Program-made: the position numbers and the translations under genes
Part shown: positions 1 to 64,000 of the stretch, in pieces
Layout of the letters: the number at the start of each line of letters is the position of its first letter
Position numbering within the stretch: position 1 is the stretch's first letter
The notes under the pieces: model-generated
The model's database searches: none
What the model saw: the letters and a program-made list of their open reading frames with translations, nothing else
What the model was told of the DNA's origin: nothing
DNA from: Bradyrhizobium sp. WBAH42
Lineage (GTDB): Bacteria; Pseudomonadota; Alphaproteobacteria; Rhizobiales; Xanthobacteraceae
Direction: 5' to 3'
DNA length: 64,000 nt
NCBI RefSeq assembly: GCF_024585265.1
Contig: NZ_CP036533.1
Coordinates: forward strand, 992,001 to 1,056,000

Positions 1-724
1 GATCGTTGATCAGGCAGACCTCGCAGCGCGGCTTGCGGGCGAGGCAGGTATAGCGGCCGTGCAGGATCAGCCAATGATGCGCGTGCAGCATGAACTCGGC
101 CGGGATTACCTTTTCGAGACCGAGCTCGACCTCGAGCGGTGTCTTGCCCGGCGCAAGTCCGGTGCGGTTGCCGACGCGGAAGACGTGCGTGTCGACCGCC
201 ATGGTGTGCTCGCCGAAGGCCATGTTGAGCACGACGTTGGCGGTCTTGCGTCCTGCACCGGGCAATGACTCGATCTCGGCCCGCGTGCGCGGCACCTCGC
301 CACCGAAATCGCTGAGCACCTTCGCCGACAACGCGATGACGTTTTTCGCCTTGGTGCGGTAGAGGCCGATGGTCTTGATGTAGTCGCGCAAGCGCTCCTC
401 GCCGAGATCGAGCATCTTCTGCGGCGTATCGGCGACCTCGAACAACGCCCGCGTCGCCTTGTTGACGCCGGCATCGGTCGCCTGCGCCGACAGCACCACG
501 GCGACCAGGAGCGTGAACGGATTGACGTGCTCGAGCTCGCCCTTCGGCTCCGGATTGGCCTTGCGGAAACGGCTGAAGACCTCGCGGATCTCGGCGGGAG
601 TCCAGGGTCTGGTGGCTTTGAGCGATTTCTTCGCGGGCGCTTTCGGCTTGGTAGCGACCGGCTTTGCCTTTTTCTTCGGCACGGCCGCTTTGCGCGGGAC
701 CGGCTTGCGGGTGATTTTCGCCAT
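1..724 (-). CDS. nth: Endonuclease III (partial, C-terminus beyond window)
   Basis: Base-excision-repair DNA glycosylase/AP lyase acting on oxidised pyrimidines. The reading frame runs from an ATG at 724 to the window edge, giving about 241 residues. A Lys/Ala/Pro-rich N-terminal tail (about 40 residues) precedes the fold. The helix-hairpin-helix with LPGAGRKTANVV carries the catalytic Lys (about residue 160), and VDTHVFR carries the catalytic Asp (about 178). At the edge are the first three Cys of the C-terminal 4Fe-4S loop, spaced C-X6-C-X2-C; the fourth is outside the window. It is divergent from the next gene with only 22 bp between the start codons, so promoter elements must overlap coding sequence or lie very close. 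Confidence 0.95.
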   Translation of the reverse strand, partial: MAKITRKPVPRKAAVPKKKAKPVATKPKAPAKKSLKATRPWTPAEIREVFSRFRKANPEPKGELEHVNPFTLLVAVVLSAQATDAGVNKATRALFEVADTPQKMLDLGEERLRDYIKTIGLYRTKAKNVIALSAKVLSDFGGEVPRTRAEIESLPGAGRKTANVVLNMAFGEHTMAVDTHVFRVGNRTGLAPGKTPLEVELGLEKVIPAEFMLHAHHWLILHGRYTCLARKPRCEVCLIND

Positions 725-746
725 GATCGGGATATACTGATGGACG

Positions 747-1280
747 ATGAGCACAGGCAACGAAATTGCGTGGCCGCGATCTGAAAGCGAGGACGAGCCT
801 CAGATCTTCTCCGCGCTGCTGACGCCGCACCGCTCCCTGAACCGCACCGGCTTTCTCGCCGTAATGCTGTTCCTGAGCGCCGTCAGCTTCGTCACGGGCG
901 TCGCTTTCCTGATGATGGGCGCCTGGCCGGTGTTCGGCTTCTTCGGTCTCGACGTGCTCGTGATCTGGTGGGCCTTCAAGGTCAATTTTCGCGCGGCACG
1001 GGCCAGCGAGGAGATCGTGGTGACGCCGACGGAATTGCGGGTGCGACGCGTCAGCCATCGCGGCCAGGTTGCCGAATGGACCTTCAATCCGCTCTGGGTC
1101 AGGCTCGACCAGGAGGTCGACGAGGAATACGGCATCGAGCACCTCTATCTGATCTCCCGCGGCCGCCGGCTGCTCATCGCAGGCTTTCTCGGGCCGGAAG
1201 AAAAATCGAGCTTTTACAATGCCTTGGTTGGAGCCCTGAACGCCGCGCGGCGTGGCCCGACCTATAATCCGGTGACCTGA
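747..1280 (+). CDS. DUF2244 family integral membrane protein
   Basis: 177 residues. Two adjacent hydrophobic segments (about 36-57 and 60-78) form a hairpin, followed by a soluble C-terminal domain rich in beta-type sequence (EWTFNPLWVRLDQE, LYLISRGRRLLIAGFL). This layout matches the DUF2244 family, which is widespread in alphaproteobacteria and has no known function. It sits head-to-head with nth and upstream of an alkylation-repair gene, but nothing in the sequence ties it to repair. The family call is by recognition. Confidence 0.85.
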   Translation: MSTGNEIAWPRSESEDEPQIFSALLTPHRSLNRTGFLAVMLFLSAVSFVTGVAFLMMGAWPVFGFFGLDVLVIWWAFKVNFRAARASEEIVVTPTELRVRRVSHRGQVAEWTFNPLWVRLDQEVDEEYGIEHLYLISRGRRLLIAGFLGPEEKSSFYNALVGALNAARRGPTYNPVT

Positions 1281-1334
1281 GCACAGTCGGAAATCGGGTG
1301 GTTTCGCGCCGCCCCCTTCCCTACATTTCCAGTC

Positions 1335-2231
1335 ATGATGACCCTTGCGATACATGACCAGCGCCTGACCAAGCCGGGCACCCAGAACGCCGCGTTGCGC
1401 GACTATGATTCGGTGCGGCGGGCGATCGCCTTCATCTCGGCGAACTGGCGCGCGCAGCCGACCATCGAGGCGATGGCGGATGCCGCCGGCGTGACCCCGG
1501 ATGAGCTGCACCATCTGTTCCGCCGCTGGGCTTCGATCACGCCGAAGGCTTTCATGCAGGCGCTCACCCTCGACCACGCCAAGAACCTGCTGCGGGATTC
1601 CGCCAGCATCCTCGACGCGGCGCTCGACTCCGGCCTGTCGGGGCCGGGCCGGCTTCACGATCTCTTCGTGACGCATGAGGCGATGTCGCCGGGCGAGTGG
1701 AAGAACGGCGGCGCCGGCCTCACCCTGCGCTACGGCTTCCATCCCTCGCCGTTCGGTACCGCGATCGTGATCGCCACCGACCGCGGCTTGTCGGGCCTCG
1801 CTTTCGCCGATCACGGCGAGGAGAAGATCGCGCTCGCCGACATGACGCGGCGCTGGCCGAACGCCACCTATGTGGAAGATCACGACGGCACCGCGCCGCT
1901 CGCAGCGCGCATCTTCGATCCAAAATTGTGGCGGCCGGATCAGCCGCTGCGCGTGGTGCTGATCGGCACCGATTTCGAAGTCCGGGTGTGGGAGACGCTC
2001 TTGAGAATTCCGATGGGGCGCGCGGTGTCCTATTCCGACATCGCCTGCAACATCAGCAATCCGAAGGCCTCGCGCGCCGTCGGCGCGGCCGTCGGCAAGA
2101 ACCCGGTCTCCTTCGTCGTGCCCTGCCACCGCGCGCTCGGCAAGAGCGGCACGTTGACCGGCTATCATTGGGGCATCACCCGCAAGCAGGCCATGCTGGG
2201 CTGGGAAGCCGGGCAGCTGGGGCTGCAGTAG
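1335..2231 (+). CDS. Ada-like AraC-HTH / O6-methylguanine-DNA methyltransferase
   Basis: 298 residues. An AraC-type helix-turn-helix region lies at about 25-110 (IEAMADAAGVTPDELHHLFRRW), followed by the methylated-DNA-protein cysteine S-methyltransferase domain at about 130-290. The acceptor Cys264 sits in the signature VVPCHRALG. It transfers the O6-alkyl group of guanine to itself in a suicide reaction. Compared with classical Ada it lacks the N-terminal Zn-binding phosphotriester-repair domain, so it cannot be activated through that Cys. The HTH suggests it also binds DNA or regulates, which is inference. Two ATGs (1335, 1338) are adjacent, so the start is uncertain by one codon. Confidence 0.9.
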   Translation: MMTLAIHDQRLTKPGTQNAALRDYDSVRRAIAFISANWRAQPTIEAMADAAGVTPDELHHLFRRWASITPKAFMQALTLDHAKNLLRDSASILDAALDSGLSGPGRLHDLFVTHEAMSPGEWKNGGAGLTLRYGFHPSPFGTAIVIATDRGLSGLAFADHGEEKIALADMTRRWPNATYVEDHDGTAPLAARIFDPKLWRPDQPLRVVLIGTDFEVRVWETLLRIPMGRAVSYSDIACNISNPKASRAVGAAVGKNPVSFVVPCHRALGKSGTLTGYHWGITRKQAMLGWEAGQLGLQ

Positions 2232-2249
2232 GCGTAACAAGCACACTGC

Positions 2250-2341
2250 CGTAGGGTGGGCAAAGGCGCAAAGCGCCGTGCCCACCATCTCTCTTAAACC
2301 GCTGACGCTGCGTGGGCACGCTGCGCTTTGCCCACCCTACG
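2250..2341. repeat. Palindromic intergenic repeat, family A copy 1
   Basis: Terminal inverted arms CGTAGGGTGGGCAAAG and CTTTGCCCACCCTACG enclose inner inverted segments (GCGCCGTGCCCACC and a matching GTGGGCACG). The same element occurs at 16788-16881 and 57887-57968. It lies between the convergent methyltransferase and gpmA genes and may act as a bidirectional terminator or mobile REP-like element. Confidence 0.9.
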
Positions 2342-2362
2342 GCACCGCGTGTGTGGCGAAAC

Positions 2363-2989
2363 TCAGCCCGCCAGATCCAGCTTCGAGGCCACGGTCGAGT
2401 CGGCGTTGAGGCGGTAGATGATCGGCACGCCGGTCGCGAGCTCGCGCTTCAAAATGCCTTCGGGCGAGAGCTTTTCCAGCACCATGATCAGCGCGCGCAG
2501 CGAGTTGCCGTGGGCGGCAACCAGCGTGCGCTTGCCGTTGAGCACGCCGGGCAGGATCTCCTGCACGTAGTACGGCAGTGCGCGCGCCAGCGTGTCCTTC
2601 AGGCTTTCGCCGCCGGGCGGCGGCACATCGTAGGAGCGGCGCCAGACATGGACTTGCTCCTCGCCCCATTTCTTGCGGGCGTCGTCCTTGTTGAGACCGG
2701 AGAGATCGCCGTAGTCGCGCTCGTTCAGCGCGAGGTCCTTCGAGGTCGGCAGCCCCTCCTGGCCGAGCTCGGCAAGAATGAGATCGAGCGTGTGCTGCGC
2801 GCGCGTCAGCACCGAGGTGAAAGCGACGTCGAACACCAGGCCCTGTGCCTTCAGCTTGCGGCCGGCTTCCTTGGCTTCCTTCACGCCGAGTTCGGTGAGG
2901 TCAGGGTCCTTCCATCCCGTGAACAGGTTCTTCAGATTCCATTCGCTCTGGCCATGGCGCACGAGCACGAGAAGACGTTCGCTCATCAC
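2363..2989 (-). CDS. gpmA: 2,3-bisphosphoglycerate-dependent phosphoglycerate mutase
   Basis: Glycolytic and gluconeogenic enzyme interconverting 3- and 2-phosphoglycerate, cytoplasmic. 208 residues, the short form usual in alphaproteobacteria. The phosphohistidine motif RHGQSEWN has His12 as the phospho-acceptor. Glu90 (NERDYG) and His160 (AAHGNSLRA) complete the active site. Two consecutive Met codons leave the start uncertain by one residue. It lies 20 nt downstream of dapB on the same strand and is probably cotranscribed with it. Confidence 0.96.
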
Positions 2990-3009
2990 TGCTTTCCGTG
3001 TTTTTCAGT

Positions 3010-3825
3010 TTAGATGTCGGACAGGCCGAGCACGTCGGCCATGGAGTAGTGCCCCGGCTTCTTGCCATGCGCCCATAGTGCCGCCTTGAGCGCGCCATGT
3101 GCGAACAGCATGCGGTCCTCGGCCTGATGCGACAGCGTCAGGCGCTCGAACGCGCCGAGGAAGGTCACGCTGTGATCGCCGGCGACGGTGCCGCCGCGCA
3201 AGGAGGCGAAACCGATATGGCCGGGCTTGCGCGCGCCGGTGATGCCGTCACGCCCACGCTCGGAATGGTCATCGAGGCTGACGCCGCGGCCACTGGCTGC
3301 GGCCTGGCCCAGCATCAGCGCGGTGCCCGAGGGCGCATCGACCTTCATGCGGTGATGGGTCTCGACGATCTCGATGTCAAAGCTCTGGTCGAGCGCCTTG
3401 GCGACGCGCTTGACCACGGCGGCAAGCAGGTTGACGCCGAGGCTCATATTGCCCGACTGCACCACGACGGCGCGGTTGGTGACGCTCTTGATCACCGCAT
3501 TGTCGGAGCCGGACAGCCCGGTGGTGCCGATGACGTGCACGAGGCCGCGTTCGGCGGCGATCGCGACATTGGCGATGGTCGCCGCCGGCACGGTGAAATC
3601 GAGGATGCCGTCGGCGTCCTTGGACATCGCCCAGAGATCGGCGGAAAGCTTGATGCCATTGGCCGGCAGGCCTGCGAGCACGCCGGCATCCTTGCCGAGC
3701 AGGTCGGAGCCCGGCGCCTCCAGCGCGCCGGCCAGCACCGCACCCTTGCTCTCGGCAATTGCCCGCACCAGCGCCCGGCCCATCCGGCCGCCGGCTCCCG
3801 CAACAATCAACCGCATGTCGGACAT
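3010..3825 (-). CDS. dapB: 4-hydroxy-tetrahydrodipicolinate reductase
   Basis: NAD(P)H-dependent step of the diaminopimelate/lysine pathway, supplying peptidoglycan and lysine. 271 residues. The Rossmann loop GAGGRMG is at 10-16. The catalytic segment [16 protein letters not shown] has His157/His158, Lys161 and the substrate-binding loop after it. Length and motif order match the family. The MRL at residue 4 could also be the start. gpmA follows 20 nt downstream. Confidence 0.97.
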
Positions 3826-3883
3826 GGTGTGATCCTCTTCGGAGCCGTTGTAGCGGGGGGAGGCAGTTCCGGCAACCGAGGGG

Positions 3884-4113
3884 GATCTGGGGCGGTGACG
3901 CGCTCTTACCCTCCCCTGGAGGGGGAGGGTCGATCTGGGGCGGTGACGCGCTCTTACCCTCCCCTGGAGGGGGAGGGTCGATCGCGCGCAGCGCGAGCGG
4001 GGTGGGGTGACGGTCCCTCCGCGACGAACAGTGCCCGCGTGGAGAGATCACCCCACCCCGCTGCGCATTCCGCTTCGCTCCATGCTCAGCGACCCTCCCC
4101 CTCCAGGGGAGGG
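3884..4113. repeat. Composite GC-rich repeat with 48-bp tandem duplication
   Basis: Two exact 48-bp direct copies (3884-3931 and 3932-3979) each contain TACCCTCCCCTGGAGGGGGA. A reverse-complement counterpart CCCTCCAGGGGAGGGTA at about 4097-4113 closes a large hairpin, with CCCCACCCCGCTGCGC / GCGCAGCGCGAGCGGGGTGGGG arms inside. It fills the 300-bp gap between dapB and the DUF1330 gene, and no gene is visible there. Confidence 0.85.
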
Positions 4114-4125
4114 TAAGAAAGAGCC

Positions 4126-4437
4126 TCAGCCGTCCTGCGGCTGCGGGCCGTCATAGCCCTCGATGACGATGAGGTCGGCGATCGAGTGCGGCTGGCGCAC
4201 CTTGATGTTGGCCTGGTATTCCGGCGAGTTGTAGCAGGCGAGCGCGGTCTCGTAGTCCGGGAATTCGATCACGACGTTGCGGTTGCGGCTCGCGCCTTCG
4301 ACGGCGGTGAACTTGCCGGCGCGGACGACGAAACGGCCGCCCCATTTCTTGAAGATCGGGCCGTTGGCGATCGCGTAGGGCTTGTAGCCCTCGTCATTGC
4401 TGACATCGACACGCCCGATCCAGTAACCCTTTGCCAT
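4126..4437 (-). CDS. DUF1330 family protein
   Basis: 103 residues of ferredoxin-like (dimeric alpha-beta barrel) type: an N-terminal MAKGYWIGRVDV strand, then GGRFVVRAGKFTAVEG and FPDYETALACYNSPEYQ, the conserved pattern of DUF1330. Function is unknown; related folds include small monooxygenases and EthD-like proteins. The gene lies 25 nt downstream of pyrF on the same strand and could be cotranscribed with it. Confidence 0.88.
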   Translation of the reverse strand: MAKGYWIGRVDVSNDEGYKPYAIANGPIFKKWGGRFVVRAGKFTAVEGASRNRNVVIEFPDYETALACYNSPEYQANIKVRQPHSIADLIVIEGYDGPQPQDG

Positions 4438-4462
4438 TGTTCTTCTCCCTGTTGTTGGTGGG

Positions 4463-5173
4463 TTAACCGAGCGCCTGCGCGATCTCGGCGTGGATGGCTT
4501 CGGCTGTTGCCCTGGGATCGACAGCCTCGATCACGGGTCGCGCAACGACGAGGTAGTCGGCACCCGCAGCGATCGCGCGCCCGGGGGTCATGATGCGCTT
4601 TTGATCGCCAGCGGCCGTGCCGGCGGGCCGGATGCCTGGGGTGACGAGACTCGTCTGGTGCCCCACGACCTTGCGCAGATTGCCGACCTCCTCCGGCGCG
4701 CAGACAATGCCGGCAACGCCAAGCGCCTGCGCTTGCGCCGCCCGCGCTTCAACCAGTTCGGAAACGTGGAGTCGATAGCCCGCCGCATGCAGGTCGTCGT
4801 CGTTGTAGGAGGTCAGCACAGTGACGGCGAGAATTTTCAACCCGGAGCCCGCGCAACCTTCGACCGCCGCCTTCATCGTCTGCGGATAGGCATGGACGGT
4901 CAGAAAGGTAGCGCCGAGCCTGGTGATGCTCTGAACACCCTGCATCACCGTATTGCCGATGTCGTGCAGCTTGAGATCGAGAAAGACCTTCTTGCCGCTG
5001 TCGGCAAGCTTGGCGACGAGGGGCAGCCCGCCGGCGTAAGCGAGGCGATAACCGATCTTGTAGAAGGTGACGCTGTCGCCGAGCCTTGCGACCATCGCCT
5101 CCGCGGCATCCACGCTGGGCAGATCGAGGCCTACGATCAGGCGGTCCTTTGGGGCGATTTCGGCTGGTGTCAT
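4463..5173 (-). CDS. pyrF: Orotidine 5'-phosphate decarboxylase
   Basis: Last step of UMP synthesis. 236 residues forming a TIM barrel. The catalytic tetrad region [12 protein letters not shown] includes Asp66, Lys68 and Asp71; VTPGIRP is the phosphate-binding loop and GLDLPS the N-terminal substrate Asp segment. Length is typical of the bacterial group I enzyme. It is 6 nt from the FMN-reductase gene upstream, indicating cotranscription. Confidence 0.97.
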
Positions 5174-5179
5174 GTCACC

Positions 5180-5758
5180 TCACATCATGCGTTGGGAAAC
5201 GTCGATCAACTGCGCGACCAGCTCCTTCAAGGCGGCGATATCGCCCTCGTTCTTCAGCCTGTCCATATCGTCATAGGCCTGGTCGGCAAAGGCGAGCGTG
5301 AGCTGGCTCGCAATCACATTGGCGTGGCAGGAGGAGAGGATCAGCCGCAGCGCCTGCAGCGCGCGGGCGGCACCTAACCGGCTCTGGGACGCGCCGGCAA
5401 GCGCGAAGACGCGGTTGCGGAACACCTCGCCGCGCGCCTCGTGCAGCTCGTGCACGCGGCTGACCCAGTCGATCGCGTTCTTCAGCAGCGGCGGCACCGA
5501 GGCGTTGTATTCGGGCGAGACGATGAGGACGCCGTGATGCGCGCCGATCATGCGCTTCAGATTGATCGCGTGCTTGGGCACGCCGGATTTGGCCTGGAGA
5601 TCGCCGTCGTAGATCGGCAGCGGAAAATCGGCGAGCGAGATGCGGGTGACGTCGACGCCGGCCTGCGCGAATTCGTAGGCCGCCACCGCCGCCAGCTTCG
5701 CATTGTGCGAGCCGGTGCGCAGCGAGCCGGGAATGATCAGGATCTTGGGAGCTGGCAT
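5180..5758 (-). CDS. NAD(P)H-dependent FMN reductase-like flavoprotein
   Basis: 192 residues from the ATG at 5758 (MPAPKILIIPGSLRTGS). The frame stays open 13 codons further upstream, but those residues are not family-like. The flavodoxin-like phosphate loop GSLRTGSHN is followed by SPEYNASVPPLLKNAIDWVSR, the hallmark of the NADPH-dependent FMN reductase family (ArsH/ChrR/YieF relatives). The likely role is reduction of quinones, FMN or other electrophiles in the cytoplasm; the substrate cannot be told from sequence. pyrF follows 6 nt downstream. Confidence 0.9.
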   Translation of the reverse strand: MPAPKILIIPGSLRTGSHNAKLAAVAAYEFAQAGVDVTRISLADFPLPIYDGDLQAKSGVPKHAINLKRMIGAHHGVLIVSPEYNASVPPLLKNAIDWVSRVHELHEARGEVFRNRVFALAGASQSRLGAARALQALRLILSSCHANVIASQLTLAFADQAYDDMDRLKNEGDIAALKELVAQLIDVSQRMM

Positions 5759-5814
5759 CCAATCCCACGCGTTCGGCGAAACGAGCCCGCCGCGCAAAGG
5801 AGGAGCCGGCGGAA

Positions 5815-6414
5815 TTAATGCTTGCGATACACCCAGACGCGGGCCGGCGGAAGGTTCATCCAGATCCGTTCCGAGGCCTCTGTGGACACGCCGGGCAGCG
5901 ATTTCGGGATCGGCGGCACCACCGCATAGGTGAACTGGATGAAGGGCGCACCAGGTGCGAGAGCGGTGAAGGCATCGCGGACGAGCCGCAGCCGCGTCAG
6001 CATCGGTTTTGTGACGAGCGGCAGGCCGGACACGACCGCACTGGCCGGCGCGCTCAAGACATTCCAGAGCGTATCGCGCAGGCGATAGGCATCGCCCTGC
6101 ACCACCTTGGCTTGCGGGTAGCGGTCACGCAGCAGCGCGCAGAAGCCGGGATTGTATTCGACGAGAACGAGACGCTTCTGGTCGACGCCCCGCTCGATCA
6201 GCGCGGAGGTGATGGCGCCGGTGCCGGGTCCGAGCTCGACCACCGGTGCGTCGGAATCGGGATCGACGTAATGAGCCATGGTCCGCGCCAGCAGCTTGCC
6301 GGACGGCATCACCGCGCCCATGTGCAGGGGCTTTTCGATCCACGACCTGAGAAAGCGCACCTCGTCGTCAAGACGAGGCTTCTTCAACGCACGCGCGGAC
6401 GATGGCAATGGCAT
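5815..6414 (-). CDS. SAM-dependent methyltransferase, PmtA-like (phospholipid N-methyltransferase family)
   Basis: 199 residues. SAM motif I VVELGPGTG is at 58-66, preceded by RFLRSWIEKPLHMGAVMPSG and ending with NLPPARVWVYRK. This matches the Sinorhizobium-type phospholipid N-methyltransferase family, which makes phosphatidylcholine from phosphatidylethanolamine, rather than the Rhodobacter type. Some relatives are instead rRNA adenine dimethylase-like, and bradyrhizobia carry several pmt paralogues, so the substrate is uncertain. It lies 88 nt downstream of dnaJ. Confidence 0.75.
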   Translation of the reverse strand: MPLPSSARALKKPRLDDEVRFLRSWIEKPLHMGAVMPSGKLLARTMAHYVDPDSDAPVVELGPGTGAITSALIERGVDQKRLVLVEYNPGFCALLRDRYPQAKVVQGDAYRLRDTLWNVLSAPASAVVSGLPLVTKPMLTRLRLVRDAFTALAPGAPFIQFTYAVVPPIPKSLPGVSTEASERIWMNLPPARVWVYRKH

Positions 6415-6502
6415 GTCGGGACCGGACGGAACCGCGGGACCGCGGCGTGTCAGAAAATGGTCATAAAGACGTATAGGCCGGAGGCGATACGGTCAAGACG
6501 AG

Positions 6503-7639
6503 TCAATTCGCCCGATTGCCGAAGAAATCCTTGACCTTGGCGAAGAAACCCTCGGCTTCCGGCTGGGTGTTGCCGGAGGAGAGCTTTTCGAACTCGGCCA
6601 GCAATTCCTGCTGCTTCTTGGTCAGGTTCTGCGGGGTCTCGACCATGACCTGAACGTACATGTCGCCCATCTGGCGCGACCGCAGCACCGGCATGCCCTT
6701 TGATGCAATGCGGAATCGGCGTCCCGACTGGGTGCCGGCGGGCACCTTCACCTTGGTCTTGCCCTTCTCGATGGTCGGCACCTCGAATTCGCCGCCGAGC
6801 GCGGCGGTCACCATCGAGATCGGCACGCGACAATGCAGGTCGGCGCCGTCGCGCTGGAAGAACTGGTGCTGGGCCAGCGACAGGAAGATGTAGAGATCGC
6901 CGGGCGGCCCGCCGCGGACGCCGGCCTCGCCCTCGCCGGCGAGCCTGATCCGTGTGCCGTCCTCGACGCCTTGCGGAATGTTGACCGAGAGCGTCCGCTC
7001 GCGGGTCACCCGCCCTTGTCCCGAGCAGGACGGGCAGGCGTCCTCGATCATCTGGCCGCGGCCCTGACAGCCCGGGCAGGTCCGCTCCAGGGTGAAGAAG
7101 CCCTGCGACTGCCGCACGCGGCCGGCGCCGCCGCAGGTCGAGCAGGTCTTCGGCTTGGTGCCGGCCTTGGCGCCGATGCCCGAGCAGGCCTCGCAGGTGA
7201 CCGAGACCGGAATCTCGATCTGCGCGGTCTTGCCGCCAAAAGCTTCCTCGAGGGTGATTTCCATGTTGTAGCGCAGATCCGCGCCGCGCTCGCGGCCGCC
7301 GCGGCCGCGCTGTCCGGCCATGCCGAACAGATCCTCGAAGATGTCAGAGAAAGAGGAGGCGAAGCCCGCACCGAAACCGGCGCCGCCGCCGAAGCCGCCG
7401 CCCTGCTCGAACGCGGCGTGGCCGTAGCGATCATAGGCGGCGCGCTTGTCCTTGTCCTTCAGGACCTCGTAAGCCTCGTTGATTTCCTTGAACTTGACTT
7501 CGCTGGTCTCATCCCCCGGATTGCGGTCGGGATGGAATTTCATTGCGAGCTTGCGGAACGACGATTTCAGCTTGCCTTCGTCGGCGTCGCGTTCGACTTC
7601 GAGGGTCTCGTAATAGCAGCGCTTGGTGGACGTGGACAT
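6503..7639 (-). CDS. dnaJ: Chaperone DnaJ (Hsp40)
   Basis: Co-chaperone that delivers substrates to DnaK and stimulates its ATPase. 378 residues: J domain (1-70) with HPD at 36-38; Gly/Phe-rich linker at about 75-115; four CxxCxGxG zinc modules ([32 protein letters not shown]); and the C-terminal substrate-binding barrels. It is complete and of usual length. It follows dnaK with a 242-bp gap, so it is expressed by read-through from the dnaK heat-shock promoter, from its own promoter, or both. Confidence 0.98.
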
Positions 7640-7807
7640 GTGGGACTCGGTCTATCCAATCGCGATTCAAGTTGGAGCAAAACGACGTCGCCAAGCGACG
7701 ATATAGGCAGCCTTCCGCCTTGCGGCAGAGGGCACCGTGCCTGCGTTCAGCATAACGGTCGGGAATTGATTGATCGTAACGGGCGCCTCGCCCCGTCCCG
7801 ACACGAC

Positions 7808-7832
7808 GGCCTCCCCCGCGAGGGAGGAGGCC
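7808..7832 (-). terminator. Possible hairpin after dnaK
   Basis: GGCCTCCCCC-gcga-GGGaGGAGGCC forms a strong stem of about 10 bp with one bulge, about 50 nt beyond the dnaK stop. No U-tract follows on the dnaK strand, so it may stabilise the dnaK mRNA 3' end or attenuate read-through into dnaJ rather than terminate. Confidence 0.35.
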
Positions 7833-7881
7833 GGTAGCGTGTGTGGGGTCCAAGCCGTCCGCATCGTCACCCTCTCGGGGC

Positions 7882-9783
<1,902 letters not shown>

Positions 9784-9888
9784 GGTCCTGATATCCTTCT
9801 TTTTGCGGCAGGTTGGCTGGGCCCAAGAGGCACCCGAACCGAAACCCCCTAAGATCAAACATCCGCGATATTGCGATGATTGAGGCTC

Positions 9889-9916
9889 ATATAGGAGGGG
9901 GGGAGGGGCCCGCAAG
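9889..9916 (-). promoter_or_regulatory. RpoH (sigma-32) heat-shock promoter of dnaK
   Basis: On the minus strand a CTTG -35 core (9913-9916) and CCTATAT -10 (9889-9895) are separated by exactly 17 nt. This matches the alphaproteobacterial RpoH pattern CTTG-N17/18-CYTATNT. It predicts a transcription start near 9882 and a leader of about 100 nt before the dnaK ATG. Confidence 0.8.
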
Positions 9917-10178
9917 GACCGAAGCTACGTTTCTGCCGCTAAAACATTGGGTTTTGGAAGGTGATATCCGGGCTCAACCGCCCTTGCGGGTGAGGAAATA
10001 TTAATAGGTTCGGGCCTCGGCAAGCCCCTGCACCCGCGGGCCCGGGTCGCCCTGTTACCGCAAGCCCAAACCCGGTAAAAGGCGGACCGGCCGGGCAGCC
10101 GCGAGCGCTGCTTCGCGCGACAAAGCGGCCCGGTGGCCAACCATCGAACGGCCTCAATGTGAACCAATCAGAGTGCCC
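9917..10178. other. Remainder of the divergent dnaK / secreted-protein intergenic region
   Basis: Together with the dnaK leader this is a 395-bp gene-free stretch. It has an AT-rich run GAAATATTAATAG near 9996-10008 and GC-rich imperfect inverted segments near 10021-10130. I see no ORF, RNA gene or recognised operator here. Confidence 0.5.
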
Positions 10179-11120
10179 ATGAAGCTGATCCGCCCCCTCG
10201 CCGCGCTCGCCCTCCTCGCCGCTTCCGCGCTTCCGGCCTGCGCCGCCGACGCCGTGTTTCCGCCCGGCTTGCGTCTCGGCATGGTGCCGCTGATCGGCCT
10301 CAGCACGGCCAAGACCTTTCCGGGCTTCGAGAGCGAGGACGGCAGCGTCAAGGTGCTGGTCACCGAGCTGCCGCCGGCGGCCTATGGCGAGGTCGTGAGC
10401 GCCTTCAATTCCAATCCCGGCGGGACGGGCGGCGTCAAGCAGGACAAGGTCGAGACCCCCGCGGGTCTTGCCTATTTCACCACCGAAAGCGGCAAGGCCG
10501 GCGATACGCCGGTGAAGCGCTATTCGATGATCGTGCCCGGCGCCGGCTTCTCCGGCTATGTCGCGGTGCAGATCCCGGAGAATGCGACCAAGATCTACAC
10601 GGACGAGGCGGTGCGACAGATGTTCGCGAGCGCCACCACGCGCAGGCAGGTGTCGGCCGAAGAGCAGCTCGCACTGCTGCCGTTCAAGATCACTGATCTC
10701 GCCGACTTCAAGGACGTCCGGACGCTGGCGCCGGGCTCCAGCATCATCCTGGCCGACGGTGACGAGAGCGCCGGCTACGAGTCAAAGCCGTTCATCATCC
10801 TCGGCCTGATCGGCGCCACCCCGCAAGCCGCAGACGACCGCGCCCGCTTCGCCCAGGAGGCAGCGCGCCAGATTCCCGGCGTGCGCGACTCGCGCATCAC
10901 CATGTCCGAGCCGATCCGCATCAACGGCCAGCAGGGTTTCGAGACCCGGATCGACGGCGTCAGCGGCAAGGACAAGACCCCGGTCACCGTGGTGCAGTGG
11001 ATCCGTTTCTCCACCGGCGGCACCTCGCTGCGCATCATCGCCAGCGCCCCGCGCGACCAGTGGCAAGCCGCTTTCACCCGCTTCCGCGCCGTGCGCGACG
11101 GGATTCAGCCGAAGGGGTGA
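10179..11120 (+). CDS. Secreted hypothetical protein
   Basis: 313 residues from the second ATG (MKLIRPLAALALLAASALP); a Met two codons earlier at 10173 is possible. An N-terminal Sec signal peptide with a cleavage site near ACA-AD predicts a periplasmic product. The mature part contains FPPGLRLGMVPLIGL, KTFPGFESEDGSVKV and a C-terminal RFSTGGTSLRIIASAPRDQW, features of a soluble, probably beta-rich domain seen in conserved Bradyrhizobium proteins. I do not recognise a functional family. It is monocistronic, flanked by the dnaK promoter region and a repeat. Confidence 0.8.
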   Translation: MKLIRPLAALALLAASALPACAADAVFPPGLRLGMVPLIGLSTAKTFPGFESEDGSVKVLVTELPPAAYGEVVSAFNSNPGGTGGVKQDKVETPAGLAYFTTESGKAGDTPVKRYSMIVPGAGFSGYVAVQIPENATKIYTDEAVRQMFASATTRRQVSAEEQLALLPFKITDLADFKDVRTLAPGSSIILADGDESAGYESKPFIILGLIGATPQAADDRARFAQEAARQIPGVRDSRITMSEPIRINGQQGFETRIDGVSGKDKTPVTVVQWIRFSTGGTSLRIIASAPRDQWQAAFTRFRAVRDGIQPKG

Positions 11121-11145
11121 GGCTCGGGGCTTCAGCACATTCAGT

Positions 11146-11304
11146 GCCATCCCCGCCTAGTGCGCAATTGCGCACGGGGGCGGGGATCCATACCGCGTGA
11201 CCTCACGGTTGCAGTCGGATACAGTACCAACGAAGAGTTTTCGCCACACGTCTCCCTGTGGTTATGGATCCCGGGCTCGCGCTTTGCGCGCCCCGGGATG
11301 ACGA
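11146..11304. repeat. REP-like element, family G copy 1
   Basis: Two nested palindromic parts: ATCCCCGCC...GGCGGGGAT around GTGCGCAATTGCGCAC (about 11149-11187), and ATCCCGGGCTCGCG...CGCGCCCCGGGAT (about 11268-11300). A related element with the same GTGCGCAATTGCGCAC core and GATTCCGGGCTCACGCTTCG arm is at 60141-60251. It fills most of the 301-bp gap 11121-11421; the rest holds only the ribosome-binding site GGAGGGAGG of the next gene. Confidence 0.8.
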
Positions 11305-11421
11305 TGATGTTGGGGCGATCAGCCCAACCGCTCATCAAAGCCGGCTGCATTTTCGGGCTTCTGTTCGTACACGAACGGAACTAGGCTTCCTCCCGTTGGA
11401 TCATCCTGGAGGGAGGCATAC

Positions 11422-12144
11422 ATGCTGGTTCGGCGACAAGTCTTGGCAATGCTTGGAACGACGGCGCTGGCGACGCTGGCGCCAACCGCGCTGCTCGCGG
11501 CCGCATCGATCAAGCCGGACGATGCATCCGCGCTGCTCGTGATCGACGTGCAGAACTGCTTCCTGCCCGGCGGTAGCCTCGCGGTGAAGGAAGGCGAGCA
11601 GGTGGTGCCGGTCATCAACAAGATCTCGAAGGCATTTGCGAACGTGGTGCTGACGCAGGACTGGCACACGCCGGGCCACGTTTCGTTTGCGTCGGTTCAT
11701 GCCGGCAAGAAGCCGTTCGAAACGGTCGATCTTCCCTACGGCAAGCAGGTGCTGTGGCCGGACCATTGCGTGCAGGGCACCGACGGCGCGGCGCTGTCGA
11801 AGGACCTCTCGATCCCACACGCCGAGCTCATCATCCGCAAGGGTTTTCACAAGGACGTCGACAGCTATTCGGCCTTCCTCGAAGCCGACGGCAAGACCTC
11901 GACGGGGCTCGCCGGCTACCTGAAGGGCCGCAAGATCAAGCGCGTCTTCGTCGCTGGCCTCGCGACAGACTTCTGCGTCGCCTGGACCGCGCTCGACGCA
12001 CGCAAGGCGGGCTTCGAGGTCTATGTGGTGGAAGACGCCTGCCGCGGCATCGACACGCAGGGCTCGCTGGCAAAGGCCTGGGCCGATATGGCCAAGGCCG
12101 GCGTGAAGCGGATTCAGTCTGCGGATATCGCGGTGAGCGCGTAA
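11422..12144 (+). CDS. pncA: Nicotinamidase/pyrazinamidase with export signal
   Basis: Hydrolyses nicotinamide to nicotinate for NAD salvage (isochorismatase-fold amidohydrolase). 240 residues. Catalytic triad: Asp42 (IDVQNCF), Lys140 (IIRKG) and Cys185 (ATDFCV). Metal ligands are Asp80, His82 and His86 (QDWHTPGH). Unusually, residues 1-28 look like a signal peptide: MLVRRQVLAMLG, a hydrophobic stretch, then a cleavage-like LLAAAS. The paired Arg suggests Tat export. A strong ribosome-binding site GGAGGGAGG lies 5-13 nt before the ATG, supporting this start and hence the leader. The export assignment is inference. Confidence 0.92.
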   Translation: MLVRRQVLAMLGTTALATLAPTALLAAASIKPDDASALLVIDVQNCFLPGGSLAVKEGEQVVPVINKISKAFANVVLTQDWHTPGHVSFASVHAGKKPFETVDLPYGKQVLWPDHCVQGTDGAALSKDLSIPHAELIIRKGFHKDVDSYSAFLEADGKTSTGLAGYLKGRKIKRVFVAGLATDFCVAWTALDARKAGFEVYVVEDACRGIDTQGSLAKAWADMAKAGVKRIQSADIAVSA

Positions 12145-12165
12145 GCAGCGCGCAACACTGGACGA

Positions 12166-12284
12166 CCCTCATCCTGAGGAGCGCGCTTCTTCGCGCGCGT
12201 CTCGAAGGAGGAAGGCCGAGCTGCCAGAGCCGGGCCTGCATGGTTCGAGACGCCGCGCAAGGGCGCGGCTCCTCACCATGAGGG
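12166..12284. repeat. Palindromic intergenic repeat, family H
   Basis: Outer arms CCCTCATCCTGAGGAGC and GCTCCTCACCATGAGGG, with inner GCGCGTCTCGAAGG / TGGTTCGAGACGCC. It lies between the convergent pncA and grpE genes, where it could serve as a shared terminator. It is the only copy seen in this window. Confidence 0.8.
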
Positions 12285-12292
12285 CCTGAGAC

Positions 12293-12913
12293 TCAGTTCG
12301 CCGCGCCGCTCTGCTCGTTGTTGTTGTTCGCCGCAGACGCAGCCTTTGCGCCGCCCTTGGCGACGCCTACCAGCGCCGGGCGCAGCACGCGATCGCCGAT
12401 GGTGTAGCCGGCCTGCATGATCTGCACCACGGTGCCCGACGGCACCGACGCATCGGGCACTTCGTACATCGCCTGGTGGAAGTTCGGGTCGAACTTCTGG
12501 CCCAAGGGATCGAGCTTCTTCACGCCGTGCTTTTCCAGCGCGTTGAGCAGCGAGCGTTCGGTGAGCTCGACGCCCTCGATCAGCGCGATCAGGCCGGGAT
12601 CGGCCGCGGCACGCGCTTCGGCCGGAACGGCATCGAGCGCACGCTGAAGATTGTCGGCGATATCGAGCACGTCGCGGGCGAAGCCGGTGATGCCGTAGAG
12701 GCGGGCGTCGGCGACCTCCTTGCTGGTGCGCTTGCGCAAGTTCTCCATCTCGGCCAGCGTCCGCAGCATGCGGTCGCGCGCCTCGGCGGCTTCCTTCTGC
12801 AACGTCTCGACCGCGCCGGGCTCGGGATCGTCGGGCATGATGTAGGGTTTCGACACCACGGGCTCGCCGGTCGCTGCAGTCGTGTCTTCGGGTTGCCGGT
12901 CTTGCTCGGTCAT
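12293..12913 (-). CDS. grpE: Nucleotide exchange factor GrpE
   Basis: Promotes ADP release from DnaK. 206 residues: an acidic N-terminus, a long coiled-coil helix (about 35-85, [23 protein letters not shown]), then the beta domain with the signature [20 protein letters not shown] and VVQIMQAGY. It lies 107 nt downstream of hrcA on the same strand, the usual hrcA-grpE arrangement, so both are probably heat-inducible. I see no convincing RpoH promoter in the 107-bp gap. Confidence 0.97.
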
Positions 12914-13020
12914 CGGCTCTGGTCTCGAACTCGTTTCAGGGATGCTGGCCCGGATATCGTGCTTAAGCCCACGAAAATCAAGCGCCCGTGATCGGCGGAA
13001 AGGCCGGTCAGCCCCCCAAA

Positions 13021-14109
13021 TCAGCCCCCTAAGAGGCGGCTGACGATGCGGGCGGCGTAGTCCACGGTCGGGATCACACGGGCATAATTCAGCCGCGTCG
13101 GGCCGATCACGCCGAGAACGCCGACGATGTGGCCGGCGGCATCCCGATAGGGCGAGATGATGGTGGACGACCCCGACAGCGAGAACAGCTTGTTCTCACT
13201 GCCGATGAAGATCCGCACGCCTTCGGCGGTCTCGGCCCGGCCGAGCAGGTCGATCACGCCGCGCTTGGTCTCGAGATCGTCGAACAACAGCCGCACCCGC
13301 TCCAGATCCTCCAGCGCATGCAGGTCTTCGAGCAGATTGGCATGGCCGCGGACGATGAGCTGGCGGTCCTCATTCTCGCCGCCGGACCAGCTGGCGATGC
13401 CGGCCGAGATCACTTTCTGTGTCAGCTGATCGAGCTCGGCACGGGCCTCGCCGAGTGCGGTCTCGAGCTCGAGCCGCGCCTCGGCCAGGGTGCGGCCGCG
13501 GATCCGCGCATTGAGGAAATTGCCGGCCTCGGTCAGCGCCGAGGAGGGAACTCCGGGCGGCAGCGTCAGCACGCGGTTTTCGACCTGGCCGTCCTCGCCG
13601 ACCAGGATGACAAGCGCTTTTTCCGGTTCCAGGCGGACGAATTCGATGTGCTTCAGCCGGGCATTGGATTTTGGCGTCAGCACGACGGCGGCGGCCCGGG
13701 TCAGGCCGGAGAGCCGCATCAAGGCCTGGTCCAGCGCCGCCTCGACCGATTGCGCCTCGCCGACGGAGGAGAGCTGGCTCTGGATCGACTGCCGCTCGGC
13801 CTCATTGAGGTCGCCGACCTGCATCAGGGCGTCGACGAAGAAGCGCAGGCCCAGTTCCGTCGGCAGCCGGCCGGCGGAGGTGTGCGGGGCATAGATCAGG
13901 CCGAGCTGTTCCAAATCGGCCATGACGTTGCGGACCGAGGCCGGCGACAGCGGCATGGCGATCAGGCGGGAAATGTTGCGCGAGCCGACCGGCTCACCGG
14001 TCGCGAGATAGCTTTCGACAATTTGACGAAAGATGTCGCGGGAACGCTCGTTGAGCTGGGCAAGGCCTGCGCGCGGCGCGATCAGATGGATCGGATCGTG
14101 ATGGGCCAC
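13021..14109 (-). CDS. hrcA: Heat-inducible transcription repressor HrcA
   Basis: 362 residues. N-terminal winged helix ([25 protein letters not shown], then [19 protein letters not shown]), followed by the GAF-like and dimerisation domains ([32 protein letters not shown]). HrcA represses genes carrying the CIRCE operator, in rhizobia chiefly groESL, and its folding depends on GroEL. I find no CIRCE sequence in front of hrcA, grpE, dnaK or dnaJ here, so its targets lie elsewhere. It is divergent from rph. Confidence 0.97.
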
Positions 14110-14277
14110 AGACGGTAACTCCTCTCAGATACTTATAATTTGTCCATCCGGGCCGCTTCTGACAAGCGTGGCGTTTGCGGGCTCGACGTCAGGGGGTGAA
14201 TAAGCCCTTGCCGCCCACCCCCGCCCCACCTACAAGCACCGCGAACAGCCTTTTCCCGTGAGTTTTGGAGATTTCCC

Positions 14278-14991
14278 ATGCGGCCAAGCCGCCGTGCGCC
14301 CGACGAATTGCGCCCCGTGACGCTGGAGCGCGGCGTGGTCAAATATGCGGAAGGCTCGTGCCTGGTGAAATTCGGCGACACCCATGTGCTGGTCACTGCC
14401 ACGCTGGAGGAGCGCCTGCCGCCGTGGCTGAAGGGCCAGGGCCGCGGCTGGGTCACCGCCGAATACGGCATGCTGCCGCGCGCAACCTCCGAACGCACCC
14501 GCCGCGAGGCCTCTGCCGGCAAGCAGAGCGGCCGAACGGTCGAGATCCAGCGCCTGATCGGCCGCTCGCTTCGAACCATCGTCGATCTCGAAGCGCTCGG
14601 CGAGCGCCAGATCACGGTCGATTGCGACGTGCTCCAGGCCGACGGCGGCACCCGCACGGCCTCGATCACCGGCGCCTGGGTCGCGCTTGCCGATTGCCTC
14701 AACTGGATGAAGGCGCGCAACATGGTGAAGACCAACGTGCTGCGCGACAACGTCGCCGCGATCTCCTGCGGTATCTACAACGGCACGCCGGTGCTCGATC
14801 TCGACTATGCCGAGGATTCGGAAGCCGAGACCGACGCCAATTTCGTCATGACCGGCGACGGCCGCATCATCGAGGTGCAGGGCACCGCGGAACGCGAGCC
14901 GTTTACGCAGGACGAGTTCCTGAAGCTGATCGCCCTGGCGCAGAAGGGCATCGCGCGCCTGGTGGACTTGCAGAAACTGGCCGTGGCGTAG
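14278..14991 (+). CDS. rph: Ribonuclease PH
   Basis: Phosphorolytic 3'-5' exoribonuclease that trims tRNA precursors. 237 residues of usual length. N-terminal [19 protein letters not shown]; conserved [36 protein letters not shown] and the phosphate-binding Arg region [14 protein letters not shown]. First gene of a rightward rph-rdgB-hemW group, with 11 nt to rdgB. Confidence 0.98.
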
Positions 14992-15002
14992 TCAATAGGC
15001 CC

Positions 15003-15638
15003 ATGCACCGCCGAATCACGGACAAGCTCGTCATCGCCACCCACAATCCCGGCAAGCTCGCCGAGATGAGGGAGCTGCTCGCGCCGTACGGGATCGAGGC
15101 GGTGTCGGCCGGCGAGCTCGGCCTGGACGAGCCCGAGGAGACCGGCAACGATTTCCGCAGCAACGCCGCGATCAAGGCGATCGCCGCAGCGCAGGCGACC
15201 AAGATTCCCTCCTTCGCCGACGATTCCGGCATCGTGGTCGACGCGCTCGACGGCGCACCCGGAATCTACAGCGCGCGCTGGGCCGGCCCGACCAAGGATT
15301 TCAACGCGGCGATGGCGCAGATCGAGCGCCTGCTGCAGGAGCGCGGCGCCACCACGCCGGACAAGCGCAAGGCACACTTCGTCTCCGCGCTATGCGTGGC
15401 CTGGCCCGACGATCATCGCGAGGAGGTCGAGGCGCGCGTCGACGGCACGCTGATCTGGCCACCGCGCGGCACGGCCGGCTTCGGCTACGACCCGATGTTC
15501 CTGCCGGACGGGCACACGCGAACCTTCGGCGAGATGGAAAGCATCGAAAAACACGGCCTGCCGCCGCTTGGCCTAGGCCTGTCGCATCGCGCCCGCGCCT
15601 TCGTGAAACTGGCGGAGATCTGCCTTGAGCCGCGCTAA
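15003..15638 (+). CDS. rdgB: XTP/dITP pyrophosphatase (Ham1 family)
   Basis: Removes non-canonical purine nucleoside triphosphates (XTP, dITP) from the pool. 211 residues from the ATG at 15003 ([18 protein letters not shown]). Family motifs are [33 protein letters not shown] and the C-terminal LSHRARAF. The frame is open far upstream through rph, but only this start gives the family N-terminus. Its 3' end overlaps hemW by 14 nt. Confidence 0.97.
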
Positions 15639-16779
15639 GGAAGCCTTCGGCGTCTACGTGCACTGGCCGTTCTGCCTGTCGAAGTGCCCCTATTGCGACT
15701 TCAACAGCCACGTCCGCCACGCCGCGATCGACGAGGCGAGGTTTGCGTCCGCCTTCGCGCGCGAGATCGCAACGACTGCCGAGCGCGCCCCCGGCCGCGA
15801 GGTCACCTCGATCTTCCTCGGCGGCGGCACGCCCTCGCTGATGCAGCCCGCCACGGTTGGCGCGGTGTTAGATGCGATCGGCAAGCACTGGACCGTCGCC
15901 GGCGACGTCGAGGTGACGCTGGAAGCGAACCCGACCAGCGTCGAAGCCACGCGCTTTGCCGGCTATCGCAGCGCCGGCGTCAACCGCGTCTCGCTCGGCG
16001 TGCAGGCGCTCGACGACGCCTCGCTGAAGGCGCTCGGCCGCATGCACAGCGCGCGCGAGGCGCTCGATGCCGTCGCCATCGCGCGCCGCGCGTTCGACCG
16101 CTATTCGTTCGACCTGATCTACGCCCGGCCCGACCAGACGCCGGCGATGTGGGCCGACGAGCTCAGGCACGCCATCGATGAAGCGGCCGAGCATCTGTCG
16201 CTCTATCAATTGACGATCGAGGAAGGCACGCCGTTCTTCGGCCTGCACCAGGCCGGCAAGCTAAAGACGCCGGACGAAGCGGTCGCACGCGCGCTCTACG
16301 ACGTCACGCAGGAGACCTGCGACAAGCTCGGCCTGCCCGCCTACGAGATCTCCAATCACGCCCGGCGCGGCGCCGAGTGCCGGCACAATCTGGTGTATTG
16401 GCGCGGCGAGGAATATGCCGGCATCGGCCCCGGCGCACATGGCCGCCTCGACATTGACGGGATCAGGCACGCCACCGCCACCGAGAAGCGTCCGGAGGCC
16501 TGGCTGATGCGGGTCGAGACCAACGGCGACGGCGTCGTCAGCGACGAGCTCCTCAACAGCGAGGAGCGCGCCGACGAATTCCTGCTGATGGGTTTGCGTC
16601 TCGCCGAAGGCATCGATCCCGAGCGCTACAGGGCCCTCGCCGGCCGCCCGCTCGACCCCCGCCGCATCGCGCTGCTGCGCGAGGAAGGCGCGATCACCGT
16701 GGATGGCACGGGACGCCTGCGCGTGACCAGCAGCGGATTTCCCGTGCTGGATGCGGTGGTCGCGGATCTGGCGGCGTAA
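15625..16779 (+). CDS. hemW: Radical SAM heme chaperone HemW
   Basis: 384 residues. The start is a TTG at 15625 inside the rdgB 3' end, preceded by GGCGGAG, which indicates translational coupling. The radical-SAM cluster motif C-X3-C-X2-C is Cys17, Cys21, Cys24 (CLSKCPYC), followed by GGGTPS and LEANPTS. It has the C-terminal HemN-like domain but is a HemW (heme-delivery) member rather than coproporphyrinogen dehydrogenase: the family has the CxxxCxxC of [12 protein letters not shown] and is encoded beside rdgB. Confidence 0.93.
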
Positions 16780-16787
16780 GGAGATGC

Positions 16788-16881
16788 CGTAGGGTGGGCA
16801 AAGGCGCACTTGCGCCGTGCCCACCATCTCTCAACAAAACCGCGTGAATTGGTGGGCACGCTTCGCTTTGCCCACCCTACG
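16788..16881. repeat. Palindromic intergenic repeat, family A copy 2
   Basis: Same arms as copy 1 (CGTAGGGTGGGCAAAG / CTTTGCCCACCCTACG) around a variable centre. It lies between the convergent hemW and lipoprotein genes, the same context as copy 1. Confidence 0.9.
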
Positions 16882-16895
16882 ACACCGTCGTCGTA

Positions 16896-18128
16896 CTACG
16901 CCCCAAAGCTCTTCGGCGATCCCGCCACCGCAGCACCGCCGCCTTGCGTCACCTTCATCACGGCAAGGCCCCGTTCATTCGTGCCATCCGCGCGGAAGCG
17001 GAACAGGCCGTCGATGCCGGCAAAGCCGGAGGGGTTGGTGAGCACGTCGGAGGAGAAGCGCTGGCCGCCTTGCGTGCGCGCCAGCGCGGCGACGAGTGCG
17101 ACCGCATCATAGGCGAGCGTTGCGGTGCGGATCGGCTCCGCGCCGTATTTGGTGCGGTAGCGGCCGGAGAACGCGCGAAAACCGGCCGGGTCGGGCGCGG
17201 CGTAGAGGCCACTCTGCAGCGCGGCGCTGGCATAGACGCGCGGATTGTCCCACAGGCCGGTGCCGAGCAGCTGGATGTTGCGCAGGTTCGCGCCCGCGGC
17301 CGTCATCGCATCCGCCACTGACACGACCGCATCGCCGTCATCGGCAATGAACAGCGCGTCCGCGCTGCCGAGCTGCTGCGCCACGGTGCGCGCGGGGGTG
17401 GCACGATCGGCGCCATATTTCTCGAACGCGACGATGCGCCCGCCCCGCCGCGGCACCGCCGCCTTCACCGCGGCCTCGACGACATTGCCATAGGCGTTGT
17501 CGGGTACCAGCACGGCGAAGGAGCGCTTTCCGATGCCGGCGGAATATTCGACGATGCGGTTGACGTCGGACTCCGGCAGGAACGACAACAGATAGACGCC
17601 GCGGCCGGCGATGCTGGAATCCGTCGAGAACGCGATCACCGGGATGCCGCGCGTGCGCGCGACCTGCGCCACCGCCGGCACCGATTGCGCAAACAGCGGC
17701 CCGAGGATGATCTCGGCGCCCTCGTCGACCGCCTGCTGCGCGCCGGCTTGCGCGCCTTGCGGGCTGCCATTGTCGTCCTTGATCAGGAGCTGGATGTTCG
17801 GGTTCTGGAACTCGGCCAGCGCCATCTCGGAGGCATTGCGCATCGATTGCGCGGCGAGCCCGGCGTTACCGGCAGCGGAGAGCGGCAGGATCAGACCGAC
17901 CTTCACGCCGCCGGTGCCGGCGGTCGTCGCCTGCTGCTGCGGACCTGCCGGCTGGGCCGGCGGTGCGGAGCTCGAGAACGGGTTGGAGAACTGGCTGAGA
18001 CTTTGCTGCACGCCGGCGCAGGCCGACAGCACGGGCGCGCCGAGCAACAGGCCGAGCGCAGTCCGCCGGGTCGCCCCTGGCGATCGGGACCCCGGAACGG
18101 GAGACTTTGGATGACGCGGGCCCAGCAT
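16896..18128 (-). CDS. Penicillin-binding-protein activator-like lipoprotein (LpoA/LppC family)
   Basis: 410 residues. The N-terminus carries TRRTALGLLLGAPVLSAC with a lipobox Cys37; the twin Arg suggests Tat-dependent export before lipidation. A low-complexity Ser/Pro/Gln linker (about 40-72) leads into a type-1 periplasmic-binding fold (VKVGLILPLSAAGN, IILGPLFAQSV, GIPVIAFSTDSS). Relatives activate PBP1a from the outer membrane; in alphaproteobacteria the partner is not established. Its divergent position next to rsmI-yraN is a widely conserved pairing that supports the family call. Confidence 0.88.
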   Translation of the reverse strand: MLGPRHPKSPVPGSRSPGATRRTALGLLLGAPVLSACAGVQQSLSQFSNPFSSSAPPAQPAGPQQQATTAGTGGVKVGLILPLSAAGNAGLAAQSMRNASEMALAEFQNPNIQLLIKDDNGSPQGAQAGAQQAVDEGAEIILGPLFAQSVPAVAQVARTRGIPVIAFSTDSSIAGRGVYLLSFLPESDVNRIVEYSAGIGKRSFAVLVPDNAYGNVVEAAVKAAVPRRGGRIVAFEKYGADRATPARTVAQQLGSADALFIADDGDAVVSVADAMTAAGANLRNIQLLGTGLWDNPRVYASAALQSGLYAAPDPAGFRAFSGRYRTKYGAEPIRTATLAYDAVALVAALARTQGGQRFSSDVLTNPSGFAGIDGLFRFRADGTNERGLAVMKVTQGGGAAVAGSPKSFGA

Positions 18129-18470
18129 GGCAGCTTCTCTTCTGACCGGCCGTGCGCCAGCCGATCACGACATTGCTTTCCGCGACACAGGCCGCGGATT
18201 CAGACAGTGTGTCGGCAAATAGTTAACCAAAACAAAAGGATAACAACCGCTTAACGCGGCCGCCGTCCCGTCCCGGCAGCTCTTTACCGTCACTCATTCA
18301 CTCATCAAGGCGGCGTTTCCGTCGCGAATATGGCGCGAGGGCCCTAACTCCCTCCCGACGTGATCTTCGACCGATCACATTCCCGTCCGTTCCTCGCCCC
18401 TCACCTCGGCACGATCTTTTTCGGCGAGCCGGTTCCCAGCCCCACCGATCGTGCCTAAGTTGACTTCATT
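18129..18470. promoter_or_regulatory. 342-bp divergent promoter region (lipoprotein / rsmI)
   Basis: Between two divergent genes. An AT-rich segment around 18215-18255 contains two TTAAC words (AGTTAACCAAAAC and GCTTAACG) about 30 bp apart. That spacing does not fit the CtrA pattern TTAA-N7-TTAA. I see no ORF, repeat or hairpin of note. Confidence 0.45.
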
Positions 18471-19421
18471 ATGCGCGCAAAGCCGGCCCCGATAAATACG
18501 CCTGAAGCTCAAGACGCCGCCTCGCGCGGTTTCTCCATCGATGCCCATCGGCTCGCGGCGCCGAAGGCGGCGCCAGGCCTCCATCTGGTCGCGACCCCGA
18601 TCGGCAATCTCGGCGACATCACCGTGCGGGCGCTGCAGACGCTCGCCGGCGTCGACGTCATCGCCTGCGAGGACACCCGCATCACGCGCCGCCTGACCGA
18701 GCGCTATGCGATCACGGCACAGCTCAAGCCCTATCACGAGCACAATGCGGAGGCCGCGCGTCCAAAAATCCTCGAAGCCCTCGGACAGGGCGGCTCGGTC
18801 GCGCTGGTGTCGGACGCCGGCACGCCGCTGATCTCCGATCCCGGCTTCAAGCTGGTGCGCGAGGTCTGCGCCGCCGGCCATGCGGTGTATGCGCTGCCCG
18901 GCCCGTCCTCGGTACTAGCGGCGTTGTCGGTCGCAGCCCTGCCGACCGATCGGTTCTTCTTCGAAGGCTTTTTGCCGGCGAAATCCGCGGCGCGAAAGTC
19001 GCGCCTCGCCGAGCTCGCGCGGATCGACGCGACGCTGGTGATGTTCGAATCCGGCAACCGCGTGCAGGACACGCTCGCCGATCTCGCCGAGATCATGGGG
19101 ACGCGCGAGGCTGCGATCTGCCGCGAGCTGACCAAGCTGCACGAGGAGATTTCGCGCGCACCATTGAGCGAACTGGCGCGCGAGGCCGATACGCTGGAGA
19201 CGCGCGGCGAATTCGTGCTGGTGATCGCGCCGCCCGCGGCCGACGCCGAGGTTCTGACATTGGACGCACTCGACGGTCTGTTGCGCGAGCAGCTTGCCGC
19301 GCACAGCGTTAAAGATGCCGTGGCGCATGCGGTCGCGCTCTCGGGCCGGCCGCGCCGCGAGGTCTATGCCCGCGCGCTCGAGCTCGCAAAGGATTCGCGG
19401 GGCGGCGATGGCGAAGACTGA
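18471..19421 (+). CDS. rsmI: 16S rRNA (cytidine-1402-2'-O)-methyltransferase
   Basis: Methylates the ribose of C1402 in the decoding centre. 316 residues with a non-conserved leader of about 35 residues before [20 protein letters not shown]/tetrapyrrole-methylase motifs are [26 protein letters not shown] and [13 protein letters not shown], and FFEGFLP marks RsmI. The 3' end overlaps yraN by 14 nt. The ATG at 18471 is the only clear start, though a shorter in-frame start is possible given the weak N-terminus. Confidence 0.97.
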
Positions 19422-19809
19422 GACTCCTGCGGAGCCAAAGGTCGCCTCGCCGGAGCGCGTCGCGGCGTTCCAGACGGGGATTTCCGCGGAGAGCCGCGCC
19501 GCCGCCTATCTGATGGCCAAGGGCTACCGCATTCTCGCCAAACGTTACCGCACGCCGCATGGCGAGATCGACATCGTGGCGCGGCGCCGCAACCTGATCG
19601 CCTTCGTCGAGGTCAAGGCACGCGCCACGCTGGACGATGCCGCCTTTGCCGTGACGCCGCGCCAGCAGCAGCGCATCATCGACGCCGCCCAAGGCTGGCT
19701 CGCAGCGCATCCCGAGCATGCCGAATTTGAATTGCGATTCGACGCCATGCTGATTGCGCCGCGCTCGCTTCCGCGCCATGTGTTGGCGGCATTCGACGCC
19801 TCGACCTGA
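19408..19809 (+). CDS. yraN: UPF0102 family protein YraN (nuclease-fold)
   Basis: 133 residues from an ATG at 19408 overlapping the rsmI stop. Conserved motifs are [36 protein letters not shown] (the E-I-D of the restriction-endonuclease-like core) and FVEVKAR (the E-x-K). The family is related to Holliday-junction resolvases and endonucleases, but its physiological role is unsettled. It sits in the usual rsmI-yraN-gshB order, 10 nt before gshB. Confidence 0.95.
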
Positions 19810-19819
19810 AAGGCAGCCC

Positions 19820-20764
19820 ATGAAACTGAACGTCGCCGTCCAGATGGACCCCATCGCCCGCATCAACATCAAGGGCGATTCCACCTTCGCGCTGCTCTTG
19901 GAGGCGCAGAAGCGCGGCCATGGCCTGTCCTATTACACGCCCGACAAGCTCTCGATGGTCGGCGACGAGCTGGTCGCACCGGTTCAGCTCCTGACCGTGC
20001 GCGACGAGCCCGGCGACCATTTCACCCTCGGCGAGCCCAAGCGCGAGGCTCTGAACGGCTTCGACGTGGTGCTGCTCCGCCAGGACCCGCCGTTCGACCT
20101 CGCCTACATCACCTCGACTCATTTCCTCGAGCGCATCCATCCGAAGACGCTGGTGGTCAACGATCCCGCCTCGGTGCGCAACGCGCCGGAAAAACTGTTC
20201 GTGATGAATTTTCCGCAGCTGATGCCGCCGACGTTGATCTCGCGCGACCTCGATGAGATCAACGCGTTCCGCGACAAGCACGGCGCCGTCGTCATGAAGC
20301 CGCTGCACGGCCATGGCGGCGCGGCGGTGTTCCGCGTGATGCCGCAGGACATGAATTTCGGCTCGCTGTTCGACATGTTCTCGGTGACGTTCAGGGAGCC
20401 CTGGGTGATCCAGCAATTCATCCCCGAGGTGAAGCACGGCGACAAGCGCATCATCCTGGTCGACGGCGAGTTCGCCGGCGCGGTGAACCGTGTGCCGGCG
20501 GCCGACGACCTCCGCTCCAACATGGTGCGCGGCGGCGCGGCGCAGGAGACCGAGCTCACGCCGCGCGAGCGCGAGATCTGCGCCACCGTCGGCCCGGCGC
20601 TGCGCGAGCGCGGCCTGTTGTTCGTCGGCATCGACGTCATCAACGGCAATCTCACCGAGATCAACGTGACCTCACCGACCGGCATCCGCGCCATCGCACG
20701 GCTCGGCGGCCCTGATGTCGCGGCGAAGATCTGGGACGCGATCGAAGCGAAGCGGAAGAGGTAG
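19820..20764 (+). CDS. gshB: Glutathione synthetase
   Basis: ATP-grasp ligase joining gamma-glutamylcysteine and glycine. 314 residues from the ATG at 19820 ([20 protein letters not shown]), preceded by GAAAGGCAG. Conserved elements are [39 protein letters not shown] and the C-terminal [19 protein letters not shown]. Length matches the bacterial enzyme. It is the last gene of the rsmI-yraN-gshB group. Confidence 0.98.
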
Positions 20765-20772
20765 AGCTCTGC

Positions 20773-20860
20773 GCGTAGCCCGGATAGAGCGTTAGCGAAA
20801 TCCGGGACGCCCACCACTCGCACCGGCCCCGGATTACGCTTGCGCTCCATCCAGGCTACG
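20773..20860. repeat. Palindromic intergenic repeat, family F
   Basis: Arms CGTAGCCCGGAT...GCGAAATCCGGG and CCCCGGATTACGC...ATCCAGGCTACG. It lies just after gshB within the 362-bp gap 20765-21126. The rest of that gap (20861-21126) contains no ORF or motif I can name and must hold the promoter of the cpa genes. Confidence 0.85.
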
Positions 20861-21126
20861 GACGATGCTCGCGGCCACCTCGCGCGCTAACGACGTATTC
20901 ACCATGACGCCCCCGCGCCTCGCGCAAACGCGTGCTCCGACATGCGTGAAACTACGGGGCCGTTGGCCGGCTCAATAACGCCGCGTTCACCATCTGCCGA
21001 AAACCAGCATCGCGGCCGGCAATCGCGTTCGGCCTCGCAACACCCCTTATACTTTTGCTGCCTACTCATCGACGCGGGGGAACACGCCAGGTGCGGTTCG
21101 AGTGCCCCGCGTAAGAGTAGAAGCGT

Positions 21127-21948
21127 ATGAATACCGCACGCATTGTCGTTCTCGTCATCGCTCTCGGCGCCGGCGGCGTCGCTGCATATCTGGCGAGCGG
21201 CTATCAGAATCCGCCCGCGGCCACCCTGCCCGTCGCCGAGAAGCTGCCGACGGTCGAGGTCCTCATCGCCAAGAACGACATCCAGCTCGGCCAGGCCGTG
21301 AAGCCCGAGGACCTGCAATGGCAGGCCTGGCCCGCGGCGACCGCCAGCAGCGCCTTCATCCGCCGCGACAGCAGGCCGGAGGCCCGGACCCAGATCGCAG
21401 GCTCGATCGCGCGCGTGCCGCTGATGCAGGGCGAGCCGATCCGCGAGCAGAAGCTGGTCAAGGCCGAAGGCTCCGGCTTCATGGCCGCGATCCTGCCGTC
21501 CGGGATGCGCGCAGTCTCCACCGAGATTTCAGCCGAAACCGGCGCCGGCGGCTTCATCCTGCCGAACGACCGCGTCGACATCGTCCTGACCCGCCGGCTG
21601 AAGAATCCGGACGGCGGCAACAGCAACGGTCCGACCGGCGGCAACGACCTCATCCTGTCGGAGGTCATTCTCACCAACATCCGCGTGCTCGCGATCGACC
21701 AGGCCCCGAAGGAAAAGGAGGGCCAGAACGCGGTCGTCGGCAAGACGGTCACGCTCGAGCTCCGGCCCGACCAGATCGCCACGCTTTCAGCCGCACGGCA
21801 GGGCGGCACTCTGACACTCGCACTGCGCAGCATCGTCGATGCCAACGCAGTCGACGGCACGCCCGAGGACCAGGCGATCAAGCGCCCGGGCGGCGTGAAC
21901 GTGATCCGTTACGGCGTCCAGGCACGGCAACTGACGTCGCAGAAGTGA
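21127..21948 (+). CDS. cpaB: Flp pilus assembly protein CpaB/RcpC
   Basis: 273 residues. One N-terminal membrane segment (about 5-25) is followed by a periplasmic SAF domain (VEVLIAKNDIQLGQAVKPEDLQWQ, then RVPLMQGEPIREQKLV) and the RcpC C-terminal part (VSTEISAETGAGGFILPNDRVDIVLT). Part of the outer-membrane side of a Tad/Flp pilus machine with the secretin CpaC. First gene of the rightward cpaB-C-D-E run, with 10 nt to cpaC. Confidence 0.95.
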   Translation: MNTARIVVLVIALGAGGVAAYLASGYQNPPAATLPVAEKLPTVEVLIAKNDIQLGQAVKPEDLQWQAWPAATASSAFIRRDSRPEARTQIAGSIARVPLMQGEPIREQKLVKAEGSGFMAAILPSGMRAVSTEISAETGAGGFILPNDRVDIVLTRRLKNPDGGNSNGPTGGNDLILSEVILTNIRVLAIDQAPKEKEGQNAVVGKTVTLELRPDQIATLSAARQGGTLTLALRSIVDANAVDGTPEDQAIKRPGGVNVIRYGVQARQLTSQK

Positions 21949-21958
21949 TGGGGACAGC

Positions 21959-23476
21959 ATGAACTACGGGGGTGATCGGACGGGCCTGCGCATTCGGGGG
22001 AAGCGCGCGGGCTCGGTCCTGACGGGGACGATCTTGATGCTGGGGCTGCTCGCGGCTCACGGCGTCGTCAGTGCCGCGGAGGCGCCGGTCGGCGACCAGG
22101 CGCCGATGCAGGCGTCGGATCTCAGCGTATCGTCGGTCGGGACGGTCGCACCGGCGCGGTCGCGCTTTCTGTCGCTCGGCATCGGCAAGTCCGTCGTCAT
22201 CGACCTGCCGCGCGAGGTCAAGGACGTGCTGGTGGCCGATCCCAAGATCGCCAATGCGGTGATCCGCTCGGCCCAGCGCGCCTATATCATCGGTGGCCAG
22301 GTCGGCCAGACCAACGTCGTGTTCTTCGCCGCCGACGGCCAGCAGGTCGCCTCCTATGACATCGCGGTGAAGCGCGACCTCAACGGCATGCGTGCAGCGC
22401 TGCGCCAGTCCCTGCCCGGAGTCCAGATCGAAGGCGTCGGCGACAGCGTGATGCTGACCGGCTCGGTGTCGAGCCCGGTCGAGGCCCAGCAGGCCGGCGA
22501 TGTCGCCGCAAAGCTCGTCGGCGGTTCGGACAAGGTCGTCAACAACATCGTCGTGCGCGGCCGCGATCAGGTCATGCTCAAGGTCGTGGTCGGCGAAGTC
22601 CGCCGCGACATCGTCAAGCAGCTCGGTGTCGATCTCAGCGCCAGCCTGAACGCCGGCACCGCCGTGGTGAATTTCAACAATTCCAACCCGTTCTCGGTCT
22701 CCGGCGGGCCGATCGTCGGCAGCAATGGGCTCGGCGTCACCGGGCTCGCCAAGGGCGTCGCCACCGTCAACGCGACGATGCGGGCGATGGAGAGCGCCGG
22801 TGTCATGCGCACGCTGGCCGAGCCGAGCCTGACCGCGATCTCGGGCGAATCCGCCACTTTCGTCGCCGGCGGTGAATTTCCGATTCCCGGAGGCTATGCC
22901 TGCGATCCGGTCACACACGTCTGCACCACCCAGGTCACCTACAAGAAGTTCGGCATCTCCCTGAACTTCACCCCGGTCGTGCTCAGCGAAGGCCGCATCA
23001 GCCTGCGCGTGATGACCGAGGTCTCGGAGCTGTCGAACACCAACTCGATCACGTTGACGCAGGCCGTGTCCGGGAACTCGACCAACTCGATCACCATCCC
23101 TTCGGTGCAAACCCGCCGCGCCGAAACGACGCTGGAAATTCCGTCGGGCGGCTCGATGGCGATGGCCGGCCTGATCCAGCAGCAGACCAAGCAGGCGATC
23201 AACGGGCTGCCTGGTGTCGACCAGGTGCCGATCATCGGCGCGCTGTTCCGCAGCCAGGACTTCGTCAACAACGAGACCGAGCTGATGGTGATCGTGACGC
23301 CCTATGTGGTGCGCGCGGTGGCCCAGAAGGAATTGTCGCGGCCCGACGACGGCTTCGCGCCGGCCTCGGACGCGCAGAGGGCGCTGCTCGGCCGGGTCAA
23401 CCGCCTCTACGGCGTCGCGAGCCGCGTCGATCCGGTCGCCGGCACGCCTGGTGATTTCGGCTTCATCATCGACTGA
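21959..23476 (+). CDS. cpaC: Type IVb (Flp/Tad) pilus secretin CpaC/RcpA
   Basis: 505 residues. N-terminal signal segment (about 15-40); pilus-secretin N domain (LSLGIGKSVVIDLPREVKDVLVADP); a BON-like region (VMLTGSVSSPVEAQQAGDVA); and the secretin core (about 200-430) with VMRTLAEPSLTAISGESATF, FVAGGEFPIP and the C-terminal ETELMVIVTPYVV. It forms the outer-membrane pore for pilus export. Complete and of usual length. A lipoprotein (CpaD) and the ATPase-like CpaE follow. Confidence 0.97.
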   Translation: MNYGGDRTGLRIRGKRAGSVLTGTILMLGLLAAHGVVSAAEAPVGDQAPMQASDLSVSSVGTVAPARSRFLSLGIGKSVVIDLPREVKDVLVADPKIANAVIRSAQRAYIIGGQVGQTNVVFFAADGQQVASYDIAVKRDLNGMRAALRQSLPGVQIEGVGDSVMLTGSVSSPVEAQQAGDVAAKLVGGSDKVVNNIVVRGRDQVMLKVVVGEVRRDIVKQLGVDLSASLNAGTAVVNFNNSNPFSVSGGPIVGSNGLGVTGLAKGVATVNATMRAMESAGVMRTLAEPSLTAISGESATFVAGGEFPIPGGYACDPVTHVCTTQVTYKKFGISLNFTPVVLSEGRISLRVMTEVSELSNTNSITLTQAVSGNSTNSITIPSVQTRRAETTLEIPSGGSMAMAGLIQQQTKQAINGLPGVDQVPIIGALFRSQDFVNNETELMVIVTPYVVRAVAQKELSRPDDGFAPASDAQRALLGRVNRLYGVASRVDPVAGTPGDFGFIID

Positions 23477-23527
23477 GACGAACGGTTTGGGGACCGGGCA
23501 AGACACGGGGCAAGAGGGGATCAGGCG

Positions 23528-24259
23528 ATGACGAAGACGAGAGCCGATCGACGTCGCAGCGTAAGCATCGCGCTGGCACTGGCGGGGTTGTCCGTCATGC
23601 TGGGCGCCTGCAACACCACCGAGATCGTCACCCAGACGGTGCCGACCGATTATCGCCAGCGCCACCCGATCGCGGTGCAGGAAGGCAAGAAGTCGATCGT
23701 GATCTTCGTCGGCAAGAGCCGAGGCGGCCTCTCGGCTGCGCAGCATGCGGACGTCGCGGGCATCGCGCGGGACTGGGTGCGCGAAGGCAGCGGCTCCGTC
23801 GTCGTCGACGTGCCCGTCGACACCGCCAATTCGCGCGCGGCTGCCGCGAGCTATCAGGAGATCCGTTCGGTGCTCACGTCCGGCGGCGTGCCGTCGCGCG
23901 CCATCGTCCAGCGGCCCTATCGCCCTGACGATCCCGGGCTGCTGCCGACCATCCGCCTCAGCTATTCGAAGATCACCGCGGTCGCCGGCCCCTGCGGGCT
24001 GTGGCCGGAAGACGTCGGCCCCAACATCCTCGATCCCGGCTACAACGAGAACCGGCCCTATTTCAATCTGGGCTGCGCCAGCCAGCGCAATCTCGCCGCG
24101 ATGATCGACAACCCGGCCGACCTCGAGCAGCCGCGCGCCGAGACGCCCGCCTATACCGCACGGCGCGACATCGCGTTCGAGCGCTATCGCAAGGGCACGA
24201 CGACGACGACCACCTATCCCGAATCCGACAAGGCCAAACTCAGCGACACCGGCAGATGA
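23528..24259 (+). CDS. cpaD: Flp pilus assembly lipoprotein CpaD
   Basis: 243 residues. The signal peptide ends in a lipobox LGAC with Cys28. The mature part carries TDYRQRHPIAVQEGKKSI and the C-terminal CGLWPEDVGPN...PYFNLGCASQRNLAAMI region typical of CpaD. It is thought to assist secretin placement. Its stop overlaps the cpaE start (ATGA), indicating translational coupling. Confidence 0.95.
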   Translation: MTKTRADRRRSVSIALALAGLSVMLGACNTTEIVTQTVPTDYRQRHPIAVQEGKKSIVIFVGKSRGGLSAAQHADVAGIARDWVREGSGSVVVDVPVDTANSRAAAASYQEIRSVLTSGGVPSRAIVQRPYRPDDPGLLPTIRLSYSKITAVAGPCGLWPEDVGPNILDPGYNENRPYFNLGCASQRNLAAMIDNPADLEQPRAETPAYTARRDIAFERYRKGTTTTTTYPESDKAKLSDTGR

Positions 24260-25545
24260 CAGCCATCCACAACGAAGACGCGGACGATCCGCAGCATCCC
24301 GAGGAACATATCGCGCCGGTTCCTCGCATTTCGGTGCAAGCCTTTTGCGAGACCGAGCAGACGCTCAACGCGGTGACGGCGGCTGGCCAGGACCGCCGGC
24401 TCGCCAAGGCCCACCTCAGCGCCAAGGACGGCGGCATTGCCGCGGCGATCGAAGCCTATGAATCGATGCCGACGCCGAACGTGATCGTCATCGAGTCCGA
24501 CGGCACGCGCGACATCCTCGAGGGACTGGACGATCTCGCCGGCGTCTGCGATCCCGGCACCCGCGTCGTCGTGATCGGCAGCCCCAGCGACACCGCGCCC
24601 TATCGCGAGCTGGTGCGCCGCGGCGTCAACGACTACGTGGTCGGACCGGTCGAGACGCTCGACGTGGTCCGCTCGATCTGCAGCCTGTTCTCGGCCTCCG
24701 AGGCCATCATCACCGGCCGCGTCATCGCGGTGGTCGGCGCCAAGGGCGGCGTCGGCGCGTCCACGGTTGCGCATAATCTGGCCTGGACCATCGCCCGCGA
24801 CCTCTCGCTCGATTCCGTCGTGATCGATCTCGACCTCGCCTTCGGCACCGCGGGCCTCGACTACAACCAGGATCCGGTGCAAGGCATCGCCAATGCGGTG
24901 CTGTCGCAGGACCGGCCGGACACGGCGCTGATGGAGCGCCTCCTCGCCAAATGCACCGATCGCCTCAGCCTGTTGGCGGCGCCCGCCACGCTCGACCGCG
25001 TCTACGATTTCGGTGCCGAAGCTTTTGACGCGGTGTTCGACACGCTGCGCATGACGACGCCCTGCATCGTGCTCGACGTTCCCCATCAATGGTCCGGCTG
25101 GACCCGCCGCGCGCTGGTGAACGCCGACGACATCGTGATCGTGGCCGAGCCCGATCTCGCCAATCTGCGCAACACCAAGAACATGCTGAGCGTCCTGAAG
25201 GCGGCGCGACCGAACGACCGGCCGCCGCTGTATTGCATCAATCAGGTCGGCATGCCCAAGCGCGCGGAGATCGAGGTCAAGGCCTTCGCCAAGACCATGG
25301 AGAGCCAGCCGATCGCGGTGATCCCATTCGATTCGAAACTGTTCTCGACCGCGGCCAATAATGGCCAGATGATCGCGGAGGTCTCCAGGAGCCACCGCAC
25401 CACCGTTCTGTTCCAGAACATGGCGAACCGCCTCGCCGGCCGCGGCGAGGTGAAGAAGCCGAAGCGCTCGCTGCTCGAGCCGCTTTTGAAGAAGCTGAAG
25501 GGCAAGTCGGGACGGAGCTCGGCTCCGCATCGCAAGGCGTCGTAG
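24256..25545 (+). CDS. cpaE: Pilus assembly protein CpaE/TadZ
   Basis: 429 residues from an ATG overlapping the cpaD stop. An N-terminal receiver-like domain (about 25-145) lacks an obvious phospho-acceptor pocket. A MinD/ParA-type ATPase domain follows, with a deviant Walker A KGGVGAST at 163-170 in which the usual second Lys is replaced by Ala, as is characteristic for many TadZ/CpaE proteins. It directs polar placement of the Tad apparatus. No cpaF, tadB or tadC follows: the next gene is on the other strand. Confidence 0.95.
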   Translation: MTAIHNEDADDPQHPEEHIAPVPRISVQAFCETEQTLNAVTAAGQDRRLAKAHLSAKDGGIAAAIEAYESMPTPNVIVIESDGTRDILEGLDDLAGVCDPGTRVVVIGSPSDTAPYRELVRRGVNDYVVGPVETLDVVRSICSLFSASEAIITGRVIAVVGAKGGVGASTVAHNLAWTIARDLSLDSVVIDLDLAFGTAGLDYNQDPVQGIANAVLSQDRPDTALMERLLAKCTDRLSLLAAPATLDRVYDFGAEAFDAVFDTLRMTTPCIVLDVPHQWSGWTRRALVNADDIVIVAEPDLANLRNTKNMLSVLKAARPNDRPPLYCINQVGMPKRAEIEVKAFAKTMESQPIAVIPFDSKLFSTAANNGQMIAEVSRSHRTTVLFQNMANRLAGRGEVKKPKRSLLEPLLKKLKGKSGRSSAPHRKAS

Positions 25546-25558
25546 GCGCAGCTTAATT

Positions 25559-25607
25559 GAGCATGATCTTTTCGGAAAACCGCTTCACACTTTTCCGGAT
25601 CATGCTC
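25559..25607. repeat. Palindromic intergenic repeat, family B copy 1
   Basis: Arms GAGCATGATC and GATCATGCTC, with inner TTTTCGGAAAA / TTTTCCG. It sits between convergent cpaE and the TPR gene. A longer relative is at 29089-29185. Confidence 0.9.
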
Positions 25608-25616
25608 TAGGGCGGA

Positions 25617-26414
25617 TTACCTGTCCGCCCGCTGCTGCTTCTTCGCCAGCAGCTGCTTGAGCGCCGCGACCTTGGCCGCGGCCTGGTCCGGCGGCAAATC
25701 TGCCTTCACGAGGATTTCGGCCTCGGCCTCGCGACCCTGCAATCCCAGCACGAGCGCCAGATTGGCGCGGACCCGCGCATCGTTCTGATTGCGCTGATAG
25801 GCGCGGCCGAGCACCTGTTCGGCCTTCGACAGGTTGTTTTGCAACATATAGGACAGGCCGAGATTGGACAGCACGGTCGGCTCGTTCGGCACGATCTTCA
25901 ACGCCGCGGCGTAATATTGCTGCGCTTCCTCGTTGCGGCCGAGCTGATCGAGCACAGCGCCCTGCGCCGACAGGATGCGCCAATCGGGATCCTCAGGGCT
26001 ATGCGCCCGGCCGAGGACGTCGAAGGCCTGCTGGAAATTGCCGTTGTCGGCGAGCGCGCGGCCATAGCCGGCGAGCAGCGCCTTGTTGCCGGGATGAGCG
26101 AGCACGGCCTGCTCGAGCACCGCGACCGCCTGCGCACGCTGGCCGCTGTCGCGCAGCGCCTTGCCGTATTCGATGGCAATTGCGGGATCGCCGGGCTTGG
26201 CGCGATAGCGCTCGCGAAGTGCGTCCATCTCCGGCCTGGCGTCGGCCCTGGTGTCAGACTTGGCGCCGTCCTTGGCGGCGGACTCCTTCTTGCCGCCGAG
26301 CGCGCCGGTGACGTCCTCGATGCCGGTGGTCTGACAGCCGCCGAGGGCAAGGATCAGGACGGCAGAACACAGATATCTCGCCGGGGGAAAAGCGAGGGAC
26401 GAACGCTTGGACAT
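25617..26414 (-). CDS. tadD: TadD-like TPR lipoprotein
   Basis: 265 residues from the ATG at 26414; the frame also opens at a TTG six codons earlier. Signal peptide with lipobox LGGC (Cys27). A charged linker is followed by at least four tetratricopeptide repeats between about 70 and 240 (EYGKALRDSGQRAQAVAVLEQA, LSNLGLSYMLQNNLSKAEQVL). Similar proteins (TadD) accompany Tad pilus loci and help secretin assembly. Here it is convergent with cpaE rather than in the operon. The symbol is given by context and domain type. Confidence 0.78.
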   Translation of the reverse strand: MSKRSSLAFPPARYLCSAVLILALGGCQTTGIEDVTGALGGKKESAAKDGAKSDTRADARPEMDALRERYRAKPGDPAIAIEYGKALRDSGQRAQAVAVLEQAVLAHPGNKALLAGYGRALADNGNFQQAFDVLGRAHSPEDPDWRILSAQGAVLDQLGRNEEAQQYYAAALKIVPNEPTVLSNLGLSYMLQNNLSKAEQVLGRAYQRNQNDARVRANLALVLGLQGREAEAEILVKADLPPDQAAAKVAALKQLLAKKQQRADR

Positions 26415-26494
26415 ACTCTGATCACTCGGCAACTGATCAGAGATGCTTACCGATTAACGCTAAAGTCCCGTTAAGGAGGCAGGCCTGTCGAGGT

Positions 26495-26740
26495 TCAGTC
26501 GACGAATTCGGCACCGAATTCGCAGCCGATGCGCCAGCGCAGGCGGCATTGGCGGGAATAATCGGGCGCGAAGATGATGGTGAATTGCGGCGGCACTTCC
26601 AAAAATTCCGCCACCACCTTCACGCCGCCATCCGAAATGTCCGTGATCGTGCAATCCCGCGGCAGCGAGCCCGCGCCAAAATGGATCTTTGCGAGACGGC
26701 TGCACACCCGACGTTCGCTTCTCCGGCGATTTGCAAGCAT
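26495..26740 (-). CDS. Small PilZ-domain protein
   Basis: 81 residues, a single PilZ domain. The c-di-GMP-binding signature is present as RRRSERR (residues 5-11, RxxxR type) and ISDGGVKV (D/N-x-S-x-x-G). It is a probable cytoplasmic c-di-GMP receptor. Its place beside Tad pilus genes suggests a link to surface attachment, but that is inference; single-domain PilZ genes are numerous in bradyrhizobia. Confidence 0.88.
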   Translation of the reverse strand: MLANRRRSERRVCSRLAKIHFGAGSLPRDCTITDISDGGVKVVAEFLEVPPQFTIIFAPDYSRQCRLRWRIGCEFGAEFVD

Positions 26741-26966
26741 TTACTTTTCACCCGTTAGACCACGGCCCATCCCGCAGGCCTAGGAGTAGCGGACATTCGT
26801 TGGAATGTGCTGAGGAGAGCGACTCGCATTCGAGACGTAGTTTCCGCGGCGCGTTTACGCCCGGTTAGGACTTGACCGGGCGCCAGCGGATTGTTCCCGT
26901 ATTGTTCTTGCAGAGATGGCCGCGCTCTGCTACCCCTAATTGCAGGACAGGGCAGGCTGGTTCGGC

Positions 26967-28505
26967 ATGGTTCAGCGGGTTTCCACCGTCGCCTTTGAGG
27001 GGATCGAGGCCCGCGCGGTCGACGTGCAGGTGCAGGTCGCGCCTGGCCTGCCGGCCTTCGCCATCGTCGGCCTGCCGGACAAGGCGGTGTCGGAGGCGCG
27101 CGAGCGGGTGCGCTCGGCGCTGATCGCCTCGGGGCTGGCGCTGCCGGCGCGGCGGATCATCGTCAATCTGGCCCCGGCCGACCTGCCCAAGGAGGGCAGC
27201 CATTACGACCTCCCGATCGCGCTCGGGCTGATGGCGGCGATCGGTGCGATCCCGCCGGACGCGCTGACCGGCTTCACCGTGCTCGGCGAGCTCGGCCTCG
27301 ACGGCTCGATCGCACCGGTGGCCGGCGTCCTTCCCGCCGCGATCGGCGCCAATATGCGCGAGGAAGGGCTGATCTGCCCGGCGTCCTGCGGCTCCGAAGC
27401 GGCGTGGGCGAGCCCGGACATCCAGATCATTGCGGCGAGTTCGCTGATCCAGATCGCCAACCATTTCAAGGGCACGCAGGTGCTGTCGCGGCCGACGCCG
27501 AAGGTGCACGAGCCCGCCGCCTCGACGCTCGACCTGCGCGACATCAAGGGCCAGGAAAGCGCCAAGCGCGCGCTCGAGATCGCGGCCGCCGGCGGACATC
27601 ATCTGCTCATGATCGGCGCGCCGGGCGCGGGCAAATCGATGCTGGCGGCGCGCCTGCCCTCGATCCTGCCGCCGCTGTCGCCAAGCGAGCTGCTCGAGGT
27701 CTCGATGATTGCCTCCGTTGCCGGCGAGATCGAAGGCGGCGCGCTGACAGCACGGCGCCCGTTCCGCTCGCCGCATCATTCCGCCAGCATGGCCGCCCTC
27801 ACCGGCGGCGGCGCGCGCGCCAAGCCCGGCGAGATCTCGCTGGCGCATCAAGGCGTGCTGTTCCTCGACGAATTGCCGGAGTTCGATCCGCGCGTGCTGG
27901 ATTCGCTGCGCCAGCCGCTGGAGAACGGCGAGGTCGCGGTGTCGCGGGCCAATCACCGCGTCACCTACCCTGCCCGCTTCATGCTGGTCGCGGCGATGAA
28001 TCCCTGCCGCTGCGGCAATGCGTTCGAGCCCGGCTATGCCTGCAAGCGCGGCCGCATCGACCGCTGCTCCGCCGATTACCAGGCGCGCATCTCCGGTCCC
28101 CTGATGGACCGCATCGATCTGCGCATCGAAGTGCCGGCGGTGACCGCCGCCGACCTGATCCTGCCGCCGCCGGCGGAAGGATCGGCCGAGGTCGCTGCCC
28201 GCGTGGCGGCGGCGCGCGACATCCAGCTGGCGCGCTATGCGAACGCAGGCCTGCCCCATGTCCGCACCAATGCCGAGGCCCCCGCTTCCGTGCTGGAGGA
28301 GATCGCAAAGCCGGACGCGCAGGGTCAGAAACTGCTGCGCGACGCCGCCGAGACGATGCGGCTGTCGGCGCGCGGCTATCACCGCGTGCTGCGCGTGGCG
28401 CGCACGCTGGCCGACCTCGATCATGCCGACAAGATCGGCCGGCTGCACCTTGCCGAAGCGCTGTCCTACCGCGCACTCGCGGAGGATGTGCGCCAGCTGG
28501 CGTAA
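26967..28505 (+). CDS. comM: YifB/ComM family Mg-chelatase-like AAA+ ATPase
   Basis: 512 residues from the ATG at 26967 (MVQRVSTVAFEGIEARAVDV). An N-terminal Lon-protease-like S5 fold domain is followed by AAA+ with Walker A GAPGAGKS at 217-224, Walker B VLFLDELPEF and sensor regions. Then come Cys residues CRCGN...GYACKRG and the C-terminal Mg-chelatase helix domain (LSARGYHRVLRVARTLADLD). In Haemophilus/Vibrio-type systems ComM is a branch-migration helicase in natural transformation; in rhizobia the function is untested. Monocistronic. Confidence 0.93.
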   Translation: MVQRVSTVAFEGIEARAVDVQVQVAPGLPAFAIVGLPDKAVSEARERVRSALIASGLALPARRIIVNLAPADLPKEGSHYDLPIALGLMAAIGAIPPDALTGFTVLGELGLDGSIAPVAGVLPAAIGANMREEGLICPASCGSEAAWASPDIQIIAASSLIQIANHFKGTQVLSRPTPKVHEPAASTLDLRDIKGQESAKRALEIAAAGGHHLLMIGAPGAGKSMLAARLPSILPPLSPSELLEVSMIASVAGEIEGGALTARRPFRSPHHSASMAALTGGGARAKPGEISLAHQGVLFLDELPEFDPRVLDSLRQPLENGEVAVSRANHRVTYPARFMLVAAMNPCRCGNAFEPGYACKRGRIDRCSADYQARISGPLMDRIDLRIEVPAVTAADLILPPPAEGSAEVAARVAAARDIQLARYANAGLPHVRTNAEAPASVLEEIAKPDAQGQKLLRDAAETMRLSARGYHRVLRVARTLADLDHADKIGRLHLAEALSYRALAEDVRQLA

Positions 28506-28613
28506 GCGCCCTCGCATCAACCCGGCGGTAACGACTTTCCTTTACGCTCTGCAAACCATAAGGCCCGACGCGTTTCGACTGTGAGTTTCCCTGGGCCCGG
28601 CGAGTAGAGCGTC

Positions 28614-29081
28614 ATGTTGCGTTTCAAGTTCCTGGCCTCGGCTGTTCCCCTGCTCGCGGCTGCGGTCTTCGCCCGCGCCGAGATCGGTTCGGTGTCGCAT
28701 CCCTGCATCGCGCTGGGCGACACATCGGTCGAGCTCACCTCGCTGTTCTGGACCGCCGGCGTGCATGTCGCCTTCACCGACGATCCCGCGCGGGCCACGG
28801 TGCGGGTGCAGATCACCGACGATGCCGACGCGGCGGATTTTGCCGTGGTCGACGACGGCCTCGGCTCCGAGCCGGACTCCTGCCAGGCTGGTCCCTCGAC
28901 GCGCCTCGTCTCGATCGCAGCGCAGCCGGTCGACGGCGGCCAGGTGGTCTATCTCTCCAGCGAAGGACCGGCGGATTACCGCATCTTTGTGCGCTCGAAG
29001 ACGTTCTCGCCGCGCGAGGCGGCAGCGCTGATCGTCGGCGCGCGCGGCGGCCATGGCCGCTTCCAGGCGGCTTCGCTTTAA
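28614..29081 (+). CDS. Secreted hypothetical protein
   Basis: 155 residues. The Sec signal peptide (MLRFKFLASAVPLLAAAVFARA) is followed by a mature domain with two Cys (SHPCIAL and PDSCQAG) that could form a disulfide, and an Asp-rich segment (ITDDADAADFAVVDDG). The C-terminus RIFVRSKTFSPREAAALIVGA is the best conserved-looking part. I do not recognise a family; it is probably periplasmic. Flanked downstream by a family B repeat. Confidence 0.75.
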   Translation: MLRFKFLASAVPLLAAAVFARAEIGSVSHPCIALGDTSVELTSLFWTAGVHVAFTDDPARATVRVQITDDADAADFAVVDDGLGSEPDSCQAGPSTRLVSIAAQPVDGGQVVYLSSEGPADYRIFVRSKTFSPREAAALIVGARGGHGRFQAASL

Positions 29082-29088
29082 ATTTTTT

Positions 29089-29185
29089 GAGCATGATCTC
29101 CGCGCAAACGTGTTCCGCGTTTGTCGCGAGGGAAAACCGCTACACACTTTTCGCTAACGCGGCCCTTCGGGTCCGGATCATGCTC
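29089..29185. repeat. Palindromic intergenic repeat, family B copy 2
   Basis: Arms GAGCATGATC / GATCATGCTC enclose inner GCAAACGTGTTCCGCGTTTG and a conserved GAAAACCGCTACACACTTTTC segment shared with copy 1. It precedes the hybrid kinase gene. Confidence 0.9.
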
Positions 29186-29317
29186 TGACCCGTTAACACC
29201 TCGTCAACCCTGTTCGGAGGCATCGCCACAGCCGCAAGCTGTTCGCAAGGTCGGCGGGCCATCGTCGCATGCGGCGGCGGGTTTCAGGCAAGGGTCGGTT
29301 GCCAAGGGTCGGTTGTG

Positions 29318-31561
29318 ATGGGTCGGACGTTCCGGATCAAGGTGCGCATGCGTCGCTTCAGGCGGCAGCATCCGAGGCTCGCCTTCGCGATCCGTTCCTT
29401 CATGATCTTCTCGGCGACGTTCGGCGGCGCCTATGGTTTCGTCTCCGGCAGCCGGTCCGAGAATTCCGGCTACGATCCCCATACCTTTGCGATCGGCGCC
29501 AGCTTCCTGTTCGCGCTCGCCTGTCTCGGCCTTGCAACGCTGAGCATGCGCCTGCGCTTCGTCAATAAGCGGCTGCGGACGCTCGCCGCCCACAACGAAG
29601 CGTTGATCGACCGCAATTGGGAGCTGAAGGAGGCGGAAGAACGCGCCCGCAGCCTGTTCGAGCAGCAGGGCGACCTCATCGTGCTGCGCGCTACCGATGG
29701 CCGCATCACCTTTGCCAACGAGGCCTATTGCACGCTCGCAGGACAGGCGCGCAGCGCGCTGGTCGGCACGCGCTTCGATTTCGACGTGCTGGAGCAGGGC
29801 GACAGCGCCCGCGAGAGCAACGGCACGCGCATCCACGACCAGAAGATCGCAACGCCCCTCGGTGCGCGCTGGATCGCCTGGCGCGAGGGCTATGTCCGCC
29901 TCGATGCCGGCCAGCCCGCCGAATTGCAGAGCGTGGGACGTGACGTCACCGACCGCACCGAGACCGAGCGTGCATTGTCCGATGCGCGCGACCAGGCCGA
30001 CGCCGCCAACCGCGCCAAGTCGCGCTTCCTGGCGATGGCCTCGCACGAAATCCGCACGCCCCTGAACGGCATCATCGGCATGGGCGGCCTGTTGCTCGAC
30101 ACAAATCTGACGCCGGAGCAGGTGACTTATGCCAGGGCGGTGAAGACCTCGGGCGAAGCCTTGATGGCGCTGATCGAGGAGCTGCTCGACTATTCCAAGA
30201 TCGAGGCCGGCAAGCTCGACCTCGATCAACGTCCCTTCGCGCTCTCGACCCTGGTCGAGGAGATCACCGAGCTGCTCGCGCCGCGCGCGCAGGCGAAGTC
30301 GCTCGAGATCGCCGCCTATGTCGACGAGCGCCTGCCGCTGGAAGTGGTCGGCGACGCCGCGCGGCTGCGCCAGGTGCTGCTGAACCTCGCCGGCAACGCC
30401 ATCAAGTTCACGAGCAGCGGCGGTGTGGCGCTGATCGTCGAGCCCGGCATCTGGCCGAACGAGATCAGCTTCCTGGTCCGCGACACCGGCATCGGAATCG
30501 CAGCCGAAGCCCAGCAGCGCATCTTCCGCGAATTCGAGCAGGCCGACGAGCGCGTCGCCCGCACCTATGGCGGCACCGGACTTGGCCTTGCCATCAGCGA
30601 GCGCATCGTCAAGCGCATGGGCGGCCGGATCACGCTCACGAGCGAGCCGGGCAAGGGCTCGACCTTCGAGGTCGCAGCGCCGCTTCCGCCCTCGCAAGGC
30701 GGCGCGGGACAGACCGCATTTCCGAGCCCCGACCTCACCGGCAAGTCGATGCTGCTCGTCGCCGACGGCATCGAAGCTTCGCTCATCGCGCGGCGCCTCG
30801 AGCGCTGGGGCGGCCAGACCTGCCTGGTTGCGGATGCGGCGGTCGCCGAAGCGCTGCTGCCGGAACGCTTCTGGCACGCGGTGCTGATCGATCGTACGCT
30901 CGGTCCTGCCGTGGCCGACCACCTCGGTGAAGCCGCCCGCGCGCATGCCTTGCAGCGCCTCGTGCTGCTGACGTCGAGCTCGCGGCACGAGAAGCTGTCG
31001 CCGGCCTTCACCGGCTTTCTGGTGAAGCCGCTGCGAGCGGCCTCGCTCGCCGCGCGTCTAGCTCTGACCCCGGAGGTCGCCTCGCCGGATCTCGCGCCGG
31101 AGCCGCCGGCGGCAACCGCCGGCCCCGCGCCGGCGAAAGGCCTGTCGATCCTCGTCGCGGAGGACAACGAGATCAACGCCTTGCTGATGCACTCGCTGCT
31201 GGCCAAGCTCGGCCACCGCGTCGTCATCGCCGTCCATGGCGAGGCCGCGCTGGAATCCTGGCTCGCGGCCTCATCCGCCGGCACGCCCTACGATCTCGTG
31301 CTGATGGACATCCAGATGCCGCAGCTCGACGGCATCGAGGCGACAAAGCGCATCCGCGCGCACGAGGCCGCTCTTGGCGCTCAGCACACGCCGATCCTGG
31401 CGCTCACCGCCAACACGCTGGTGGAGGATCGTTATGCCTGCTTCGAGGCGGGCATGAACGGATTTCTGATCAAGCCGCTCGACCGCGAGAAGCTCGAGGA
31501 GGCGCTCGCGGGCCTCGCCGCGTCCCGGCACCTGACAGTTCCGGATCTCACGGGAACCTGA
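29318..31561 (+). CDS. Membrane-bound hybrid sensor histidine kinase
   Basis: 747 residues. Two hydrophobic segments (about 25-75), then a coiled-coil linker, PAS (about 105-215), HisKA with phospho-acceptor His243 in FLAMASHEIRTPLNG, and HATPase_c with N box NLAGNAIKFT, DTGIGIA and GGTGLGLAIS. A first, degenerate receiver (about 470-580) keeps an Asp (about 525, LIDRTLG) and a Lys (LVKPL) but lacks the acidic pair. A canonical receiver has acceptor Asp664 (LMDIQMPQLDG). The signal and output are unknown, and no response regulator is adjacent. A GTG one codon upstream is an alternative start. Confidence 0.93.
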   Translation: MGRTFRIKVRMRRFRRQHPRLAFAIRSFMIFSATFGGAYGFVSGSRSENSGYDPHTFAIGASFLFALACLGLATLSMRLRFVNKRLRTLAAHNEALIDRNWELKEAEERARSLFEQQGDLIVLRATDGRITFANEAYCTLAGQARSALVGTRFDFDVLEQGDSARESNGTRIHDQKIATPLGARWIAWREGYVRLDAGQPAELQSVGRDVTDRTETERALSDARDQADAANRAKSRFLAMASHEIRTPLNGIIGMGGLLLDTNLTPEQVTYARAVKTSGEALMALIEELLDYSKIEAGKLDLDQRPFALSTLVEEITELLAPRAQAKSLEIAAYVDERLPLEVVGDAARLRQVLLNLAGNAIKFTSSGGVALIVEPGIWPNEISFLVRDTGIGIAAEAQQRIFREFEQADERVARTYGGTGLGLAISERIVKRMGGRITLTSEPGKGSTFEVAAPLPPSQGGAGQTAFPSPDLTGKSMLLVADGIEASLIARRLERWGGQTCLVADAAVAEALLPERFWHAVLIDRTLGPAVADHLGEAARAHALQRLVLLTSSSRHEKLSPAFTGFLVKPLRAASLAARLALTPEVASPDLAPEPPAATAGPAPAKGLSILVAEDNEINALLMHSLLAKLGHRVVIAVHGEAALESWLAASSAGTPYDLVLMDIQMPQLDGIEATKRIRAHEAALGAQHTPILALTANTLVEDRYACFEAGMNGFLIKPLDREKLEEALAGLAASRHLTVPDLTGT

Positions 31562-31645
31562 TCTCGTTCGGCGATCGTAATTGAAATCGCGCGCGTTGCG
31601 CGTCACGATCCTCAAGGGGGGCATTTGCAACTGAGGATTTTGCGC

Positions 31646-32275
31646 ATGAACGTGCTTTGCCGCCTCGCCCTCATTGTCCTCCTCGCCGGAAGCGTTCGGC
31701 ACGCTGCCGCCGATACACCTGATCTCATCTCGTCGCTCAAGCAGGGCGGTTACGTCCTGATCTTCCGGCACACCGCGACCGACGACAGCCAGAAGGACGT
31801 CTATCCCTTCAAGTTCGATGACATGAGCGCCCAGCGTCAGCTCAGCGAGAAGGGCAGGGAGGCGGCGCGCCAGATCGGGATGGCGATCAGGGACCTCGCG
31901 ATCCCGATCGGCGATATCTACACCAGCCGGCTGAACCGCGCGGTCGAGGCCGGCAAGCTGATCTCCGGCCGCGAGGTCAAGCCGGTCGATGCCCTGACCG
32001 ACAGCAGCAACGCCAGCGCATCGGGAATGGCAAACCCGACCGGCGCCAATGCCAAGGCCGGGCAGGCCGTGCGTCAGCTCGTCGACGCGCCGCCGAAGGC
32101 GGGCACCAACACGGTCCTAATCACCCACAAGACCAACATCGCCGACGCCTTCGGCAAGGAGGCCGGCGACGTCCAGGAAGGCGAGGCCTTCGTCTACAAG
32201 GCCGGCAGCTCGGGCCCCGCCACCTTAGCCGGGCGCATCAAGCTTGCGGATTGGATCGCGAAAGCGGGCAGGTGA
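31646..32275 (+). CDS. Exported histidine-phosphatase-superfamily protein
   Basis: 209 residues from the ATG at 31646; a TTG seven codons earlier is less likely. A Sec signal peptide (about 1-22) precedes a phosphoglycerate-mutase-like fold with FRHTATDDS (Arg41-His42) and the second conserved His in LITHKTN. It is a probable periplasmic phosphomonoesterase; the substrate is unknown. Compared with cytoplasmic members the motif reads RHT instead of RHG, as in many secreted relatives. Confidence 0.82.
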   Translation: MNVLCRLALIVLLAGSVRHAAADTPDLISSLKQGGYVLIFRHTATDDSQKDVYPFKFDDMSAQRQLSEKGREAARQIGMAIRDLAIPIGDIYTSRLNRAVEAGKLISGREVKPVDALTDSSNASASGMANPTGANAKAGQAVRQLVDAPPKAGTNTVLITHKTNIADAFGKEAGDVQEGEAFVYKAGSSGPATLAGRIKLADWIAKAGR

Positions 32276-32363
32276 GGGACCGGGAAGCGGCCAGGACTGC
32301 CGCTCCACCACGATGTCGTGCTACGGACGTCGTGTGGCGAACGAGTGAAGAGCTGGCGAACAC

Positions 32364-33422
32364 GTGAGAACATCGGAAGACCGTTCATTCCTCATCCTGC
32401 TCGGCGCGATCTCCGTTGCGTTCGCCTGGGTGCTCTGGCCGTTCTCCGGTGCCGTGTTGTGGGCCACGCTGCTGGCCATCATCTTCGCCCCGTTCTATCG
32501 ACGGGTCCTGAAGTCCTTGCCCGGGAAGCACAGCCTTGCCGCACTCATCACCGTCGTCGTGGTGGTCGTCATGGTCCTCATCCCCGTAGCGATCGTCATC
32601 GCTTCGCTCATCGACCAGGGCGGAGAGCTATACCAGCGCATTCAGAGCGGGGAGATCAGCCTCGCTCATCCCCTGCAGCAGCTGAAATCCGCGCTTCCCG
32701 ACTGGGCTGCGTCCCTGTTGGATCGCCTGGCCGGCATCGATTTTTCATCCCTGAGGGAACGCCTGTCGGGTCTGGTCGTCCCTGCCGGGCAACAACTGGC
32801 CGGACATGCGATCAACATCGGTCAGGTGACGCTGGAGTTCGTCGCAAGCCTGCTCGTGATGCTGTATTTGCTGTTCTTCCTGCTGCGCGACGGTGACGAG
32901 CTCAACGCCCGCATTCGCGACGCGCTGCCGCTGCGCCCGAGCGACACCGCCGAAATCCTCGATGCCTTCACGCTGGCGGTTCGTGGAACCATCAAAGGAA
33001 TCGTTCTCGTCGCTCTGATCCAGGGAGCACTTGGCGGGCTCATCTTCTGGCTGCTCGGCCTGACGGCGCCGCTGCTCGCCGGCGCGCTCATGGCGCTGGT
33101 CTCGCTGCTGCCCGTGCTCGGCTCCGCCCTGGTCTGGGTTCCGGCTGCACTCTACCTGCTCGTGGCAGGCGCAGTCACGAAGGGGCTCATCCTGCTCGCT
33201 TTCGGCACCTTCGTGATCGGGCTTGCGGACAATTTTCTCCGCCCGATCCTGGTCGGCCAGTCGATCCAGATGCCGAGCTATGTCGTGCTGCTTGCCACCC
33301 TGGGCGGGCTCGCCTCGTTCGGTGCGAACGGCTTCGTCATCGGCCCGCTCGTCGCTGCGATGTTTCTGACGACGTGGCACATCTTCGTCGTCGCGAAGGT
33401 GCAACAGGGAGCCCGGAAATGA
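32364..33422 (+). CDS. AI-2E family (PerM/YdiK-type) transporter
   Basis: 352 residues from a GTG at 32364. About eight transmembrane segments in the family pattern: an N-terminal pair, a cytosolic/periplasmic middle domain (about 85-145), then VTLEFVASLLVMLYLLFFLLRDGD, GTIKGIVLVALIQGALGGLIFW and PVLGSALVWVPAALYLL. Members have been linked to autoinducer-2 export or to Na+/H+ antiport; the substrate here cannot be inferred. Confidence 0.88.
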   Translation: MRTSEDRSFLILLGAISVAFAWVLWPFSGAVLWATLLAIIFAPFYRRVLKSLPGKHSLAALITVVVVVVMVLIPVAIVIASLIDQGGELYQRIQSGEISLAHPLQQLKSALPDWAASLLDRLAGIDFSSLRERLSGLVVPAGQQLAGHAINIGQVTLEFVASLLVMLYLLFFLLRDGDELNARIRDALPLRPSDTAEILDAFTLAVRGTIKGIVLVALIQGALGGLIFWLLGLTAPLLAGALMALVSLLPVLGSALVWVPAALYLLVAGAVTKGLILLAFGTFVIGLADNFLRPILVGQSIQMPSYVVLLATLGGLASFGANGFVIGPLVAAMFLTTWHIFVVAKVQQGARK

Positions 33423-33467
33423 CCGTCATATCGGGCCTGGCGCGGACGATCCGGCCGACGCGGAATG

Positions 33468-33707
33468 TCAAGCAGCCGAGGCAGTGAAGCGCGGCGCAGA
33501 GAGCTTGTCCGGTGTCGTCTGGCCTCCGCGGAAGACGGTATTTGCCTGCGCCGCGCGCTTGCAGTGCGGGCATACGAAGAGATGCGCGATAACCGGGGTC
33601 GGCTCGTCCGCGAGCAGTTCCGAGCGGAACCACTTCATTTCCACATGGCAATCCGGGCAGATCGGAGCTTCCAGCTGCTCCGCAGCGCTCCTGAGACGAT
33701 CAACCAT
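33468..33707 (-). CDS. Small zinc-ribbon-like hypothetical protein
   Basis: 79 residues from the ATG at 33707, preceded by a GCGGGGG Shine-Dalgarno-like run. Two CxxC pairs (Cys17/Cys20 in ICPDCH and Cys46/Cys49 in VCPHCK), about 25 residues apart, form a plausible treble-clef or zinc-ribbon site. The rest is unremarkable and no partner is evident. It is convergent with the AI-2E transporter gene and downstream of coaA. Confidence 0.7.
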   Translation of the reverse strand: MVDRLRSAAEQLEAPICPDCHVEMKWFRSELLADEPTPVIAHLFVCPHCKRAAQANTVFRGGQTTPDKLSAPRFTASAA

Positions 33708-33808
33708 GGTGTGCCCCCGCCGTTTTCCAAGGAATAGCGGAATACCCATTATTGGTCTGCAACAAAAGACACCATGCTCGAACGGGCATGGCAGCGCACC
33801 GGGGGCGA

Positions 33809-34765
33809 TTACAGACGCCTGAGCGCCACGCTCTCCACCGTGTGGTCGGCGCCCTTCTTGAGGATCAGCGTCGCACGCGGCCGGGTCGGCAGGATGTTGT
33901 CCTCGAGATTGGCGAGGTTGGTGCGCTCCCAGATCGCGATCGCGGTGGCAGTGGCTTCCTCGTCCGACAATAGCGCGTAGCGGTTGAAATAGGACTTGGG
34001 ATTGGTGAATGCGGTATCGCGCAGCGCCAGGAAGCGCTTGATGTACCATTGCCGCAGGGCCGCTTCGTCGGCGTCGATATAGACCGAGAAATCGAAGAAG
34101 TCGGAGACGACGGGCACGGCCTTGCCGTCGCGCGGCAGCTTGCCGGTCTGCAGCACGTTGACGCCTTCGACGATCAGGATGTCGGGCTGGTCGATCTCGG
34201 CCCATTGGTTCGGCACGATGTCGTAGGTCAGATGCGAATAGACCGGCGCGCGGACGTGGCCGCGGCCGGACTTGATGTCGGAGAGGAAGCTGAGCAGCAG
34301 CGGCAGGTCGTAGCTCTCCGGGAAACCCTTCTTCTGCATGATGCCCTGACGCTCGAGCACCGCGTTGGGGTAGAGAAATCCGTCCGTCGTGATCAGCTCG
34401 ACCTTCGGCCGCGGCGACCAGCGTGCCAAGAGCGCCTGGAGCACGCGTGCCGTGGTGGATTTGCCGACCGCCACCGAGCCGGCGACGCCGATGATGTAGG
34501 GCACCTTGCGATCCCGGATGTTGAGGAACTGGCGCTCGGCGTAATACAGCCGTTGCATCGCGTCGACGTAGATCGACAACAGGCGCGACAGCGGCAGATA
34601 AATGTCCTCGACCTCCTGCAGGTCGAGGCGGTCGTGCAGCGAGCGCAGCCGGTCGAACTCGCCCGGCTCCAGCGTCATCGGCGTATCGTCGCGCAGTCGC
34701 GCCCATTGCTCGCGCGTATAGACGCGGTAGGGATTGTACTGCTGCTCGGGTGCGCGGATATCCAT
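33809..34765 (-). CDS. coaA: Pantothenate kinase, type I
   Basis: First step of coenzyme A synthesis from pantothenate. 318 residues. P-loop [12 protein letters not shown] at 93-104; conserved [30 protein letters not shown] and [12 protein letters not shown]. Length and motifs are those of the E. coli-type enzyme, which is feedback-inhibited by CoA. It lies 35 nt downstream of hisE and is probably cotranscribed at the end of the his cluster. Confidence 0.97.
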
Positions 34766-34800
34766 GACGCCGCCTTTCCGTTGCGATCTATTCGCCTTGC

Positions 34801-35124
34801 CTAGCCGCCCTTGCGCGACGCCTTTTCTTCTAGCCCCGACATCGAGGTCCGCTTGTCCAGCGCCGCCTCGACCTCTTCCAGCTTTATGCCGCGTGCCTTC
34901 AGCAGCACAAGGAAATGATAGAGCAGGTCGGCACTTTCAGCGATCAGATGCGCGCGATCGTTTTCGACTGCAGCGATTACGGTTTCGACTGCTTCCTCGC
35001 CGAACTTCTTGGCGCAATGCTCGGGGCCTTTGTCGAGCAGCTTGCGGGTATAGGACGCTTCGCCGCCGGACGCCGCGCGGGCGTCGATGGTTTCGGCCAG
35101 ATCATGGATCGTGAAACGCGGCAT
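34801..35124 (-). CDS. hisE: Phosphoribosyl-ATP pyrophosphatase
   Basis: Second step of histidine synthesis, hydrolysing PR-ATP to PR-AMP. 107 residues from the ATG at 35124; a GTG three codons upstream is an alternative. MazG-like helical fold with [14 protein letters not shown] (metal-binding Glu residues) and [14 protein letters not shown] stand-alone form not fused to HisI, as in other alphaproteobacteria. It lies between hisF and coaA. Confidence 0.95.
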
Positions 35125-35213
35125 CGGACTCACTCAAAAACACGCTTGGCAACAGATCTGGCCACCGCGGCCATCGCCATCCGCCAATGTAGCATCGTTA
35201 CGAACCGGAGTCG

Positions 35214-35987
35214 TCAGGCATCAAGGCGCATCGGCAGCCCACGCCGCGCCATGTGCTCCTTGGCTTCGCGAATGGTGAATTCCCCGAAATGGAAGATCGA
35301 GGCGGCCAGCACGGCCGTGGCGTGCCCGTCGCGGATACCGTCGACGAGATGGTCGAGATTGCCGACGCCGCCCGAGGCGATCACGGGAACGGGAACGCTG
35401 TCGGCGATCGCGCGGGTCAGCGGAATGTCGAATCCCTGCCGGGTGCCGTCGCGGTCCATCGAGGTGAGCAGGATTTCACCGGCGCCGAGCGAAACCACTT
35501 CCTGGGCATATTCGATGGCGTCGATGCCGGTCGAGTTGCGTCCGCCATGGGTGAAGATCTCCCAGCGGTCGCCGCCCGGACGCTTGACGCGCTTGGCGTC
35601 GATCGCGACAACCACGCACTGCTCGCCGAATTTCTCGGCAGCTTCCTTGACGAATTCGCGCCGCGACACCGCGGCGCTGTTGATCGAGACCTTGTCGGCG
35701 CCGGCGCGCAGCAGCGTCTTGATGTCGTTGACCTCGCGCACGCCCCCGCCGACGGTGACAGGCATGAAGCAGGCTTCCGCCGTGCGCCGGACCACGTCCA
35801 GCATGATGCCGCGGTTCTCGTGGGTCGCGGTGATGTCGAGGAAAGTGAGCTCGTCAGCGCCGGCGGCGTCATAGGCGATCGCGGCTTCGACGGGATCGCC
35901 GGCATCGCGCAGGTCGACGAAGTTGACGCCCTTGACGACGCGGCCGTCCTTGACGTCGAGGCAGGGAATCACGCGCACCTTGAACAT
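35214..35987 (-). CDS. hisF: Imidazole glycerol phosphate synthase, cyclase subunit
   Basis: With HisH converts PRFAR and glutamine-derived ammonia to IGP and AICAR. 257 residues, (beta/alpha)8 barrel. Catalytic Asp11 in [13 protein letters not shown] and the second Asp in VVVAIDAKR; phosphate loops are VGGGVR and ASGGVG. It starts 3 nt after the hisA stop. Confidence 0.98.
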
Positions 35988-35990
35988 GGG

Positions 35991-36728
35991 TCAGCTCCTG
36001 CGCGCGTCGCGGATCAAGGTGAGGGCGGCGGCGGGATCGAGCCGGCCGTCGTAGAGCGCACGGCCCGCAATCGCGCCCGCGAGCTTTTTCGCGCGCGGCG
36101 TCAGCATCGCCTTCACGTCCTCGATCGAGGCGAGGCCGCCGGAGGCGATTACGGGAATCGAGATGGCATCGGCGAGCGCAATCGTCGCCTCTAAGTTCAA
36201 GCCCTTGAGCAGGCCGTCGCGCGCGATGTCGGTGAAGATGATGGCGGCAACGCCGGCATCCTCGAAACGCTTGGCGATCTCAAGCACGGTGACCTGCGAC
36301 GTCTCGGCCCAGCCTTCGACTGCGACCTTGCCGTCGCGGGCGTCGAGCCCGACCGCGACGCGGCCGGGGAATGTCTTCGCCGCGGATTTCACCAGCTCCG
36401 GATCGCGCACCGCGGCGGTGCCGATGATGACGCGGATGATGCCCTTGTCGAGCCAGGCTTCGACGGTCTTGAGATCGCGAATGCCGCCGCCGAGCTGCAC
36501 CGGAATCTTGATCGTCTTCAGCATCGCCTCGACGGCGTCAGCATTCACCGGCTTGCCGGCGAAGGCGCCGTCGAGGTCGACGACGTGGAGATATTCAAAG
36601 CCCTGCGCAGCAAAGCTCTGCGCCTGCGCGGCGGGATTGAGGTTGAACACGGTCGCGCGCGCCATGTCGCCTTGCTCGAGGCGCACGCACTGGCCGTTCT
36701 TGAGGTCGATCGCGGGAAAGAGAATCAT
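35991..36728 (-). CDS. hisA: Phosphoribosylformimino-AICAR ribotide isomerase
   Basis: Amadori isomerase of histidine synthesis. 245 residues from the ATG at 36728 ([17 protein letters not shown]), with catalytic Asp8. The frame is open 50 codons further up, but that segment only translates a repeat element. Also present: VQLGGGIRD, the second catalytic Asp in IFTDIARDG and VIASGGLAS. hisF follows at 3 nt; a 154-bp gap with a repeat separates it from hisH upstream. Confidence 0.98.
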
Positions 36729-36781
36729 GTCGCACCTGCTCTCGTCCCCATCATGGGAACGGATCTGCCAGCTAAGCACCT

Positions 36782-36861
36782 CGTCATTGCGAGCGCAGCG
36801 AAGCAATCCAGACTGCCGCCGCGGAAAGACGCTGGATTGCTTCGCTGCGCTCGCAATGACG
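36782..36861. repeat. Palindromic intergenic repeat, family C copy 1
   Basis: Arms CGTCATTGCGAGCGCAGCG and CGCTGCGCTCGCAATGACG, with inner GAAGCAATCCAG / CTGGATTGCTTC. Other copies are at 53960-54046 and 58976-59055. It lies inside the his cluster between hisH and hisA, so read-through transcription would produce a long RNA hairpin there. Confidence 0.95.
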
Positions 36862-36882
36862 AGGTGAAAGCCGTGCAATCCA

Positions 36883-37533
36883 TCACGGTTTCCATCGCAA
36901 AAAGTTCGAGATCAGAGCCAGGCCAAAACGCTGGCTCTTCTCGGGGTGAAACTGCGTGCCGATGGCGGTGTCCTTCGCGACGATCGCGGTGACGGGCCCG
37001 CCGTAATCGGCGCGCGCGAGCACGTCCGCCTCGCTGGCCGGGTTGAGGTGATAGGAGTGCACGAAATAAGCGTGCTGGCCCTTCGGGCCGAGCGGCAGCT
37101 TGTCCAGCACCGGATGTTCCCTGAGCACCTCGAGCGTATTCCAGCCCATGTGCGGGATCTTCAGGTTTTCATCGCGCGGCGTGATCTTCTCGACGTCGCC
37201 GCCGATCCAGTTCAGGCCTTCGGTGACGACGTGTTCCTTGCCGCGGCTCGCCATCAGCTGCATGCCGACGCAGATGCCGAAGAACGGCCGCGCCTTGACG
37301 CGCACCGCTTCGGTGATCGCCTCGACCATGCCGTTGACGGCGTCGAGCCCACGCCGGCAATCGGCGAAGGCGCCGACGCCGGGCAGCACCAGGCGGTCAG
37401 CTTCGTAAGCCTGGTCGGGATCGCTGGTGACGAAGACCTTTTGCGGGCTCTCCAGGCTGCGCGCGGCGCGCTCGAAGGCTTTCGCGGCGGAATGCAGATT
37501 GCCGGAACCGTAATCGATGATGGCGACGCTCAT
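36883..37533 (-). CDS. hisH: Imidazole glycerol phosphate synthase, glutaminase subunit
   Basis: 216 residues from the ATG at 37533 ([15 protein letters not shown]). Class I glutamine amidotransferase: nucleophile Cys in [11 protein letters not shown], His and Glu in GTQFHPEKS, and the oxyanion region PGVGAF. It channels ammonia to HisF. Its start overlaps the stop of the DUF2628 gene (ATGA). Confidence 0.98.
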
Positions 37534-38057
37534 CTTGACCCTCCCGGTTCTGGAAACAACCCAATGATGCCGCCGGCCGGAATCGGCGGCGGGTTCGAGA
37601 ATGGCTGACCCGGCACATTCCGGGTCGGCGGCGGGCCGCCGCGATCGATGGTCCATTGATCGCCAGCGATGCCGTTCTTCTCGCTCCAGCGCTCGAAGAA
37701 GCGGCGCTCCGCGGTATCGCCGTCGTCGCCGACCACGATGTCGAGCTGCCGCCACTTGCCGCGCGACAAGGTCCAGCGGCGCAGGCTCGAGGCCTCAAAG
37801 CCCATCAGTACCGCGACGATCAGATCGGCGAAGAAGATCGAAGAGCGCCCGGCGCCGAGGCTCGACAGCCCCGCGTTGAACGCGGCCACGAAGATCAGAT
37901 AGCCGATCAGCGCCAACCACAGCCGATTCCACAACAGCCAGAACGGACCGAAGATCATCGCCCAGAAATGGAAGCCGTCGCGCACGAACACGAACCTGTC
38001 GGTCGCGCGCAGATCGGCTCCGGCGGGTGAGGGAGCGTGAACTGTGTAGACAGGCAT
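37530..38057 (-). CDS. DUF2628 family membrane protein
   Basis: 175 residues. An N-terminal soluble part ([36 protein letters not shown]) is followed by two or three hydrophobic segments (about 30-95) and a cytosolic tail rich in Pro/Gly ([19 protein letters not shown]). This matches DUF2628, whose function is unknown. It lies between hisB and hisH and is translationally coupled to hisH; that position is common in Rhizobiales, but no role in histidine synthesis is known. Confidence 0.85.
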
Positions 38058-38120
38058 GGTGATGCCCCGTTCTCGAAATTCAGTGATGCCGCCAGCAGCG
38101 TTCGCCGCAAGACGGAGATG

Positions 38121-38714
38121 TCAGCCGCCGAGCGAGCCCTTGGTGGAGGGGATTTCGCCCGCCGCCTTCGGATCGATCGCCACGGCGGTGCGCAGCGCCC
38201 GCGCCAGACCCTTGAAGCAGGACTCGGCGATATGATGGCTGTTATCGCCATATAGGGTTTCGACGTGGAGAGTCACGCCGGCGTTGATGGCAAAAGCCTG
38301 GAACCACTCGCGCACCAGCTCGGTGTCGAACTCGCCGATCTTGGCGCGGGGGAAGTCGGCCTTGAACACCAGGAACGAGCGGCCCGAGATGTCGATGACC
38401 ACGCGCGTCAGCGTCTCGTCCATGGGCATGTGCACGCCGGCATAGCGGGTGATGCCCGCCATGTTGCCGAGCGCCTGCTTGACCGCCTGGCCAAGCGCGA
38501 TGCCGGTGTCTTCGGTGGTATGGTGATAATCAATGTGCAGATCGCCCACCGCCTTGACCGTGAGGTCGATGCGGGAATGGCGGGCGAGGAGATCGAGCAT
38601 ATGGTCGAAAAAGCCGATGCCGGTCGCGATATTGGCCACGCCGGTGCCATCGAGGTTCACGGAGACCTCGATGTCGGTTTCCTTGGTCTTGCGCTTGATC
38701 GTCGCGGTGCGCAT
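38121..38714 (-). CDS. hisB: Imidazoleglycerol-phosphate dehydratase
   Basis: 197 residues, the monofunctional enzyme without the phosphatase domain found in enterobacteria. Mn-binding His-rich motifs are [22 protein letters not shown] and [13 protein letters not shown]. It is the first gene of the leftward his group (hisB-DUF2628-hisH-hisA-hisF-hisE). Divergent from hslV with a 193-bp gap. Confidence 0.97.
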
Positions 38715-38907
38715 TGAAGTGCGGTTTCCATTCTAGCTTGGGAGCCGAAAACGCCAGTCTCTTAACAGCCAAACGACGCCTTCGCTACTGCGGGAACGCT
38801 CAAGCATGGCACCACTTCCGCCTATGGTGAGCAGAATCTAGGGCCGGAACGGCCCGTTGTGCCCCAGCCCCTGACCGCCTAAATCAGGCCGGACAACGAG
38901 GTATTTC

Positions 38908-39468
38908 ATGCAGGACTCCCAGAACAGCTCGCCGGGCTGGCACGGCACCACGATTCTAACGGTCCGCAAGGGCGGCAAGGTGGTGGTCGGCGGCGACGGC
39001 CAGGTCTCGATCGGCCAGACCGTGATCAAGTCCAACGCCAAGAAGGTCCGCAAGCTCGGCAAGGGCGACGTGATCGGCGGCTTTGCCGGCGCCACGGCCG
39101 ACGCCTTCACCCTGTTCGAGCGGCTCGAATCCAAGCTCGAGCAATATCCGGGGCAGCTGACCCGGGCGGCCGTGGAGCTCGCCAAGGACTGGCGCACCGA
39201 CCGCTATTTGCGGCGGCTGGAAGCCATGATGATCGTGGCCGACAAGGACGTCTCCCTGGTGCTGACAGGGACCGGCGACGTGCTCGAACCCGAGGCCGGC
39301 GTGATGGCGATCGGCTCCGGCGGCAATTACGCGCTGGCGGCCGCTCGGGCCCTGCTCGACACCGACAAGGACGCCGAGACCATCGTCCGCCGCTCGCTCG
39401 ACATCGCCGCGGACATCTGTGTCTACACCAACCGGAATCTGACCATTGAGAGCCTGGCAAGCGGCTAG
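38908..39468 (+). CDS. hslV: HslV (ClpQ) protease subunit
   Basis: Proteasome-like N-terminal-threonine peptidase that forms HslUV with the ATPase HslU. 186 residues. The active Thr is residue 14 ([13 protein letters not shown]), so 13 residues must be removed to expose it. Other motifs are [14 protein letters not shown] and [15 protein letters not shown]. The GNAT gene starts 3 nt after the stop. I see no clear RpoH promoter upstream, although the genes are heat-shock genes elsewhere. Confidence 0.97.
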
Positions 39469-39471
39469 GCG

Positions 39472-39957
39472 ATGGCGTCCACCTACGCCTTCCGCCCGAT
39501 GACCGTGGCCGACCTGCCCCTGATCCGGCGATGGCTGGGCGAGGCGCATGTGCGGGAGTGGTGGGGCGATCCGGACGAGCAGCTTTCGCTGGTCAGCGGC
39601 GATCTCGACGAGCCGGCGATGGACCAGTTCATCGTGTTGGCCGGCGACAGGCCCTTCGGCTATCTTCAATGCTACCGCCTGACCGCCTGGAATACGGGCT
39701 TCGGGCCGCAACCGGAGGGCACGCGTGGCATCGACCAGTTCATCGGCGAAACCGACATGATCGCGCGCGGCCATGGTTCGGCGTTGGCGCGCCAATTCGT
39801 CGACGAACGGTTTCGGCAGGGGCTGCCGCGCATGGTCACCGATCCGGACCCGCTCAACGCGCGCGCGATACGCGCTTACGAGAAAGCGGGATTCGTCCGC
39901 GATCGCATGGTCGAGACGCCGGACGGTCCGGCCTTGCTGATGGTGCGCGAACCGTGA
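39472..39957 (+). CDS. GNAT-family N-acetyltransferase (aminoglycoside 6'-acetyltransferase-like)
   Basis: 161 residues. [16 protein letters not shown] and HVREWWGD at the N-terminus, the [20 protein letters not shown] acetyl-CoA segment (R-G-H-G-S type loop), and [19 protein letters not shown]. This pattern is that of AacA4/AAC(6')-like or siderophore acetyltransferase-like GNATs; the true substrate is unknown and drug resistance should not be assumed. It is tightly packed between hslV and the DUF2585 gene. Confidence 0.88.
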
Positions 39958-40571
39958 CGCTGGTGCAGGCCCGCGAGAGCAAGGTCGCTGTCCCGCCGCT
40001 CGCCTGGGTCGGCATCGCGCTGTTGCTGCTCGCGCTGCAGGCCGCGATCCTGCTTGCGATGGGCCGCGTGCCGATCTGCACCTGCGGCACCATCAAGCTG
40101 TGGCACGGCGTGGTGAACAGCTCGGAGAATTCCCAGCAGATCGCGGACTGGTACACGTTCTCACACGTCCTGCACGGCTTCCTGTTCTACGGCCTGACCT
40201 GGCTGCTGTTCGCACGATTGCCGTTCCTGCATCTCTCCTGGCCGGCACGGCTGATCATCGCGATACTGATCGAAGGCGCCTGGGAGATCGTCGAGAACTC
40301 GCCCTTCATCATCGAGCGATACCGTGCCGGCACCATCTCGCTGGATTATTACGGCGACAGCATCCTCAATTCGGTCTCGGACAATCTGGCCATGATCCTC
40401 GGGTTCCTGGCCGCGCGCGCGCTGCCTGTCACCGCGACCGTGCTGCTGGGGCTGGCCTTCGAGATCGTGCTGGCGCTCCACATTCGCGACAATCTGACGC
40501 TCAATATCCTGATGCTGATCCATCCGATCGAGGCCGTGAAGCAATGGCAATCCGGCCCGCCGATCATCTGA
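39954..40571 (+). CDS. DUF2585 (UPF0314) family membrane protein
   Basis: 205 residues from a GTG at 39954 that overlaps the GNAT stop (GTGA), so translationally coupled. About four to five hydrophobic segments (14-36, 74-92, 100-118, 150-185). A CTCG motif follows the first ([16 protein letters not shown]), then [17 protein letters not shown] and [18 protein letters not shown], the conserved core of this family of unknown function. It precedes hslU by 49 nt. Confidence 0.9.
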
Positions 40572-40620
40572 CCCAAAATGCGGCTTGTCCTTGGCTGCCT
40601 CCCGCCCTAGCTAATCAGAC

Positions 40621-41925
40621 ATGACAGACTTCTCCCCCCGCGAAATCGTTTCCGAACTCGACCGTTTCATCGTCGGCCAGGGCGACGCCAAGCGCGCCGT
40701 CTCGATCGCGCTGCGCAATCGCTGGCGCCGGCAACAGCTGACCGGCTCCCTGCGCGAGGAGGTGCTGCCGAAGAACATCTTGATGATCGGCCCCACCGGC
40801 GTCGGCAAGACGGAAATCGCGCGGCGGCTCGCCAAGCTCGCGAATGCGCCGTTCCTGAAGGTGGAGGCGACCAAGTTCACCGAGGTCGGCTATGTCGGCC
40901 GCGACGTCGAGCAGATCATCCGCGATCTCGTCGAGGTCGCGATCGCGCAGGTGCGCGAGAGGAAGCGCAAGGACGTGCAGGCGCGGGCCCAGCTCGCCGC
41001 CGAGGAGCGTGTGCTCGACGCGCTGGTCGGCGCCAATTCGAGCTCGGCGACGAGGGAATCCTTCCGCAAGAAGCTGCGCGCCGGCGAATTGAACGACAAG
41101 GAAATCGAGATCGAGACGCAGTCGTCCGGCGGCGGCATGCCGATGTTCGAGATCCCGGGCATGCCGGGCGCCCAGATGGGCGCGATCTCGATCGGCGACA
41201 TCTTCGGCAAGCTGGGCGGCCGCAGCAAGACGCGGCGGCTCACGGTGGAAGGCTCGCACGAAATTCTCGTCAACGAGGAATCCGACAAGCTCCTGGACAC
41301 CGAGCAGCTGACGCTGGAAGCGATCAGCGCGGTCGAGAACAACGGCATCGTGTTCCTCGACGAGATCGACAAGATCTGCGCCCGCGATGGCCGCGTCGGC
41401 GGCGACGTCTCCCGCGAGGGCGTGCAGCGCGACTTGCTGCCGCTGATCGAAGGCACCACGGTCTCGACCAAGCACGGCGCGGTCAAGACCGACCACATCC
41501 TGTTCATCGCCTCCGGCGCCTTCCACGTCGCCAAGCCGTCCGACCTGTTGCCGGAATTGCAGGGCCGCTTGCCGATCCGCGTCGAATTGCAGGCGCTGAC
41601 CCGCGACGACATGCGCCGCATCCTGACCGAGCCCGAGGCCTCGCTGATCAAGCAATATGTCGCCCTGATGCAGACCGAGGGCGTGACGCTCGACATCGCC
41701 GACAGCGCCATCGATGCGCTGGCCGACATTGCGGTTGCCGTCAATTCAACGGTCGAGAACATCGGCGCCCGGCGGCTGCAGACCGTGATGGAGCGGGTGC
41801 TGGACGAGATCTCCTTCACCGCCCCCGACCGCAACGGCGAGACCGTCCGGCTCGATGCGGATTACGTGCAAAAGCACATCGGCGACCTCGCCAAGAACGC
41901 GGATCTGAGCCGGTTCATTTTGTAA
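40621..41925 (+). CDS. hslU: HslU (ClpY) ATPase subunit
   Basis: AAA+ unfoldase of the HslUV protease. 434 residues. Walker [10 protein letters not shown] at 57-65, followed by the GYVGRDVEQ pore motif; the I domain (about 110-235); Walker [12 protein letters not shown]; and the C-terminal FIL end that docks into HslV. Complete. Separated from hslV by the GNAT and DUF2585 genes. Confidence 0.98.
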
Positions 41926-41953
41926 TTTGGAGCGGTCACGCTATTGATGCGGC

Positions 41954-43078
41954 GTGACCGTACGCATCCTGCAAAATCCCTGGCGGCTCCTGCTCGCGAT
42001 CAACGCGGCGGTCATCGTTGGCGTCTTCGTCCACAAGATCCAGCTGCCGCCTTATGTCCCCTACATCCATCTGCTGGTCGATTATCATTTCGGCTTCATC
42101 AAGCGCGCGCTGATCGGGGCAATCGTCGCGCTGTTCACGGCGAAGGTGCCGGTGTGGCTGGTGTTCGCGCTCGGCGGGACGACGTGGCTTGCAACGCTGG
42201 GCCTTTATGCCAGGCTCTTCCAGAACACGTTCGGCTTCTCCGCGAAAACACTGCCGCTGTTCGTCTTCACCGCGGGCTCGCCGTTCTTCCTGAAGAATTT
42301 CATGCACACGCTCGGCCATTTCGACATCTATGGCTGCGCGCTGGCGATCATCCTCTTGCTGATGCCGGCGGGCTCGCTGGTCTTCGTGGCGACGGCTGCT
42401 TTGTTCTCGATCATTCTCGTGCTGATCCATCACATTCATCTCTTGATGTATGTGCCGACGATCATCACCATCGTCGTGATCCGGCACTACCTCGCTTGCG
42501 GCTGTGATCGCAGCAATGTCGTCTTCGGTGTGATCGCCCTTGCCGCCGTCTCGGCGCTGTTCTTCGCCGCGCAGTTTATGGGAACGATGCCGATCCCCGA
42601 AGCGGACTTCATCGCCTATCTGAAGAGCCGGATGGCCGATCCGGCGCGCACCGACCTCTTGCAATTCGCCTACATCTGGTACCAGCCGCTGGCCAAAGAA
42701 GTTGCCGACACCTGGAGCCGTCTGCCGCACAACATCCTCGGCGTGCCCGTGTTCGCGCTGCTGATCTGGCTGCACACGCCGCTATGGCGTTTCTTCGCGA
42801 GCCTGATCGGTGCGCTCGCGAGCGAGCGGCACAAGCGGCTCGTCATCGCCGCGCTGGTCGGCATCAGCGTCGCCTATCTCGTGATGTTCGCGATGGTGTT
42901 CGACTATTCGCGCTGGATCTCGAACTGGGCGGTCTGCATGTTCCTGATCCTGCATGCCGTGACGATGCTGCCGGCCAAGCAGGAAGCGCCGCTGATTCCG
43001 GCCGAGGATCGAAAGACCAACATCTTCGGCTTGATACTCACGCTGATCCCGCGCGTTGGAATCGTTCGCCCGTTTTAG
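41954..43078 (+). CDS. Polytopic membrane protein of unknown function
   Basis: 374 residues from a GTG at 41954, with eight to ten hydrophobic segments throughout. Notable polar motifs sit at membrane boundaries: LVDYHFGFIKRALIGAI (about 41-57), FTAGSPFFLKNFMHTLGHFDIYG (about 110-132) and VFDYSRWISNWAV near the C-terminus. A Y-x-F-G-F-x-K/R-R-x-L-x-G motif followed by an Asp-containing loop resembles lipid-linked-sugar glycosyltransferases or EpsG-like proteins, but I cannot assign a family. It lies 28 nt after hslU. Confidence 0.75.
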   Translation: MTVRILQNPWRLLLAINAAVIVGVFVHKIQLPPYVPYIHLLVDYHFGFIKRALIGAIVALFTAKVPVWLVFALGGTTWLATLGLYARLFQNTFGFSAKTLPLFVFTAGSPFFLKNFMHTLGHFDIYGCALAIILLLMPAGSLVFVATAALFSIILVLIHHIHLLMYVPTIITIVVIRHYLACGCDRSNVVFGVIALAAVSALFFAAQFMGTMPIPEADFIAYLKSRMADPARTDLLQFAYIWYQPLAKEVADTWSRLPHNILGVPVFALLIWLHTPLWRFFASLIGALASERHKRLVIAALVGISVAYLVMFAMVFDYSRWISNWAVCMFLILHAVTMLPAKQEAPLIPAEDRKTNIFGLILTLIPRVGIVRPF

Positions 43079-43087
43079 GCGGTGCGC

Positions 43088-43211
43088 TCCCTCTCCCGCT
43101 TGCGGGAGAGGGTTGGGGAGAGGGCTCTCTCCGCAACCAAAAGCCCCCAAGAGGACAGAACCCTCACCCGCCGCGCTTTCGCGCGCCGACCTCTCCCGCA
43201 AGCGGGAGAGG
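43088..43211. repeat. Palindromic intergenic repeat, family E
   Basis: CCCTCTCCCGCTTGCGGGAG at one end and CCTCTCCCGCAAGCGGGAG at the other, each itself a hairpin, with CCCTCACCCGCCGCGC between. It lies between the convergent membrane-protein and Smr genes. Confidence 0.9.
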
Positions 43212-43239
43212 TTGCACCGAACTCGCCCGCCAGAACTCT

Positions 43240-43827
43240 CTACCCTCGCGCTCGCCTGATCCGCACATACAGCGCCCCCTCGCCGCCATGGCCGATCGCG
43301 GCTTCCTCGAAGCCGACGACGAAGGCGCGGAATTCGGGCAGGCTGAGCCATTCCGGCACCTGGCGGCGGAGCACGCCGCTTTCGCCGCCGCTGCGTCCCT
43401 TGCCGGTGATGACGAGCACGAAGGTGAGGCCGTCCTGACGGGCGCGGTGCAGGAAGCCGGCCAGCGCGCGATGGGCGCGCATCTGGGTCATGCCGTGCAG
43501 ATCGAGCCGCGCGTCGATCTCGCTGCGGCCGCGCGACAGCTTTGTCCGCTCGCGCTTGCCGAGCGGCGCAAGCGGCGGAATCGACGGCTTTGCGGCGCGC
43601 GGCGCCGGTGCAGCGGCAACCGGCCTTGCCGGTAGCGAAGTCCTGGTCACCTGGGTCCCGGGCGAAGGCTCGGCGCGCGGGGCATGCGCCTTGACCGCGC
43701 GATGCTTCCGCAGCGGCTTGACATGCTTTGCAACGAGATCCCAGAGCTCGCGCTCTTCCTCGCTGAGCGCGCGACGGCGCGGCGAGGGGCGAGGCTCCAG
43801 CACGGGCGGACGGGAGGGTCGCTTCAT
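43240..43827 (-). CDS. Smr (small MutS-related) domain protein
   Basis: 195 residues. A basic, Pro/Ala-rich N-terminal half (1-100) is followed by the Smr domain with DLHGMT at 109-114 and the loop ITGKGRSGG. Smr domains are nucleases or nucleic-acid-binding modules; a ribosome-rescue-linked endonuclease role is known for some. It is translationally coupled to mltA (4-nt overlap). The order tim44-like, mltA, smr is common in Rhizobiales. Confidence 0.92.
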   Translation of the reverse strand: MKRPSRPPVLEPRPSPRRRALSEEERELWDLVAKHVKPLRKHRAVKAHAPRAEPSPGTQVTRTSLPARPVAAAPAPRAAKPSIPPLAPLGKRERTKLSRGRSEIDARLDLHGMTQMRAHRALAGFLHRARQDGLTFVLVITGKGRSGGESGVLRRQVPEWLSLPEFRAFVVGFEEAAIGHGGEGALYVRIRRARG

Positions 43828-45365
43828 TGCGGACGGTGAGGACGATTCTTCGCCGGACGGCGCGGCTCAGGGGCAGGCTCGATCGCGGGACGCGGCACCG
43901 GCAGCGGAACGGGGCCGGCGACGGCGACAGTTTCGCTCTTGCCTTGCGCCGCCGCGGCGACAGGCGTGCCGGTCTTTGCCGGATCGGTCTGCGGAAACAG
44001 CTTTGCGATCTTCTCCGAGGGCCTGGGGTCCGGGATCGGCAGCTTCGCGGCTCGCGGGGCGGGATCGAGACTCTTCGGCACCAGCATCACGAAATGCATG
44101 GGGTGGCGCAGCCGGCCGGAGACGCGGCCGGCATCCGCGCCGGCGCCGAAAAACAGATCGGCGCGTGCGGGACCGATGATGGCCGAGCCGGTGTCCTGCG
44201 CGATCATCAGCCGGTGGAACGGCGTCTTGGCGCGCTCGGACTCGATCGGCAGCTCGCCCTCGATGAAGAACGGCGTGCCGTAGACATGAAGCGATTTGTC
44301 GACCGCGATCGAACGTCCCGCAGTCAAGGGAATGCCTTGCGCGCCAACTGCCTCCTCCTTGTCGGAGAGGTTGACCTCGCGGAAGAAGATGTAGGCGCGG
44401 TTCGCGCGGCGCAGCTCCTTGGCGCCTTCAGGATTCTGCGTCATCCATTCCCTGATCTTCTGCATCGACATCTCTTCCCTCGGAATGATGCCGCGCTCGA
44501 TCAGGATGCGACCGACCGCCGTGTAGGGATAGCCGTTATAGGCGTCGTAATTGAGCCGAACCGAGCTGCCGTCCTCGAACTTGATCCGCGCCGAGCCTTG
44601 GATCTGGGCGAACAACAGATCGGTCGGATCCTTCAGCCAGGCGATCTCGAGCCCGCGGCCCGCGATCTTGCCGTCCTCGATCTCGCCGCGGTCGTAATAG
44701 GGCACCAGCTTGCGGCGGCCGATCTTGCGATAGACCGGGCCTTTGTTGGGCAGGCTGACCGAGTCCTGCTTGTAGCCGCGCACGAACAGGTTCGAGGGGC
44801 GGCGATAGACCGGCACGTTGTAGACATCGGTCTGTGTCCGCGATCCCTCCAGCACCGGCTCGTAATAGCCGGTGACGAAACCGTCGGGCTCGCCGAGCCG
44901 CGAGATCCGCAGCGGCGTGAAATTCTCCTCGAAGAAGGTCTTCGCTTTGCCGTCGTCGGTGAGATCGAGCGTCTTGGCGGCCCGGCAGGGCTCAGCCAAC
45001 GAGGCACCCAAAGCCTTGGATTCGGCCTTGGGTTCGGCCGCGCCGCTCTGCGCATTGATCGACTTGCAGCTGGCGCGGAAGGTCTTGTACGCCGTGAGAT
45101 GATTGTCGTCGCCCCAACCCTTCACGTCTGCCCAGGCCAGCGGCAGATATTGCGCGCCGGGAATTTCGAACGGCAGGGAGAGCTGTGGATAGGGCAAGGC
45201 CCGCGGCGGAGCGGCAGGCGTTCGTGGCAGATGATGGTAGTGACTGCGGTGATGACGCCGCGCCGCCTCGGCACCGAGCGAAAACGACGACAGCACGACG
45301 GCGCCTGCGCAAAGCGCCGTCGCGCTGTTCTTCAGGAAAGTCTTAATTCGCGCTTCCGGTGCCAA
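43824..45365 (-). CDS. mltA: Membrane-bound lytic murein transglycosylase A
   Basis: Cleaves peptidoglycan with 1,6-anhydro product. About 513 residues if translation starts at the TTG at 45365. The frame is open 29 codons further up, but the signal peptide (IKTFLKNSATALCAGAVVL, ending near LGAEA) begins close to this TTG, and no ATG is available. The MltA core (about 90-380) is followed by a 3D domain with catalytic Asp in AQDTGSAIIGPARADLFFG. A Pro-rich tail follows. No lipobox is seen, so it may be periplasmic rather than a lipoprotein. It overlaps the tim44-like gene. Confidence 0.9.
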   Translation of the reverse strand: MAPEARIKTFLKNSATALCAGAVVLSSFSLGAEAARRHHRSHYHHLPRTPAAPPRALPYPQLSLPFEIPGAQYLPLAWADVKGWGDDNHLTAYKTFRASCKSINAQSGAAEPKAESKALGASLAEPCRAAKTLDLTDDGKAKTFFEENFTPLRISRLGEPDGFVTGYYEPVLEGSRTQTDVYNVPVYRRPSNLFVRGYKQDSVSLPNKGPVYRKIGRRKLVPYYDRGEIEDGKIAGRGLEIAWLKDPTDLLFAQIQGSARIKFEDGSSVRLNYDAYNGYPYTAVGRILIERGIIPREEMSMQKIREWMTQNPEGAKELRRANRAYIFFREVNLSDKEEAVGAQGIPLTAGRSIAVDKSLHVYGTPFFIEGELPIESERAKTPFHRLMIAQDTGSAIIGPARADLFFGAGADAGRVSGRLRHPMHFVMLVPKSLDPAPRAAKLPIPDPRPSEKIAKLFPQTDPAKTGTPVAAAAQGKSETVAVAGPVPLPVPRPAIEPAPEPRRPAKNRPHRPQ

Positions 45366-46050
45366 CCAGCTTCCAGTTCGGATCGCGAGAGGAGGTGTCG
45401 CGGGCGAAGGTCCAGATATCGGTGATGTCGGCGACCGTCTCGGCGCTGCCATCGACGATGTTGCCGGTCTTGTCGCGGGTGACCGAGATCATCTGCGAGA
45501 CGAAGCGCACGGTCAGCTGCGCGTTGCGGTCGCGCAGCTCGGCGCCGACGAGCTCGGCCTTGTCGATTGAGACGAAGCGCGTCTCGGTCCTCTGCTCGTT
45601 CCTCTCGCGTTCCTTGATCGCGGCGTCGAAGCTGTCATAGACGTCCGACGACAACAGATCGCGCAGCGCGCGGCGGTCGCCATTGGCGAAAGCCAGCACG
45701 ATCATCTCGTAGGCGCCGCGCGCGCCCGAGAGGAAATGGCGCGGGTCGAAGCTGGAGTCTTTCTCGACGATGGAATCGAGACCCTGCGCCAGCGCAGTGC
45801 CCGGCTCGGCCAGCCCCTTCCAGCGATCGGCCGGTGCGGTCGGCTCGGCCGTCGGCGCCAGCGGCGCCTGGTCGATCACCTTGCCCGGCACGGTCACGAC
45901 GTTGTTGTCCTGGGCACCTCCCAGCGCATTGCGGGCGGCGGTGCGATCGAACGGCGGCCGCTCATTGCCCGTGCGCTGCCCCAGCACGCTACGCAGCCGC
46001 AAGAAGATGAAGACGGCCAGCGCCAGGAATATGATGGTGTAGATGTCCAC
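45343..46050 (-). CDS. Tim44-like domain protein
   Basis: 235 residues. One N-terminal membrane anchor (MDIYTIIFLALAVFIFLRL), a low-complexity linker (25-80) and a C-terminal Tim44/ribosomal-L45-like domain (about 95-235) with FLSGARGAYEMIVLAFANGD, LLSSDVYDSF and IVDGSAETVADITDIWTFAR. In mitochondria Tim44 tethers the import motor; the bacterial homologue (TimA) has no settled role. Last codons overlap mltA by 23 nt. It is divergent from secB. Confidence 0.93.
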   Translation of the reverse strand: MDIYTIIFLALAVFIFLRLRSVLGQRTGNERPPFDRTAARNALGGAQDNNVVTVPGKVIDQAPLAPTAEPTAPADRWKGLAEPGTALAQGLDSIVEKDSSFDPRHFLSGARGAYEMIVLAFANGDRRALRDLLSSDVYDSFDAAIKERERNEQRTETRFVSIDKAELVGAELRDRNAQLTVRFVSQMISVTRDKTGNIVDGSAETVADITDIWTFARDTSSRDPNWKLVGTGSAN

Positions 46051-46447
46051 GTCGTATCCGCTTTCTGGTCTTTTCAGGGCTCGTTGCCGGGAAAATCAAT
46101 CCGGCCAGTAGACCGTTCCTTTCGGAAACGGCAAGTCTACATCACCATATTAGGTCCGCGTCAGGTCCGTGGGATGTAGGCACGAAATCTTGCCCGGCCA
46201 ATGGCGCCTTTTGGCACAGCGCCAAGTGTAGCGCGTTTTATGCTTAAGGGGAAACCCGATCCTGGCCGGAAATCGCGCATCTTCAATCACTTAAGGCGAA
46301 ATTTCGCGGAAAAGGCAGGATGAGCGTCCAAGGCGCGAGCGCGGGCCGAATTCCCGGTCCGGGACCGTTCGTCCTTGTGGAACGAGCCGGCCCTATGTTA
46401 GCCAACCGCCGCGAAATTCAGCCCCAATCGGGTAAGGAGACACTTTC
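46051..46447. promoter_or_regulatory. 397-bp divergent region between tim44-like gene and secB
   Basis: No ORF or RNA gene seen. It contains two direct copies of CTTAAGGSGAAA (46243-46254 with S=G, and 46290-46301 with S=C), 47 bp apart, and a small inverted repeat GAAATTTC / GCGAAATTTCGC at about 46297-46308. Presumably it houses both promoters. Confidence 0.45.
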
Positions 46448-46933
46448 ATGACCAACGGTAACGGCACCCCTCCCGAGGCGGCCCAGGCTCCCCAGCTCAA
46501 CGTGCTGGCGCAATATACCAAGGACCTCTCGTTCGAAAATCCCAACGCGCCCGGCTCGCTCCAGCAGCAGAGCCAGCCGCCGCAGATCAACATCCAGATC
46601 AACGTCAGCGCCAACAATCTCAGCGAACAGGAATTCGAGGTGACGTTGTCGGTCGAGGGCAAGGCCGAGACCGCAGGTAAAGTGATGTTCTCGTTCGAGC
46701 TCGCCTATGCCGGCGTGTTCCGGATCGTCAACGTGCCCAAGGAGAACCTGCATCCGCTGGTCATGATCGAGTGCCCGCGCCTCTTGTTCCCGTTCGCACG
46801 CGAGATCATCGCCACCGCGGTGCGCGACGGCGGGTTCCCACCGCTGATGCTGGATCCGGTCGACTTCGTCGGTCTGTACCGCCAGAACATGGAGCGACAA
46901 ATGGCCGCTCAGGGTCAAGCCGGTCAGGCCTGA
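46448..46933 (+). CDS. secB: Protein-export chaperone SecB
   Basis: Keeps precursors unfolded and passes them to SecA. 161 residues. The Gly/Pro-rich N-terminus is followed by [19 protein letters not shown], the beta-rich core [21 protein letters not shown] and the C-terminal [29 protein letters not shown]. Length and motifs are standard. The last 10 nt overlap the convergent dnaQ 3' end. Confidence 0.97.
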
Positions 46934-47646
46934 GCGGCGACCGCCACGGCTGGAGCGGGCAGGTACTCGTTCCAGATCGCCTTGTCACCCATGGTCGCGA
47001 TGAAGGCCCGATGGGCCTCGCGCTCGGCTTCAGAAATCCGCGGCGTGAGCGGCACCAGACGTTGCCGCCGCGGCGCATCGCCAGCGCTGTGGACCCTGAT
47101 CTCCTCGGTGTCGGAGGCCAGCAGCAGCTGCGACTGCCGCGCTCCAACCAGATCGACATAGACCTCGGCGAGCAGCTCGGCGTCCAGCAGCGCGCCGTGC
47201 TTGGTGCGGTGTGAATTGTCGATCGAATAGCGCGAGCAGAGATCGTCGAGCCGGTTGGACACGCCGGGATGCTTGCGACGCGCCAGCAGCAGCGTATCGA
47301 CCAGGCGCTCGCGCGGGATCGCAGCGCGCTCGATGCGGTCGAGCTCGGCGTTGATGAAGCCGATATCGAACGAAGCGTTGTGGATCACCAGCGGGGCGTC
47401 GCCAATGAACGCGAGAAAGTCGTCGGCGACCTCGTGGAACAACGGCTTGGTCGCCAGGAATTCGGACGACAATCCGTGCACCGCAAACGCTTCCGCCGGC
47501 ATGTCCCGCTCAGGGTTGATATAGACGTGGTACGTCTGTCCGGTCGGCATGCGGTTGAAAATCTCGACGCAGCCGATCTCGACCAGTCGATCGCCGCGCA
47601 GCGGATCGAGGCCGGTGGTTTCAGTGTCGAGGACGATTTCGCGCAT
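46924..47646 (-). CDS. dnaQ: DNA polymerase III epsilon subunit (3'-5' proofreading exonuclease)
   Basis: 240 residues. DEDDh exonuclease: Exo I with Asp7/Glu9 (LDTETTG), Exo II in [14 protein letters not shown], and Exo III with the His in [16 protein letters not shown]. The C-terminus carries the region that binds the polymerase alpha subunit. Part of the origin-proximal dnaQ-coaE-maf group, 29 nt downstream of coaE. Confidence 0.97.
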
Positions 47647-47675
47647 GTCTTTAAGAAGCCGTGTGAGGTGGCGAA

Positions 47676-48275
47676 TCAGATCCGCCGCTGCGGCATCTTA
47701 ACGACCTCGGCCAGGATGTGCGCGATTTGGGCGCGCACCGGGTCAAGGCCGTGTGAGGTATCCACCACGAAATCGGCCCGCTTGCGCTTCTCGGCATCCG
47801 GCATCTGCTTGGCGATGATGGCATCGAGCTTGGCCTCGTCCATCGTGCCGCGCGCCAGCACCCGCTGGCGCTGAAGCTCCGGCGAGGTCGAGACCACGAC
47901 CACGGCATCGACCCGCTTCTCGCCGCCGGTCTCGAACAGCAGCGGGATGTCCAGCACGACGACCGGCACCTTGGCTGCCTCGGCATCGGCAAAGAATTTC
48001 TGCCGGGAAGCGCCGAGCATGGGATGAACGATCTGCTCGAGCTGCTTGATGGCGGCGGGATCGTGCACGACGCGCGCCGACAGCTTTTGCCGGTCGACCT
48101 TGCCGTTCGCGGTGGTGCCGGGGAAAGCGGCCTCGATTGCGGGGGCAGCCTCACCCTCATAGAGCTGATGCACGGCGGCATCGGCGTCGTAGACGGGAAC
48201 GCCGGCCTCCGCGAACAATTTCGCGGTGGTGGATTTGCCCATCCCGATCGAGCCAGTCAGTCCGAGAATCCGCAT
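47676..48275 (-). CDS. coaE: Dephospho-CoA kinase
   Basis: Final step of coenzyme A synthesis. 199 residues from the ATG at 48275 ([17 protein letters not shown]-loop at 8-16); a GTG two codons upstream is an alternative. Conserved [24 protein letters not shown] and [12 protein letters not shown]. Elsewhere in alphaproteobacteria aroE usually lies between maf and coaE; here the two genes are only 23 nt apart and aroE is absent. Confidence 0.96.
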
Positions 48276-48298
48276 CAGCACCCAGCCTTCTGTCGCAT

Positions 48299-48907
48299 CT
48301 ACACCGCAATTAGCTGCTCGCTCCGCAGATACGCAAGCAGCGGCAGCAGCGGTAGGCCGAGAATGGTGAAATGGTCGCCCTCGATGCGCTCGAACAGATG
48401 GATGCCGAGGCCCTCGAGCTGATAGGCACCGACGGTTCTGGTCACGGCCTCGCCGGCGGCGTCGAGATAGGCCGAAAGCTCGGCTTCGCTCATGGGCCGC
48501 ATGGTCATGCGCGCCACGGAAACGTCCTCGAACACGATCCTGCCATCCTGCGCCACGGCGACGGCTGAATTCAGCTCGTGCGTCTGACCGGCGAGATCGC
48601 GCAATTGCGCCAGCGCCTGGGCGCGGCCGGCCGGTTTGTTGAAGAGACGGTTCCCGAGGGCCAGCGTCTGGTCGGCGCCGATCACATAGTGTCCGGGATG
48701 ACCGGCAGAGACCGCTCTGGCTTTCTCGCGCGCCAGCAACAGGCCGATCTCGCGCGGGTCCGAAAGTTTTGACGCGGCCTGAATGCCGCGCTCGTCGATA
48801 TCAGCGATGACAGCTACGAATTCGAGCCCGGCATTGGCCAGCAGCATTTTGCGCGCGCTGCTTTGCGAGGCCAGGATCAACGGACTTTTGCCGCGCCACA
48901 AACTCAT
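48299..48907 (-). CDS. maf: Maf-like nucleotide pyrophosphatase
   Basis: House-cleaning nucleoside triphosphate pyrophosphatase, implicated in septum/cell-division control. 202 residues from the ATG at 48907; a GTG three codons earlier directly follows the stop of the upstream gene and is an alternative. Motifs are [31 protein letters not shown] and [30 protein letters not shown]. It has the divergent features of the Maf subgroup paired with DUF299 genes near alphaproteobacterial origins. Confidence 0.93.
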
Positions 48908-48916
48908 CGGCGACAC

Positions 48917-49756
48917 TTACTCGGACGGCCGGTTGCGCTGGCGGTCACTATACAGCTTCATGATCGCCGCCGCGGTTTCCTCGATGGAGCGGCGCGTGAC
49001 GTCCAGCAGCGGCCAGTCGTGCTTGGCGCTCAGCTTGCGCGCGAACGCGACCTCCTCGGTGACCGACTGCTTGTCGGTGTAGGTATCGCTGCCGGACTCG
49101 GCGCCCATGGAAAGCAGGCGATTCTGACGGATCTGAATCAGGCGTTCCGGCGTCGCGTGCAGGCTGACGACCAGCGGCCGCGTCAGCGTCTCCAATTGCG
49201 AGGGCACGGGGATGCCCGGCACCAGCGGCACGTTGGCGGTGCGGATACCGCGATTGGCCAGATAGATCGAAGTCGGTGTCTTCGAGGTCCGGGACACGCC
49301 GACTAGGACCACATCGGCCTCGTCGAGACCTTCGACGTGCTGACCGTCGTCATGGATCATCGTGTAGTTCAGTGCGTCGATGCGCTTGAAATATTCCGCG
49401 TTGAGCACGTGCTGGGCGCCGACACGGCCGGTGGTCGCAGCGCCCAGATAGGCTTCGAACAGCTGCATCACCGGCCCGATGATCGAGAGGCTCGGAACAT
49501 TGATTTGCTTGCACTTGTCCTCGAGTCTGGCGACCAGATCCTTCTCGAGCAGCGTGAACAGCACGATCCCCGGTGCTTCCTCGATCTCGTCGAGCACGCG
49601 GTCGAGCTGCTTCTGGCTGCGCACCAGCGGATAGACGTGCTCGACCGGCGTCACGTTGGCGTATTGGGCCGCGACCGCGCGCGCCACGGTGATGAGCGTT
49701 TCACCCGTGGAGTCCGAGACCAGGTGGAGATGGAAATAATTGTTCGAGGTCGGCAC
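48917..49756 (-). CDS. Putative PEP synthase regulatory protein (bifunctional kinase/pyrophosphorylase)
   Basis: 279 residues from a GTG at 49756 ([20 protein letters not shown]). DUF299/PPSR family, with P-loop-like [11 protein letters not shown] at 153-163. Family members phosphorylate and dephosphorylate PEP synthase or pyruvate phosphate dikinase with ADP and phosphate. Homologues sit at the edge of the replication origin in Caulobacter and Rickettsia. Here the gene is the left border of a 460-bp non-coding gap. Confidence 0.93.
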
Positions 49757-50216
49757 AAAAACCCTTTGAATTTCGTTGGGGTGGTTTGTGGATTTCTGTG
49801 GAGCTTAACCTCTCGGAAAGGGATGCGCGACACCAGGGGCGGGACAAGCGGCGATTTTCTTCACACTGCTGCCGGTCAGGACAAGTCCGGCGCCCCACCG
49901 AGAGGGAAACGGGATTGCGCGGACAAGTCCCTTGATAAGCTGCCGATACAAACGCGCAAGCCTTTGAAGCCGACTGACTTATCGGAAGTCGACAAAGGCT
50001 GTCCGGAATATGTGGATGGATGTGAACAAGCGCGCGCGAACGCGCGGACGGAATTGCGTGAGTCCAATCCACGGTCACATAGACTCAAACCTTAAGAATC
50101 TAAGATTCTAGATTTGAGGAAGGCGCTACGGACGGATATGTGTGCGGGGTAAGACCTTAACGAGTTCTTACTATCCCCAGCGCTCCCGAGCTGCACAGCA
50201 ACCCGGACCGTCGAAA
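49757..50216. other. Candidate chromosomal replication origin (oriC)
   Basis: 460 bp without a gene, between divergent PPSR and hemJ genes. Seen: four GANTC sites in 49 bp (50060, 50082, 50096, 50104); three TGTGGA cores of DnaA-box type (49787, 49797, 50011); TTAA-CGAGTTC-TTAC at 50157-50171, one base from the CtrA pattern; AGAATC-TAA-GATTCT inverted repeat in an AT-rich stretch at 50084-50118; and two GGACAAGTCC copies at 49879 and 49921. Known: the Caulobacter and Sinorhizobium origins lie beside this same PPSR gene and the hem/rho/mnm/par cluster. Genes to the left run mainly leftward and to the right mainly rightward. No perfect TTATCCACA box is present. Confidence 0.65.
50084..50118. 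repeat. AT-rich interrupted inverted repeat in candidate oriC
   Basis: CTCAAA (50084-50089) pairs with TTTGAG (50113-50118), and inner AGAATC (50095-50100) pairs with GATTCT (50104-50109) around TAA. The inner arms contain two GANTC sites. It is a candidate duplex-unwinding or methylation-sensitive element. Confidence 0.7.
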
Positions 50217-50651
50217 ATGTTCGAAGACGTCTATCTCTGGATCAAGGCGCTGCACGTGATCGCCGTCATCTCCTGGATGGCCGGCATGCTCTATTTGCCG
50301 CGGCTGTTCGTCTATCACTGCGAGGCCGAAATCGGCTCGAAGCAGTCCGAGACGTTCAAGGTCATGGAACGCCGGCTGCTCAAGGCGATCATCAACCCCG
50401 CGATGATGGTCACCTGGCTCGCCGGGCTCTATCTCGCCTGGTCCGGACATTGGTTCTCGTTCGGCTGGCTGCACGTAAAACTGGCACTGGTCCTGGTGCT
50501 ATCGGCGGTCCACGGCTTTTTTTCCCGCTGGGTCAAGGATTTTGCCGCTGATAAGCGTCCACGAAGCCAGAAATTCTATCGGATTATCAATGAGGTGCCG
50601 ACCGTCCTGATGATTTTCATCGTCGTCATGGTGATCGTGAAGCCGTTCTAG
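50217..50651 (+). CDS. hemJ: Protoporphyrinogen oxidase HemJ
   Basis: Penultimate step of heme synthesis, oxidation of protoporphyrinogen IX. 144 residues from the ATG at 50217 (MFEDVYLWIKALHVIAVISW). Four membrane segments. The conserved His in ALHVIAVISWMAGMLYLPRLF and the Lys region near the last helix mark the UPF0093/HemJ family. The ORF opens 25 codons earlier, but that part overlaps the candidate origin. In Sinorhizobium-like neighbourhoods hemE also occurs here; it is absent. Confidence 0.93.
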   Translation: MFEDVYLWIKALHVIAVISWMAGMLYLPRLFVYHCEAEIGSKQSETFKVMERRLLKAIINPAMMVTWLAGLYLAWSGHWFSFGWLHVKLALVLVLSAVHGFFSRWVKDFAADKRPRSQKFYRIINEVPTVLMIFIVVMVIVKPF

Positions 50652-50670
50652 GCATACCCCGCGGCGATTA

Positions 50671-50710
50671 GCTCAGCGCTTCGGCTTGCGGAGCGTTGAG
50701 CGATTTTCTA
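50671..50710 (+). terminator. Probable Rho-independent terminator after hemJ
   Basis: GCTCAGCGCT (50671-50680) and AGCGTTGAGC (50692-50701) form a 10-bp stem with one G-U pair and an 11-nt loop, followed by GATTTTCTATATT. It begins 20 nt after the hemJ stop. Confidence 0.55.
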
Positions 50711-50909
50711 TATTAGCGATATCCCACCCAACGCAGGCGGATGTGGTTGTGTCCGAGCCTTCCAGAGGCCGGACACCGCATCAGGTTTGAAGCCTCACCG
50801 GCGCTTAACCTTGCCAGACCTGCGGACCTTACCTGCACCTGCTCGCGTCCGCATTTCAGAGCCACCTCGCACCCCCCTCTTTTTCAGGTTACCCCACAGG
50901 ACCACCCCA

Positions 50910-52175
50910 ATGCGGGAAATCAAACTCCAGGACCTCAAGTCGAAAACCCCGGCCGAGCTGGTCTCGTTCGCGGAAGAGAACGGGGTCGAAAACGCCAGCA
51001 CCATGCGCAAGCAGGAGCTGCTGTTCGCCATCCTCAAGCAGCTCTCGCTGGCCGAGACCGATATCGTCGGCGAGGGCGTCGTCGAAGTGCTCTCCGACGG
51101 CTTCGGCTTCCTCCGCTCGCCCGATGCGAATTATCTGCCGGGTCCGGACGATATCTACGTTTCGCCCTCGCAGATCCGCCGTTTCGGCCTGCGCACCGGC
51201 GACACCATCGAAGGTCATATCCGCAGCCCGAAAGAGGGCGAGCGCTACTTCGCGCTGCTGAAGGTCAACACGCTCAATTTCGAGGACCCGGAAAAGGCCA
51301 AGCACAAGGTCAATTTCGATAACCTCACGCCGCTGTTTCCGAATCAGCGTTTCCGCATGGAGATCGACGATCCGACGCGGAAAGACCTGTCTGCACGCGT
51401 GATCGACATCGTTGCGCCCATCGGCAAGGGCCAGCGCGCCTTGATCGTGGCGCCGCCGCGAACCGGCAAAACCGTGCTGATGCAGAACATTGCGCACTCG
51501 ATCACCCACAACCATCCCGAATGCTATCTGATCGTGCTCTTGATCGACGAGCGTCCGGAAGAAGTCACGGACATGCAGCGCTCTGTGAAGGGCGAGGTGG
51601 TGTCCTCGACCTTCGACGAGCCGGCGGTGCGCCACGTTCAAGTCGCCGAGATGGTGATCGAGAAGGCAAAACGCCTGGTCGAGCACGGCCGCGATGTCGT
51701 GATCCTGCTCGATTCGATCACGCGCCTCGGCCGCGCCTACAACACCGTGGTGCCGTCATCCGGCAAGGTGCTGACCGGCGGTGTCGACGCCAACGCGCTG
51801 CAGCGTCCGAAGCGCTTCTTCGGCGCGGCCCGAAACATCGAGGAGGGCGGCTCGCTGACCATCATCGCGACGGCGCTGGTCGATACCGGCAGCCGCATGG
51901 ACGAAGTCATCTTCGAAGAGTTCAAGGGTACCGGTAACTCCGAGCTGATCCTGGACCGCAAGGTCTCGGACAAGCGCACTTTCCCGGCGATCGATATCTC
52001 GCGCTCCGGCACCCGCAAGGAGGAGCTCATCACCGATCCGCAGGTGCTCAAGAAGATGTACGTGCTCCGCCGCATCCTCAATCCGATGGGTACGATGGAC
52101 GCGATCGACTTCCTGCTCGACAAGCTGCGCTCGACCAAGAGCAATTCGGAGTTCTTCGACTCCATGAACACCTGA
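50910..52175 (+). CDS. rho: Transcription termination factor Rho
   Basis: Hexameric RNA-dependent ATPase/helicase. 421 residues from the ATG at 50910 ([20 protein letters not shown]); the frame is open 41 codons earlier. N-terminal Rho_N helices; cold-shock-type RNA-binding domain ([25 protein letters not shown]); Walker A APPRTGKT at 181-188; [12 protein letters not shown] (Q/R loop and Walker B area); and C-terminal [12 protein letters not shown]. The 258-bp leader upstream could carry the autoregulatory attenuation known for rho genes. Confidence 0.98.
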
Positions 52176-52181
52176 GGACAC

Positions 52182-52435
52182 TGCAGCAAAGACTTCGAGG
52201 GCGCCTTCGGGCGCCCTTTTTATTGTGCAGCTTTGCTGCAGCGAAGATGCAGCATGGAAGACATCCCGCTGCTCGGATCTTCGACCTTGGATGTCTAGTA
52301 ATCTGTTGATATTAAAGCTAAATATTTGAAATCGGGTCAGTCCTCCCGTGTGCTTATCAGGCAAAGTGCAGCAAAACGCCCGCAGTTATTGTGCATCGCA
52401 ATATTCGATTTGCTGCATGATCTTGTGCAGCAAAA
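52182..52435. repeat. Array of TGCAGCAAA motifs between rho and mnmE
   Basis: The 322-bp gap 52176-52497 carries TGCAGCAAA or its complement five times: 52182-52190 (+), 52232-52240 (-), 52367-52375 (+), 52409-52417 (-), 52426-52434 (+). There is also a TGCAGC at 52226 that makes the perfect palindrome TGCAGC-TTT-GCTGCA, and a TGCAGCATG at 52248. The last two full copies form an inverted pair with an 8-nt spacer, 63 nt before the mnmE start. An AT-rich stretch (52290-52332) lies between. The binding factor is unknown. Confidence 0.75.
52199..52222 (+). terminator. Rho-independent terminator after rho
   Basis: GGGCGCC-TTCG-GGCGCCC: a perfect 7-bp stem closed by a UUCG tetraloop, followed by TTTTTA. 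It starts 24 nt after the rho stop. A textbook intrinsic terminator. Confidence 0.92.
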
Positions 52436-52497
52436 CACGGTTGGCTCGTCCGGAAAACGGACGTTTGCGTTTTCGGCGGCAGCCGGACAAATAGGCC

Positions 52498-53856
52498 ATG
52501 CATCCGCGAGAGCAGACCATTTTTGCGCTGTCATCGGGGCGGGCGCCCAGCGCGATCGCCGTGGTCCGCGTCTCCGGCGCGCAAGCCGGCTTGGCGGTGA
52601 CGACGCTTGCGGGCCGGTTGCCGGCGCCGCGACAGGCGAGCCGGCGGCTGCTCCGGGACGGCGCAGGCCAGCCGATCGACGATGCGGTCGTGCTCTGGTT
52701 TCCGGGACCGGCCAGCGCGACGGGCGAGGACATTGCCGAATTTCACGTCCATGGCGGCCGGGCGGTGCTGGCGGCGCTCTTCGCCGCTTTTTCAGATATT
52801 CCGAATACGCGCGCGGCGGAGCCCGGCGAGTTCACCCGGCGCGCCTTCGAGAATGGCAAACTCGACCTGACCGAGGCCGAGGGCCTCGACGACCTCATTC
52901 ACGCCGACACCGACCGCCAGCGCCGTCAGGCGCTACGCCAGCTGCAGGGCCTGCTCGGCGACCGCGCGCGCGACTGGCGCGAGCGCATCATCGAGGCCTC
53001 CGCGCTAATCGAGGCCGGCATCGATTTTTCCGATGAAGGCGACGTGCCCGCGGAGCTGAGGGCGCCGGCGGTGAAAGCGATCAAGTCGCTTCACGACGAA
53101 ATCACAAAAGTGCTTGCGGCACAGGGACATTCCGAACGGCTGCGCGATGGCCTGGTGGTTGCGATCGCGGGCGAGCCGAATGTCGGCAAGTCGACGCTGA
53201 TCAACCAGCTGGCGCGCCGCGAGGTCGCGATCGTCTCGCCGCATGCCGGCACCACGCGCGACGTGATCGAGGTGCAGCTCGATCTCGATGGCTATCCGGT
53301 TACGGTCATCGACACTGCCGGCATCCGCGAGACCGATGATCCCGTGGAGCAGGAAGGCGTGCGCCGGGCCCGCGCGCGAGCCGAGGACGCCGATCTGGTG
53401 TTGTGGTTGGTGGAGGGCGGGCAAGCCCTCGATCTCGACACAATGCGCTCGCGCTGGACATCCGCGGACGGTGGTGCTTCATCCGGCGGCTCGGTCTGGA
53501 TCGTGCGCAACAAGATCGATCTCGGCGGGGGCGGTGGAGCGGGGCCAAGCGGCGAGTTCGGGATCTCGGCAAGCCGGGGCGACGGCATCCCCGAGCTGGT
53601 CGACGCGCTGGTGAGATTCGCTTCCGAGTTCTTCGGGACCACCGAGGGCGCCATGGTGACCCGGGCCCGCCAGCGAGACTTGTTGAGCCGGGCCTCAGAC
53701 AGCTTGCGCCGAAGTCTGGACCTTGTAGAAGACGGCGAGGAGCTCGCGGCCGAAGAGCTGCGGGCAGCGGCCTATGCCTTGGGCCGGCTCTTGGGCCGCG
53801 TGGACGTCGAGGACGTCCTTGGCGCCATCTTCCAGAAATTCTGTATCGGAAAGTAA
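52498..53856 (+). CDS. mnmE: tRNA modification GTPase MnmE
   Basis: With MnmG forms the 5-(carboxymethyl)aminomethyluridine at the wobble position of certain tRNAs. 452 residues. N-terminal formyl-THF-binding domain ([25 protein letters not shown]-type [20 protein letters not shown]); inserted G domain with G1 GEPNVGKST (from about 225), G3 DTAGIRET and G4 NKID; and the C-terminal FCIGK with the essential Cys. Confidence 0.98.
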
Positions 53857-53899
53857 CGCTAGTACTTGATTGTAAAACTAGCCCTTGTTCCATTTCTTC

Positions 53900-53915
53900 T
53901 GTTTCACGTGAAACA
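53900..53915. other. parS: parS site 1 (perfect)
   Basis: TGTTTCACGTGAAACA, the full 16-bp ParB-binding palindrome, 44 bp after mnmE and 3.7 kb from the candidate origin. Confidence 0.95.
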
Positions 53916-53932
53916 TGGGCGGGTCCTCGCTT

Positions 53933-53947
53933 TGTTTACTTGAAACG
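53933..53947. other. Degenerate parS-like sequence
   Basis: TGTTTACTTGAAACG reads like a parS site that has lost one base and changed another. It is 18 bp beyond parS site 1. The palindrome is broken, so strong ParB binding is unlikely. Confidence 0.45.
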
Positions 53948-53959
53948 CCGCTCTCTCCC

Positions 53960-54046
53960 CGTCATTGCGAGGAGCCCTTGCGACGAAGCAATCCAGACTG
54001 CCTCCTCCACGAGATCCTGGATTACTTCGCTGCGTTCGCAATGACG
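53960..54046. repeat. Palindromic intergenic repeat, family C copy 2
   Basis: Arms CGTCATTGCGAGGAGCC and TGCGTTCGCAATGACG, with GAAGCAATCCAG / CTGGATTACTTCG inside. It lies between the first and second parS sites in the 459-bp mnmE-mnmG gap. Confidence 0.9.
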
Positions 54047-54153
54047 GAGCATGACGCGGTACGTGGCGCCCCCCGACTAGCAGCTAAAGCGGCGCGGTGA
54101 GGGCATGTGACCGGATGTCTGGTCGAGCATCGCTCGGCCTAGGAGGCCATATT

Positions 54154-54169
54154 TGTTTCACGTGAAACA
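54154..54169. other. parS: parS site 2 (perfect)
   Basis: TGTTTCACGTGAAACA, identical to site 1, in the mnmE-mnmG gap. Confidence 0.95.
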
Positions 54170-54245
54170 CCAGATGGATCAATGCACATCCTACTGTGCA
54201 TGGGCTTGTTTTTCGCGAAAATGGTTCCGACTTGGGGCTTGCGCC

Positions 54246-54261
54246 TGTTTCACGTGAAACG
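54246..54261. other. parS: parS site 3
   Basis: TGTTTCACGTGAAACG, 15 of 16 positions of the consensus, 55 bp before the mnmG start. Confidence 0.92.
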
Positions 54262-54315
54262 CCGCTCCCGAGTTTCCACTTCCGGCTTTCCCAGCTCTGA
54301 GCTAGAAGTCCGTCC

Positions 54316-56196
54316 ATGCGAACAGAGCGAGAGAGTTTCGACGTCATCGTCATTGGCGGCGGCCACGCCGGCTGTGAAGCCGCGGCTGCCGCTGCCCGGA
54401 TGGGTGCGGCGACCACTCTGGTGACGCACCGTTTCTCCACGGTCGGCGCGATGTCCTGCAATCCCGCCATCGGCGGGCTCGGCAAGGGCCATCTGGTCCG
54501 GGAGGTGGATGCGCTCGACGGTCTGATGGGCCGTGTCGGCGATGCCGGCGGCATCCAGTTTCGCGTTCTCAATCGCCGTAAGGGCCCCGCTGTGCGTGGC
54601 CCCCGGGCTCAGGCAGACCGAAAGCTCTACGCGGCGGCGATGCAGGCGGCGATCCGGGAGACCGAAGGCCTCTCCGTCATCGAGGGTGAGGCCGACGAGC
54701 TGATCGTGGTCGATAACCGGGTGACCGGACTGCGCCTAGCGGACGGCCGGGAGCTTCGGGCAGGGGCCGTTGTCGTGACCACCGGCACCTTTCTCCGTGG
54801 GCTGATTCATCTCGGTGAGAAGAACTGGCCCGCCGGCCGGGTCGGCGAGGCGCCTGCAATGGGCCTTTCCAGCTCTTTCGAGCGCGCTGGCTTTACCCTC
54901 GGACGTCTCAAGACCGGCACTCCGCCGCGTCTCGACGGCACCACGATCGACTGGTCGGCGGTCGAGATGCAGCCCGGCGACGAGCCGCCGGAGCCGTTTT
55001 CGGTGATGACCGAGCGGATCACGACGCCGCAGATCCAGTGCGGGATCACCCGGACCACGCCGGCGACCCATGAGGTGATCCGGGCCAATGTCCATCGCTC
55101 CCCGATGTACTCCGGCCAGATCAAGAGCTCCGGGCCGCGTTATTGCCCCTCGATCGAGGACAAGATCGTCCGCTTCGGCGACCGCGACGGCCACCAGATC
55201 TTCCTGGAGCCGGAAGGGCTCGACGATACGACCGTCTATCCCAACGGCATTTCGACCTCGCTGCCGGAGGAGGTGCAGCTTGCGATCCTTGCCAGCATTC
55301 CCGGCTTGGAGCGGGTGAAGATGGTTCGCCCCGGCTATGCCATCGAATACGACCACATCGATCCGCGCGAGCTCGATCCGACCCTGCAGACCAAGCGTCT
55401 GCGCGGGTTGTTCCTGGCCGGGCAGATCAACGGCACCACCGGATATGAGGAAGCCGCCGGGCAGGGCATTGTTGCCGGCCTGAATGCGGCGCTTTCCGCC
55501 AGCGGTGCCGCGCTCACCGTGTTCGATCGTGCCGACGGCTATCTCGGCGTGATGATCGACGACCTCGTCACCCGCGGGATCAGCGAGCCCTATCGCATGT
55601 TCACCTCGAGGGCCGAGTACCGGCTGACCCTGCGGGCCGACAATGCCGATCAGCGTCTGACCGAGAAGGGCATCGCCCTGGGGTGCGTCGGCAGCGCCAG
55701 AACCCGCCATCATCGCGCCAAGATGGATGCGTTGAACGCCGCCAGGACGCTCTCGAAGTCCCTGACCATCACCCCGAACGAGGCGATCAAGCACGGGCTG
55801 TCGCTGAACCGGGATGGCCAGCGCCGTTCGGCCTTCGAGCTGATGGCCTATCCGGAGATCGGCTGGAGCCAGGTCCGCGCGATCTGGCCGGAGCTGTCGG
55901 CCATCGATCCCGTCATCGCCACCCATCTCGAGATCGACGCCAAGTACGACGTCTATCTGGAGCGCCAGAGCGCCGACGTCGAAGCCTTCCGCCGCGACGA
56001 GGGCATGGTGCTGGCGGACGTCGATTACCATCTCGTTCCCGGTCTCTCCAATGAAGTGCGTACCAAGCTGGAGAAGGCACGACCCTTCACCGTCGGCCAG
56101 GCCGGCCGCATTGACGGTATGACGCCGGCGGCGCTCGGCATTCTCGCGGCCTATCTGCGCCGCGAGGCACGAAAGACTTCCAAAGCAATCGCATAA
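54316..56196 (+). CDS. mnmG: tRNA uridine-5-carboxymethylaminomethyl modification enzyme MnmG
   Basis: FAD-dependent partner of MnmE. 626 residues. The dinucleotide-binding GGGHAG is at 14-19, followed by [29 protein letters not shown]. Further motifs are [25 protein letters not shown] and [12 protein letters not shown], and the C-terminal helical domain ([22 protein letters not shown]) binds MnmE. Complete. The three genes mnmE-mnmG-rsmG are interspersed with parS sites. Confidence 0.98.
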
Positions 56197-56211
56197 AGCC
56201 AATCGCATAGG

Positions 56212-56227
56212 CGTTTCACGTGAAACA
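56212..56227. other. parS: parS site 4
   Basis: CGTTTCACGTGAAACA, 15 of 16 positions, in the mnmG-rsmG gap. A GTG inside it is in frame with rsmG, but I do not take that as the start. Confidence 0.92.
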
Positions 56228-56294
56228 GCGCGGATCGGGCGGGGATCGACCGCCAACGCGACGACCCCAAGCGGGCGAGGGCGCTGGGCGCCGA

Positions 56295-56993
56295 ATGGAG
56301 GCGGGACCGGTCAGCCCAACGGCCAGTAAGGCCGTTGCCAACGACAAGGCGCTCGATTCCATCATCGCCGCTGACAAGATCGCTGCCCTCAAGCTGGCTC
56401 CCGTTTCACGTGAAACCGAGGAGCGGCTCGATCGCTACATTGCGCTGCTGCGGGAGTGGCAGGCCAAGACCAATCTGGTCGCGCCCTCGACCTTGCCGCA
56501 GCTCTGGACCCGGCACATCGCCGACTCGCTTCAGCTGATCGATCTCGCGCCGGCCGCAAAGCGCTGGGCCGATCTCGGCAGCGGTGGCGGATTTCCCGGG
56601 GTCGTGCTCGCCTGCGCCATGGCCGGCACACTTGGCGCGAGCGTCCATCTCGTCGAGCGAATCGCCAAGAAGGCCGCCTTTTTGCGCGAAGCGATCCGCG
56701 TCACCACATCTCCGGGAGTCGTACATCTCGCTGAGATCGGGGATAATGTGGATAGAATCACCGGCCCCGTCGATTGCGTCACCGCGCGTGCACTGGCTCC
56801 GCTACATCAACTCATCGGCTTTGCGGAGCCGCTGATGCGCCAGGGCGCAAAGGCGTTATTTCTCAAGGGTCAAGATGTAGAGGCTGAATTGACCGAAGCC
56901 GCTAAATATTGGAATATTCGGCCGCAGCTCCACCAAAGCCGCACGGGCGACGGGTGGATCGTGGAGCTCAATGCCGCCGAACGGCGCGGCTGA
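56295..56993 (+). CDS. rsmG: 16S rRNA (guanine-527-N7)-methyltransferase
   Basis: 232 residues from the ATG at 56295 (MEAGPVSPTASKAVANDK). The frame is open 25 codons upstream to a GTG inside a parS site, so the start is uncertain. Core motifs are ERLDRYIALLREWQAKTNLVA, motif I WADLGSGGGFPGVVLA and VTARALAPLHQLI. Residues 36-41 (VSRETE region) are encoded by a parS site. parA follows after 20 nt. Confidence 0.95.
   Translation: MEAGPVSPTASKAVANDKALDSIIAADKIAALKLAPVSRETEERLDRYIALLREWQAKTNLVAPSTLPQLWTRHIADSLQLIDLAPAAKRWADLGSGGGFPGVVLACAMAGTLGASVHLVERIAKKAAFLREAIRVTTSPGVVHLAEIGDNVDRITGPVDCVTARALAPLHQLIGFAEPLMRQGAKALFLKGQDVEAELTEAAKYWNIRPQLHQSRTGDGWIVELNAAERRG
56402..56417. other. parS: parS site 5, inside the rsmG coding region
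   Basis: CGTTTCACGTGAAACC, with the 14-bp palindromic core GTTTCACGTGAAAC intact and both outer bases differing. It is translated in rsmG as Pro-Val-Ser-Arg-Glu-Thr. Confidence 0.88.
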
Positions 56994-57013
56994 GGGGTGA
57001 GTGGGGAATCGCG

Positions 57014-57880
57014 ATGAGCGTGATTGACGAACCGCAGCAAGAACAGACGGCCCAAAAGTCCGATGAGGTCCCCCATGGCCATCCGCGCATTCTCGCGCTG
57101 GCGAATCAAAAGGGCGGCGTGGGAAAGACAACCACAGCGATCAACCTCGGCACGGCGCTCGCTGCGATCGGCGAGCGCGTCCTGATCGTCGATCTCGATC
57201 CGCAGGGCAACGCCTCGACCGGCCTCGGCATCGATCGCCGCAACCGCTCCTGCTCGACCTATGACGTGCTGATCGGTGAAGCGCCTCTGCGTGAAGCCGT
57301 GGTCTCGACCGCGGTGCCTCGGCTGCACATCGCACCCTCGACCATGGACCTCTCCGGCCTCGAGCTCGAGCTCGGCACCACGCCCGGTCGCGCCTTCAAG
57401 TTGCGCGACGCGATCGGCGCGCTCAACAACAACGTCTCGCCTGACGCCGACTACACCTACGTGCTGATCGACTGCCCCCCCTCGCTCAACCTGCTCACGG
57501 TCAACGCGATGGCGGCGTCGGATGCGATCCTGGTGCCGCTGCAGTGCGAGTTCTTCGCGCTCGAAGGTCTGTCGCAACTCTTGCAGACCGTCGAGCAGGT
57601 GCGCTCGACGCTCAATCCGAACCTGTCGATCCACGGCATCGTGCTGACCATGTTCGACTCGCGCAACAACCTGTCGAACCAGGTCGTCGCCGACGTCCGC
57701 CAGTTCATGGGCGAGAAGGTCTACAAGACCATGATCCCGCGCAACGTGCGCATCTCGGAAGCGCCGTCCTACGGCAAGCCGGTGCTGGTCTATGATCTCA
57801 AATGCGTCGGCAGCGAAGCGTATTTGCGGCTCGCGACCGAAGTGATCCAGCGCGAGCGCGAGCTGCGCACGACGCATTGA
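57014..57880 (+). CDS. parA: Chromosome partitioning ATPase ParA
   Basis: 288 residues from the ATG at 57014 (MSVIDEPQQEQTAQKSDE). Walker A KGGVGKTT at 33-40 with both signature lysines; IVDLDPQGNASTGLG, VLIDCPPSLNLL and VLTMFDSRNNLS follow. It moves ParB-parS complexes, hence the origin, toward the cell pole. Separated from parB by 135 bp that contain a family A palindromic repeat. Confidence 0.98.
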   Translation: MSVIDEPQQEQTAQKSDEVPHGHPRILALANQKGGVGKTTTAINLGTALAAIGERVLIVDLDPQGNASTGLGIDRRNRSCSTYDVLIGEAPLREAVVSTAVPRLHIAPSTMDLSGLELELGTTPGRAFKLRDAIGALNNNVSPDADYTYVLIDCPPSLNLLTVNAMAASDAILVPLQCEFFALEGLSQLLQTVEQVRSTLNPNLSIHGIVLTMFDSRNNLSNQVVADVRQFMGEKVYKTMIPRNVRISEAPSYGKPVLVYDLKCVGSEAYLRLATEVIQRERELRTTH

Positions 57881-57886
57881 CGCTCC

Positions 57887-57968
57887 CGTAGGGTGGGCAA
57901 AGGCGTTTTCCGCGCCCACCGTCCTCCGCACACAATCGGTGGGCACGCTTCGCTTTGCCCACCCTACG
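57887..57968. repeat. Palindromic intergenic repeat, family A copy 3 (between parA and parB)
   Basis: Arms CGTAGGGTGGGCAAAGGCG / GCTTTGCCCACCCTACG. Unlike the other two copies, which lie between convergent genes, this one is inside an apparent operon. It starts 6 nt after the parA stop and ends 47 nt before the parB start. Confidence 0.92.
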
Positions 57969-58015
57969 ATAATTCAGTTCTGGAGTGCTGCACCGTGAAT
58001 CCAAGGGAGCTGGCG

Positions 58016-58903
58016 ATGGCCGATGAAGCGCGTTCGCGACTGGGCCGGGGTCTTGCAAGTCTGATCGGTGACGTCGGCGGCGAGGCCCAGCATGTCGATC
58101 GTCCGCGCGCGCAGCGCAAGGTGCCGATCGAATTCATCAAGGCCAATCCGCGCAACCCGCGCCGCACGTTTTCGGACACCGAGCTGAAGGAGCTCTCCGA
58201 CTCCATCAGGCAGCATGGCGTGATCCAGCCGATCGTGGTGCGGCCCGTGAAGGGCGCGCAGGATCGCTACGAGATCATCGCCGGCGAACGACGCTGGCGC
58301 GCCTCGCAAATGGCCGGCCTGCACGAAGTGCCGATCGTGCCGGTCGACATCAGCGACAGCGACGCGCTGGAATTCGCGATCGTCGAGAACGTCCAGCGCG
58401 AGGACCTCAACCCGATGGAGGAGGCGCAGGGCTATCACGCGCTCGCCAACGAGTTCAAACGCAGCCAGGACGACATTGCCAAGGTCGTCGGCAAGAGCCG
58501 CAGCCACGTCGCCAACATGATGCGGCTGACCAAGCTGCCGGCGGAGGTGCAGGCCTTCATCGCGACCGGCGAGCTGACGGCCGGCCACGCCCGCGCGTTG
58601 ATCGGCGTGCCCGATCCGCTCGCTGCCGCCAAGCGCATCGTCGAGGAAGGTCTCAACGTCCGCCAGGCCGAGGCGCTCGCGCACGAAGAGGGCGTGCCAG
58701 AGCGCAAGCCGCAGAAGGCGCGCGCCAACGGGGGCAAGGAAAAGGACCCCGACACGATCGATCTGGAGAAGCGCGTCAGCGACGCGCTCGGCCTCAAGGT
58801 CACCGTCAACCACCGCGATCCCGGCGGCTCCGTGCAGATCAACTACCGCAACCTCGATCAGCTCGACGAGGTGATGAAGCGGCTGGCCAAGGGCGCGCTG
58901 TAG
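58016..58903 (+). CDS. parB: Chromosome partitioning protein ParB
   Basis: CTP-dependent clamp that loads at parS and spreads. 295 residues from the ATG at 58016 (MADEARSRLGRGLASLIGD), preceded by AAGGGAG. The frame continues into the repeat upstream, which is not ParB-like. N-terminal ParA-interacting helix; GERRWR (90-95) and ENVQREDLNPMEEA of the CTPase/spreading domain; HTH IAKVVGKSRSHVANMMRL; and C-terminal dimerisation domain. The parS sites nearby are its targets. Confidence 0.98.
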   Translation: MADEARSRLGRGLASLIGDVGGEAQHVDRPRAQRKVPIEFIKANPRNPRRTFSDTELKELSDSIRQHGVIQPIVVRPVKGAQDRYEIIAGERRWRASQMAGLHEVPIVPVDISDSDALEFAIVENVQREDLNPMEEAQGYHALANEFKRSQDDIAKVVGKSRSHVANMMRLTKLPAEVQAFIATGELTAGHARALIGVPDPLAAAKRIVEEGLNVRQAEALAHEEGVPERKPQKARANGGKEKDPDTIDLEKRVSDALGLKVTVNHRDPGGSVQINYRNLDQLDEVMKRLAKGAL

Positions 58904-58975
58904 ACCGAATCCTCGGGCGTCGTTCCCACGTTCGAGGACGTCAGGGCGTGCGTGGGCGCGCAACTATTTCCACAT

Positions 58976-59055
58976 CGTCATTGCGAGCGCAGCGAAGCAA
59001 TCCAGAGTCCCACTGCGGAACGATTCTGGATTGCTTCGCTCCGCTCGCAATGACG
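58976..59055. repeat. Palindromic intergenic repeat, family C copy 3
   Basis: Arms CGTCATTGCGAGCGCAGCG and CGCTCCGCTCGCAATGACG. A partial extra arm CTGCGCTCGCAATGACG follows at about 59065-59083. It lies between convergent parB and holA. Confidence 0.95.
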
Positions 59056-59101
59056 GGTGGAGACAGCTGCGCTCGCAATGACGTGGCGAGAGAGCGGGGG
59101 C

Positions 59102-60130
59102 CTATCCCCGCCGCTTCGCGTTCGCGGCGATCGCCATCAGCGCGCGCTGGGCGATGGCGGCGGCGAGGGTGGACTGCTTGCGGGTGTCGAGCGCGGCGGT
59201 CGCGAGCTGCTCGATCACAGCGGCGAGCCGCGCCGGGCTGAAATTGCGCAGCGCGGTTTCGACTGCAGGCTTTCGAGAAAAATGCAGGCGCGGATAGCCG
59301 CCCTCGAGCACGGCGGAGGCTGGCGTGCCGTCGGCGATGGCGAGCGCGGATTTGTGCAGCCACGCGGCCTGGCGCTGGGCGGCCGAGATGATCACGCCGG
59401 GGTAGGTCCCGGCGATCATCGCCTTGGCAAACTCGGTCTCGACGATGTCGGGCCGCCCGGCGAAGGCGCCGTCGACGATCGGATCGAGCTTCAGCTCGGA
59501 GGCATCGGCGACCACGGCCATGACGTCATCCAGCGTGACCTCACCCTTGCCGTGGGCGTAGAGCGTCAGCTTGCGCAGCTCGTTGCGCGAGGCCTGGCGG
59601 TCGCCGCCGAGGAACGACATCAGCGCCGCGCGGGCGTCCTGCGCGATGCGCAAATTCGCGATGCGCAGCTCGTCGTCCATCAGTTTGGCAAGATCGCGCT
59701 CGGTGTCGGGATAGCAGCCGATCGCGACCGCCGTTTTGGCTTTCTCGCAGGTCTTGCGCAGCGGCGATTCCGGGCGGAGCTCGCCGGCCTCGATCACGAT
59801 GCGGCAATCCTTCACGTTCATCTCGGCCAGCGTCTCGATGCCGCTGGCAAAGCTGCGCGAGCCGGCGCGAACGCGGATGGCGCGGCGGCCGCCGAACAGC
59901 GGCACCGTCATCGCCTCGTCGACGAGGCGCGACGGCTCGGCGGAGAGCTCGTCGCCGTCGAGCTTGACCAGCGAGAACGGGTCGTTGGGATCGTCGACGC
60001 TGGACGCGATCAGCGCATCGGCGCGCTCGCGCACCAGACCGGCATCAGGACCGTAGAGCAGGATGATCGGACGGCCCGCATCAGGGCGGGCGAGGAAGGC
60101 GTCGATCTCTTTTCCACGCAGTGCGACCAT
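59102..60130 (-). CDS. holA: DNA polymerase III delta subunit
   Basis: Clamp-loader subunit that opens the beta clamp. 342 residues. AAA+-like fold without a functional Walker A: LLYGPDAGLVRERADAL replaces the P-loop. FGGRRAIRVRAGSRSF and FSRKPAVETALRNFSPARL are the typical C-terminal region. Third gene of the leftward leuS-lptE-holA group, after a 129-bp gap that contains a repeat. Confidence 0.95.
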   Translation of the reverse strand: MVALRGKEIDAFLARPDAGRPIILLYGPDAGLVRERADALIASSVDDPNDPFSLVKLDGDELSAEPSRLVDEAMTVPLFGGRRAIRVRAGSRSFASGIETLAEMNVKDCRIVIEAGELRPESPLRKTCEKAKTAVAIGCYPDTERDLAKLMDDELRIANLRIAQDARAALMSFLGGDRQASRNELRKLTLYAHGKGEVTLDDVMAVVADASELKLDPIVDGAFAGRPDIVETEFAKAMIAGTYPGVIISAAQRQAAWLHKSALAIADGTPASAVLEGGYPRLHFSRKPAVETALRNFSPARLAAVIEQLATAALDTRKQSTLAAAIAQRALMAIAANAKRRG

Positions 60131-60140
60131 TGGGGCTAAC

Positions 60141-60251
60141 CGTCGTTCCGGGCGCGCGTGGCGCGAACTACGGTGCGCAATTGCGCACCAGAGAATCCAG
60201 AGGTTTGGGATCGAGATTCCGGGCTCACGCTTCGCGTGCCCCGGAACGACG
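60141..60251. repeat. REP-like element, family G copy 2
   Basis: Terminal inverted repeats CGTCGTTCCGGGC and CCCCGGAACGACG enclose GGTGCGCAATTGCGCACC and GATTCCGGGCTCACGC. It shares core and arm with the element at 11146-11304. It lies between lptE and holA within one transcription direction. Confidence 0.88.
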
Positions 60252-60259
60252 GGAGCGAA

Positions 60260-60811
60260 CTACGTGCCCGCAGTGAAGAACGAGGCGAGCCGGGTCGTGA
60301 TGTTCTCGGCGATCTCGTTGGCGGCGCGATCCTCGGCATCGCGTACGGCGCGGGTGCGCGAGAAGCGCTGATAGGAGCCGGGCATGTCGTAGGACACGCG
60401 CGAGAACGTCGAGCCGTTCATCACCGACCGGCCGGTCGCGACGTCGATCAGATTGTACTGGGCGTCGATGCCGAGATTTTCGCTGGTCGGCAGTCCGGTC
60501 ATGGAGCTGACGATCAGCGAGGAGCGGCTGGTGGTGAAGCGGATGTCGAGCCGGTGGGTCGGCGGCATGCCCGTCGCGGTGCCATAAAGCTTGAAGGCCA
60601 GCGCGTTGCGGATCTCGACGCCGACGCGGGCCTCGCGGGAGGCATTGGACTTGTTGATCGGGGGCAGCTCGACCCCCATCAGCTTCTCGCGCAGGCCTGG
60701 GGTGCCGTCGCTGCGCTCGGCATACATCGGCTGGAAGCAGCCGGCCGTCAGCGCCGCCAGCGCGGCGACTGCCAGCAAGCGGGCTGCGATACGGATCCTA
60801 GCCGACAACAT
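60260..60811 (-). CDS. lptE: LPS assembly lipoprotein LptE
   Basis: 183 residues. The signal peptide ends in lipobox LTAGC (Cys25). Mature motifs are FQPMYAE, the NALAFKLYG strand and a C-terminal helix with [17 protein letters not shown] sequence (here [20 protein letters not shown]). It plugs the outer-membrane LptD translocon. It overlaps leuS by 14 nt, the usual leuS-lptE-holA order. Confidence 0.93.
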
Positions 60812-63437
60812 TCACGATCCTCTTGGGGACGATGATCACCTTGCGGACGGGCTTGCCGTCCAGGGCCAGCTTTACCGCATCGAGGGCCAAAACGGCAGCC
60901 TCGATTTCCGGATTTTGGGCCGCTGTTGCAACTGTGACCTCACCCCGCTTCTTGCCGTTGACCTGGACCACCAGGGTCACGCTGTCTTCAACCAGCAAAT
61001 CGCGTTCGATTTGGGGCCAATCGGCCTCCGAAACCAGCCCCTTTCGGCCAAGACCATTCTTGAAAAGCACCTGCCAGCACTCCTCGGCCAGATGCGGCAT
61101 CATCGGCGAGAAAAGCTGGACCAGGATCTGGCTGGCCTCCTGGATCGCCCAGGCGAGATCAGGGGCGGGCTGGCCGGGCCGCTGGAGCACCTCCGAGAAT
61201 GCATTGGTGAATTCGCGGATATGGGCCAGGCAAACGTTGAAATGCAACCGCTCGATGCCGGTGGTGACCTTGTCCAGCGCGCCGTGGGCGGCCTTGCGCA
61301 AAGCGGTGGCGTCCGGGCCGAAGCTGGCCGGCCGGGCCGCGGGCGCAGCCTTGCCGAGTTCGACGGCATCGTTCACCAGCCGCCACAGCCGCTGCACGAA
61401 GCGCGAGGCGCCCTGGACGCGCTCGTCGCTCCAGATCACGTCGCGGTCGGGCGGGGAGTCCGATAGCATGAACCAGCGGGCGACGTCGGCGCCATAGGTC
61501 TCGATGATGTCGTCGGGGTCGACCGTGTTCTTCTTCGACTTGGACATCTTCTCGATCGGGCCGATCGCGATGTCTTCGCCCGTCGTCAGCAGCGTGGCGC
61601 GCCGTCCGTTGCCGCCGACCTCGACCTTCACCTCGGCCGGCTGCACATAGGTGCCGTCGGCCTTCTGGTAGGTCTCGTGCACCACCATGCCTTGCGTGAA
61701 CATGCCGGCGAACGGCTCGTCCAGCGCGATGTGCCCCGTCGCCTTCATCGCGCGGGTGAAGAAGCGGCTGTAGAGCAGATGCAGGATCGCGTGCTCGACG
61801 CCGCCGATATATTGGTCGACCGGCAGCATCCGGTTTGCGACATCAGGCGTCGTCGGCGAAGCCTCGTTCCAGGGATCGGTGAAGCGCGCGAAGTACCAGG
61901 ACGAATCCACGAAGGTGTCCATGGTGTCGGTTTCGCGTTGGGCCTTGCCTCCGCATTGCGGGCAGGTGACGTGCTTCCAGGTCGGATGATGATCGAGCGC
62001 GTTGCCCGGTCTGTCGAAGGTCGCATCGTCGGGCAGCTTCACGGGCAGGTCGGCATCCGGCACCGGCACCACGTCGCACTTCGGACAGTGAATGATCGGA
62101 ATCGGGCAGCCCCAATAGCGCTGGCGTGAAATGCCCCAGTCGCGCAGGCGGAAATTGACCTGACGTTCGCCGACCGGCGCGTTGCCGCGCAGCTCGGTCT
62201 CGAGCCGTTTCGCCACCTCTTCCTTGGCCTCGTCGATGGTCATGCCGTCGAGGAAGCGCGAATTGATCATGCGGCCGTCACCGTCATAGGCGGTGTCGGT
62301 GATGACGAAGCTCTTCGGGTCCTGACCTTCCGGGCATACGACGGGCGTGTTGCCGAGATTGTACTTGTTGACGAAATCGAGGTCGCGCTGGTCGTGTGCG
62401 GGGCAGCCGAAGATGGCGCCGGTGCCGTATTCCATCAGCACGAAGTTGGCGACATAGACCGGCAGCTTCCAGGAGGGATCGAATGGGTGCACCGCGCGGA
62501 TGCCGGTATCAAAACCCTGCTTCTCCGCGGTGTCGATGATCTCCTGCGCGGTGCCGATCTTCTTGATCTCGGCGATGAACTCGGCAAGCTTCGGGTTCTT
62601 GGCCGCTGCTGCCTGCGCCAGCGGATGATCCGCCGAGATCGCCATGAACTTGGCGCCGAACAGCGTGTCGGGGCGCGTCGTGAAGATCTTCAGCTCGCTC
62701 TCGCCCGCCGGCGTCGTTGCCGCATCCAGCGCGAAGCGGATCAACAGGCCCTCCGAGCGGCCGATCCAGTTGCGCTGCATCAGCCGCACCTTGTCGGGCC
62801 AGCGGTCCAGCCCGTCGAGCGCCGACAGCAGCTCCTGCGAGTACTTCGTGATCTTGAAGACCCACTGGTTCATCTCGCGCTGCTCGACCACGGCGCCCGA
62901 ACGCCAGCCGCGGCCGTCGATCACCTGCTCGTTGGCGAGCACGGTCATGTCGACGGGATCCCAGTTCACCTTGCGCTTCTCGCGCTCGGCAAGGCCTGCG
63001 CGCAGGAAGTCCAGGAACATCTTCTGCTGGTGCTTGTAATAGGAGGGATCGCAGGTCGCGATCTCCCTGGACCAGTCCAGCGACAGCCCGATCGAGCGGA
63101 GCTGCTTCTTCATCGCGGCGATGTTGTCGTAGGTCCAGGCCTTCGGCGCCACCTTGCGCTCGATCGCGGCGTTCTCGGCCGGCAGGCCGAAAGCGTCCCA
63201 GCCCATCGGATGCAGCACGTTGAACCCCTTGGCGCGCATGAAGCGGGCCAGCACGTCGCCGAGCGTGTAGTTCCGGACATGGCCGATATGGATGCGCCCG
63301 GACGGGTAGGGGAACATCTCGAGGACGTAATATTTCGGCCGCGGATCGTCGTTCTTGGAGACGAAGATCGCCTGCTCGTCCCAGAGGCGTTGCCAGCGCG
63401 GTTCGGCATCGCGGGCGTTATAGCGTTCGGAGGTCAT
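60798..63437 (-). CDS. leuS: Leucyl-tRNA synthetase
   Basis: Class I aminoacyl-tRNA synthetase. 879 residues. HIGH at 50-53 ([14 protein letters not shown]) and KMSKS at 630-634 ([12 protein letters not shown]). A CP1 editing domain lies at about 225-420 ([14 protein letters not shown]), followed by a Zn-type insert with CPKCD and CPQCG, and the C-terminal anticodon-binding and extension domains ending in [13 protein letters not shown]. Complete. First gene of the leftward leuS-lptE-holA group. Confidence 0.99.
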
Positions 63438-63625
63438 GGAATCGTTGGGTTTTCGTGGGTTCGGCCGTCAAGACGGCGGACTAGGCCATAGAAGACCTCG
63501 GGGGGTCAATGGGTTGCCGCGTTTTGGAACTTTGACCACGCCTCCGCATAACTACGAGGGCCCGCGTTGGGGTGTGATTAAGGGGTCAATGCCAATTTGC
63601 GGCTCGACAAGGCCGCGTACCGCAA

Positions 63626-64000
63626 ATGGATTCCAGCTTCGACGATCCCGATTACGACTATGCCGCGTCCATTGCTGGGCGGGCGATGCGGAGCATGGCC
63701 GAACAGCGGGTTGCGCCGACCCCGGCCAATTTTGCGGTCTGGTACCAATATTTCGCAGGCGGCCACGACGATCTGCGCAACGCAATCGATCTCCTGATCG
63801 ATCACAATCGTCCGTTCGATGCCCAAACCAATCAGGATCTGTTCGAGACCTACGTCGCGCCCCAGGTGAGTGCCGTCGTGGTCGACACGTCCGAGCGGCT
63901 GCAGGCGCTGATGGGGACGGCGAAGGAGTTTCTGGCGACAGCGATCGCTGACAATCATTCGCAGATGCAGGTCATCAGCCAGGTGGCCGACCAGGGCAAG
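63626..64000 (+). CDS. N-terminal fragment of probable diguanylate cyclase (GGDEF) protein
   Basis: The frame is open from an ATG at 63626 to the window end (125 residues), preceded by TACCGCAA with no strong ribosome-binding site. MRSMAEQRVAPTPANFAVWYQYFAGGHDDLRN-type sequence (SIAGRAMRSMAEQ, then PANFAVWYQYFAGG) and the following helix pattern match the N-terminal region of rhizobial GGDEF proteins. The catalytic domain would be beyond the window, so the enzymatic call is inference. Confidence 0.65.
   Translation, partial: MDSSFDDPDYDYAASIAGRAMRSMAEQRVAPTPANFAVWYQYFAGGHDDLRNAIDLLIDHNRPFDAQTNQDLFETYVAPQVSAVVVDTSERLQALMGTAKEFLATAIADNHSQMQVISQVADQGK

Follow-up and report, generated by a model that had tools for sequence, protein, structure and literature searches.

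A probable DnaA-dependent chromosomal origin between PPSR and hemJ in Bradyrhizobium sp. WBAH42

The chromosome of Bradyrhizobium sp. WBAH42 is a single contig of 8,285,880 bp, and the window analyzed here, a stretch of 64,000 nucleotides, covers its positions 992001–1056000 (below, five-digit positions are those of the window and larger ones those of the genome). A gap of 460 bp (49757–50216; genome 1,041,757–1,042,216) separates PPSR, which has a GTG start and whose 5' side ends at 49756, from the ATG of hemJ at 50217; the length and coordinates originally claimed for this gap were thus exact. A longer hemJ frame is possible from 50142, but in it the HemJ family match starts only at residue 28–31, and the spacing to the 50217-type start differs among relatives in steps that do not preserve a reading frame of three.

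48917–49756, minus strand: PPSR (COG1806/DUF299), left flank; PF03618 with 305.6 bits; NF003742
49757–50216, unstranded: candidate oriC, the PPSR–hemJ intergenic gap, 460 bp
50217–50651, plus strand: hemJ, right flank; PF03653, TIGR00701; ATG at 50217

Pfam gene calls placed an exonuclease of the dnaQ type, coaE, maf and PPSR on the minus strand, and hemJ, rho, mnmE, mnmG, rsmG and a ParA-type ATPase were called rightward; with parB, recognized by NCBIfam TIGR00180, these calls confirm the gene list and the switch in orientation that had been described from the sequence. The region had also been called otherwise tightly packed, which is wrong, as the mnmE–mnmG gap measures 459 bp and the rho–mnmE gap 322 bp in the ORF list. 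This correction matters because the mnmE–mnmG gap is a rival origin. The GC content of the PPSR–hemJ gap was 54%, compared with 64% in the sampled genome. An RNA element in the gap was considered and rejected: the window gave no Rfam match at gathering scores, and the folding z scores were –1.62 for 49920–50216 on the plus strand and 0.01 for 49757–50056 on the minus strand.

The sequence-like features of the gap are listed below, together with their conservation in a close set of 83 relatives, which comprised the window, 80 loci and two additional Bradyrhizobium genomes. Of the 80 loci, 78 were titled Bradyrhizobium, one Bradyrhizobiaceae and one Frankia. The last of these (JAUEPE010000028.1, 'Frankia sp. 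RB7') has a Bradyrhizobium-like origin region with 94% PPSR identity, and its title or assembly is presumably wrong.

49787–49795, minus strand: DnaA-box-like site AAATCCACA, two mismatches to TTATCCACA; TGTGGATTT in 74/83
49797–49805, minus strand: DnaA-box-like site AGCTCCACA, three mismatches; TGTGGA core in 82/83
49805–49810, plus strand: TTAACC, CtrA half-site-like; CTTAACC near the PPSR end in 75/83
49857–49865, plus strand: DnaA-box-like site TTCTTCACA, two mismatches; TTCACA core in 83/83
50011–50019, minus strand: DnaA-box-like site CCATCCACA, two mismatches; poorly conserved
50021–50029, minus strand: DnaA-box-like site TTGTTCACA, two mismatches; ATGTGAACAA in 72/83
50060–50064, unstranded: GANTC (CcrM) site GAGTC; 82/83
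50065–50073, plus strand: weak DnaA-box-like site CAATCCACG, three mismatches; between two GANTC sites
50078–50117, unstranded: proposed DNA unwinding element, with the lowest predicted stability of any 40 bp in the gap
50082–50086, unstranded: GANTC site GACTC; 82/83
50096–50100, unstranded: GANTC site GAATC, within the AT-rich stretch; 83/83
50104–50108, unstranded: GANTC site GATTC, within the AT-rich stretch; 67/83
50157–50171, plus strand: CtrA-like site TTAA-N7-TTAC, one base off the consensus

The original prediction had spoken of origin-type motifs with weak DnaA boxes, and both parts of this description proved correct: a cluster of DnaA cores, an AT-rich stretch and GANTC sites are present, and no 9-mer in the gap lies within one mismatch of TTATCCACA. 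There were five matches at two mismatches, compared with 0.44 expected from the genome density, a number reached by 0.05% of 20,783 overlapping 460-bp windows of sampled DNA (maximum, seven). The cores TGTGGA and TGTGAA, counted on both strands, occurred five times in 250 bp of the gap against an expectation of 0.09, which made it the densest such place in 2.44 Mb of sampled DNA (next best, four cores); this core was picked after the gap had been seen, and its independent tests are the relatives described below. With the 7-mer TGTGGAT alone, the gap tied with three other sampled places. A set of five 7- and 8-mers gave 6 occurrences here against 2 elsewhere; it was picked from the gap and thus fitted to it, so we did not count this result. 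The cluster as a whole exceeds chance, and its boxes are individually weak.

Four of the boxes form two doublets with members 10 bp apart, namely 49787 with 49797 and 50011 with 50021. At 50011, the close relatives carry ATGTTGATGG in 50/83 and ATGTGGATGG in 14/83 cases, and TGTTGATGG was found at this position in 50/83. The cores at 49787, 49797, 49857 and 50021 and a block at approximately 50060–50100 were nearly invariant in the 83 relatives, for which the mean identity to the window was 80% in the gap, 91% in the adjoining end of PPSR and 89% in that of hemJ.

We then considered two more distant sets, both made up of best-scoring loci and accordingly biased toward nearer relatives. The family set was drawn from the best 30 of 60 matching genomes among 61, and exclusion of the window and one member of its genus left 28 loci of other genera; the order-level set was drawn from the best 30 of 104 matching genomes among 121, and exclusion of the window and two members of its genus left 27, one of the same family and the others of other families. 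DnaA cores numbered 90 in the family gaps compared with 12.4 in dinucleotide shuffles (7.3-fold), and 72 compared with 12.8 in the order-level gaps (5.6-fold). A reversed-motif control remained at chance in both sets, and a 6-mer search without a preset motif ranked TCCACA/TGTGGA first in both. Of the 27 order-level gaps, 23 had a box within one mismatch, compared with 12 of 28 family gaps and 5 of 83 close relatives, and for this reason the weak DnaA boxes look derived in this lineage.

The neighborhood of these gaps changed on one side only. PPSR was the constant neighbor, and the gene opposite was hemJ in all 83 close relatives. The 28 family loci were evenly divided, 14 having hemJ and 14 hemE, and all 27 order-level loci examined had hemE. 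Because PPSR is constant and the other neighbor changes between hemE and hemJ, the origin stayed with PPSR after the departure of hemE, which in this genome is located at 7.41 Mb (7408323–7409336). Besides Bradyrhizobium, 14 of the 28 family loci of other genera show this departure, which perhaps occurred more than once. Approximately 110 kb from hemE, a second, partial PPSR-like stretch (7517444–7517674; 65% identity, residues 196–270) is possibly a remnant of rearrangement.

We also examined the stretch to the right of the boxes. Only 0.015% of the 40-mers in the sampled genome were as unstable as 50078–50117, and by this predicted instability the stretch would provide an AT-rich unwinding element beside the boxes. 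The four GANTC sites at this element span 49 bp. At least four GANTC sites in 60 bp were found at three places in the genome sample including the gap, the other two being denser; these two clusters lie at 6049620 (six in 60 bp) and 5072910 (five in 60 bp). In this gap alone, the number of GANTC sites was not above shuffles (4 versus 2.2, z 1.3). The family gaps contained 125 versus 57.6 (z 10) and the order-level gaps 85 versus 58.8 (z 3.8), with CGNCG and TTAA scoring equally high in the latter. The genome encodes a RAMA-domain methylase resembling CcrM as well as GcrA-like proteins; for the latter, this one genome gave three near full-length matches (1509644, 5638132 and 6672823) and two partial ones. 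Of the 83 close relatives, 68 had a TTAA-N7-TTAM motif at some position within the gap, and none, this gap included, had the full CtrA consensus TTAA-N7-TTAA. No full IHF consensus was found in the gap, where the best match was a single one with one mismatch at 49936 on the minus strand.

To place the gap on the chromosome, we computed GC skew from 100 evenly spaced 20-kb samples and 20 stretches around the window rather than from every base, with extra sequence from the terminus and the surroundings of hemE; one sampled stretch contained 4,966 masked bases. The expectation that a skew minimum would lie at the gap was only partly borne out. From 788 to 1366 kb (14,294 bases missing), the cumulative skew reached its minimum of –566 at 1,035,404, approximately 6 kb left of the gap, with values of –434 at the gap and –438 at the mnmE–mnmG gap. 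However, the coarse genome-wide curve was lowest at 0.51 Mb, flat up to 1.09 Mb and highest at 5.23 Mb, and the fits pointed elsewhere: boundaries fell at 5.63 and 7.29 Mb in the best two-arc GC fit, and strand-biased oligomers gave a left boundary most often at 1.49 Mb and a right boundary near 5.22 Mb. A minimum beside dnaA, which had been named in advance as evidence against the gap, was looked for and not seen, the value at dnaA being +557 over the same 788–1366 kb. The KOPS-like oligomer GGGCAGGG was 92% plus-strand in the arc from 1.41 to 5.22 Mb, which was chosen by fit, and 7% plus-strand outside it. When GGGCAGGG and GGCGAGGG were pooled, the fitted start was tied between 1.020, 1.035 and 1.178 Mb, and among the matches listed, plus-strand KOPS-like sites were sparse below 1.02 Mb. 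Genome-wide strand asymmetry is thus weak, with a blurred origin side and a sharp terminus side.

On the terminus side, a dif-like site at 5,194,760–5,194,787 matched E. coli dif at 22 of 28 positions, with a divergent right arm, compared with 19 of 28 for the next-best match in sampled DNA; the 28-mer was scored over sampled DNA in which the terminus was favored, and 22/28 is therefore not a whole-genome rank. A search of the whole genome with a dif pattern, allowing up to three mismatches, gave no convincing site. KOPS orientation switches around the dif-like site with few exceptions. Measured from the PPSR–hemJ gap to this site, the replichores are 4,152,788 and 4,133,092 bp long (0.24% imbalance), whereas the imbalance is 0.14% from the mnmE–mnmG gap, 4.06% from dnaA and 46.6% from hemE. 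We accordingly rejected hemE as the true origin neighbor, its surroundings holding eight DnaA cores over 20 kb without a tight cluster. The PPSR–hemJ gap thus lies opposite the dif-like site and terminus, a position that it shares with the mnmE–mnmG gap 4 kb away, and skew, dif and KOPS cannot separate these two gaps.

The region to the right contains the following features, among which the palindrome TGTTTCACGTGAAACA is the ParB-binding parS sequence.

53857–54315, unstranded: mnmE–mnmG gap, rival origin of the Ori-Finder type, 459 bp; no DnaA core, three parS
53900–53915, unstranded: parS TGTTTCACGTGAAACA
54154–54169, unstranded: parS TGTTTCACGTGAAACA
54246–54261, unstranded: parS, one mismatch
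56212–56227, unstranded: parS, one mismatch
56402–56417, unstranded: parS-like, two mismatches; backed by place only, with about nine such sites per genome by chance
56909–57880, plus strand: parA frame with uncertain start codon, ParA-type ATPase; PF13614/PF01656; NCBIfam matches below cut-off
57893–58903, plus strand: parB; TIGR00180 with 199 bits (cut-off 58)

The four parS sites with at most one mismatch occupy 1,045,900–1,048,227, and with the two-mismatch site the cluster lies 4–7 kb right of the PPSR–hemJ gap, which itself contains no parS-like site at up to two mismatches. There were ten two-mismatch sites, one at 1,048,402 and nine scattered singly, and a reversed control also gave nine. 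A parS-like site was found upstream of mnmG in 28 of 30 mnmG loci, the window's own genus included.

These features bear on the strongest competing proposal. In the available text of the study on Ori-Finder, a widely used program for origin prediction, the predicted origins of ten Bradyrhizobiaceae adjoin gidA and a skew switch and contain TGTTTCACGTGAAACA, and the DnaA box of the family is given as TGTTTCACG (PMC2275245). By this rule, the origin would be the mnmE–mnmG (gidA) gap at 53857–54315, TGTTTCACG would be a lineage-specific DnaA box, and the PPSR–hemJ gap, which is not adjacent to mnmG/gidA, would be a mere promoter region. The motif is repeated in one genome paper, as far as its text was available, and the mnmE–mnmG gap fits dif and skew equally well. 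However, TGTTTCACG is half of parS, parA and parB follow closely downstream, and of eight listed papers that contain TGTTTCACG, six appear to concern ParB and parS. We compared the two kinds of gap in other genera; of the 28 loci used for mnmE–mnmG, two gave no mnmE. The 26 mnmE–mnmG gaps held 5 DnaA cores versus 4.6 (z 0.2) and 68 copies of TGTTTCACG versus 0.1, whereas the 28 PPSR gaps gave 90 cores versus 12.2 (z 22.7) and no TGTTTCACG in the same test; the former test is weaker, these gaps being shorter (5,166 versus 11,746 bases in total). The 459-bp mnmE–mnmG gap of this genome is itself without any DnaA core. The rule thus points to gidA because parS was taken for DnaA boxes, and we regard an origin there as very unlikely. 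A narrow literature search found no published notice that the Bradyrhizobiaceae box of Ori-Finder corresponds to parS.

Two further explanations appear even less probable. The gap separates two divergent genes and must therefore hold their promoters, a CtrA-like site lies approximately 45 bp before hemJ, and Caulobacter promoters are affected by GANTC state, according to the part of the report available (PMC3973325); DnaA, CcrM and CtrA could thus act here as transcription factors of PPSR and hemJ rather than as initiation machinery. Such a role, however, predicts neither a position opposite dif nor DnaA clusters that keep to PPSR when hemE on the right gives way to hemJ, and no sigma-70-like promoter was found in the gap, although this is a poor test for alphaproteobacteria. 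A purely promoter function therefore seems highly improbable to us, and dual use as promoter and origin is likely. We give the least credence to an origin beside dnaA (1.22 Mb), where four DnaA cores lie in the 640 bp upstream of the dnaA frame (1,221,122–1,221,757) and where one of the tied KOPS change-points (1.178–1.183 Mb) would fall nearby. The positive skew and the 4% inequality of replichores there speak against it, as does the lack of a parS cluster nearby, and the four cores probably reflect autoregulation.

Taken together, these results argue for the PPSR–hemJ gap as a DnaA-dependent chromosomal origin (oriC), to which we assign a probability of about 0.9, because DnaA cores recur across relatives, the place beside PPSR is conserved, and the gap lies opposite the terminus. 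The candidate put forward in the original prediction is thus supported by the clustering of DnaA cores, their conservation across genera, the AT-rich stretch, the proximity of parS, the dif-like site with its KOPS switch on the opposite side and the COG1806 precedent of Caulobacter and Rickettsia. This support is at the level of sequence and consists of motifs, conservation, local skew, opposition to the dif-like site and parS. That prediction had also suggested that the initiator interaction may differ from the textbook one. GGRDHTTVLHA is the standard motif of DnaA domain IV, and the DnaA of this genome carries it. Weak DnaA boxes are likewise documented for Caulobacter Cori in the available text (PMC4468827), and we therefore dropped the idea of an unusual initiator.

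We infer the following course of initiation. DnaA-ATP would load cooperatively on the weak boxes, among which are two tandem doublets, one close to PPSR and the other in the right-hand half, and individual boxes at 49857 and 50065; most relatives lack the left box of the second doublet. The DnaA filament would extend rightward and open the AT-rich stretch at 50078–50117, where the helicase would load. Two forks would then leave, one via PPSR and the other via hemJ–rho, and meet at about 5.195 Mb, close to the dif-like site, and ParB bound to the parS cluster would segregate the newly copied origins. The timing of these events may be influenced by CcrM, through methylation of the GANTC sites, and by the CtrA-like site beside hemJ. 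Because the conserved GANTC cluster sits in and beside the unwinding element, CcrM methylation could even gate origin melting directly in Bradyrhizobium and its relatives as a once-per-cycle lock, near-consensus boxes fading meanwhile; we regard this idea as speculative and rather doubtful. It would be comparable to GATC/SeqA of E. coli and unlike Caulobacter, for which GANTC sites in the origin have already been reported and loss of ccrM left initiation control undisturbed, as stated in the available part of the report (PMC3973325).

The place of this origin had already been proposed in print; we add its anatomy, the extent to which it is conserved, and an explanation for the disagreement of a software rule. 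The published conflict, in which genome papers favor the gap (PMC3927601, PMC4339197) and Ori-Finder favors gidA (PMC2275245), as far as their available texts go, is thereby addressed on sequence grounds. Origins predicted for the family by the Ori-Finder rule would be misplaced by a few kilobases (approximately 4 kb here) and would carry a wrong DnaA-box consensus. The cell cycle of legume symbionts is of interest in nodules, and candidate DnaA boxes, a proposed unwinding element and a group of GANTC sites are now named for testing in these organisms.

The Ori-Finder oriC of the Bradyrhizobiaceae lies approximately 4 kb from the PPSR–hemJ gap, so that one skew switch would serve both; it rests on a half-parS motif and, unlike the PPSR gap, shows no enrichment of DnaA cores. 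For B. japonicum USDA110 and USDA6, a putative origin was placed from GC skew between bll0636 and blr0637 (PMC3927601), and for Bradyrhizobium sp. DOA9 at the corresponding gene pair, with genes of 846 and 510 bp and 385 bp between them (PMC4339197). PPSR is 840 bp here, the long hemJ frame is 510 bp, and 385 bp lie between them, which matches the DOA9 arrangement in the text available to us; judging from these lengths and spacing, the putative origin of all three strains is very probably the same gap. Those proposals came from GC skew and alignment, and the accessible parts of the reports do not describe boxes, an AT-rich stretch or GANTC sites.

Among known systems, the origins of Caulobacter and Rickettsia lie between hemE and COG1806 in the available text of PMC1914354, which bears out the earlier statement that the Caulobacter origin adjoins this gene set. 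The class is described there by a gap beside hemE or a COG1806 orthologue, and PPSR is COG1806. Cori and the Rickettsia prowazekii origin share with our gap the COG1806/PPSR neighbor, an AT-rich stretch and several DnaA boxes, and Cori resembles it further in its weak boxes and reported GANTC sites, as far as the sources available describe them. The other neighbor of the Cori/Rickettsia type is hemE, whereas here it is hemJ. Cori has five full TTAA-N7-TTAA CtrA sites according to the part of PMC4468827 available, whereas the gap has none, and no full IHF consensus either. Judged by neighbors and motifs, the gap belongs to the COG1806-flanked class of alphaproteobacterial origins rather than to the CtrA-controlled Cori type with its full CtrA sites.
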